Of a stretch of DNA of 34,977 bases, positions 1-34,977 are shown in pieces (positions within the stretch are counted from its first letter, which is position 1; every line of letters starts with the position of its first letter). Made by a program: the position numbers and the translations under genes. The notes under the pieces were generated by a model. The model worked only from the letters and a program-made list of their open reading frames with translations, did not search any database and was not told where the DNA came from. This DNA comes from a virus. Location: positions 1 to 34,977 of the IMG/VR virus record IMGVR_UViG_3300010389_000058; one strand, 5' to 3'.

Positions 1-31
1 TTACAATATCATTAACTTGTAACTTTGACAT
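1..31 (-). CDS. Partial structural gene (N-terminal 10 codons)
   Basis: An ATG at 31-29 opens a frame that runs off the left edge (MSKLQVNDIV...). Short starts of the form MSxLxVxxIV are typical of cyanophage tail-fibre-like proteins, and this gene follows the glycine-rich protein by only about 20 bases, so it probably continues the tail-fibre series. A late-promoter-like CATAAATA lies 18 bases upstream. Only ten residues are visible, so the product is inferred from context. The ribosome-binding site is weak. Confidence 0.5.
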   Translation of the reverse strand, partial: MSKLQVNDIV

Positions 32-48
32 GAGTTTATGTTTTTAGG

Positions 49-56
49 TATTTATG
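49..56 (-). promoter_or_regulatory. T4-type late promoter candidate (CATAAATA)
   Basis: On the minus strand the sequence reads CATAAATA, matching the NATAAATA late-promoter core of T4-like cyanophages. It lies 18 bases before the ATG of the partial gene at the left edge, and its internal TAA (54-52) is the stop codon of the glycine-rich gene. Confidence 0.5.
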
Positions 57-2073
57 AAGGATAAGCAATGATGACAATACCGGAACCACCACTGCCAGCA
101 GCAAAAAATGGTCCACCACTTGCGCTAGTGCCATCAGCAGCACCACCGCCACCACCTCCACCACGATTTACCATACCATTTCCGGCATTGGTTTTTGGAT
201 TATTATCACCACCAGCACCACCTGTTCCATCAGGTGAACCATATGGAGTATGTGATCCATCTGTACCAAGACCGCCACCGCCACCACCAGCATAATAGAC
301 CGCATCATCAGACGCACCTGTAATACCAGCAGAAATTGTATATCTAGCACCAACACCACCTTTTGCATTAGTAGTATATGGTTCGCCAGCTCCACCAGCA
401 CCACCTGCGCCACCGCCACCACCACCAATATAAGGTGCTGGTGGTCCTACATCTTGTCCTGCATGACCAAATCCATTACTTCCTGGAGATGTAATATCAA
501 TTCCTCCAGGATGAGGAGCATTATTGGGTCCAGCTACGCCAGCAGGATTAGATGCCCAAGTAGCACCACCACCAGAACCACCATTTGGTTGACCAGCAGA
601 TCCAGCATATGGAGGTGACGATCTTGATCCACCTCTACCACCACCTCCAGCAGTGATTGGCGATCCAAATGATGATGGATTTCCTAGACCAGATGGATCA
701 TTGCTGGTGCCATCAGTAGCAGCTGCTCCACCACCACCCACGGTAACTGTTACTGCTGTTCCAGTTCCTGTGATGGGAGTAGTACCATATTTAACACCTC
801 CTCCACCACCACCAGAACCAGCAGTAGACCAAGGTGCATTGGTAGGAGTTACTTTACCTCCTCCTCCACCACCACCAACTACAAGGTAGGTTACATTGCC
901 GTCTACCCAATTAGGTTCTGTAGTAAAAGTACTTGAACCAAGGAAAGTATGAATAGTTTTACCGTTAGCATAACTAATAGCACCACCAGTTGCTTTTGCG
1001 GTTGCTGTTAGTTGTGCAATTTGATAACGGACTACTACGATTCCGGAACCACCATTAGCACCACCACCTTCTGTTGATGGGCCAGCACCTCCTCCCCCAC
1101 CACCAGTAGAGTAAGTTCCAGCATTTCCAACACCAGAACCTCCATTACCACCTCCTCCTGCACCACCAGTAGACGCTGGAAACCCAGATGACTGCCCTCC
1201 ACCACCGCCACCAGCAAAATAACCACCACCAGGATTTGGACCTGGTGTTCCTATTGGTTGTGTAGTTGCTGGAGGTCCTGCCAATAAATATTGCCTTCCT
1301 ATACCACCTGTACCTGTGCCAGTTGCAGCTGGTTGTGTAGCATTACCACCAGCACCACCAGCACCACCGCCACCTGCACCACCGTTTGGAGATGCATCTC
1401 CACCAGGATTTCCATATCCAGTTGAGTTTGGTCCACCAGAAGATGGTTGAGAACCAGGACGACCTGGTTCTGGTGATCCTCCAGGATATGGAACTTCTGT
1501 ACCACCACCTCCACCAGATCCTCCACCAGCTCCACCATATTCTCTACCTCCGCCATAACCACCACCAAGGGCAGTTGCTGTATTTATTGGAGTTGGAGAA
1601 ACTGGTGGACCGAAAACAGAGTCATTTCCCTGAGCTCCTGGAGTTGCTGCTATTCTACCACCAACTCCCCCTGCACCAATAGTTACTGAATAAGAACCTG
1701 GAGAAGAAACTGAATAACCACTATTATAAATTAGTCCGCCAGATCCACCTCCAGCAGCACCAGCAGAAGTGTAACTTCTACTTCCTCCTCCTCCACCACC
1801 ACCAGCAACAACAAGATACTCAACGGTATCACCAAAAGAACCAGGTGCTGTTACATCAAAAGTACCTGATGAAGTAAAGATGTGTGCTCTATAAACAGTA
1901 GGTCCATCAGTGTAGTCACTAATGATACCACCAGTTGCTGTTAAACCAGTAGGTACAATAGTAGGTCCAGAATTTGCACCACCACCAGCACCAAAGTTCT
2001 GTCTAAAATATTCTAAAAGGTGTCCGTCTGCTTTTGTTGTTGTAGGATGACTACCAGTAGATCTTGCTCCCAT
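52..2073 (-). CDS. Glycine-rich tail fibre/adhesin protein
   Basis: A 673-aa protein with a short N-terminal region (to about residue 60) followed by two copies of a glycine-rich domain, about residues 64-350 and 372-673. Each copy opens with a beta segment (HIFTSSGTFDV; HTFLGSSTFTT), then a YLVVxGGGGGGG turn, long GGxGGxGG runs, and a closing GSGIVVVRY or GSGIVIIAYP strand. This is the phage glycine-rich domain architecture; in T4-like phages such as S16 the gp38 adhesin folds glycine-rich motifs into polyglycine-II helices that present receptor-binding loops. A surface adhesin role is inferred. The start is supported by GAGGTGA about 8 bases before the ATG. The gene follows the 135-aa gene by 11 bases, so the two are probably co-transcribed. 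The codons for Gly make the opposite strand read as spurious proline-rich frames. Confidence 0.8.
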   Translation of the reverse strand: MGARSTGSHPTTTKADGHLLEYFRQNFGAGGGANSGPTIVPTGLTATGGIISDYTDGPTVYRAHIFTSSGTFDVTAPGSFGDTVEYLVVAGGGGGGGSRSYTSAGAAGGGSGGLIYNSGYSVSSPGSYSVTIGAGGVGGRIAATPGAQGNDSVFGPPVSPTPINTATALGGGYGGGREYGGAGGGSGGGGGTEVPYPGGSPEPGRPGSQPSSGGPNSTGYGNPGGDASPNGGAGGGGAGGAGGNATQPAATGTGTGGIGRQYLLAGPPATTQPIGTPGPNPGGGYFAGGGGGGQSSGFPASTGGAGGGGNGGSGVGNAGTYSTGGGGGGAGPSTEGGGANGGSGIVVVRYQIAQLTATAKATGGAISYANGKTIHTFLGSSTFTTEPNWVDGNVTYLVVGGGGGGGKVTPTNAPWSTAGSGGGGGGVKYGTTPITGTGTAVTVTVGGGGAAATDGTSNDPSGLGNPSSFGSPITAGGGGRGGSRSSPPYAGSAGQPNGGSGGGATWASNPAGVAGPNNAPHPGGIDITSPGSNGFGHAGQDVGPPAPYIGGGGGGAGGAGGAGEPYTTNAKGGVGARYTISAGITGASDDAVYYAGGGGGGLGTDGSHTPYGSPDGTGGAGGDNNPKTNAGNGMVNRGGGGGGGAADGTSASGGPFFAAGSGGSGIVIIAYPS

Positions 2074-2084
2074 GTCTAATCACC

Positions 2085-2492
2085 TCAAATATCTGTGTCG
2101 CCAAGGATTTGATAGTTGATAGCACTACCAATACCTGCTCCTCCAACTGCTGCTGCTGGTTGTGTAACTTCTACAACAATCTTTTCTCCATCAACCAACA
2201 CCAGAGGATAGTTCATCTCATAGAAGAAAGTTTCGTTTGAATCAAGGTCAACTCTTGCTAATCTATATGCCGTCTGTCCTACAGAAATATCACTTACACC
2301 ATTTGGATACACATAAAGTGAGGAAGTTGCAGTCGCAAGTCCAGTATTATGCATCACCACACCACGCAAATAAGTGGTTGATGCAACACCAACTCCACCA
2401 GCAGTGGGAGTAACTCCAACCGTCAAGATACCAACGGTATTAATTCCCGTTACTGCCTGAATTCCCAGTAATTTAGTTCTTTTAAGTCCCAT
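2085..2492 (-). CDS. Small virion structural protein (tail-fibre accessory)
   Basis: A 135-aa protein opening MGLKRTKLLGIQAVTGIN and rich in short beta segments (VVMHNTG, SSLYVYPNG, YPLVLVDGEKIVVEV). It has no signal peptide or membrane segment. Its C-terminal half resembles in style the 183-aa protein at 10232-10783 (a strand, a DGE or SGDE turn, then a closing strand), which suggests a shared fold such as a small cap or collar on a fibre. The relationship is by eye and not tested. It sits between the 87-aa fibre fragment and the glycine-rich gene. No specific function is recognised. Confidence 0.7.
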   Translation of the reverse strand: MGLKRTKLLGIQAVTGINTVGILTVGVTPTAGGVGVASTTYLRGVVMHNTGLATATSSLYVYPNGVSDISVGQTAYRLARVDLDSNETFFYEMNYPLVLVDGEKIVVEVTQPAAAVGGAGIGSAINYQILGDTDI

Positions 2493-2511
2493 TGGTATAT
2501 ACTTTTAGAGT

Positions 2512-2519
2512 TATTTAGT
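2512..2519 (-). promoter_or_regulatory. Weak late-promoter-like site (ACTAAATA)
   Basis: The minus strand reads ACTAAATA, one mismatch from NATAAATA, 19 bases before the ATG of the 135-aa gene and overlapping the stop of the 87-aa gene. The position fits the other late promoters here, but the mismatch makes the call tentative. Confidence 0.28.
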
Positions 2520-2778
2520 TAAATAATGCTGCATCAAGTTCAGTGAACCCTGCAGGAACACCGACAAATGTAGTTGCAGTAACAACACCAGCAACAACAT
2601 TATTGACTGTTATATCTGGTGTTCCAGAAAGTCCAGTTGCATTACCAGTTACATTACCAGTTAGATCTCCACTAAAGCTAGTAGATGTAGTTACACCAGT
2701 AACAACAGCACCATCAGGTAATGATGGACTTTCGTTACCAGATCTACCTCTTAAAGTAGTAACTCTTAAACTTGACAT
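2515..2778 (-). CDS. Short tail-fibre-like structural protein
   Basis: An 87-aa protein with the cyanophage fibre style: MSSLRVTTLRGRSG, then GAVVTGVTTSTSFSGDL, GNVTGNATGLSGTPDIT and a C-terminal LDAALFN. The TGLSGTPDIT segment recurs in the 422-aa protein (8964-10232), showing the two share a repeat module. The start overlaps the stop of the upstream 233-aa gene by one base (TGATG), which points to translational coupling. It could be a free-standing fibre segment or a shortened paralogue of a longer fibre gene. It is too short to assign a role beyond structural. Confidence 0.65.
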   Translation of the reverse strand: MSSLRVTTLRGRSGNESPSLPDGAVVTGVTTSTSFSGDLTGNVTGNATGLSGTPDITVNNVVAGVVTATTFVGVPAGFTELDAALFN

Positions 2779-3479
2779 CAGAGATCTCCGATTTGAAGGA
2801 CATCAATAATCATTGTCTTACCAGTTCCAACAGTAACTGCTACTCCAGACGCAATTTCAATGTTTGGAGTAACACTTACGATAATTGATGTATTGACACC
2901 AGCACTTGAGGTATCTAACAACATATTTTCACCAACTGCTGCATAAGTATCAATGTAACTGAAAGGTGAATCAGTTGCTCCATCTGCATACTTAATAGCA
3001 GTTCCAAGACCACCACCACCTCCACCACCTGAAATGCTGATATCAACAGTTTTTGCTACTGCATCATAAACAAAGGTGTTACCAGCACCAACAAAGTTCA
3101 GTGCAGTGATAACACCAGTCGTTACATTAGTTCCTGCTGACTGAATACCGATGTTAATACCACCAGTAACATTCAGTTCTCCACTGATTGTTTGAGTGCT
3201 TACATCTGGTTGAATTGCATTTGCAACTCTAAAATCATCAAAAACTTGGAACTCAATTGTGTCATTAAGATTTGCTGCAGTCAGTAATGTGACTGATGAA
3301 CCATCTCTTGCTGTAAAATCTTGTCCATCAACAAGTCTTACACCATTACGAAATACACTAATGGCATTTATCCTATAACCACCAGTAATATTAAAAAGTG
3401 TTTGAGATGCAGTTGCAGTAATTGATATGACTTTAGAAGCCACATTATTTGTCAACTGAATTGGATTTCCAATCGCCAT
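2778..3479 (-). CDS. Tail-fibre-like virion structural protein
   Basis: A 233-aa protein. Residues about 20-80 form a fibre N-terminal module (ISVFRNGVRLVDGQDFTA ... DTIEFQVFDDF) that matches in pattern the start of the 422-aa protein at 8964-10232 (FINGVKMIEGSDYT). A linker with NFVGAGNTF and VDISISGGGGGGG also recurs there. The C-terminal part is beta-rich and ends IDVLQIGDL. A perfect T4 late promoter (TATAAATA, 3507-3500) lies 20 bases before the ATG, inside the 3' end of the homing endonuclease gene, so expression does not depend on read-through from that gene. Structural role is inferred from modular similarity and context. Confidence 0.75.
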   Translation of the reverse strand: MAIGNPIQLTNNVASKVISITATASQTLFNITGGYRINAISVFRNGVRLVDGQDFTARDGSSVTLLTAANLNDTIEFQVFDDFRVANAIQPDVSTQTISGELNVTGGINIGIQSAGTNVTTGVITALNFVGAGNTFVYDAVAKTVDISISGGGGGGGLGTAIKYADGATDSPFSYIDTYAAVGENMLLDTSSAGVNTSIIVSVTPNIEIASGVAVTVGTGKTMIIDVLQIGDL

Positions 3480-3485
3480 TATTGA

Positions 3486-4169
3486 CTATCGTTTTTCTTT
3501 ATTTATAAGTTTTCTTTTCATCCAAGCATCTTTCATTTTTTTCTTGGTTTCTTCCGAATGCTTTTTACCGTAGAAATGATTTTTTTCTCCAGAAGTTGAT
3601 TTTGAAATTTTTTGTTTTGTTTGCTCTGATATCACCTTTCCTTTATTAGCATCACTTAATTTTTTTCTTGTTTCTTTAGTAAAAGATTTACCAAAATTTG
3701 GGTTCTTTTCTCCTTTTTGAAATATTGAAGATTTTGATATTTTTATTTTATGTTCTTCACTTAACTTCTTTTTTCTTTGAGATTTACTTAAATTTTCTCT
3801 ATGACTCTTTGAAAATTCTCTACCATATAATGGGGATTTTTCTCCTTTCAATTCTTTTAAAATATTGGATCTCCTTTTTTTTAAATTTTCATAAATTGAA
3901 GAAGTTTTTATTTTGTTTCTGTTACACATTATCCAAAAAGCATAAGTCATCTTTTTGGTTCTATTATCATTTAATCCGTATCTGTTAATATAAACTTTTT
4001 CTAATAATGCATGAGCAATATAATGTTCTCTTGCAGTTAATGCAACAACTCTATTATTATTCCCAAAAATACTCTTTGGAAATGTATGATGCCTTTCTAT
4101 ATAACCCTCAGGGCAATTTCTATTCTCTGCTTTCCTTATAAGATTACAGTAAATCTTTAGATAATTCAT
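3486..4169 (-). CDS. Free-standing HNH homing endonuclease with NUMOD3 repeats
   Basis: A 227-aa protein. Residues about 20-55 carry an HNH core (GYIERHHTFPKS, then an Asn-rich stretch and LTAREHYIAH with His49 and His53). Three NUMOD3-type DNA-binding repeats follow at about 107-135, 151-180 and 192-218, each of the form GEKxPxxGKxxSxExRxKxS. This architecture is that of phage homing endonucleases, which cut a cognate intronless or insertless site and spread by repair. The gene is visibly far more AT-rich and Lys-rich than the fibre genes on both sides, consistent with recent mobility. It has its own late promoter 24 bases upstream, a terminator before that, and an 11-bp inverted repeat next to its start. 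It sits between genes rather than in an intron. The RBS is weak (TAGAG just after the repeat arm). Confidence 0.9.
   Translation of the reverse strand: MNYLKIYCNLIRKAENRNCPEGYIERHHTFPKSIFGNNNRVVALTAREHYIAHALLEKVYINRYGLNDNRTKKMTYAFWIMCNRNKIKTSSIYENLKKRRSNILKELKGEKSPLYGREFSKSHRENLSKSQRKKKLSEEHKIKISKSSIFQKGEKNPNFGKSFTKETRKKLSDANKGKVISEQTKQKISKSTSGEKNHFYGKKHSEETKKKMKDAWMKRKLINKEKR
3500..3507 (-). promoter_or_regulatory. T4-type late promoter (perfect TATAAATA)
   Basis: The minus strand reads TATAAATA, the exact T4 late consensus, 20 bases upstream of the ATG at 3479. It lies within the last codons of the HNH endonuclease gene, so late transcription of the 233-aa gene and its followers restarts after the homing endonuclease. 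Confidence 0.75.
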
Positions 4170-4193
4170 TCTACTCTAATTTGACCGCATATG

Positions 4194-4201
4194 TATTTAT
4201 A
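4194..4201 (-). promoter_or_regulatory. T4-type late promoter of the HNH gene (perfect TATAAATA)
   Basis: The minus strand reads TATAAATA 24 bases before the ATG at 4169 and directly after the U-tract of the terminator. It is the only promoter-like element between that terminator and the HNH start, so it probably confines HNH expression to late infection. Confidence 0.75.
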
Positions 4202-4203
4202 TT

Positions 4204-4228
4204 AAAAAGGAGGGATTTTCACCCTCCT
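4204..4228 (-). terminator. Rho-independent terminator after the 1562-aa gene
   Basis: On the minus strand AGGAGGG, a 7-base loop and CCCTCCT form a GC-rich 7-bp hairpin followed directly by TTTT. It lies 34 bases after the stop of the LamG/SPRY gene and before the HNH gene, and should block read-through into the endonuclease. Confidence 0.85.
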
Positions 4229-4259
4229 CCTGATAGATTGCGGTCAAATCAGGTATTAG

Positions 4260-4267
4260 TATTTATC
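4260..4267 (-). promoter_or_regulatory. Late-promoter-like site overlapping a stop codon (GATAAATA)
   Basis: GATAAATA on the minus strand matches NATAAATA, and its internal TAA is the stop codon of the 1562-aa gene. A transcript started here would run straight into the terminator at 4228-4204, so the site may be inactive or give only a short leader RNA. Confidence 0.35.
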
Positions 4268-7200
4268 GGGCATTGGACTGTGCTCCGTAGAGGTTGAATG
4301 TTGGTGCTTCTGCGAATGCTGCGTAGATGTAATTTTGAGAACCTGTTTGAGTGAATGAACTTGAGCTTCTTATAACAAATCCATTACTTACAATATCAAT
4401 TGCATCGGCAGATAAATCTCCCTCTTGGGCATTGCTATTTGGGAACAATTGTTTTTGTGAAGGATTATATGTATTTCTGGTAGAATCCCATATTGTCCAG
4501 TTTCCTGTACTATCAGATCTCTTCACCATAATGAATGCAGGTTTAAATCCCAAAAAGTTGAAATCTGGTTGTGCAGTTGCTAATGAACCTTTACATACAC
4601 CAAATTTACTGAATCCGGGGATTTCTGCCCAAGCATAAACGATCACGTCACCAAGATTTGCCCAAGCAGAACCTATGGAAAAAGTATTTGCATCAGGAGA
4701 CGTTGAGTTCCAAACAGTAGTAGCACCTGTAACTTGACCAGCAGTTGTATTTAAAACCAAATAAGCATCTTTTCCAAGAGATTGGTGATATACATCCCAT
4801 TGGAATGTAGTAAGTGGTTTAGCAATTATAAATGCTGGTGCTTTTCCAAGTCCGTGTGGATATGAACCTGCTGGTGAAGCACCTGCATTCCATTTAATGA
4901 TAGAAAAACCAGATTTTGTATTTGCAGAAATAGCAGATATAGTTTTAGTTCCAGCAGTTAATCCAGCAGCAGAAGCAGTATCATAACCTACATCATCAAT
5001 ATTGAAGGTGTTTGAGTTTCCACCTGCTTTCCAAGCCCAGGCAACATATTGAGCATCGCCAGAATAAGCGCCACCAATAGGGCCATTGACATTGTAGCCA
5101 CCGGCAGTGTTATCAACAACAGTGAATCCAGATGAATTAAACGAAGTTACATTAAATCCAGACTCCAGAACCTCCTCACCTGTCTGATTTGATCTGATCC
5201 TATAGGAAGCACCACGGACTGTATCCACAAGAGTGTGATCTTGTAAATTAGTGCTACGGCATTTAATCCACACCAAATCTGGTTTAAATCCGATATCAAT
5301 ACTCTGTGTACTTCCATTACCAGTATAAGTCACAATACCAACATACTGATCAGGACGAGCAATCACAGTAGAAGGACGTGCATTAGCAGCATTTAATGGT
5401 TGGAAACCTTCTGGTGGTGGGAACTTAAAGGGTTTTTGACCGAAATTCCATATTTGTTCGGAATTTGATCCGTTACTATCATCAAATTGAACAATATAGT
5501 GTAGGCCATTACTAGTATCAATAGTTGAAAATGCTATTCCCTGATCTGCCCCATTTTTATAAAATCTAACCGTTCCATTATCTGCATCAAATGCTATTCC
5601 AATAGTGTCTCCAACAGTTTGCCATGTAGCACCATAAGAAGTTCTTGAATCTCCGACTGTTACTTTTCTACCATCATTTAGATATGCATAAGCAAAGTTA
5701 GATGCTCCATTACCTGGATAGGTGTCAGCATGATCAAATCTAGCTATTCCACATGCGTTTGCACTACCAGTTCCAAGTACAGTGGTTTCTGCATACCATT
5801 TACCACTTGTGACACCCATAGTAGAAAACTGACATCCATAAGCACCACTTGAAACTCCTTTGAGATTACCTTCTGAAAGTGTGAATGAACCATCAAGAGG
5901 ATTCAAAGTAGCATAACCACTCTCTTGTCCTCTTACTGCATTGATATCAGTTGTGAATGGGTTGAAGTTGGTTGCTGCTGCGTTTCCGTTTGCTGTAACT
6001 GGATCAGTAAGAACCGTTCCATCAACTCTAACTCCCCACAAAGCAGCAGATCCGGCACTTCTTACTATTGTAGTATTTCCACTCATTGTTCCAGTAAAAG
6101 GAACTGTTGTCCATATACCATTAACACCACCAGGATCTGCTGCATTTGTATTATTATAATTTTGTCCGTTTATGTTAAGTGTGATAGTTTGTAATTCAAA
6201 ATTATTTGTAAAAATTTCTAATGAAGTATTAACTGTAATAGTTTGTGTTGTTAATATTCTAGTAGTTGTATCAATGGTTGCATAATTTCCTGGTGTTAGA
6301 TTTCCATCAAAAGCTTTTGTAGCATCAGTTAATGTTGAACTACTACTCCAAAAAGTTCCGTCATTAATACCACTTGTGGGAACAACATCAAATGCAGTTG
6401 CAGAAGTATTAGACTGACAACACAGAAGTTTAGTGTTGGTTACATCAGTTAATGGTGCTGATGGGGGTGTGAAGTCTGATGTGTAGAGTGCGGTTCCTTT
6501 GATGATACGGAGGTTGCTGATGAAACCAGGAAAGAAATAATTATTGTTTTGAGAACCAATACCTAAAAGTTGCGTTGAATTTCCAAGAGTATATTCAGCA
6601 GATACTGTTGTATTTGCAACATTTTTGCCATCAACAAAAATAATTATATTAGTTCCATTTCTAACACAAGCAATATGATGCCAATTGCCGTCATTGACAA
6701 CAACACCGGATGTATTTAATTGAACTTGATAATTAGTTCCACTTGATAACCAACAGGAAACATAACTACCCATACCAACATAGAAAGATGTATCGGATGA
6801 AGCACCATATAATGATTGAGTAACTACTGTCGTTAACTCACCATTTGTAGTTGCTTTGGTATTTCCATAAAATTCAATAGTCCAATCACCACTACCAAAG
6901 TTCCAATCATCACTATCAGCAAGACTTAAATAATCACCAGTACCATCAAAACTCACAGCACCATCAGTAATCTTGGCAAGTTTAGAACCACCACTCACAC
7001 CTGATGGAGTGTCTGGAAGAATATCTGGGTTTGTTGATGCTGGTATGAAGTTACTGGTGTATTTTGCTACTCCTTTGTAGATGCGAAGGTCTTGAATATA
7101 TCCATCCATAGGATCAAATAACCCTGTTCCAAATTCTCTTCCTCCTATTTTAATCCCAGTAGCTGATGCTGTTGGCATTGCTGCTGTCCAACTACCAGAA

Positions 7201-8951
7201 CCACTCATTACTCCATCTAGGTAAATATAAATCGTATTTCCATACCTTACAATAGCATTATGAACCCATTTATTACTAGAATATGAGTCGGTGCTTGGGG
7301 TAATTATTGATTCTCCTGTAAGAGCAACAAGGACACGATATCCTCCAGAACCAAAAGAAGCTCTGGGTCCAATATCTACTCTATTGCTAACATCCTGCCC
7401 CCAAGATATAAATGTTCCAACATCTGTAGCATATGACCAAAATTCAATAGTAAAATCGTCACTTCCAAAATTAAAATCAGCATTGTTGGTAACAGTCAAA
7501 TAATCACCAGTTCCATCAAAATACCAACTTCCACCATAGAAGTTGCTTTGAGCACTTGATGCAACAGCATTAGTTACAGTAACTGTCTTTGTAGAGCTTC
7601 CACTATTAATCTGATTACTTACATCAGCACTACTACCAACAAGAGGTAATGCTAATACCAAACTAGAAGCATTTGAATCAGTTCTTACACCAACTCTTGC
7701 AACCTTACCACCACCATCAGTATTCAGGATTGGTAGTGCTCCTGTTGCTTTTGGAAGTTCCATAGAACCACCAAAGTTTACTGGTGTCCAGTTGTTTCCT
7801 CTACCAGACTTATCTTCTCCGATGGGTGCAGAACCATCCATTGGGAGGTGGAATCCGTTTGTGCCAAATCCTTTTGAGTCATTAAGTCCATCTACAAGCA
7901 AAACACCATCAATTTCAAAAGCAGCAAGTTGACCACCACCACTGATAGATCTATATTCAAAGGAGCTAATATCAATTGGGAATGTAAGATATGAAGTCAA
8001 ATCAAACCAAGCAAGAGCACCTGGAGTTCCTAATCCCAAATCAGAAGCAGTTTTTGTTAATGTTGTTCCTCCATTATATGTAATTTTAAAATGATTGTTA
8101 GAATGTCCACTTGCAGCATATGCATACATTCTAACAGAAGAATATGCTTTTATTGTTGATTGTGGAGTAAATGTATAGTCATTTGGATCACTTGAACCAC
8201 TTGCTCTATCAGCATATGAAGTAATGCTATTATTAAAAGCATTTGAAGCATTAGCTATTGAATCTGTTGCCGTTAAACTACTACTCCAAGTTGTTCCATT
8301 ATTGGGTCTTGTTGTTGTTTGAAACTTTTTAGGTCTCCAAGTATTTGTGAGTGGATCAGTATATCCAAAGTCTGTTGGTTCAAGTGCTTGTCCATCAATC
8401 ACATAGAAATTTGTCAATGCTGCATTTAACCAGTAATTGTCTGTTCCATCTGCACGAGCACCTATACGGTGAGTATCAGTGCTGTTAAATCTAGTATCTG
8501 TATTTTGAGCATGAGTACCCTGCCCGACTAAAATATTATTAACATATAATTTGACATTATTACTTGCAACCGTGGTATCCACTGAAAAAAATACATGATA
8601 CCACCCAGTAGTATCTCTCATTCTTCCAGCACCAGATCTCACATAAAAGTTACCATAATCATAAACAGATATTCTTCCATCATCTTCTATTCTAACTCCA
8701 AAAATATCACCATCAGCTGATGGTGATGATGTTCTTGCTTCAATTATAACTTGATCATCTGCAGTACCTGGCAGAGTTGGATTATATTTTTTTACCCAAC
8801 CAGAAAAACTAAAAGTTTTCCTATTACCGGCAGATCCTGGATCTCTTTTTAAATGACTGTTGCTAAATGAACTTATACCAACACTACCATCAATAACCTG
8901 AGCACCAGATGCTCTATCCTCTGTAATTACCTGAGGAATAATTACTGCCAT
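4263..8951 (-). CDS. Large adhesin with three LamG-like domains and a SPRY-like domain
   Basis: A 1562-aa structural protein. Three concanavalin-A/LamG-like jelly rolls are visible at about residues 45-207, 474-633 and 667-825; the last two share the signature FDGTGDYL ... FTIEFW or WTIEFY ... YxDG ... GxIxxLRIxKGxAxYTSxF. A SPRY-like domain follows at about 1020-1170 (SGKWYAET ... IGIAFDADNGTVRFYKNG). A C-terminal region at about 1200-1550 repeats a GFKPDLVWIK / GFKPAFIMVKR unit. LamG and SPRY domains bind sugars or proteins, so a receptor-binding role outside the tail is likely but inferred. The RBS (GAGGGGG about 6 bases before ATG) is strong. It follows the 422-aa fibre gene by 12 bases and ends before a terminator. 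Most of the length is built from repeated folds, which suits exchange by recombination. Confidence 0.85.
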   Translation of the reverse strand: MAVIIPQVITEDRASGAQVIDGSVGISSFSNSHLKRDPGSAGNRKTFSFSGWVKKYNPTLPGTADDQVIIEARTSSPSADGDIFGVRIEDDGRISVYDYGNFYVRSGAGRMRDTTGWYHVFFSVDTTVASNNVKLYVNNILVGQGTHAQNTDTRFNSTDTHRIGARADGTDNYWLNAALTNFYVIDGQALEPTDFGYTDPLTNTWRPKKFQTTTRPNNGTTWSSSLTATDSIANASNAFNNSITSYADRASGSSDPNDYTFTPQSTIKAYSSVRMYAYAASGHSNNHFKITYNGGTTLTKTASDLGLGTPGALAWFDLTSYLTFPIDISSFEYRSISGGGQLAAFEIDGVLLVDGLNDSKGFGTNGFHLPMDGSAPIGEDKSGRGNNWTPVNFGGSMELPKATGALPILNTDGGGKVARVGVRTDSNASSLVLALPLVGSSADVSNQINSGSSTKTVTVTNAVASSAQSNFYGGSWYFDGTGDYLTVTNNADFNFGSDDFTIEFWSYATDVGTFISWGQDVSNRVDIGPRASFGSGGYRVLVALTGESIITPSTDSYSSNKWVHNAIVRYGNTIYIYLDGVMSGSGSWTAAMPTASATGIKIGGREFGTGLFDPMDGYIQDLRIYKGVAKYTSNFIPASTNPDILPDTPSGVSGGSKLAKITDGAVSFDGTGDYLSLADSDDWNFGSGDWTIEFYGNTKATTNGELTTVVTQSLYGASSDTSFYVGMGSYVSCWLSSGTNYQVQLNTSGVVVNDGNWHHIACVRNGTNIIIFVDGKNVANTTVSAEYTLGNSTQLLGIGSQNNNYFFPGFISNLRIIKGTALYTSDFTPPSAPLTDVTNTKLLCCQSNTSATAFDVVPTSGINDGTFWSSSSTLTDATKAFDGNLTPGNYATIDTTTRILTTQTITVNTSLEIFTNNFELQTITLNINGQNYNNTNAADPGGVNGIWTTVPFTGTMSGNTTIVRSAGSAALWGVRVDGTVLTDPVTANGNAAATNFNPFTTDINAVRGQESGYATLNPLDGSFTLSEGNLKGVSSGAYGCQFSTMGVTSGKWYAETTVLGTGSANACGIARFDHADTYPGNGASNFAYAYLNDGRKVTVGDSRTSYGATWQTVGDTIGIAFDADNGTVRFYKNGADQGIAFSTIDTSNGLHYIVQFDDSNGSNSEQIWNFGQKPFKFPPPEGFQPLNAANARPSTVIARPDQYVGIVTYTGNGSTQSIDIGFKPDLVWIKCRSTNLQDHTLVDTVRGASYRIRSNQTGEEVLESGFNVTSFNSSGFTVVDNTAGGYNVNGPIGGAYSGDAQYVAWAWKAGGNSNTFNIDDVGYDTASAAGLTAGTKTISAISANTKSGFSIIKWNAGASPAGSYPHGLGKAPAFIIAKPLTTFQWDVYHQSLGKDAYLVLNTTAGQVTGATTVWNSTSPDANTFSIGSAWANLGDVIVYAWAEIPGFSKFGVCKGSLATAQPDFNFLGFKPAFIMVKRSDSTGNWTIWDSTRNTYNPSQKQLFPNSNAQEGDLSADAIDIVSNGFVIRSSSSFTQTGSQNYIYAAFAEAPTFNLYGAQSNAR

Positions 8952-8963
8952 TTATCTACCCCC

Positions 8964-10232
8964 TCAACTAAAGTTTACAGAAGCACCAGCAAGCAGTTGT
9001 GTTCCTGCTGCTCCAACTCGATTAACTGTAAATGAAATCAAGTTAATCGTTCCGTCTGCTGTTGGAAGACTTGGTGTTGAACCTGATGGGAACAAGAAGA
9101 ATGTGCTGAAACCAACTGTTGCGATACCAGAATTAATGATTCTAACTGTATGAGATTCCCCTTCCGTTCCACCCGATACTGTGATGGTTGTAATACCCGT
9201 TGCTGTTACTTTATGATCTTGTGCAGAACTTAGATCAAGAGTAATTGCACCACCTGATGATGCTTCTGTTTGAATACCAGCAGCAATTGTAATTGTAGAG
9301 AATCCAGATGATGCAGTAGTAAGTGTGGCTCCACTTGAGAAGTTAATCGTAGTAATTGCAGAACCAACAGAACTTCCTGCTTGCTCTAAAGTTACTCCAG
9401 ATACAATATTATCTAAGTTTGAACCATCACCATAAAATGCAGTAGCAGAGACAATACCACTAGTAGCATCTAATGTAATTGCTGTTCCTACATTTACCTC
9501 AGTGTAGAATGTAGAGATTCCTGTAACTGTGATTCCAGCACCAAGAACTTCTATACCAGATCTTGCTGTTATAATACCAATTGAATCAATATTAGTTACG
9601 TCTTCATATGTCAAAACACCAGTGAATGTTGCAGCAACACCAGTGAGATTCTGAATTGTAATATCAGGTGTGCCAGATAATCCAGTAGCCGTTCCAGTTA
9701 CGTTACCAACAAATCCACCTGTTGATGTGGTAACACCAGTGATTTCTAAATCATTTTGGATTTTAACTTTCTTGGTAGTTGTAATACCAGTTTCACTATC
9801 ATAAGTGCTCCAAGTTCCACCAGCACCAGCACTACCAGAGATGCTAATATCTACAGTGCTACCTCTGAGTGCAAAAGTATTTCCTGTTCCTACAAAGTTT
9901 AAAATGTTTGCCTGTGTGGAGATTGGTGATCCACCAGAATAGATTCCAACGGTTGCAGTTGCTGCATTAAATGCCTTATATGCAACACCTTCAAGAACAT
10001 CACCATTAGTTGCTCCACCATTTAATACTGAGAAAGTTGATCCGTCTGTGGAAGTATAATCACTTCCCTCGATCATCTTTACACCATTGATGAAGAGATC
10101 AAAGTATCCGGGTACATATCCAGATTGGAAAGTGAAGTCAGTTGTGACTCCAGTAGGTGAGAAAGTTTGTCTTGCAACTGTGACTGATGAGTCACTTGGT
10201 GCTCTTCCAATATAACCGTTTCTATCTGGCAT
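8964..10232 (-). CDS. Tail fibre protein with shared N-terminal and C-terminal modules
   Basis: A 422-aa protein. The N-terminal module (about 25-90: YFDLFINGVKMIEGSDYT ... GDVLEGVAYKAF) matches in pattern that of the 233-aa gene at 2778-3479. The linker NFVGTGNTF ... VDISISG is also shared with it, and TGLSGTPDIT is shared with the 87-aa protein. The middle consists of short VTGIxT beta repeats. The C-terminal part (DLSSAQDHKVTATGITTI ... GTQLLAGASVNFS) is a cap domain of the kind common in cyanophage fibres, and the 1969-aa protein ends with a related DLSSAQ domain. The start overlaps the stop of the 183-aa gene (TGATG), indicating coupling. A trimeric fibre role is inferred. Confidence 0.8.
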   Translation of the reverse strand: MPDRNGYIGRAPSDSSVTVARQTFSPTGVTTDFTFQSGYVPGYFDLFINGVKMIEGSDYTSTDGSTFSVLNGGATNGDVLEGVAYKAFNAATATVGIYSGGSPISTQANILNFVGTGNTFALRGSTVDISISGSAGAGGTWSTYDSETGITTTKKVKIQNDLEITGVTTSTGGFVGNVTGTATGLSGTPDITIQNLTGVAATFTGVLTYEDVTNIDSIGIITARSGIEVLGAGITVTGISTFYTEVNVGTAITLDATSGIVSATAFYGDGSNLDNIVSGVTLEQAGSSVGSAITTINFSSGATLTTASSGFSTITIAAGIQTEASSGGAITLDLSSAQDHKVTATGITTITVSGGTEGESHTVRIINSGIATVGFSTFFLFPSGSTPSLPTADGTINLISFTVNRVGAAGTQLLAGASVNFS

Positions 10233-10783
10233 CAGTTAACTCCTGTCAGAATACTCAGGCTGACATCGACTGCAGATTGACTATCACAATAAACTCTCAG
10301 TTCGTCTCCACTTTCCAACAGAGTTTTACCAGTATCTGAGATGACAAAAGAACTTCCTGCAGGAATAGGGATCTTACTTGCAATCGCAACTGCACCAGTT
10401 GAAGTAACTCCTACACTACTATCAAGGACTTCAACAGTTAAATTGACGGAGTTTTGTGTGTTATTGGCAAAAGTTCCACCAATAATAATACTCTTAGTTG
10501 CTGCAGGAGAAGTATATGCAGTCGTCGGACCAAGAAATCTTATGGTTTGACTTGTTGCACTTGCTGTGTTTGTAGAGTTCCTATCAGCATATATCGTTGT
10601 TCCATCAATCTGAGCAACTCTTGTTCCGGCAATAAAGTTTTGATTATCAATCAGATCCGAAACACCAATACCCGTATTAGCAGTCACTGTAATAACAGTG
10701 CTTCCTGCTGCCACCGTGCTACCAGAGTATGTTGTTACAATTCCCGCAGCTCTTGTTACCGAATTTGAAAAAGCTTCTGCCAT
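10232..10783 (-). CDS. Virion structural protein, fibre-associated
   Basis: A 183-aa beta-rich protein (MAEAFSNSVTRAAGIVTT ...). The first half carries a TVITVTANTGIGVSDLI ... GTRVAQIDGTTIYADR pattern resembling the short RVxxIDGxTIxxD beta repeats seen in large cyanophage fibre proteins; the second half ends SGDELRVYCDSQSAVDVSLSI. It has no signal peptide or membrane segment. A late promoter (AATAAATA, 10811-10804) lies 20 bases upstream of the ATG. The gene is translationally coupled to the 422-aa fibre gene by a one-base overlap, so it may act as a fibre adaptor or a folding helper. Function is inferred from context only. Confidence 0.7.
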   Translation of the reverse strand: MAEAFSNSVTRAAGIVTTYSGSTVAAGSTVITVTANTGIGVSDLIDNQNFIAGTRVAQIDGTTIYADRNSTNTASATSQTIRFLGPTTAYTSPAATKSIIIGGTFANNTQNSVNLTVEVLDSSVGVTSTGAVAIASKIPIPAGSSFVISDTGKTLLESGDELRVYCDSQSAVDVSLSILTGVN

Positions 10784-10803
10784 CTTTCTTTATGTGTTAA
10801 GAG

Positions 10804-10811
10804 TATTTATT
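10804..10811 (-). promoter_or_regulatory. T4-type late promoter (AATAAATA)
   Basis: AATAAATA on the minus strand lies 20 bases upstream of the ATG at 10783 and just after the stop of the cupredoxin-like gene (10817-10815). Position and sequence fit the other late promoters in the window. Confidence 0.6.
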
Positions 10812-10814
10812 GAA

Positions 10815-12071
10815 TTAACCGCCAAGAGCGATTGCGAGTCCAAGTGAAACACCTGGTTGAATAGTGACGGTTGCAATACCTGCATTCAAATCAACAGTTT
10901 GAATGTTAGTTCCTGTTGATGTCTTAAAGTCAATCATTGTTGCACCAGCACCGATGAAAGTTCCTTCAGAACCAACACCGACACCACCACCTGAAGCACC
11001 AACACGAATTTCTCCGTGCATTCCAGAGTGAATGGAGCAGTTGTAGTGTAAGATGTCTGGTGCATTATATGGAACCTTAAAAGTAATGATTCCTACTGCA
11101 GCACCATTATTATCTACACCATCATCATATGCATTACCAGTTCCAGTCGAATTGACTGTCTTAATGTAGAATGGGTGACCAGATGCATTAACTGAGAAAC
11201 GATAATTCTTTCCTCTTGTCAGATAAAGAGTGGGATTATTCGTTGCTTGAGTAAATCCAATTCCAGTTGCAGCAAATTCATAGGCACTCGGAGCAGGAGT
11301 GCTGTTAACATCAAACTGTGTATAGATTTCAATGTCAGTTGATGTCGTAACACCACTGACATTCAGATCAGTAATATCAACCTGCGTTGCAGTTAAGATA
11401 CCTGCAGCAATACGGGCATCAGCAATAGTTGCGATTCCCGTGACTAAAAGATCTTTAGTTGTTGCTGCAACACTTACATTAATGTTTGCAGTTTCAACTG
11501 AAGTGACTGTAACAATACCTGCTGCTGCATATAATGTTGCAACAGTAGCAAATCCACTTATGTTTACATTATCAAGTTCTGTGTGACCATCAATATCAAC
11601 ATCACCGTTAAAATCTGCTGCTGCAGTAAATGTAGATAAACCAGTTACACTAAGTGTATCTGTAACAGTGAGATCATTGATGGTTGCATCATCTAAATTG
11701 ATGTCATCAAGATTAAGATCACCAGTGACACGCATGTCACCATAAACATAAAGTGCAGTCTGTCCAGTAGAAACTGGTGACCGCACTTCTAATGTATATT
11801 CGGCACTTGGAACTGATGTTCCAACACCTACACTATTGTTTGCATCACTAACATAAAAAATGCTTCCAGATGTTCCTACCTGCAAATCTTGTGCAAAGGT
11901 AGTAAATCCAGAAACCTTTAAATCAGTAGCACCGATTCCACCTCTGACATCTAAGGTGAAAGTTGGTTGAGTAGAACCAATACCGACATTTTTGGTAGAA
12001 GCATTTGCCAGAATTACATCTGTTGCTACTTCTAAACCATTTTTGACAACAAAATTCTTATTGACTGCCAT
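10815..12071 (-). CDS. Tail fibre protein with an embedded cupredoxin-like domain
   Basis: A 418-aa protein. Residues 1-255 are fibre-like repeats (GIGSTQPTFTLDVRG, LxVTGxxT, VDIDGHTELDNVNISG). Residues about 262-357 form a separate domain with the cupredoxin layout: a strand ending in a GHPF histidine (His299) and a closing YNCSIHSGMHG loop. This gives Cys345-x2-His348-x2-Met351, the ligand spacing of amicyanin-type blue copper sites. The remainder (DFKTSTGTNIQTVDLNAG ... LAIALGG) is a short beta tail. Copper binding is inferred from residues only; related CSxHSGM domains occur in other phage structural proteins. The RBS (GGGGGAGAG) is strong and a late promoter lies 33 bases upstream. The role could be metal-stabilised folding or binding to a host surface. 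Confidence 0.78.
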   Translation of the reverse strand: MAVNKNFVVKNGLEVATDVILANASTKNVGIGSTQPTFTLDVRGGIGATDLKVSGFTTFAQDLQVGTSGSIFYVSDANNSVGVGTSVPSAEYTLEVRSPVSTGQTALYVYGDMRVTGDLNLDDINLDDATINDLTVTDTLSVTGLSTFTAAADFNGDVDIDGHTELDNVNISGFATVATLYAAAGIVTVTSVETANINVSVAATTKDLLVTGIATIADARIAAGILTATQVDITDLNVSGVTTSTDIEIYTQFDVNSTPAPSAYEFAATGIGFTQATNNPTLYLTRGKNYRFSVNASGHPFYIKTVNSTGTGNAYDDGVDNNGAAVGIITFKVPYNAPDILHYNCSIHSGMHGEIRVGASGGGVGVGSEGTFIGAGATMIDFKTSTGTNIQTVDLNAGIATVTIQPGVSLGLAIALGG

Positions 12072-12104
12072 TCGGGTTCACTCTCCCCCGTGCTTATTTT
12101 CTAT

Positions 12105-12112
12105 TATTTATG
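12105..12112 (-). promoter_or_regulatory. T4-type late promoter (CATAAATA)
   Basis: CATAAATA on the minus strand lies 33 bases upstream of the ATG at 12071. Its internal TAA is the stop codon of the 1044-aa gene (12110-12108). Confidence 0.55.
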
Positions 12113-15100
12113 GCTTCGGAAAGTCTGGAACTCCTGGAGGAAGAATCCACCAGTTAGCAGACTTTATGTAATATTTCGTTTCTGTGAAGAATGAATTTTG
12201 GGAATGTCCATAATATCCGAATCCATAATTAGGGTCACCAGTATAAGTTGCATGAACGTGCCACAGCAATGAGTAGTCACCACCAGATGCGGAAGATCCA
12301 CTATCTTCATCCCAAGCAAGAGAATATCTATTAGAGTTTGCTGATTCTTGAACGTAAGCAGTAAGACTATCTCTTAGTTGAACAACATTAGCATTCAACA
12401 TTTTATGAATATTAAAATCAGTTGCATTTGTAAGATATTGTGGATTGTTCCAACCAGTGGCTGTTAACCTGTAATTTTGAGTGCCGTCTCTTGCCAAATC
12501 AAGGAATCTTTGCCATCTTGCATCATCAATGCAGTTACCAAAATCAGTTGGATTTACTATACCTGTGGTCTTTTGTAATGCTCTATATGGAATTGCACCT
12601 GAAGGTTGAAGAGGTGACCATGACATAATAAGAATTCTTCCGTCAGAATCAATGTAGTAATTGTTAGTGAATAGTTTAATATTGATTCTTGCTGGTCCAG
12701 TGCTTCCACCAAGTTGAGTGGTCGTAACAGTCACAGAACCATCAGTATAACCTGATCCTCCTCCTCCACCTTGTGAAGTATCACCTTCACCACCTGTTGC
12801 ACCATTCCCACCATTTCCACCATCACTGGTGCCTCTGGTTCCACCGGTCTGAATAATATTATATCCAGATTTGTAACCTCTTGATATAGATGCGGTATTT
12901 GATATTTCAGTACCATCAGGAGTCCTAAACTTGATAGTTCCTAAGTCATCGCAAGGTGCTTTCCCTTGATTTCTCCAATAATCACCTCTTGGACATGGAA
13001 TTGTTTTACCTGCGTTATTTCCAGTTGCATTAGTATCTGGAGTAACTGCATTCAAAGAACTTCTTGATCCAAAAGTACCGTTTGCCGAAGGAAGTTGTCC
13101 ATCAAGATAACGAACTCCACCCAATCCACCACCACTAGGTCCATTTTCTCCAGATGTTCTTATTCCACCACCAAATCCACCTCTACCATAATGTCCTCCC
13201 CATCCACCTTCACCAACACATGCAATCAAAGTTCCTTTTCTATAAAGGAATGGTGTGTTTACAGAACTATAAAGCCCCGTAAGGATATATTCTTCATTTT
13301 TTTTCATGGTGAAATTAATTTTGGAATATCCACCTTCTCCACCTTCATATCCATTATATTGTGTATAATCTTCTCCTGTTCCACCTGGTTCATCAAATCC
13401 AATACCCTTTCCACCATACATGTCAATTTCAACCTCAACATCTTGTTCAGCAGCATATAAACATACTGCATTACCCGGATGAGTAGAATAATCTATGGAC
13501 AATCCACCATCACTCAAATTATTTTCAGATAATGTTGCTGTTGCATTTGCATAATCATATTGTTCAATCTTAATAAGATTTCTTTTTGCAATAACATAAT
13601 AACTTACACTTTTAGAGTAAACAGGAGATACTTGAACATCAGTGGCAGTAACTTTACAACGAATAACTCCAGATCCAGTACCATCCGAAGTAATCTTCAA
13701 ATTTGGAGTTGTAGCTCCAGATACGGTTGTTGTAACTGTTTTCTTAATGGAAGAAAGTTCAATTCTAAATGAACCATCTCCACCAACACTTTCATAAGTT
13801 GGTGCTCCAGCTTCTGGTCTTCCGTTATATGCTGTTCTTATTACAGTTCTTCCGTCTCTATTATTACCACCAGCACCACCAGCACCTGCAGTCGTAGAAC
13901 CATTAGTGATTAATGCTGGATTGAAATATGAAGATCCACCTCCACCTGCTCCATCAGCACAACAACTAGGATATGGTTGTCCACCACCACCCCCATAATA
14001 TCCTCCTCCGCCACCTGCTGAACCTGGTCCACCACCAAGTGCTCTTCCAGGTGATGCACTACCCCCACCTGCACCTCCTGCAGATTGTGTTCCACCTTCT
14101 CCTCCTCTGGAAGGAGCATTTCCAGCATTTCCTCCAGTAAGTCCGCCACCATCACCACCTCTAGCAGGGTCGTTAGAACCACCTCCACCAGCACCAGCAA
14201 TTAAGATAGCCTGACTGTGAGTGACGGTTGGTCCCAAGAACAGTCCAGTATATCCACCACCATTTCCACCTCCACCATAACCACCACTATGTTGCCCACC
14301 TTGAGTAAATGATTGTCTAGAAATAGTTCCAGGATCTCCCCCCTCACCAATGATTAACTTGTATACTTGATCTTTTACAAAAGTAAATTCCCCATTTACT
14401 TCTCCACCATTTCCACCCGCAACAGATCTACTGTCTGACGCACCACCACCTGCACCAGTGGCAAAAATCTTTGTCGTTATGTCTGCGTTTGCAACAAGAG
14501 TATATGTTCTATACGTTACAAAATTATCATAAGAAGATACTTGACTAAAATCAATAGTTGCAGATCCACCCAGATTATCAGTTACTTGTATCTGACCAGT
14601 TGTTAAATCAGTAATCGTTGTGGTAGATGTTCCATCGGACAAATCATTACCATCAAGTTGCCACTGATAAGAAGATACTGCACCACCACCTGGAGTTTTT
14701 TGTGCGGCAACAGAAAAACTTGCTTCAAAAGTTTCTCCAATTGTTACGTCTGTTGGTTGTTTTGTAATTTCAATGGTTGGACTTAATGTTATTGTTGCAA
14801 TACCAGATTGAATAGGTTCATTATATGCATTGCCGGTCGATCTTGCTGTTCCTGCCGTAACTGCAGATCCTGCTGGTTGAGAATATGCTGAAGGAATATA
14901 ATCTGCGGTAAAATAAACTTCTTTGCCAGTATCACCTGCTTTTAAACCATTGATGGTAATTGTAGATCCAGTTCCAGTTGCAGAACTAAACCCTACGATT
15001 GATGCATTACTATTACTGTCCTCAGAAGTATCTAAAATCTGAGATCCATTATAGTACCATTTAAATGCAATAGAACCACCATCCAAAGAAAAATTTGCAT

Positions 15101-15242
15101 CATCAAAAGTTGCTGTTGCAATACCTGTAAATGTTGCAACCCCAATAACATTAGATAAACTCTGGGGATCAGTGACGATCCCCAGTTTTGGTCCGTTGAG
15201 AAATAGGGAAGTTGGAATCCCTCTAAAGTTGATATTCTCCAT
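12108..15242 (-). CDS. Glycine-rich and Ig-like adhesin/structural protein
   Basis: A 1044-aa protein. The N-terminus carries two Ig-like beta domains at about residues 10-140 (IAFKWYYNGSQIL) and 150-245 (IEITKQPTDVTIGETF ... YQWQLDG). A glycine-rich domain (about 245-485) follows, then another Ig-like stretch (about 490-560), a second glycine-rich domain (about 600-850), and a distinct C-terminal domain of about 175 residues rich in aromatics (LLWHVHATYTGDP, WWILPPGVPDF). The glycine-rich parts resemble those of the 673-aa protein at the left end, so the virion probably displays two glycine-rich adhesins. The gene begins the chain MENINFRGIPTSLF and its start overlaps nothing upstream except coupling from the next gene: the 1969-aa gene upstream ends at the same base (TAATG). 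Receptor binding is inferred. Confidence 0.78.
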   Translation of the reverse strand: MENINFRGIPTSLFLNGPKLGIVTDPQSLSNVIGVATFTGIATATFDDANFSLDGGSIAFKWYYNGSQILDTSEDSNSNASIVGFSSATGTGSTITINGLKAGDTGKEVYFTADYIPSAYSQPAGSAVTAGTARSTGNAYNEPIQSGIATITLSPTIEITKQPTDVTIGETFEASFSVAAQKTPGGGAVSSYQWQLDGNDLSDGTSTTTITDLTTGQIQVTDNLGGSATIDFSQVSSYDNFVTYRTYTLVANADITTKIFATGAGGGASDSRSVAGGNGGEVNGEFTFVKDQVYKLIIGEGGDPGTISRQSFTQGGQHSGGYGGGGNGGGYTGLFLGPTVTHSQAILIAGAGGGGSNDPARGGDGGGLTGGNAGNAPSRGGEGGTQSAGGAGGGSASPGRALGGGPGSAGGGGGYYGGGGGQPYPSCCADGAGGGGSSYFNPALITNGSTTAGAGGAGGNNRDGRTVIRTAYNGRPEAGAPTYESVGGDGSFRIELSSIKKTVTTTVSGATTPNLKITSDGTGSGVIRCKVTATDVQVSPVYSKSVSYYVIAKRNLIKIEQYDYANATATLSENNLSDGGLSIDYSTHPGNAVCLYAAEQDVEVEIDMYGGKGIGFDEPGGTGEDYTQYNGYEGGEGGYSKINFTMKKNEEYILTGLYSSVNTPFLYRKGTLIACVGEGGWGGHYGRGGFGGGIRTSGENGPSGGGLGGVRYLDGQLPSANGTFGSRSSLNAVTPDTNATGNNAGKTIPCPRGDYWRNQGKAPCDDLGTIKFRTPDGTEISNTASISRGYKSGYNIIQTGGTRGTSDGGNGGNGATGGEGDTSQGGGGGSGYTDGSVTVTTTQLGGSTGPARINIKLFTNNYYIDSDGRILIMSWSPLQPSGAIPYRALQKTTGIVNPTDFGNCIDDARWQRFLDLARDGTQNYRLTATGWNNPQYLTNATDFNIHKMLNANVVQLRDSLTAYVQESANSNRYSLAWDEDSGSSASGGDYSLLWHVHATYTGDPNYGFGYYGHSQNSFFTETKYYIKSANWWILPPGVPDFPKP

Positions 15243-18200
15243 TATGCGAAGTTCTGACCTCCTACGACACCATACAGACCAGCGGATGTGACGTTCTTTC
15301 CATCAAATGTCTTGAATGAGTAGATATCCGATCTACTTGCCGTTGTGGTGACTCCTGGTAGGACTCCTCCACCTGGCCAATAAACTGGGATGGATGTTCC
15401 ACCACTGTTCTTAAATGTATCTATACCGACAGAGTGACCACCAGTTGAATCCTGATCAATTCTTAATGTAAATGAAGTGGATCCTTCAGGTGGATTGGTG
15501 AGAATAAATGCATTGATAGCACCTGTTGCGGTACAGATAAAGGATTGTGCAGAAGAAAGATCAACAGTAACTTCATTTGCAACTGCTGTCAGATATGCAA
15601 CATTCTCAGAGTAGGTCTTGAGTTTCGTGTGACCTTGAACATCAAGTCTTGCAGTAGGAATTGTTGAACCAATACCAACTGAACCAAATCCAACATTTGT
15701 TGTAATGATTGTTCCAGCAACACCAACCTTCAATGTTGTTGAAGTAACAACACCTGCGGTGATTTGACCAGAAGAGTTTTGAATGTTGTAGTTACCAACA
15801 ATCGTGCTAAATCCAGCAACAGTCAGATCATTTACGGTAGCAATACCAGCAAACTTTGCCTGCGAGTAGACGTGCATTGTGGTTCCGGAAGAACCAACAG
15901 CACCAACTGTCAAATCAACATTTGAAAGTGGTCTTGTTGTTCCGATACCAACATTAAGAACAGCAACTGGATAGATACCAGTTCCAATGCCTGGATCGAC
16001 TGCATCCCATCTACTATCATTAGCAAGGTTAGTTAATCCAGAACCATCTCCAGTAAATGCAGTTGCAACAATAGAACCACTAAACTTAGATTCACCAACA
16101 ACATGAAGTTTAAATCCATTTGCAGTAGTTCCGATACCAACTCCATCACCATCAACACAGAACTCACTGGTTCCTGATCCAACCTTCAACTTGCAGTTAG
16201 ATGCGGTTGTTGTTGCAATACCTACAGAATCAAAGAGAGCATCAGCAGTGGTTGTTGCAATACTGACAGTACCGAAACGTCTCCAACCATTTTCTACTGT
16301 ATAAACCCAACCAACATATCCACCTTGACTTGGGTTTGCATTATAAACAACATCACCGGGGTTGCCTGCGAGAGCAGGAGTTGCAATACCAACAGTATAT
16401 TTTCTTGAGACAGTTGCATCACCTTGTAAGAACAGGTTGTTTGCTTCAAGTCCCTTAGCAGAGTTAACAGTTAACTTGTTGTTAACAATAACTGGTCCGT
16501 TGAACTTAGAAACAACTTTGTTATCAGGACCACCCTCTACCTTGATTGATCTTGAGAATACACCTTCAATAGGTTCGACAACATTAAGGTTTGGAAGTTC
16601 TGCAATATCTTCACCTTCAACAGTTTGAACTGGAGTATCAAAGATCTCTTCTCTACCAGTAATCGTACTGAGCCTCTTATTACCAGAATAAGAGATACCC
16701 TTGTCATTCATTCCAGTATAGAAGTTAATACCACCTTCTCTCTTAGTTGATTGTGCTAAGAGTTCTTCATTAGTGCTGATAGCACGATCTTGCTTATCTG
16801 GGAATGCGGTAGAATAGTTACCAGGACCAAATCCAACATATTCAAAAGTATGACCAGAGGCACGAATGATAGAGTGTCTTCTAAGTTCAACTGGATCTAC
16901 CTTAACCTTTCTAATAACAGAGTTGATTGTATGAGAAGTTGCTTTAGATCCAAGAATACCTCTGAAAACATACACTGGGTTTGATCCAGTGGTGGTTGTC
17001 TTAACTCTCATGAGTTCACCACCAACCATCAAATAATCACCAATGTTGATGTCTAAGTTACCAATATCTTGAATGTTGATTTGATCTGTAGACGCATTTG
17101 CAATAGAACTGGAAATTGTTGTCGTGATTCCAGCATAAGTTGTGACCATTCTACCATCAAGGTTTTCATCATCATTTGTGATGTTACCATCATTTGATGT
17201 AAATCCTTCAGGAAGAGCATAAATGGTTCCAGTTGCTGTAGGTGCTTGTGTTCCAACTCCAAGATTTGCTTCAAATGAAGTTAGTGAATTGATCTTAGTG
17301 ACGACAAATGAACCATTGTATTGGTTCTGATTTGCACCACTGATTCTTACCTTTTTGTCAACTTCAAGACCATGATTGTTATATGTGGTAATTGTAGCAA
17401 CACCTGCCACCGTATAAGTGAAAGTATTAACTCTGATTGTTTCACCAGTCAAGTATAAGTATGCATCAGCAGTCAGAGTAACACCAATACCTGTCGTGGT
17501 ATTAACAATTCCACCACTGCTGAGTGAGGTTGCCGCAGCAACAGTAATCGTAGTTGCAGATCCAACGGTAACATCAGTAATTCTATAGAGCTGGTTATAT
17601 CCTTGATAACTATCAGATTTAACTCCAACAACTCTGATAACATCACCAATGTTGTTATAAATGTTGGTAACTTGGACAACAGCTTGTGAGAATGATCCAG
17701 TTGTTGTAACTCCAACAACATTCATGGTGTTGCCAATACCATATGCACTACCACCATCCATGACCTTAACGTCAGTGATAGTACCACTTCCATCAACAGT
17801 CAGTTTTGCAGTTGCATGTTTACCTGTAGTAGAAGATCCGATAGAGATCAGTTTAGCATTGTAAATATCTCCAGCAGATCCAGATCCATATCCAGCACCA
17901 CCATCAACAATAGAGAGTTGAGTGATTCTGTTCAGTCCGTGATCATATTCGGTGTGAATAGTGTGTGCAGCACCTGTGACAGAGAAGATATCAGTGATTC
18001 CCACACCAATATTCTTGTCATCATTCATCATATCAAGAGTTTCTCTTGTGATGCTGCTTTTTGGATCATCAGTTTCAACTAATCCAATCAAGTTTGATGC
18101 TGCAAAAGATTTTGCTGCCTTTGGATCAGAAACAACAGTGTCTCTGGATGTTTGTGGGAAAAGATCCTTAACAGATTGAGAGAACTTCTCAGCACTGAAC

Positions 18201-21151
18201 GGAGAAACAGTTGGACTATTAGATGCGTTAAGAACACTTATATAATAGATACCATCCTGTTCTCCAGTAATATACTTTTGTGCCTCAGAAAGTCTGTAAA
18301 CGTAGTATGTGTCAGAATATCTCTTACGTCTGAAGTATGGTAATGAGGTTGTTCTCGTATCAATATCGCTAGTAAAGGTTCCAGGATCTGTTGCAAGACC
18401 AACACTAAACTGCTTTGCACTTGAAATTCCAGTGACAGAGAATTGACCATTGAAACCTGAGTTTCCAATACCATTTGTGTTATTGGAACTTGTAATGTTG
18501 TTGATCTCAACTGTGCTTCCGATTTTGAGATTGTGTGGAAGTTCAGTATCAATGTTTCCTGAAGTTCCGTCCCAACTTGCTCCAGAAATAAATCTGAAGT
18601 TTCTTTGTTGGTTTACATTTGTGAGAGAACCCGATCCGAAATAGGTTTGAATTTCACCATCAGTTGATGCAATGGAAGTATTTGATTCTTGAATAATAAA
18701 TCCTTCCGTTGGTGGTCTTCCAACAGCACCAGAGTTTGCAGGAATGACATATCTCATTCTATAAGTTCTATCAATACCAGATCTTGCGTCAGATCTTCTC
18801 TTGATAAAGGTTCTTGGAGTAGCAGTACCAAGACTTGTTGTGCCAAGACTTACAATTGTTGGATAAATTGAGTTCTCGGTTGCAGCAAGAGCAACTTTAA
18901 TATACCACTGAGAGTTTGTAGAGTCATACTGAATTGGGTGACCAATGTCTCCAGAATTTTTATCAGATACTCTACTTACAACTTTGAGTGCTCCACCCCT
19001 TTCATTAATTTCAATTGGGGTTCCATTAATAGCATCATTAAGAGTTTTTGCAAGTTTGATATCAGAATTTCCAATACCAGTTCCTGTTGTGATAGCAAAA
19101 GCAACAACATTTGGAGACAAACCATCTGGAAGTTGTCCAGTGTCACTTATTACACGAACCGATTCACCAGTAAGGAAGTTGTGTGCTCTGGTAAAGCTAA
19201 TAACATTTGCTGTTCCACTAATACTATAAGTACCAATACTATTGATTCCAGCAATACTTCTCTTAACGTCTGATACCTTTTCAGCACTATAAATTGGATT
19301 ATTTGTATTGTCTGGCATGACAATACGAGCATTATATTCAGTTGCAGTTCCAGATTGAGAAATAAACACTCTTAAAGTATCATTTTCTCTTGCACCGACT
19401 CGATATCCTTCAAGAACGTTTTCTGGTGGGGAGTCAATGTTGGTTTGTCCATAAAGATAAAGGTTTCCTGTTGAACCAACACCAGCAACTACATCGGTTT
19501 TGGTAACATCAATGGATTCAAATTCAATAGATGTTTCAGTGAGAGAAACTTCTTTTGGAGGAATAATATGAGTGATATATCCTTGATTATCCTGAGAGAA
19601 TGCATCTGTTCTAAATCCAACCGATGTCAGTGCATTTGCACCAAAGTTGGAGTTAGAGTTGGTCAGTGAAATATCACCACCATTCTCAGTTACAAAGTGC
19701 TCAGCAAATCCAATCGCAAAGACAGAAACTGCCTGAATGAATGAATTGTTTGAAACTTTGATATGGAAGTTACGATATTCTGGTTTAAATCTTGCTTTTG
19801 AATTGGTGCTAATATTTTCATTTCCAGCAACTGTGTTGTCATCATAGTTTCCAGTTGGTGGAGAATCCTCATTGTACTTTACAAATGCCTTATCATCTTT
19901 CTGCAATCCAATACCAGTGAACTGGGCAACAACCATAGATTTAAATCCAGTTACCTTTGATCCATCGGCATGAATACCGTTCATACCATAAACAGATCTC
20001 AAAGAGATATTGAAGACATATGGTGATGCTGAAGTTACGGTATCTGAAGAGAGTGCTAAAGTTGAACCAGATACTGTTGGTAATGCATTTGAAGGAGCAT
20101 TTTGAACTGTATATTTGATTTGAGTATCACTTACTTTCTCAGATACAACAAATTTTCCACTATATCCGGTTGCAGTGATACCATCAATACGGAATGGGGT
20201 ATCAACATCAAGACCAGCAACAGCAGAATCTGTAGTTACAGTAATGGTTGTAGTTGCAGTAACACCATCACCTGCTTTGATGCTGGAAATACCAACGGTC
20301 AATCCGGTTGAACCAACAATACGATATTCATCAATCTTAGTTTGAATATCAAGACCAGTTGATGGATAATCTGGTTCAATAGGACGACCTGAAGATTGTC
20401 CATAAACAAGTCCAACCTTCTCATAGTACATATCCAAATCAGTTCTATCAGTAGAATAGTTGGATATAAATGCATCATTGATGCTTACATTATTTGCACC
20501 ATCAGCATACTCAAAACAAGTGAGTTTGTGGTGTGAGAAGTTAGGGACGAATGTATTTGAGGTATAATCTTTATAAACAACCCCATTTGGATCTGCATCA
20601 AAAAGACTAAATTGCCAAATGTAGCAACCACCAGTCAATCTGAAAATTGCGGACCTCTCAATATTATTGTTTTCTGGGTCAGGAACATACTTAGGACGAA
20701 TCTTGGTCTTTCTGAGGTCAAGACCAACGATTGAAGTTCCTCTTGGAAGAATTACTCCACCATGAATACTGTTTAACTTGTAAAGTTCGTTCGTTGGAGA
20801 GTCTAAACTGAGATCTGAAGTCAAGTCAAGAGGTGGCAGATCATCAGTAGTAGATCCATTTCTTAAACGGAAATTATTACTTCCATCTGGTATAAATCCT
20901 GGTCTGTTATCAACTACATGGTCACCAGGATAGAGAAGAATGGTTGTCTTTCCAAATCTATCATTATTCAATCCTCTTTGGTATGAAAACCTTGCGGATT
21001 CAATCAAAGCACGCTGAATCGTTTTGAAGGGACGAGTCAGTGAATTGCCCTGGTTTTCAATACTATCCGTAGCATCTAAACTATTCGGATCGACATAAAG
21101 AATAGTACCACGCGTTGATTTCAGGAAATTATCTAATCTGGAGAGACCCAT
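15242..21151 (-). CDS. Giant tail fibre/baseplate-associated structural protein
   Basis: A 1969-aa protein, the largest in the window. The N-terminus (MGLSRLDNFLKSTRGTILYVDPNS ..., about 1-260) has a pectin-lyase-like repeat look, with RPFKTIQRALIES and PRGTSIVGLDLRKTKI. The middle carries repeated beta modules of the form VRISG-x-YNGxFVVTxI, seen near residues 320, 885, 1170 and 1270. A region near 1400-1480 (LRRHSIIRASGHTFEYVGFG ... REGGINFYTGMNDKGISYSG) appears as a discrete domain. The C-terminus (VTVDLSSAQSFICTATGAI ...) is the cap module also seen in the 422-aa protein. Proteins with this start are known virion proteins of T4-like cyanophages; the exact position in the tail is not clear to me. 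A late promoter (GATAAATA) lies 29 bases upstream, just after the island terminator. Confidence 0.82.
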   Translation of the reverse strand: MGLSRLDNFLKSTRGTILYVDPNSLDATDSIENQGNSLTRPFKTIQRALIESARFSYQRGLNNDRFGKTTILLYPGDHVVDNRPGFIPDGSNNFRLRNGSTTDDLPPLDLTSDLSLDSPTNELYKLNSIHGGVILPRGTSIVGLDLRKTKIRPKYVPDPENNNIERSAIFRLTGGCYIWQFSLFDADPNGVVYKDYTSNTFVPNFSHHKLTCFEYADGANNVSINDAFISNYSTDRTDLDMYYEKVGLVYGQSSGRPIEPDYPSTGLDIQTKIDEYRIVGSTGLTVGISSIKAGDGVTATTTITVTTDSAVAGLDVDTPFRIDGITATGYSGKFVVSEKVSDTQIKYTVQNAPSNALPTVSGSTLALSSDTVTSASPYVFNISLRSVYGMNGIHADGSKVTGFKSMVVAQFTGIGLQKDDKAFVKYNEDSPPTGNYDDNTVAGNENISTNSKARFKPEYRNFHIKVSNNSFIQAVSVFAIGFAEHFVTENGGDISLTNSNSNFGANALTSVGFRTDAFSQDNQGYITHIIPPKEVSLTETSIEFESIDVTKTDVVAGVGSTGNLYLYGQTNIDSPPENVLEGYRVGARENDTLRVFISQSGTATEYNARIVMPDNTNNPIYSAEKVSDVKRSIAGINSIGTYSISGTANVISFTRAHNFLTGESVRVISDTGQLPDGLSPNVVAFAITTGTGIGNSDIKLAKTLNDAINGTPIEINERGGALKVVSRVSDKNSGDIGHPIQYDSTNSQWYIKVALAATENSIYPTIVSLGTTSLGTATPRTFIKRRSDARSGIDRTYRMRYVIPANSGAVGRPPTEGFIIQESNTSIASTDGEIQTYFGSGSLTNVNQQRNFRFISGASWDGTSGNIDTELPHNLKIGSTVEINNITSSNNTNGIGNSGFNGQFSVTGISSAKQFSVGLATDPGTFTSDIDTRTTSLPYFRRKRYSDTYYVYRLSEAQKYITGEQDGIYYISVLNASNSPTVSPFSAEKFSQSVKDLFPQTSRDTVVSDPKAAKSFAASNLIGLVETDDPKSSITRETLDMMNDDKNIGVGITDIFSVTGAAHTIHTEYDHGLNRITQLSIVDGGAGYGSGSAGDIYNAKLISIGSSTTGKHATAKLTVDGSGTITDVKVMDGGSAYGIGNTMNVVGVTTTGSFSQAVVQVTNIYNNIGDVIRVVGVKSDSYQGYNQLYRITDVTVGSATTITVAAATSLSSGGIVNTTTGIGVTLTADAYLYLTGETIRVNTFTYTVAGVATITTYNNHGLEVDKKVRISGANQNQYNGSFVVTKINSLTSFEANLGVGTQAPTATGTIYALPEGFTSNDGNITNDDENLDGRMVTTYAGITTTISSSIANASTDQINIQDIGNLDINIGDYLMVGGELMRVKTTTTGSNPVYVFRGILGSKATSHTINSVIRKVKVDPVELRRHSIIRASGHTFEYVGFGPGNYSTAFPDKQDRAISTNEELLAQSTKREGGINFYTGMNDKGISYSGNKRLSTITGREEIFDTPVQTVEGEDIAELPNLNVVEPIEGVFSRSIKVEGGPDNKVVSKFNGPVIVNNKLTVNSAKGLEANNLFLQGDATVSRKYTVGIATPALAGNPGDVVYNANPSQGGYVGWVYTVENGWRRFGTVSIATTTADALFDSVGIATTTASNCKLKVGSGTSEFCVDGDGVGIGTTANGFKLHVVGESKFSGSIVATAFTGDGSGLTNLANDSRWDAVDPGIGTGIYPVAVLNVGIGTTRPLSNVDLTVGAVGSSGTTMHVYSQAKFAGIATVNDLTVAGFSTIVGNYNIQNSSGQITAGVVTSTTLKVGVAGTIITTNVGFGSVGIGSTIPTARLDVQGHTKLKTYSENVAYLTAVANEVTVDLSSAQSFICTATGAINAFILTNPPEGSTSFTLRIDQDSTGGHSVGIDTFKNSGGTSIPVYWPGGGVLPGVTTTASRSDIYSFKTFDGKNVTSAGLYGVVGGQNFA

Positions 21152-21180
21152 CTTATTAGTTCTTATAGTCCGTTATGGAT

Positions 21181-21188
21181 TATTTATC
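21181..21188 (-). promoter_or_regulatory. T4-type late promoter (GATAAATA)
   Basis: GATAAATA on the minus strand lies 29 bases before the ATG at 21151 and 3 bases after the terminator of the early-type island. Terminator plus late promoter separate the two transcription programmes. Confidence 0.6.
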
Positions 21189-21191
21189 CAT

Positions 21192-21214
21192 AAAAAAACC
21201 TCCCAGAGGGAGGT
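21192..21214 (-). terminator. Rho-independent terminator of the Mom/tRNA island
   Basis: On the minus strand ACCTCCC, a 3-base loop and GGGAGGT form a 7-bp hairpin followed by a run of T. It lies 38 bases after the stop of the Mom-like gene and ends the transcript that starts at the sigma70 promoter near 23070. Confidence 0.88.
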
Positions 21215-21252
21215 CAAGATGCACATTGTGCCACTATTCACACGGAAGGAAT

Positions 21253-21867
21253 TTATATTATACCATACTTCTCTTGATTCCACAAGATTTCCAATTTTTT
21301 ATCAAAAACCATCAAATACCTATGTTTTCGAGTTCTATCTCTCCATTCACCTTCAGCACCCTTGACACTTCCCCGTGAATGTTTGGTGCCATCAGAGTAG
21401 TAAAAATCCTTTTTAGAATCTGTCAACCCATAATACTTGAAATTACAAGCACGGTATATAATTCCACTATGGTGAGCAGAGTCAGCATAGCTAAGAATAG
21501 CACGAACATCCGCATCTTTACGGAACCTCTTGATACAACGACTCACGAACCAAGACGTTATGTTATATTCTTCTTTCTGAATTTCTGGATCAACACAAAG
21601 TCTTGAAAGTTCAAATAAACCTTCTTGCTGATTGCGTTCTAACCCGAATGCTCCTCTGGCAATTTCTGGAACAGGGAGCCCAGTAAAAATGCAAGCAGCA
21701 AGGCACTTGCCAATCCTAAGAGGACATTCCCACTCTGTACGTTTGAAAAGTCCATAATTGTACCCAGATTTAAAATCTTTAGATTCGTCCTTTAAGTAAT
21801 GATGAGTATAAAGAAGATCTTTAATGTCATCTTTACTAACTCTATCTATGTAAAAATTTGATTTCAC
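21253..21867 (-). CDS. Mom-like (GNAT-fold) DNA modification protein
   Basis: A 204-aa protein that resembles the phage Mu Mom family, a GNAT-related fold that converts adenine in DNA to a methylcarbamoyl form and so protects phage DNA from restriction. Supporting features are YNYGLFKR near the start, the core FELSRLCVDPEI followed by a helix (SWFVSRCIKRF), ILSYADSAHHSGIIYRACNF with the conserved Tyr/Asp/His region and YYGLT, and the terminal KHRYLMVFD. The start appears to be GTG at 21867-21865; no ATG lies in frame nearby and the previous gene stops 13 bases upstream. It is the last gene of the non-structural island, before a terminator. Family assignment is from motifs by eye; the substrate is not established, and related cyanophage proteins may act on other groups. 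Confidence 0.72.
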   Translation of the reverse strand: MKSNFYIDRVSKDDIKDLLYTHHYLKDESKDFKSGYNYGLFKRTEWECPLRIGKCLAACIFTGLPVPEIARGAFGLERNQQEGLFELSRLCVDPEIQKEEYNITSWFVSRCIKRFRKDADVRAILSYADSAHHSGIIYRACNFKYYGLTDSKKDFYYSDGTKHSRGSVKGAEGEWRDRTRKHRYLMVFDKKLEILWNQEKYGII

Positions 21868-21880
21868 TGGGTATTTTTAC

Positions 21881-22060
21881 TCACTTTTGTTTTGATTCTA
21901 AGATATATTCTACTGTATTGGCAACATCATTCATTGCAACACGAAGATCTGGTTGAGAACCAGAATGCTGCTCTCCTTTATAGTCTTTATTATACTCTTC
22001 AGTATACAAAGTCCATCTCCACTGACCCATACTTTTAGAATACCATAAGTTAATTTTCAT
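21881..22060 (-). CDS. Small conserved-type hypothetical protein (59 aa)
   Basis: An ATG at 22060 opens a 59-aa frame ending in TGA at 21881: MKINLWYSKSMGQWRWTLYT ... SGSQPDLRVAMNDVANTVEYIL. The Trp/Tyr-rich first half and the acidic helical second half look like a folded small protein. Frame, start and length are plausible: 17 bases follow the tRNA-Thr and 13 bases precede the Mom-like gene. Similar short W-rich proteins occur in cyanophage early regions. Function unknown; there is no strong RBS. Confidence 0.72.
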   Translation of the reverse strand: MKINLWYSKSMGQWRWTLYTEEYNKDYKGEQHSGSQPDLRVAMNDVANTVEYILESKQK

Positions 22061-22077
22061 AGTTTTTTACTTATAAG

Positions 22078-22148
22078 AGCCCCTACCCAGAATCGAACTG
22101 AGCTCTGGTGCTTACAAAACACCTGCATCACCACAATGCTTTAGAGGC
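22078..22148 (-). tRNA. tRNA-Thr(UGU)
   Basis: Reading the minus strand, a 7-bp acceptor stem (GCCTCTA/TAGGGGC) encloses a 4-bp D stem (GCAT/ATGC), an anticodon stem GGTGT/GCACC with loop TTTGTAA (anticodon TGT, reading ACA), and a T arm CTCAG-TTCGATT-CTGGG. Length is 71 nt with no encoded CCA. All arms close, with a few G-U pairs. It lies between a small gene and an HNH remnant in the island. Confidence 0.9.
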
Positions 22149-22206
22149 TTGAATGATGGATTTGATGGCAGTTTGCACAAAGAACTTCGCACTTTTCTGC
22201 TTCCTT
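22141..22206 (-). pseudogene. HNH endonuclease remnant (C-terminal fragment)
   Basis: The minus strand encodes KEAEKCEVLCANCHQIHHSS then Leu and a stop, bounded upstream by an in-frame stop and lacking a start codon. KCEVLCANCHxxxH is the characteristic C-terminal Zn-binding/HNH end of small phage HNH endonucleases. Only about 21 codons remain, and the fragment runs into the 5' end of tRNA-Thr. I infer a decayed homing endonuclease beside a tRNA. Confidence 0.55.
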
Positions 22207-22223
22207 TTATATAAGTTACAAGT

Positions 22224-22493
22224 TTAATCAATAGGTAATAGTTCTGGATTTTCCAGTTCTACTTCAAACATCAAAGGGTGGCATAATTCATCTATTAGAT
22301 AAAAAGATGTTCTGTACAACTCTTCAGGTTCCCAAGATTTGCAACTATTTGCCATTTCAACAATTTCCATATCATGCATAGCAAAGTCTGGAAGTTCGTC
22401 AAATGTAAAAGGAACATTTTGTATGAAATACATCAATACAACTTGTTTCTTTTTATTATACCAACAATATTTTGTGTCTATTCGGTATTTCAT
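22224..22493 (-). CDS. Hypothetical protein (89 aa)
   Basis: An 89-aa acidic protein (MKYRIDTKYCWYNKKKQVVL ... FTFDELPDFAMHDMEIVEMA ... LENPELLPID). It has no signal peptide or membrane segment. It follows tRNA-Leu by about 35 bases, with a strong hairpin between them (22526-22505). It is part of the non-structural island. I do not recognise the family. Composition and codon use look normal for the phage, and no longer frame competes on either strand. Confidence 0.65.
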   Translation of the reverse strand: MKYRIDTKYCWYNKKKQVVLMYFIQNVPFTFDELPDFAMHDMEIVEMANSCKSWEPEELYRTSFYLIDELCHPLMFEVELENPELLPID

Positions 22494-22504
22494 GAGAATT
22501 ACCG

Positions 22505-22526
22505 TACCCTAAGCATATTTAGGGTA
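22505..22526 (-). other. 8-bp hairpin between tRNA-Leu and the 89-aa gene
   Basis: TACCCTAA and TTAGGGTA pair perfectly around a 6-base loop, starting 2 bases after the tRNA-Leu discriminator base. There is no following U-tract, so it is not a terminator. It may guide 3' processing of the tRNA or protect the downstream mRNA end. Confidence 0.55.
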
Positions 22527-22527
22527 A

Positions 22528-22611
22528 TAGGACGAGGGGGACTTGAACCCCCACGGGAATACTCCCAACAGATTTTAAGTCTGGTGCGTCTACCACTTCC
22601 GCCACCGTCCC
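22528..22611 (-). tRNA. tRNA-Leu(UAA)
   Basis: On the minus strand an 84-nt class II tRNA: acceptor GGGACGG/TCGTCCT, T8-G9, D arm beginning GCGGAAGTGGTAGACGC, anticodon stem CCAGA/TCTGT region with TAA in the loop, a long variable arm (TGGGAGTATTCCCG) and T arm GGGGG-TTCAAGT-CCCCC, discriminator A. No CCA is encoded. The long variable arm and anticodon fix it as Leu reading UUA. Confidence 0.95.
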
Positions 22612-22620
22612 ATAAAAAAC

Positions 22621-22776
22621 CTATTCAGGTTTATAACTTGGAGAATGAAAACGACAATATTCATTGAATGTTATTTTCATTTCTTTCCAAGTGAGTCCAC
22701 AGTTTGCTGCTGCTTTGGGAACATTCCATTTTGCTGTAAACAGCATTTCCATTGATTGTCTTGTTTCAGGACGCAT
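22621..22776 (-). CDS. Small hypothetical protein (51 aa)
   Basis: A 51-aa frame from ATG at 22776 to TAG at 22621: MRPETRQSMEMLFTAKWNVP, then KAAANCGLTWKEMKITFNEY and CRFHSPSYKPE. It has the look of a helix-turn-helix fragment (KAAANCGLTWKEMKITF), in which a short helix, a turn with Gly and a second helix follow each other, so DNA binding is possible but unproven. It lies between the 60-aa gene and tRNA-Leu, 9 bases from the tRNA. A longer frame (to 22898) covers the same bases out of phase and looks non-coding. There is no clear RBS. Confidence 0.65.
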   Translation of the reverse strand: MRPETRQSMEMLFTAKWNVPKAAANCGLTWKEMKITFNEYCRFHSPSYKPE

Positions 22777-22851
22777 TTGAAAAAAGTAATAGAGTGAAAT
22801 TTTTGCCGGGAATTTTTCCCCCCAAAAATGGAACTAAAGGTCGATTTTCCC

Positions 22852-23034
22852 TCACAGAGGGTCAGCGTACGCAAGTGTATCTTCGTCAAGTCTATCACGG
22901 CAGAGTTCCAACACGGTCATGAACTGCTCTACGGTTTCACAGTCTACGACACGTTCTTCACCTTCATTAGAATAAAGAAAGAACTTACGGGACACGGGAT
23001 CCACGACACATCGGGTCAGGTACTCGTCTTGCAT
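22852..23034 (-). CDS. Small conserved-type hypothetical protein (60 aa)
   Basis: A 60-aa acidic protein (MQDEYLTRCVVDPVSRKFFL ... VVDCETVEQFMTVLELCRDR ... DTLAYADPL). The sequence is well formed, with a beta hairpin followed by a helix, and I believe similar short proteins are widespread in T4-like cyanophages. It is the first gene after the perfect sigma70 promoter, whose -10 ends 24 bases before the ATG, leaving a leader of roughly 18 bases. Function unknown. The gene should be among the first expressed of this island. Confidence 0.78.
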   Translation of the reverse strand: MQDEYLTRCVVDPVSRKFFLYSNEGEERVVDCETVEQFMTVLELCRDRLDEDTLAYADPL

Positions 23035-23057
23035 GGGGTTTGTTTGATTACCTGCTT

Positions 23058-23086
23058 ATTATAGGACGGTCAGGGCACGGTGTCAA
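23058..23086 (-). promoter_or_regulatory. Perfect sigma70 consensus promoter (TTGACA-17-TATAAT)
   Basis: On the minus strand TTGACA (23086-23081), a 17-base spacer and TATAAT (23063-23058) match the bacterial housekeeping consensus at every position. The -35 box overlaps the TGA stop of the upstream tail gene. It points at the 60-aa gene and the tRNA/Mom island. Unlike the NATAAATA sites elsewhere, it should be read by unmodified host RNA polymerase, implying early transcription. Confidence 0.9.
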
Positions 23087-23742
23087 GAGAGTGTGGCAAC
23101 AAAGTTTCCGTCCATGTTTGCGATCCAAATAGAAGCAGCTCCAGTTGGTCCGCCCCCACTAGGGACCACCAAAGTGAATGAATCTGTGTCAAGAGATCCT
23201 GTATTCGCAAATCTTACGGTAGAATGTCCAGTTGTTGTAGTGCTTGCTTGAAGACTGACTGTAACTTGATCGGTTCCTGCATTTTTTACATATATGTTGA
23301 CATATCTACCACTTGTCAAATTAGAAACTTTAAATGCTAAGGTTTGGGATATAAGTTCATTAAAAGTTGTAGAGTGATGATGCATCTGTATCGTAGAAGC
23401 ATCTATAATTTGAGTTGGTGATGCATTAGAAACAGCTTGAACTCCTCCAACAATATAACTTGATGATGTTGTGAAACCAGTAACAGATAAGTTATCAACA
23501 ACTTGCAAACTATTATTGACTTCTACTGCTCTGTTCGTCGTAATACCAACTGCAGAATAATCTGGTAAGTGGTTTATACCATCTTCGATATGCCAAAGTC
23601 CGACTTCAGCGGAAACTGGGACAACACCATGATTATATTTCTCTTGAAGGAGAAGATCATAAGTCGTTTGTCCAACAGCAACGCTCACACCGTTTCTGGT
23701 GGAGGTGATTCCCGTATCGATAACGTAATAATACTGTGCCAT
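23083..23742 (-). CDS. Small tail/virion structural protein
   Basis: A 219-aa protein opening MAQYYYVIDTGITSTRNGVS, then VAVGQTTYDLLLQEKYNHGV, fibre-like repeats (VDNLSVTGFTTSSSY) and a beta-sandwich-like C-terminal half (about 120-219: IQMHHHSTTFNELISQTLAF ... RYVNIYVKNAG ... SIWIANMDGNFVATLS). A strong RBS (AGGAG 8 bases before ATG) supports the start; the stop codon lies within the -35 box of the next promoter. It closes the structural run that starts at 30374. Precise role unknown; a fibre tip or small adhesin is possible. Confidence 0.75.
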   Translation of the reverse strand: MAQYYYVIDTGITSTRNGVSVAVGQTTYDLLLQEKYNHGVVPVSAEVGLWHIEDGINHLPDYSAVGITTNRAVEVNNSLQVVDNLSVTGFTTSSSYIVGGVQAVSNASPTQIIDASTIQMHHHSTTFNELISQTLAFKVSNLTSGRYVNIYVKNAGTDQVTVSLQASTTTTGHSTVRFANTGSLDTDSFTLVVPSGGGPTGAASIWIANMDGNFVATLS

Positions 23743-23753
23743 TTTTTTATCTC

Positions 23754-24419
23754 CTACTTATTGATACTATAAATTGCGTTATCTCCTGGATAATCATTGA
23801 TGGAAGTTCCTTCATATTCTACGATGAGTTTCTCACCATCCTTTCTTTCAGCATGAACCAAATAGTAGCAGTCAATCTTTGATGCACTACCAGATCTAAT
23901 TTTGATTTGAGAACCCCATTGAATAGAATCAACAATCAAATCCTGAGATGATCCGATCTGAGTCAAAGAAACTGTGATAGTTTCAGCATCAACAAGACCT
24001 TTCCAATACTCTGGTAGTTGAATAGTATTTGAATCTGTCAATCTACCTCTAAAATAAACACCAGACTCTGGTCCTTCTAAGCAAACATGACGAAGACGAT
24101 ATCCTTCTTTAGTTGGATGAGGAATATCGAATGGTTTTCTAGTGGTCAGAGTAATACCAGACGCAGTGACCTGAGATGCTGTTACTGATCCAGATATGTT
24201 AATATTTCCAGTTCCTGTAATACCAGGAGAATTTATTTTAAGTCCATCAATCTGTGCTGTTGCATGATACCATGGTGGACATGCATCCTCTGGATAACTT
24301 CCTTCATCAGCTTGTCCTTTAAAAATATAATCATATCTTGGAGAACCCGATCCCCAAGTTGGATAATCATTACAATCTTTACCGGGAGGTATATCCCTTT
24401 GTACAAATTCATCTGCCAT
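23754..24419 (-). CDS. Structural protein with FDIPHPTKEG domain, paralogue 2
   Basis: A 221-aa protein. Residues about 95-215 carry the domain KPFDIPHPTKEGYRLRHVCL, EGPESGVYFRGR, LPEYWKGLVDAETITVSL and a C-terminal GEKLIVEYEG...DYPGD. The same domain ends the neighbouring 260-aa protein, so the two are tandem paralogues. The HP-x-K-x-RLRHxCxEGPExxVYxRG signature is found at the end of various phage and giant-virus fibre-like proteins, often near endosialidase-type chaperone tails. The N-terminal 90 residues are unrelated and Pro/Asp-rich. A ribosome site (GAGAGG) lies in the end of the upstream gene, 2 bases apart, so coupling is likely. Confidence 0.78.
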   Translation of the reverse strand: MADEFVQRDIPPGKDCNDYPTWGSGSPRYDYIFKGQADEGSYPEDACPPWYHATAQIDGLKINSPGITGTGNINISGSVTASQVTASGITLTTRKPFDIPHPTKEGYRLRHVCLEGPESGVYFRGRLTDSNTIQLPEYWKGLVDAETITVSLTQIGSSQDLIVDSIQWGSQIKIRSGSASKIDCYYLVHAERKDGEKLIVEYEGTSINDYPGDNAIYSINK

Positions 24420-24421
24420 AA

Positions 24422-25204
24422 TTAACCTCTCTTATCGTAGTGATATCCAGAAACAGAATACTCATCATTATTTCCTGGATAATCTGCTGGAGTCTCACCT
24501 TCATATTCTGGGATGAGCCTTTCTCCATCAGCTCTTGTTCCGTATATATGATAAAAGCAGTTGATGGGCATTCCACCTTGTGCTTGGAGATAAACTTTCT
24601 CCTCATCAATTCTTTTTACAATCACATCCTGATGTGCTCCAATAGGAGTAAGATTAACTGTGATTGTTGTCCAGTCAACTAACTTTTTCCAATATGTAGG
24701 AAGAAGAATCTCATTCTTGTTCGTAACTCTCCCACGAACATATACATCATTTGATGGACCTTCAGGACAAGTATGCCTCAATCTCCAACCTTCTTTGGTT
24801 GGGTGAGGAATATCAAAGTTCTTCTTTGCAGCAAGAATATGTCCTCCGCAATTAGAGATTACATGACCTTGTGCTACTAAATTTTGTCCTACCTGTAAGT
24901 TATCATTGGTATCAACCTTTCCCATAAAGGCAGCAGAACCTGATACTGCAAAAGAATATGGGTTATTAATACCAAAACAAAGAGCACCAGGAATGATTGG
25001 TGTAGGAGCATCACTATTTGTCTGAGGTGCAACCATCAAAGTTGCATAAGGAATAGGATATGTGGTTGGATTACCAATTACAACTGGACCTTCAAGTCCA
25101 GCAGATCCATTTACTCTGGTAGCACCTTCACCAATAGCAGGAAAGATACCAGTTCCACATTTTAATTGCCCACCAACATTAGCGTCGTCTAAATTGAATG
25201 ACAT
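24422..25204 (-). CDS. Structural protein with FDIPHPTKEG domain, paralogue 1
   Basis: A 260-aa protein. The N-terminal half (about 1-130) contains fibre-like segments (GPVVIGNPTTYPIPYATLMV, GSAAFMGKVDTNDNLQVGQN). Residues about 135-255 hold the domain KNFDIPHPTKEGWRLRHTCP, EGPSNDVYVRGR, LPTYWKKLVDWTTITVNL and GERLIPEYEGETPADYPG shared with the next gene. An RBS (AAGGAG 8 bases before ATG) supports the start. It follows the spike-like gene by 10 bases. The domain may be a C-terminal assembly or trimerisation unit. Role inferred from repeats and context. Confidence 0.78.
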   Translation of the reverse strand: MSFNLDDANVGGQLKCGTGIFPAIGEGATRVNGSAGLEGPVVIGNPTTYPIPYATLMVAPQTNSDAPTPIIPGALCFGINNPYSFAVSGSAAFMGKVDTNDNLQVGQNLVAQGHVISNCGGHILAAKKNFDIPHPTKEGWRLRHTCPEGPSNDVYVRGRVTNKNEILLPTYWKKLVDWTTITVNLTPIGAHQDVIVKRIDEEKVYLQAQGGMPINCFYHIYGTRADGERLIPEYEGETPADYPGNNDEYSVSGYHYDKRG

Positions 25205-25214
25205 TTATTACTCC

Positions 25215-25835
25215 TTATGTTTGATTTTGTTCTTGCTGATATCTTTGACCACCAACCTTAGAATCTTTAATTGCACATGCATCAGTCACTCCACTAACTA
25301 TCGATCCATAAATTTTAAGACAACTATTACCAACCACCTCAGTAACACCAGAAGACACAAGTTTGCTAAGGCTTTTTGAGTTGAGTAATATTTTTTTTGC
25401 TTCTCCACTGATAGTTTCAGTGGCAACCATTTTTATATTACCTTTGTCAGTTGTACCACCAGTAGCAGTTAATTCAATGTCCGTTGCTTGTAATCTTATT
25501 TTACCATTTCTGGCAACAATGTCAATATTGCCATTCTTGGCAACAATCATTACAGTATCCTGCGATTCCTCATTGGCACTTCCAGCCTCAACTTGAAAGT
25601 TACCAGGTCCCATGAAGGTAGTCCACCCTTTCCTCTGCCCATCCCCATCCATAGACATAAAGTGCTCACCATCTTTGGTCTGCAACATCACTGAGGATGT
25701 TACATCAGCAGGTTTATGAATCTGCCCAAAACAAATCGACCCATGATCATTTCCATAACTGGTAGCAGTATAATTCTTTTTTAAATTACTGCCCTTACCT
25801 GACCTATCAACATCAGTATTTCTTGCGGTTGCCAT
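25215..25835 (-). CDS. Beta-helical spike-like protein (gp5 C-terminal type)
   Basis: A 206-aa protein. Residues about 85-170 show short alternating repeats of the kind NGNIDIVARNGKIRLQATDI, GNIKMVATETISG and VVGNSCLKIYGSIVSG, spaced roughly 8 residues, as in the triple-stranded beta-helix of gp5/VgrG needles. The N-terminus (SICFGQIHKPADVTSS ... HFMSMDGDGQRKG) resembles the strand that leads into such helices. In T4 the needle is part of gp5; here the OB-fold hub protein (30410-32029) lacks it, so this gene could supply the spike as a separate chain. That split is inferred. It ends GGQRYQQEQNQT. Confidence 0.65.
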   Translation of the reverse strand: MATARNTDVDRSGKGSNLKKNYTATSYGNDHGSICFGQIHKPADVTSSVMLQTKDGEHFMSMDGDGQRKGWTTFMGPGNFQVEAGSANEESQDTVMIVAKNGNIDIVARNGKIRLQATDIELTATGGTTDKGNIKMVATETISGEAKKILLNSKSLSKLVSSGVTEVVGNSCLKIYGSIVSGVTDACAIKDSKVGGQRYQQEQNQT

Positions 25836-25868
25836 CTCTAAGATTTTAGGTATGAACTATTTAACATA

Positions 25869-28800
25869 TCAAATGAGATTATTGGGTGTACCAGGAAGGT
25901 TGAGACGTGGATCATTATTGGTAACATCCGTACCCTGTCTAAGGATTGCAGAAGGTCTTGTGGTAACTTCACCATCGATGCTCTCCTGAAGAGTTGCATA
26001 AACTGGAATGAGTTTTCCAACTGTTTCGTAAACTCCAGCATAGAGTTGACCATCTTTTGAGAAGACAGATCCATAATATGGTTTACCATTAACATATCCA
26101 GTTTGTTTAAGACCAACCAAATCAGTAACCTGAAGAATGTCTTGATCAGGAAGAACATCTTCAGGAACAATCACAGGAGTAAACATAGGTCTACCTCTAA
26201 ATCCAACACCTGTTCTTGATGGCATTGTAATATTTGGATACTCAGTAAATCCGTAAAGATTATCTGGGACAATGACACTCTCAACAGTTCCAAAAGGACC
26301 TAAGACAGGAACAAGAGGGGTTCCATTCACAAGGACTCTATCTTCTGGACTATAGTTAATTCCTTTTGCATCAGGTACAATTGCATCAAGAACAAGAGTT
26401 ACTGGATATCCTGTTCCTGCTGGTTGTGGATATGAATTTCCAGGATCTAAGATTTCACAGTCAACAACAACACCTTTACCTTTGATCTCTTTTGGACAAG
26501 GTGGAGGAATCATGATTGCAGATATTCCAACTGGATTAGTCTTCCAAGAAAATGAATCTCCAAAAACAGTAACTTCTTTTGCGATTTTTAAGGCAAATCC
26601 TATTGGATTGTTCCCATTCAACACGTTCGTAGATTGTGCTCCATTTGTACAAACCACTTTAACTTCACGGTTTCCAGCAGAAATCTCTGCATATGAAACT
26701 TGAGGATCTCCTCTAAAAGATCTTGATTCTTTTATCAATTGTCCATCAATATAAAGTTCACCTATATTATCTGCTTGGAAAAGCACTTTGTATCTACCAT
26801 TTTCAAAGAAATTGACATTACTCCAAGTGAAAGTAAACGATGCACTCGCAATTGCTGGATTGTCCTCATCAATTGGAGGAACAAAGGGAGAAATTGAGTT
26901 TTTCTGCATAAAACTTGACCAGTTTGCTGCAGTCGTTGGAGAATTTATTTGGAATAATTCTGGTCCACTATAAGTTATTCCATTTTTTGTAATATTAGTT
27001 GATGATACTGTTGGATTAGTAATTTGAGTGGTCGTAGTTTGATTAGTAGTGGTTTCTTTTTGCCAAACTGCTATACCAAACCTTTGACTTGACTCAGGAT
27101 GATAAGATCCTAAAGTTAATCTTGTATTTGAATCCCATTCAATATAATTTGTATATGGATCCGTATCATTCCAATCCCCACCACTTCTAATTTGTTTTCC
27201 CTTATAGTAAGTTCCTTCACTGTATTTGTGGAATGATGCATCATCTGGTATTGTTACTGTTCCAGAACTACGACCAGTGCCAGATGTGGGAGGAACAAAA
27301 GCGTCATCTACACGAACCCATTCTTCTGTTTGAGTTTCTGTAGTTGTCTCTGTGACTACTGGTTGGGGTGGTGGTGGTGTAGTAATCCAATCCTGTGTGT
27401 TAAAAACTTTTTTATCAATTTTGTTTCTCTTTGCAGTATCTTTGTTTTCAACTTCAACCGTTATAGTATGAGAACCCTCTTCCAAAAAGAATTTTTTCAA
27501 CGGTGGAGAAGTTGTTCTAAATCCAGATAAACTTGTCACATCACCCGAAAACTTAGCACCAGTAAAATAACCTCCCTGTAAAATTACGTTACCATCAACA
27601 AGGATTCTACCCCCATTATCAACAGCTCCTTTAAGGGCATAAAATCCTCTATAAGGTGCTTCAAAATTCCAAGTATTTGAATAGATAATTCCACCACCAT
27701 CAGTATTGGGAGTTGCCAAAGGAGGGATAGGTGAGATTGCAAACCTATTCATAAACTTAGACCAAGATTGTGTTCCGTCTTCATATATGTGTGTTACTGG
27801 CCACCATTTTTCAGTAGCAGCTGGAAATCTTGTTGTCCAAATAGGATTGTTAGGACATCTACCCTCAGACTGAAGAGTAGGTTCTTGTGGGATGGGTGGC
27901 AGTGGTGCATCAATGGTAAAAGCAGCACCCATAGGGTTTTCATTAAAAGACCTTGCAGATACTCTATTTTGTTCAGATTCAGCAAGAGCAATGTTGATTG
28001 CTAATGCCATTGGATTGATCCCTTTTACAGATCCTTTTTGCTGGTTTTTTATTTTTTTAATAAACAGTTCACCATTTGTATCAGATCCACCAGTATCCAA
28101 GAATTGAATACTATTATTCTTGACTCTTGGATCCCCAACTCCACTTGATGCACCAAAAACTTGGACAAGATATTCTTTTCCAGCCTCAAAAGTTGCAGAT
28201 CCTGTAATAGTTTCCTTTTCTTTGTATCCATTACCAGATCTTGTTCTGGATAGTGTAACAGACTCATTAGAACCTTTTCCTATTTTTACTCTACCCAAAG
28301 AATCACCAGCAACTCTTGGATTGTCGTCCATCTTTAACGAAAATTCAATGGTCGCAGTTCCAGATCCATCAACAACCATATAAAGTTCACTACCCCTTCT
28401 TACAAATCTGGCAGAAACATTTGATGCTTCACCTTCAGCACCGAAAGCAAAGTTTCCTCCTGGTTTTTGATATAACTCTGCTCTAATTCTATACTGTCCC
28501 TTCTTAAAAAACTTAGTATAAGTACTCTTTCCAGTTCCTTTATTAGTACCCTCAACAAAACCATTTTTCTCAATGATAACTTCATCACCACCTTGCTCTA
28601 CTGAAATGAGACCATTACCAATTCCAGCTGCACCAGAACCTTCACGGTTACCAATATACAAAGTTACGTTATCATCGACTTCAACTTCGATGTTATAATT
28701 TCCATCACTTGGGAAATTAACATGCTCCCAACGAATTACATGAGTTCCTGAGTATGGATTTCCCTCTAATGGTTTGGTAGTGTTAAAAGGACAGACACCA

Positions 28801-30374
28801 TATTCATTAAGAAACCCCCCTCTACCATAAACATTAGTTCTCCAAAGTTTTCTATCTGCTTTGTTTAGATAGTCAACAGTATTAAATATTTTTTTAGAAC
28901 TTTGTTGTGAAGATCCGCCTGGAGAATTAAATAAATCGATCTTGATTCTATGCACACCCTCTTTAATCGTCTTTTTGAGAGTATCCTTTGGTTGTATGTT
29001 GCGTGCATTAAGTCCACCAAATAGACTAGTTGAAATAAGAAGTTCATTATCAAGATATAGTTTTGCAACATTATCTGCCATGCCACGAAAGACATACTCT
29101 CCAGTATAAGGAAAGTTTTCTTCCCATTCCATAGTTGCTACACGTCCAGCATAGTCACTGCCACGAACATTTGACTCTGGGACAGGAGCAACTGCATACT
29201 GATTCATCCAGTCCGACCATCCATGATCCTCTGTTACTCCAGCATCTTCTCTTCGTTTTCTAAAACCTGCATCAGTAACATTGTGAATAACATTAGAGGT
29301 TTTATCTCCAAAAGTAACTGAAAGTGGTTTTTCCTTTCTTGTATGCCAAAAAGGATTAATTCCTTGTGCTAAGAAGTCTTGATACTTTTGAATCTCAATT
29401 CCAATTGGATCTTGTGCAAAGGTTGCGAAAAGATTGGGGTCCCATTCACCAAGATTTTCTCCATTGGGTCCAAATCTAGAACCATATCCTGATAGTTCCC
29501 CTCCAGGTGGAGTTAAATCATAAACTTCAAAGTCTTCTTCTTGATCAAAATACTGAACTGTTGGTGCAACTTCTCCAATAGAAAGTTTAAGAACAGCACC
29601 AGATCCTCTTCTACAAGTATCATATATTGTTGCCTTAGGGGGAAATCTGTATCCAAATCCACCTCTTACAAGGTCACATGCAAGCAAGGAACCATCAGAC
29701 CCAAAGATAGGATTTGCTGCGGCACCTACACCACCCCCACCACTAATGTAAATGCCTCCAACACAATCATTAGTTCCACCAGTTTTAGCTTCAAAACCTC
29801 CAACCGAATCTGTTTTTAATACTATTCCACCATCTGCTCCACACAAGACTGGTTGACCATTAATTTCAAGAGGTTCTCCCCCAACATATACTTGATCTCC
29901 ACCATTTCCACCAACAGTTACAATGGATCCACCTTTAGCACCACACTTTACTTCATTCTTTCCAGCCATTAAAGGAACACCACCGGCAGTGACTTTCGTA
30001 CCACCAGTTCCACCACAAGTTATAGGTAATCCACCTCTACCATCAAGTGTAACTGATTTTCCACCACAAGCTATTAGAGTTCCACCTGAAGGATAGGTTA
30101 TCGTTTCTCCAGGAACCAATCCTCGTATACCATCACAAGTTCCAGAAGCATTTTTATCTGGAGTAATATCATCTGGTGTTAAGTTATTGACCTCATTAAT
30201 TGTTAAATATCTAACTCTATCTCTTGTCTCAAGAATAAAAACCGATCCAGGATTTAAGGATGCATATACATTAGCATCATAAATGCTAGCGTTTTTAATC
30301 AAACCTCTATCAGGATCAATATAACTAACCCTGATATCATTCTTTGTTGCTGGTCCAAAAATGTTGAACGACAT
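25869..30374 (-). CDS. Giant virion structural protein with three PA14-like units
   Basis: A 1501-aa protein. An N-terminal domain (1-90, MSFNIFGPATKNDIRVSYID) precedes a Gly/Cys-rich repeat zone (about 95-230: GGTLIACGGKSVTLDGRGG, PITCGGTGGTKVTAGG). Three copies of a unit then follow near residues 385, 870 and 1150: a WSxxM motif (WSDWMNQYAVAPVP, WSKFMNRFAISPIP, WSSFMQKNSISPFVP), then a YTGEYVFRGMADNVAKLYLD-type strand pair like the PA14 sugar-binding fold. Further beta domains lie between them. It is a likely tail or baseplate-decoration protein. A late promoter (AATAAATA) lies 29 bases before the ATG, overlapping the end of the gp5-like gene. The position next to the hub and spike suggests the baseplate region. 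Confidence 0.82.
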   Translation of the reverse strand: MSFNIFGPATKNDIRVSYIDPDRGLIKNASIYDANVYASLNPGSVFILETRDRVRYLTINEVNNLTPDDITPDKNASGTCDGIRGLVPGETITYPSGGTLIACGGKSVTLDGRGGLPITCGGTGGTKVTAGGVPLMAGKNEVKCGAKGGSIVTVGGNGGDQVYVGGEPLEINGQPVLCGADGGIVLKTDSVGGFEAKTGGTNDCVGGIYISGGGGVGAAANPIFGSDGSLLACDLVRGGFGYRFPPKATIYDTCRRGSGAVLKLSIGEVAPTVQYFDQEEDFEVYDLTPPGGELSGYGSRFGPNGENLGEWDPNLFATFAQDPIGIEIQKYQDFLAQGINPFWHTRKEKPLSVTFGDKTSNVIHNVTDAGFRKRREDAGVTEDHGWSDWMNQYAVAPVPESNVRGSDYAGRVATMEWEENFPYTGEYVFRGMADNVAKLYLDNELLISTSLFGGLNARNIQPKDTLKKTIKEGVHRIKIDLFNSPGGSSQQSSKKIFNTVDYLNKADRKLWRTNVYGRGGFLNEYGVCPFNTTKPLEGNPYSGTHVIRWEHVNFPSDGNYNIEVEVDDNVTLYIGNREGSGAAGIGNGLISVEQGGDEVIIEKNGFVEGTNKGTGKSTYTKFFKKGQYRIRAELYQKPGGNFAFGAEGEASNVSARFVRRGSELYMVVDGSGTATIEFSLKMDDNPRVAGDSLGRVKIGKGSNESVTLSRTRSGNGYKEKETITGSATFEAGKEYLVQVFGASSGVGDPRVKNNSIQFLDTGGSDTNGELFIKKIKNQQKGSVKGINPMALAINIALAESEQNRVSARSFNENPMGAAFTIDAPLPPIPQEPTLQSEGRCPNNPIWTTRFPAATEKWWPVTHIYEDGTQSWSKFMNRFAISPIPPLATPNTDGGGIIYSNTWNFEAPYRGFYALKGAVDNGGRILVDGNVILQGGYFTGAKFSGDVTSLSGFRTTSPPLKKFFLEEGSHTITVEVENKDTAKRNKIDKKVFNTQDWITTPPPPQPVVTETTTETQTEEWVRVDDAFVPPTSGTGRSSGTVTIPDDASFHKYSEGTYYKGKQIRSGGDWNDTDPYTNYIEWDSNTRLTLGSYHPESSQRFGIAVWQKETTTNQTTTTQITNPTVSSTNITKNGITYSGPELFQINSPTTAANWSSFMQKNSISPFVPPIDEDNPAIASASFTFTWSNVNFFENGRYKVLFQADNIGELYIDGQLIKESRSFRGDPQVSYAEISAGNREVKVVCTNGAQSTNVLNGNNPIGFALKIAKEVTVFGDSFSWKTNPVGISAIMIPPPCPKEIKGKGVVVDCEILDPGNSYPQPAGTGYPVTLVLDAIVPDAKGINYSPEDRVLVNGTPLVPVLGPFGTVESVIVPDNLYGFTEYPNITMPSRTGVGFRGRPMFTPVIVPEDVLPDQDILQVTDLVGLKQTGYVNGKPYYGSVFSKDGQLYAGVYETVGKLIPVYATLQESIDGEVTTRPSAILRQGTDVTNNDPRLNLPGTPNNLI

Positions 30375-30403
30375 TATAGATTATATTTTGTCTTCATATG
30401 GTG

Positions 30404-30411
30404 TATTTATT
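30404..30411 (-). promoter_or_regulatory. T4-type late promoter (AATAAATA)
   Basis: AATAAATA on the minus strand lies 29 bases upstream of the 1501-aa gene. It overlaps the stop codon of the gp5-like gene (TAATAAATA). Confidence 0.6.
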
Positions 30412-32029
30412 ATATTCCAGAGAATGGTGCGATTGGTCCAACATTTCTACCAACATAAGGAAGTCCTGCTTCAACTCTTTTGTCTTCTGGATTATATTCA
30501 AGAGGAGGTTCTGCTTTGGTTGGTTCAACGTAGGGTTCAGATGGAGGTGCTGGTGCTGCAGGTTGCGTTTCTACACCATCAGCAACTGATTTCTCACTCG
30601 GAGTTGCTGCTGGTGGTGTAGAATCTCCACCAGAACAGAAAGTATATATGTCAGAAACTGCAACGTTTGGTGTCAACTCACATCCAAAAACATTCAGTTT
30701 AATATTTGTAAAAGAAAGTGCTGAAGTCAAACTACCACTAATATCTGGAATCAGATTTTGAATATCACTTATATACCCTTCAATACCAGCAAGCATCTCA
30801 TTCATATCCTCCAGATATGCATTCAAATTATCTATTAAGTTATTGTTTGCACTATCAATCTCTCCCTGTGAAGATGCAATTACCTGAGAGGTAATAGATT
30901 CGGCATAACACATAGGAACGATAGGATTTGTTGGTGATCCTACTATTGGATCACCATTTTCAATTGCATCTAAAACATCTTGCTCTAATTGGTCTGGATT
31001 GATGGCATCATTAAGAGCACCTTCAATCTTTTCACAAAGACCCTCCATCATTTTATTATATAAACACAAAATAAGTTCTGTAAGAACTTGTTTCATATCA
31101 GCAAACTGATATCTTTGACTGGATGGAAGTGCTGCAACAACAGCATTCAATCCCTTGTTCAATTCTTTCATCACATACTCCATGATCTTATCAAAGATAA
31201 TCTTCATGTATTTGGCAATCTCACATGCTATATCATTAATAATTCTTTGAATCTCATCAACTACGTTTGAAACAGCATCAATATAACTTTGCAGAGCCTG
31301 AAGATATGAATCAATCTTTTTAATAAGATTATCAATAGCAGTTTGAATTCCTTTCAGTGCAGACTGAACAAGTTGATCTGGATCTGGTTTTAATAATACA
31401 ACCTTTTCTTCACACTTTGCTTGTCTCTTTGTATCAGCAGCAGTAGTTTGGTGAACACCATCTGCATTCTCATTAGTTGCACCAGACTGTCCTGGTGGTG
31501 GTTGAGTGACACCTAAGTCACTATCTGGTGGAGTTTCTCTTGCAGATCCCTCCTTCTCTTTTGTCCCATCAGAGTATCCACTCTTCGCAATACTTCCTGG
31601 TTGAGTATCTGTAACAGAATTATCAACAGTACTGTTCTTTTGAGATAATGTTGTTTGGGAATTGTTGCCAAGTATTCCCATGATAACAGGAACTTGTCTT
31701 TCTTGACCATCAAGAAAGAATCCAAACACCATATTTCCTTGACGGATTTGTGGAGTTTGTTTTGCACCTGCCTGTCCACCACCAGCAGTCACAGGATACA
31801 TTACCTGTGCCCAGGGCAATTGATCAGATGGGATTGTATCCTCACCTTGATCATGTAGACCAATGATTCTTACTTTATATCTTCTGCCCCATCCAGGAAT
31901 ACTATTTTTATCGTCATACTTTCCTGAGTGAATATTATCTCTCCACGTTGAGTCGTCAGGGATCTGACCAACCCACCAAGGAAAAGATGATCCAAGGAAA
32001 CCAGGATTAAATAGTGTTCCTCCTTCCAT
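30410..32029 (-). CDS. 5: Baseplate central hub protein, gp5-like OB-fold without lysozyme
   Basis: A 539-aa protein. Residues about 15-125 match the gp5 OB-fold of T4: WWVGQIPDDSTWRDN, WGRRYKVRIIGLHDQGEDTI, LPWAQVMYPVTAG, QGNMVFGFFLDGQERQVPVI MGILG, in the same order as T4 gp5 (WFVG, GRVRVRVVGLHP, EKLPWMSVIQPIT). There is no lysozyme domain after it. Instead comes an acidic linker, a long helical/coiled-coil segment (about 205-440, including DNLIKKIDSYLQALQSYIDA and KYMKIIFDKIMEYVMKELNK), and a Pro-rich tail ending NVGPIAPFSGI. It acts at the hub of the contractile tail. It lies 6 bases after cp12 and near the hub-like gene, consistent with a baseplate operon. Confidence 0.85.
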   Translation of the reverse strand: MEGGTLFNPGFLGSSFPWWVGQIPDDSTWRDNIHSGKYDDKNSIPGWGRRYKVRIIGLHDQGEDTIPSDQLPWAQVMYPVTAGGGQAGAKQTPQIRQGNMVFGFFLDGQERQVPVIMGILGNNSQTTLSQKNSTVDNSVTDTQPGSIAKSGYSDGTKEKEGSARETPPDSDLGVTQPPPGQSGATNENADGVHQTTAADTKRQAKCEEKVVLLKPDPDQLVQSALKGIQTAIDNLIKKIDSYLQALQSYIDAVSNVVDEIQRIINDIACEIAKYMKIIFDKIMEYVMKELNKGLNAVVAALPSSQRYQFADMKQVLTELILCLYNKMMEGLCEKIEGALNDAINPDQLEQDVLDAIENGDPIVGSPTNPIVPMCYAESITSQVIASSQGEIDSANNNLIDNLNAYLEDMNEMLAGIEGYISDIQNLIPDISGSLTSALSFTNIKLNVFGCELTPNVAVSDIYTFCSGGDSTPPAATPSEKSVADGVETQPAAPAPPSEPYVEPTKAEPPLEYNPEDKRVEAGLPYVGRNVGPIAPFSGI

Positions 32030-32035
32030 TAACCA

Positions 32036-32254
32036 TTAATCCTCATAGATTCTGCATTCTGATGCATCTGGGTGTTCGTCACAATACATTTCAAATGCTG
32101 TAGGGTCATGATCTTCGTCTGGATGATTTGCTTGATACTGTTCAAGATGATCAAGTTCATCTGCTACATGACGACGCATCTGTGGAGATAATGTTCCGTT
32201 CTCTAACAGATCTTTATCGTCATTAATATGTTGTTGAATACTTTTTTCAGACAT
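32036..32254 (-). CDS. cp12: CP12-like Calvin-cycle inhibitor (auxiliary metabolic gene)
   Basis: A 72-aa acidic protein. Its C-terminal end FEMYCDEHPDASECRIYED is the CP12 signature: Cys58 and Cys67 separated by eight residues with Pro, then Arg-x-Tyr-Glu-Asp. The preceding helical part (SPQMRRHVADELDHLEQY) and HPDEDHDP match the marine cyanobacterial and cyanophage form, which lacks the N-terminal Cys pair of longer CP12s. CP12 binds GAPDH and phosphoribulokinase and slows the Calvin cycle; phage CP12 is thought to steer carbon to the pentose phosphate pathway for nucleotides. The gene lies between the hub-like and gp5-like genes with 6-base gaps on both sides, so it is apparently co-transcribed with baseplate genes. 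The AWDxVEEL core is weak. Assignment rests on the C-terminal motif and length. Confidence 0.85.
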   Translation of the reverse strand: MSEKSIQQHINDDKDLLENGTLSPQMRRHVADELDHLEQYQANHPDEDHDPTAFEMYCDEHPDASECRIYED

Positions 32255-32260
32255 CTTTAA

Positions 32261-33592
32261 TTACCTTGATACTGGTTTTCTTCCGATAGAATCTCTTGAT
32301 AAATTACATCTGGTAAATGTAGATTTAGCAGTTATCGTGTGACAAATATCAGTTATAATATATAGTCCACCATCCTGATCGTCCGGATCTGTAGTTTTCT
32401 TTTCTTTAAGACCGGGAACATCCATATGAATCATATCACCCGCATGAAGTGAAAAGTTTCCAGGAATGACAATATCTGCTTGTGAAGAGAAGAATTGATT
32501 ATACCTCATAATCGATTGATTTTCAATCTCAGAACCCTTATAGTTTTCTTCTTGTGACTTTGATATTTGTTGATCCGTATCTCCTGTAGGAAGAGTGCCC
32601 TTATCAACTAATCGATAAGTTGTTCTTGTGTAATCCTCATTCTTTCCCGTCTTATCAAACTCTTTGTTTCTAAGTTCACTTGAGAGTGCCAATCCTTTTT
32701 TACCAGCAGTTTTTAAACTACCTTCAGTATCATCCGTTTTTGGATTGATTACTTCATAGTAACAATTGAATGGATCAAATATAACTTGTCGAGTTGACAA
32801 TGCACCCATCTTCATTTTTTCTTGAACATTTACATTGTCTTTTTTAGAGTAATTAACAACTTTAAAATCTTTTCCTTCAGGAGTATTTCCACCTCCAGTG
32901 TCTGGAGTTTCATTATAAATTGTCTTTGCTTTTGGCTCTTGATCTAACAGTCCATCTATAGATTTAAAGAAAAACCCTTCAGAAGTTTCATAAAAAATAT
33001 ATCCAGCAGTTTTTCCAAGAGTTTGATTCTTTGATGACACAGATTTTTTACAAAGATTGCTGATGAAGTAGAATGGTTTAGAAGAATTTCCTATGATGTT
33101 TAAATTATTTACTGTTTCTTCCACAGTTATTGTCTTATCACTCTCAAGTATATTCTTAACTACAGACTGAACATGCTCTGATGGTTTACCATCATATCTT
33201 TTCTTTACTCTTGATTTTTCATTCATCAAATATTCTTTTGATACTAAATCAATATTCAAAATAGATTTTTGAGTTTGATTACTGATTGGAGTGATTTTAT
33301 TTACATATAATGTAACTGATATTTTATTCTTCGCATTGTCTTCAAACTCCAGTTCAACTTTTTCTTCTCCAACCAAAGGCAATCCTTCTCTTACACTTTT
33401 ACCATCAACACTGGCACCACTATCAACAAATGAAAAGTTAGCATGAATAGTATCATCCATGATACTTTCTCTGTAAACTAATTGAGAAAATCCTCCCAAA
33501 AGACTTACAGATTGACCTGTAGAGTTGGATGTTACATCTATTTTAGTTACCTTGCATGGTTCTGAAGATTTTCCTGCTACTTGTGTTGCCAT
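32261..33592 (-). CDS. Baseplate hub-like protein (gp27-type)
   Basis: A 443-aa protein. Order of features: an N-terminal beta domain (KVTKIDVTSNSTGQSVSLLG ... LVYRESIMDDTIHANFSFVD), a region with VTLYVNKITPISNQTQKS and a KRYDGKPSEHVQSVVKNILE helix, then FYFISNLCKKSVSS ... TAGYIFYETSEGFFFKSIDG, and a C-terminal beta part ending with the hub-like IPGNFSLHAGDMIHMDVPGL. The IFYET-GFFFKS and HAGD motifs resemble the tail-hub (gp27/gpD) fold; T4 gp27 is 391 aa. It sits directly beside the gp5-like gene, as in T4 hubs. I infer gp27-type function from layout and order, not from close sequence identity. RBS GAGG supports the start. Confidence 0.65.
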   Translation of the reverse strand: MATQVAGKSSEPCKVTKIDVTSNSTGQSVSLLGGFSQLVYRESIMDDTIHANFSFVDSGASVDGKSVREGLPLVGEEKVELEFEDNAKNKISVTLYVNKITPISNQTQKSILNIDLVSKEYLMNEKSRVKKRYDGKPSEHVQSVVKNILESDKTITVEETVNNLNIIGNSSKPFYFISNLCKKSVSSKNQTLGKTAGYIFYETSEGFFFKSIDGLLDQEPKAKTIYNETPDTGGGNTPEGKDFKVVNYSKKDNVNVQEKMKMGALSTRQVIFDPFNCYYEVINPKTDDTEGSLKTAGKKGLALSSELRNKEFDKTGKNEDYTRTTYRLVDKGTLPTGDTDQQISKSQEENYKGSEIENQSIMRYNQFFSSQADIVIPGNFSLHAGDMIHMDVPGLKEKKTTDPDDQDGGLYIITDICHTITAKSTFTRCNLSRDSIGRKPVSR

Positions 33593-33616
33593 TCTGATAT
33601 TACCTCGTACTTATAT

Positions 33617-34977
33617 TTACCCTTGATAATCCAAGAACTCAAAGGAACCATCATATCCAGATCCACCACCCATTACCATCATACCACCACCAGATGACTG
33701 AGGAGGTTGTTGCTCTGGAGAATCCTGAACAATAATTGTTTGTTGTGCTCCCTGTTCATAAGAGGCATATTGTTGAAGAACTTTCGCAACACCTGCCCTA
33801 TTTTTTGCTTGGTTTAATGCCATCATCAATCCTGGTGCCTCTTGTCTAAGAGCAGCAGTGGAGTCAGCGTCAGTAACGAATTCAGTTCCACCAAGGTTGG
33901 CAAACAATCCTTTACCAATAAATCCACCCTTATCTTTCACCTCAATGTGCATATGAGTTGGGTGTCCATGTCCACCAGGACCTTGCTTTTGACCAGGAGC
34001 ATACATACCACCCCAACTATCATGAATCAACATCTTGATAGCAGGGTTGTCTTGAAGTGATGTTAGAACAGAACGATATCTTGATTTAGAATCTTCAAGA
34101 GATCCTCTGTGATCAGTAACATCAAGTGCTCTACCTTCATAATGTCCTCTACCTTTATGAACATTAGAAACATATCCTTGTCCTGGTGTATATTTTCCTC
34201 CAGATGTGTTTTTGGTGAAATCTGGGTGCTCAGCAACAGCAAATCCTTTACTTGCAAGGTCCTTGCCAATGTTGACAATGTTTGAACCACCTACCTTAAT
34301 ATCTGCTCCAGCATTAGAAGATAGAAGAGAAGTTGGTACAGTTCCTGGTTTCACAAATGATGCAATGTCCTCCTCTCTTCCTCTAACATTAGCATACTCG
34401 TTCATCAATCTTTGCAGAGACTGTGCATAAACTGGATCTGTCGCGTATCCCTCAGACTTTAACATTAATGCAGCAGCAAATGCATCGGAAGCATTATTTA
34501 CTCCACGATATCCTTTGTAATCTTTATACCACTGATTAACAAGATGATTGATTGCATCTTGTGGAGTAGCAAAGTTTTTAAATCTAGCATCAACATAAAC
34601 ACTTTGACCATTAACAACTTCTCTGGTATTAGAAACTGTAGCATCTTCACTTCCTGTTGCTTTAATTCCAAAGAAATTATTGTCAGCAGCTAAAGCAGTG
34701 CCCCAAGCCGATTCCAATGCAAATTGTGCTGCTACCAGTTCAGGATATTTGGCACCTGCTTTTTGTGCCATTGCATATATTGCTTTCCACTTTTCAACAT
34801 TACTTCCAGTGAGATTTGTAGACCCACCACCAGCTCCAACTGGAGCACCAGAACCACCACCAGGAGGAGGTTCAGAAGCAGAAACTGGTTGTTTGATATT
34901 CATTTCATAGTTTTTATTAATAGCAGTTGCCATGTCTTTTCTAAAAGTATCAGTTACCCATCTACTAACATCAACAC
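33617..34977 (-). CDS. Dual peptidoglycan hydrolase: glucosaminidase plus LAS zinc peptidase (5' end beyond window)
   Basis: From the first visible ATG (34933) it is 438 aa, but the frame stays open to the window edge (14 extra codons, no stop) and there is no good RBS before that ATG, so the gene may be the C-terminal part of a longer protein such as a tape-measure-like chain. Residues about 45-185 (counting from that ATG) form a FlgJ-type glucosaminidase: AAQFALESAWG with the probable catalytic Glu74, NNFFGIKA, YATDPVYAQSL. Residues about 225-335 form an LAS/M15-type zinc peptidase: HYEGRALD (His264-x6-Asp271) and HMH (His327-x-His329). The tail (GGFIGKGLFANLGGTEFVTD) resembles C-termini of phage tail hydrolases. 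It likely opens the cell wall during injection, replacing the lysozyme that the gp5-like protein lacks. Confidence 0.82.
   Translation of the reverse strand, partial: VDVSRWVTDTFRKDMATAINKNYEMNIKQPVSASEPPPGGGSGAPVGAGGGSTNLTGSNVEKWKAIYAMAQKAGAKYPELVAAQFALESAWGTALAADNNFFGIKATGSEDATVSNTREVVNGQSVYVDARFKNFATPQDAINHLVNQWYKDYKGYRGVNNASDAFAAALMLKSEGYATDPVYAQSLQRLMNEYANVRGREEDIASFVKPGTVPTSLLSSNAGADIKVGGSNIVNIGKDLASKGFAVAEHPDFTKNTSGGKYTPGQGYVSNVHKGRGHYEGRALDVTDHRGSLEDSKSRYRSVLTSLQDNPAIKMLIHDSWGGMYAPGQKQGPGGHGHPTHMHIEVKDKGGFIGKGLFANLGGTEFVTDADSTAALRQEAPGLMMALNQAKNRAGVAKVLQQYASYEQGAQQTIIVQDSPEQQPPQSSGGGMMVMGGGSGYDGSFEFLDYQG

Follow-up and report, generated by a model that had tools for sequence, protein, structure and literature searches.

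A small group of genes in the tail-gene cluster of a viral genome is, we consider it likely, a cargo slot close to gp5 of a T4-like cyanomyovirus, in which conserved transcription signals would set both an early and a late reading of whatever genes the slot holds. The DNA analysed is a virus record of 34,977 bases, referred to here as the window, whose proteins and DNA match T4-like cyanophages and whose genes lie on the minus strand. Gp5 is followed, in order, by a virion gene of 1501 aa, by four tail genes of smaller size, by the group of interest (the island) and by a 1969-aa tail fibre, and the same gene order as in the window is found in S-SM2, Bellamy, SynMITS9220M01, S-SCSM1 and S-CAM9. 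The 219-aa gene at the upstream border, which is without a PHROG or Pfam match, is classed as a tail or fibre-type gene from its position after gp5 and other tail genes. Within the island the order on the minus strand is DUF7294 gene, 51-aa gene, tRNA-Leu, 89-aa gene, HNH remnant, tRNA-Thr, 59-aa gene and Mom gene. The features, in the direction of reading, are:

30410-32029, minus strand: gp5 (baseplate hub/lysozyme), phrog_33098
30404-30410, minus strand: ATAAATA, late promoter motif of the tail operon leading into the island
23083-23742, minus strand: 219-aa tail/fibre-type gene, upstream border of the island
23058-23086, minus strand: sigma70-type promoter TTGACA-17-TATAAT, 12/12 match, predicted start near 23051
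22852-23034, minus strand: 60-aa DUF7294 gene, first in the slot; phrog_662, Pfam PF23966 at 78.9 bits, median dN/dS 0.10
22778-22851, minus strand: non-coding DNA separating the 60-aa gene from the 51-aa gene; contains a recurring GGGGGGAAAAATTCCCGGCAAAAATTT...TTTTTT element
22621-22776, minus strand: 51-aa gene; phrog_1308/1920, E 1.3e-26, median dN/dS 0.16
22527-22612, minus strand: tRNA-Leu (TAA); ARAGORN, Rfam 50.8 bits
22516-22522, minus strand: CTAAATA, a late-type promoter motif inside the island, 29 nt upstream of the 89-aa gene
22224-22493, minus strand: 89-aa gene; phrog_4134, E 8e-34, median dN/dS 0.17
22141-22206, minus strand: HNH endonuclease remnant (the final 21 codons), which extends into the 5' end of tRNA-Thr
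22077-22148, minus strand: tRNA-Thr (TGT); ARAGORN, Rfam 47.3 bits
21881-22060, minus strand: 59-aa gene; phrog_2818, E 5e-23, median dN/dS 0.19
21253-21867, minus strand: Mom-family DNA-modification gene, 204 aa, GTG start; PF25680
21192-21215, minus strand: intrinsic terminator, 8-bp stem (21215-21197) and T run to about 21192
21181-21187, minus strand: ATAAATA, late promoter motif serving the tail-fibre gene
15242-21151, minus strand: 1969-aa tail fibre gene, downstream border of the island; phrog_529, 1461 bits

A reading of this DNA made earlier from the sequence alone had listed four small genes, two tRNAs, an HNH remnant and a Mom-like gene, and all are present by ORF, PHROG, ARAGORN, Rfam and Pfam evidence, the ORFs of 60, 51, 89 and 59 aa all being assigned to PHROG families. 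Among 106 related islands tRNA-Leu(TAA) occurs in 98 and tRNA-Thr in 70. The HNH remnant is real: an intact 118-aa HNH ORF stands at the same place in two relatives (L045 and L064), and its last residues match the 21-codon remnant. The GGGGGGAAAAATTCCCGGCAAAAATTT...TTTTTT element was noticed by eye in many relatives. A fold search with the DUF7294 protein returned FtsH periplasmic domains as its top matches, with a best E of just 0.06, and an obvious export signal is absent, which makes these matches no more than a lead.

The promoter at the upstream border is as perfect as the sequence-only reading had said, being the sole 12/12 sigma70 site in the window, where first-order shuffles give a chance expectation of about 0.03 such sites in 35 kb, counting both strands. 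It lies about 52 nt upstream of the DUF7294 gene, and its -35 box does overlap the stop codon of the preceding tail gene (TGA, 23085-23083). For comparison we gathered DUF7294 loci from IMG/VR and phage isolates, 99 of them non-redundant, and scored the promoter in the region 40-90 nt upstream of the DUF7294 start codon. At least 11 of the 12 positions match in 84 of the 99 loci (58 at 12/12 and 26 at 11/12), compared to none of 492 control windows, for which the maximum was 10 matches. When 91 non-redundant loci are aligned, most hexamer positions are 88-100% conserved, with one -10 position at 76%, and the predicted transcript start (GGTAATCAA...) is likewise conserved, while the bases upstream of the -35 box, except the adjoining one, carry less than 0.3 bit. 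The promoter is thus conserved despite a diverged spacer and upstream gene. The stop codon of the preceding gene falls within the -35 box exactly as in the window in 42 of 85 scorable relatives, and in Syn9, Syn19, S-SM2 and S-SCSM1 the promoter also begins inside the tail-gene stop codon. These comparisons support a promoter that is under selection and stays with the locus.

It is because of the promoter type that we call the transcript from this site early. The remaining perfect sigma70 sites of S-SM2 have small genes and clusters of hli, tRNA and oxygenase genes as their neighbours, and sigma70-like motifs stand ahead of early genes in S-PM2 and Syn9 (PMC2984593). Cyanomyoviruses have no homologues of alt, modA/B, motA or asiA (PMC2984593). 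Host RNA polymerase with sigma70 would start at the border promoter soon after infection, and a phage factor would be unnecessary.

A late-type signal, CTAAATA, lies within the island itself. As a late box we took a TATAAATA-like motif 25-40 nt ahead of a start codon and enriched at gene starts, a definition that takes in CTAAATA: the window has two copies, both on the minus strand and 26-29 nt ahead of a gene, and in several relatives this variant is the sole box before the fibre gene. The ATAAATA form has nine copies on the minus strand, of which six lie 27-40 nt ahead of a gene, and a single copy on the plus strand. A TAAATA-type motif precedes the 89-aa gene in 55 of 60 non-redundant relatives, compared to 6% in shuffles, and is rare before other genes of the slot (1/77 for the 51-aa gene, 1/93 for DUF7294 and none of 49 relatives for mom). 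It also remains with the 89-aa gene where an HNH gene separates that gene from tRNA-Leu. The sequence-only reading had overlooked this motif. As TAAATA is short and a small hairpin could form over it in 19 of 54 relatives, the motif could instead serve tRNA 3' processing. Since it is conserved and internal, we predict early as well as late reading of the distal half of the island, and the motif suggests such double control for the 89-aa gene, tRNA-Thr, the phrog_2818 gene and mom. For middle genes of S-PM2, Syn9 and RB49, a pairing of early with late promoters has been put forward (PMC2984593).

At the downstream border, the strong hairpin-T terminator said to end the island is confirmed as an 8-bp stem and a T run (GACCTCCC-TCT-GGGAGGTT-TTTTT). 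Before the fibre gene an intrinsic terminator is found in 50 of 69 non-redundant relatives, compared to 1 of 137 control windows taken inside the fibre gene, and is not found in the other 19; a late-type motif is present there in all 69. Late promoters do surround the island as had been claimed, with ATAAATA at 30410 for the upstream tail operon and at 21187, directly after the terminator, for the fibre. Within 120 nt on the upstream side of the sigma70 promoter, by comparison, just 1 of 90 relatives has a terminator, which makes late read-through into the island likely; between 25.9 and 23.1 kb of the window, the stems on the tail-operon strand are all weak. With a terminator downstream and none upstream, the frame would bar early transcripts from the fibre gene but not late ones from the island.

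This asymmetry bears on the original proposal for the island, a self-contained, early-only module that is insulated on both sides and was inserted as a unit between tail genes. The perfect, conserved sigma70 promoter at its head, the terminator at its tail and the variation of content among relatives are all as such a module would have them, but the near lack of upstream terminators and the conserved internal late-type motif speak against independent expression. Nor does the island look like an inserted module, as its borders are common to very distant phages while the genes inside are gained or lost one by one, and its GC (38.2%) equals that of the flanks (38.4% and 39.0%). We therefore regard the early-only module as unlikely. 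A recent horizontal insertion as judged by base composition was considered separately and is ruled out by the same GC values. In the comparison across relatives that had been proposed as a check, content does differ at the same place; relatives vary by single genes, and nothing suggests recent insertion as a unit.

The range of this variation is wide. In its smallest form, in P-SSM2 and P-TIM68, the slot holds DUF7294 alone, and the cargo of other relatives includes tRNAs, a Phd-like antitoxin, endonuclease V, CpeT, 2OG oxygenases, HNH and GIY-YIG-like endonucleases, where the GIY-YIG and some other names are our own reading of the sequences. The location is already known: the four hot-spots that Sullivan et al. 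2010 (PMC3037559) list for T4-like cyanophages include one "near gp5 with tRNAs". The island of the window belongs there by its place in the gp5-proximal tail cluster, its two tRNAs and a content that differs between phages. What we find is a known hot-spot with a conserved regulatory frame, and from its signals it looks dual-timed rather than purely early.

One could also suppose that the island is read mainly late with the tail operon, the sigma70 site being little used or giving low-level constitutive expression of the tRNAs and DUF7294. Read-through from the late tail operon is indeed unobstructed, and the loci with DUF7294 but no sigma70 promoter include those of two Prochlorococcus phages, P-SSM2 and P-TIM68, and of a single-cell virus. 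However, such strong conservation of the two hexamers between near-random neighbours is hard to explain if the site is unused, and a separate downstream terminator and late promoter would be superfluous. We judge a mainly late reading to be quite improbable.

The last gene of the slot in the window is best read as a putative anti-restriction DNA modifier. The ORF scores 73.7 bits against Pfam PF25680 (cut-off 27.1), and the gene is intact and under strong purifying selection, with a median dN/dS of 0.077. The best PDB match of its predicted structure is Mom of phage Mu (8bv8; E 2.5e-6, TM 0.62, a GNAT fold), from a model of moderate confidence (mean pLDDT 62.9, residues 128-204 poor); a sequence search of the PDB with the window's Mom gave no neighbours, and Mu Mom was reached via the fold search only. 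Ser124 of Mu Mom aligns with Ser105 of the window's protein, which is invariant in 42 sequences, and the structure 8bv8 is Mu Mom with Ser124 changed to Ala, described there as inactive. The gene is carried by 7 of the 49 loci found with the DUF7294 query that extend to the fibre gene, and it lies no more than 250 nt from the fibre match in 66 of the 76 mom loci that reach the fibre gene. Our literature search for Mom in cyanophages found nothing specific. The Mom clade has 189 matching stretches in IMG/VR, and among the phage records searched its best match, from a Roseobacter phage, reaches only 51.5%. From this number of stretches and the lack of a close relative, adenine modification of environmental cyanophage DNA may be common and unsuspected.

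With the slot read both early and late, the reading we prefer, the early transcript would span DUF7294 through mom and end at the terminator, which would leave the 6-kb tail-fibre gene unexpressed as long as its own late promoter is inactive. Once late expression has begun, the slot would be re-read, via the internal CTAAATA and by read-through from the tail operon, and the distal genes, mom included, would be produced early and late in a "middle"-like fashion. The cargo would in this way follow another schedule than the tail genes on either side of it. Mom would then guard progeny DNA from restriction by modifying its adenines, and the tRNAs would support phage translation; tRNAs and a DNA modifier are plausibly of use throughout infection.

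A last alternative, that the signals are mainly recombination anchors of the PeSL type, with tail tips and cargo swapped by homology at the borders, draws on the conserved promoter and leader beside unrelated tail-gene ends, on the conserved terminator-late promoter block before the fibre gene and on PeSL shuffling as described for T4-type phages in work cited in PMC4503421, but the homology is short and interrupted and PeSLs were judged an unlikely cause in the S-PM2 ORFanage (PMC4503421), so that we give it very little weight as the main role, while noting that it is compatible with a dual-timed slot.

More broadly, it is possible, though we hold this tentatively and with some doubt, that a widespread uncultured cyanophage lineage protects its DNA by Mom, started early by sigma70 and expressed again late, in a dual-timed slot whose border signals time any cargo. 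Apart from that, the conserved frame makes of a known gene hot-spot a defined genetic device, with fixed signals and places and variable cargo between them, and supplies a simple, testable rule for the expected expression timing of accessory genes in this slot of cyanophage genomes. Adenine modification, if common in environmental cyanophage DNA, would matter for how cyanobacteria restrict phages and for sequencing methods that detect modified bases.

Compared to known systems, the island resembles the "near gp5 with tRNAs" hot-spot in following gp5 and small tail genes and in its tRNAs, mostly unknown small genes and variability. Sullivan et al. 2010 (PMC3037559) name the hot-spot by gene content, and in the part available a conserved promoter, a late motif within the slot, a framing terminator or mom is not described for the site; measured against that text, what is new here is the conservation of the frame, the late motif inside the slot and mom as cargo.

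The protein is like Mu Mom in its Pfam family (PF25680), its GNAT fold and the alignment of Ser124 with the invariant Ser105. In Mu, protein C controls mom as a late gene, and its premature or high expression is toxic (PMC4461284), whereas here mom ends a predicted sigma70 transcript and has an additional late-type motif upstream; also unlike Mu, no com gene was seen. If the broader, tentative reading above is true, the timing of Mom would be the opposite of that in Mu, where premature Mom is toxic. P-HM2 degrades host DNA (PMC5082946), and by analogy a lytic phage that does so may not need Mu's restraint on the timing of mom. The RNA-seq study of P-HM2 sorts expression into early, middle and late clusters and, in the part available, lists no individual genes of this slot.

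PeSL cassettes (Arbiol 2010, Comeau 2014; known to us as cited in PMC4503421) are similar in that regulatory signals frame exchangeable genes. They are, from that description, compact units of early promoter and stem-loop, whereas the slot has its early promoter at one border and its terminator and late promoter at the opposite one. A further parallel is with the combined promoters proposed for middle genes of S-PM2, Syn9 and RB49 (PMC2984593), where an early sigma70 promoter and a late-type motif likewise lie upstream of the same genes; in the slot described here, in contrast, two small genes and a tRNA stand between the two signals, and the genes carried are tRNAs and a DNA modifier, not counterparts of the T4 middle genes.

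Of the small proteins encoded in the island, the 60-residue DUF7294 protein, product of its first gene, gives a confident AlphaFold model (mean pLDDT 87), and the best neighbours of this model in the PDB are the periplasmic domains of FtsH, found in several independent entries, though with an E-value of only 0.06. FtsH is a protease with a role in photosystem II repair, and the modelled likeness in fold is a possible lead to that protease. The features considered here are:

22852-23034, minus strand: DUF7294 gene
22778-22851, after the DUF7294 gene: non-coding element
22141-22206: HNH reading frame, a 21-codon remnant
22077-22148: tRNA-Thr gene
33617-34933: gene with endolysin-like domain matches, in the tail cluster at the edge of the window

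The non-coding element (TTTTTGG...AAAAATTCCCGGCAAAAATTT...TATTACTTTTTT) recurs in many relatives and could be an attenuator or a processing site. Further along the island, the first bases of the tRNA-Thr contain the end of the HNH reading frame, and the tRNA gene may be an insertion edge used by the HNH endonuclease. Where the HNH gene is intact, in the relatives L045 and L064, it contains a sigma70-like match roughly 735 nt before mom, which may be due to chance or may be the HNH gene's own promoter.

A second stretch of 2OG-oxygenase-type genes lies within the tail-fibre cluster of phage S-SM2 (NC_015279, 36829-39415; locus L181), with its own perfect sigma70 promoter immediately behind a tail-fibre gene. 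For Mom, the putative DNA-modification protein encoded last in the island, the nearest relative among phage records is found in Roseobacter phage CRP-212 (MZ892988, 10348-10932; locus L089; 51.5%), where the match carries no Mom annotation and overlaps an ORF annotated as a MazG-type pyrophosphohydrolase.
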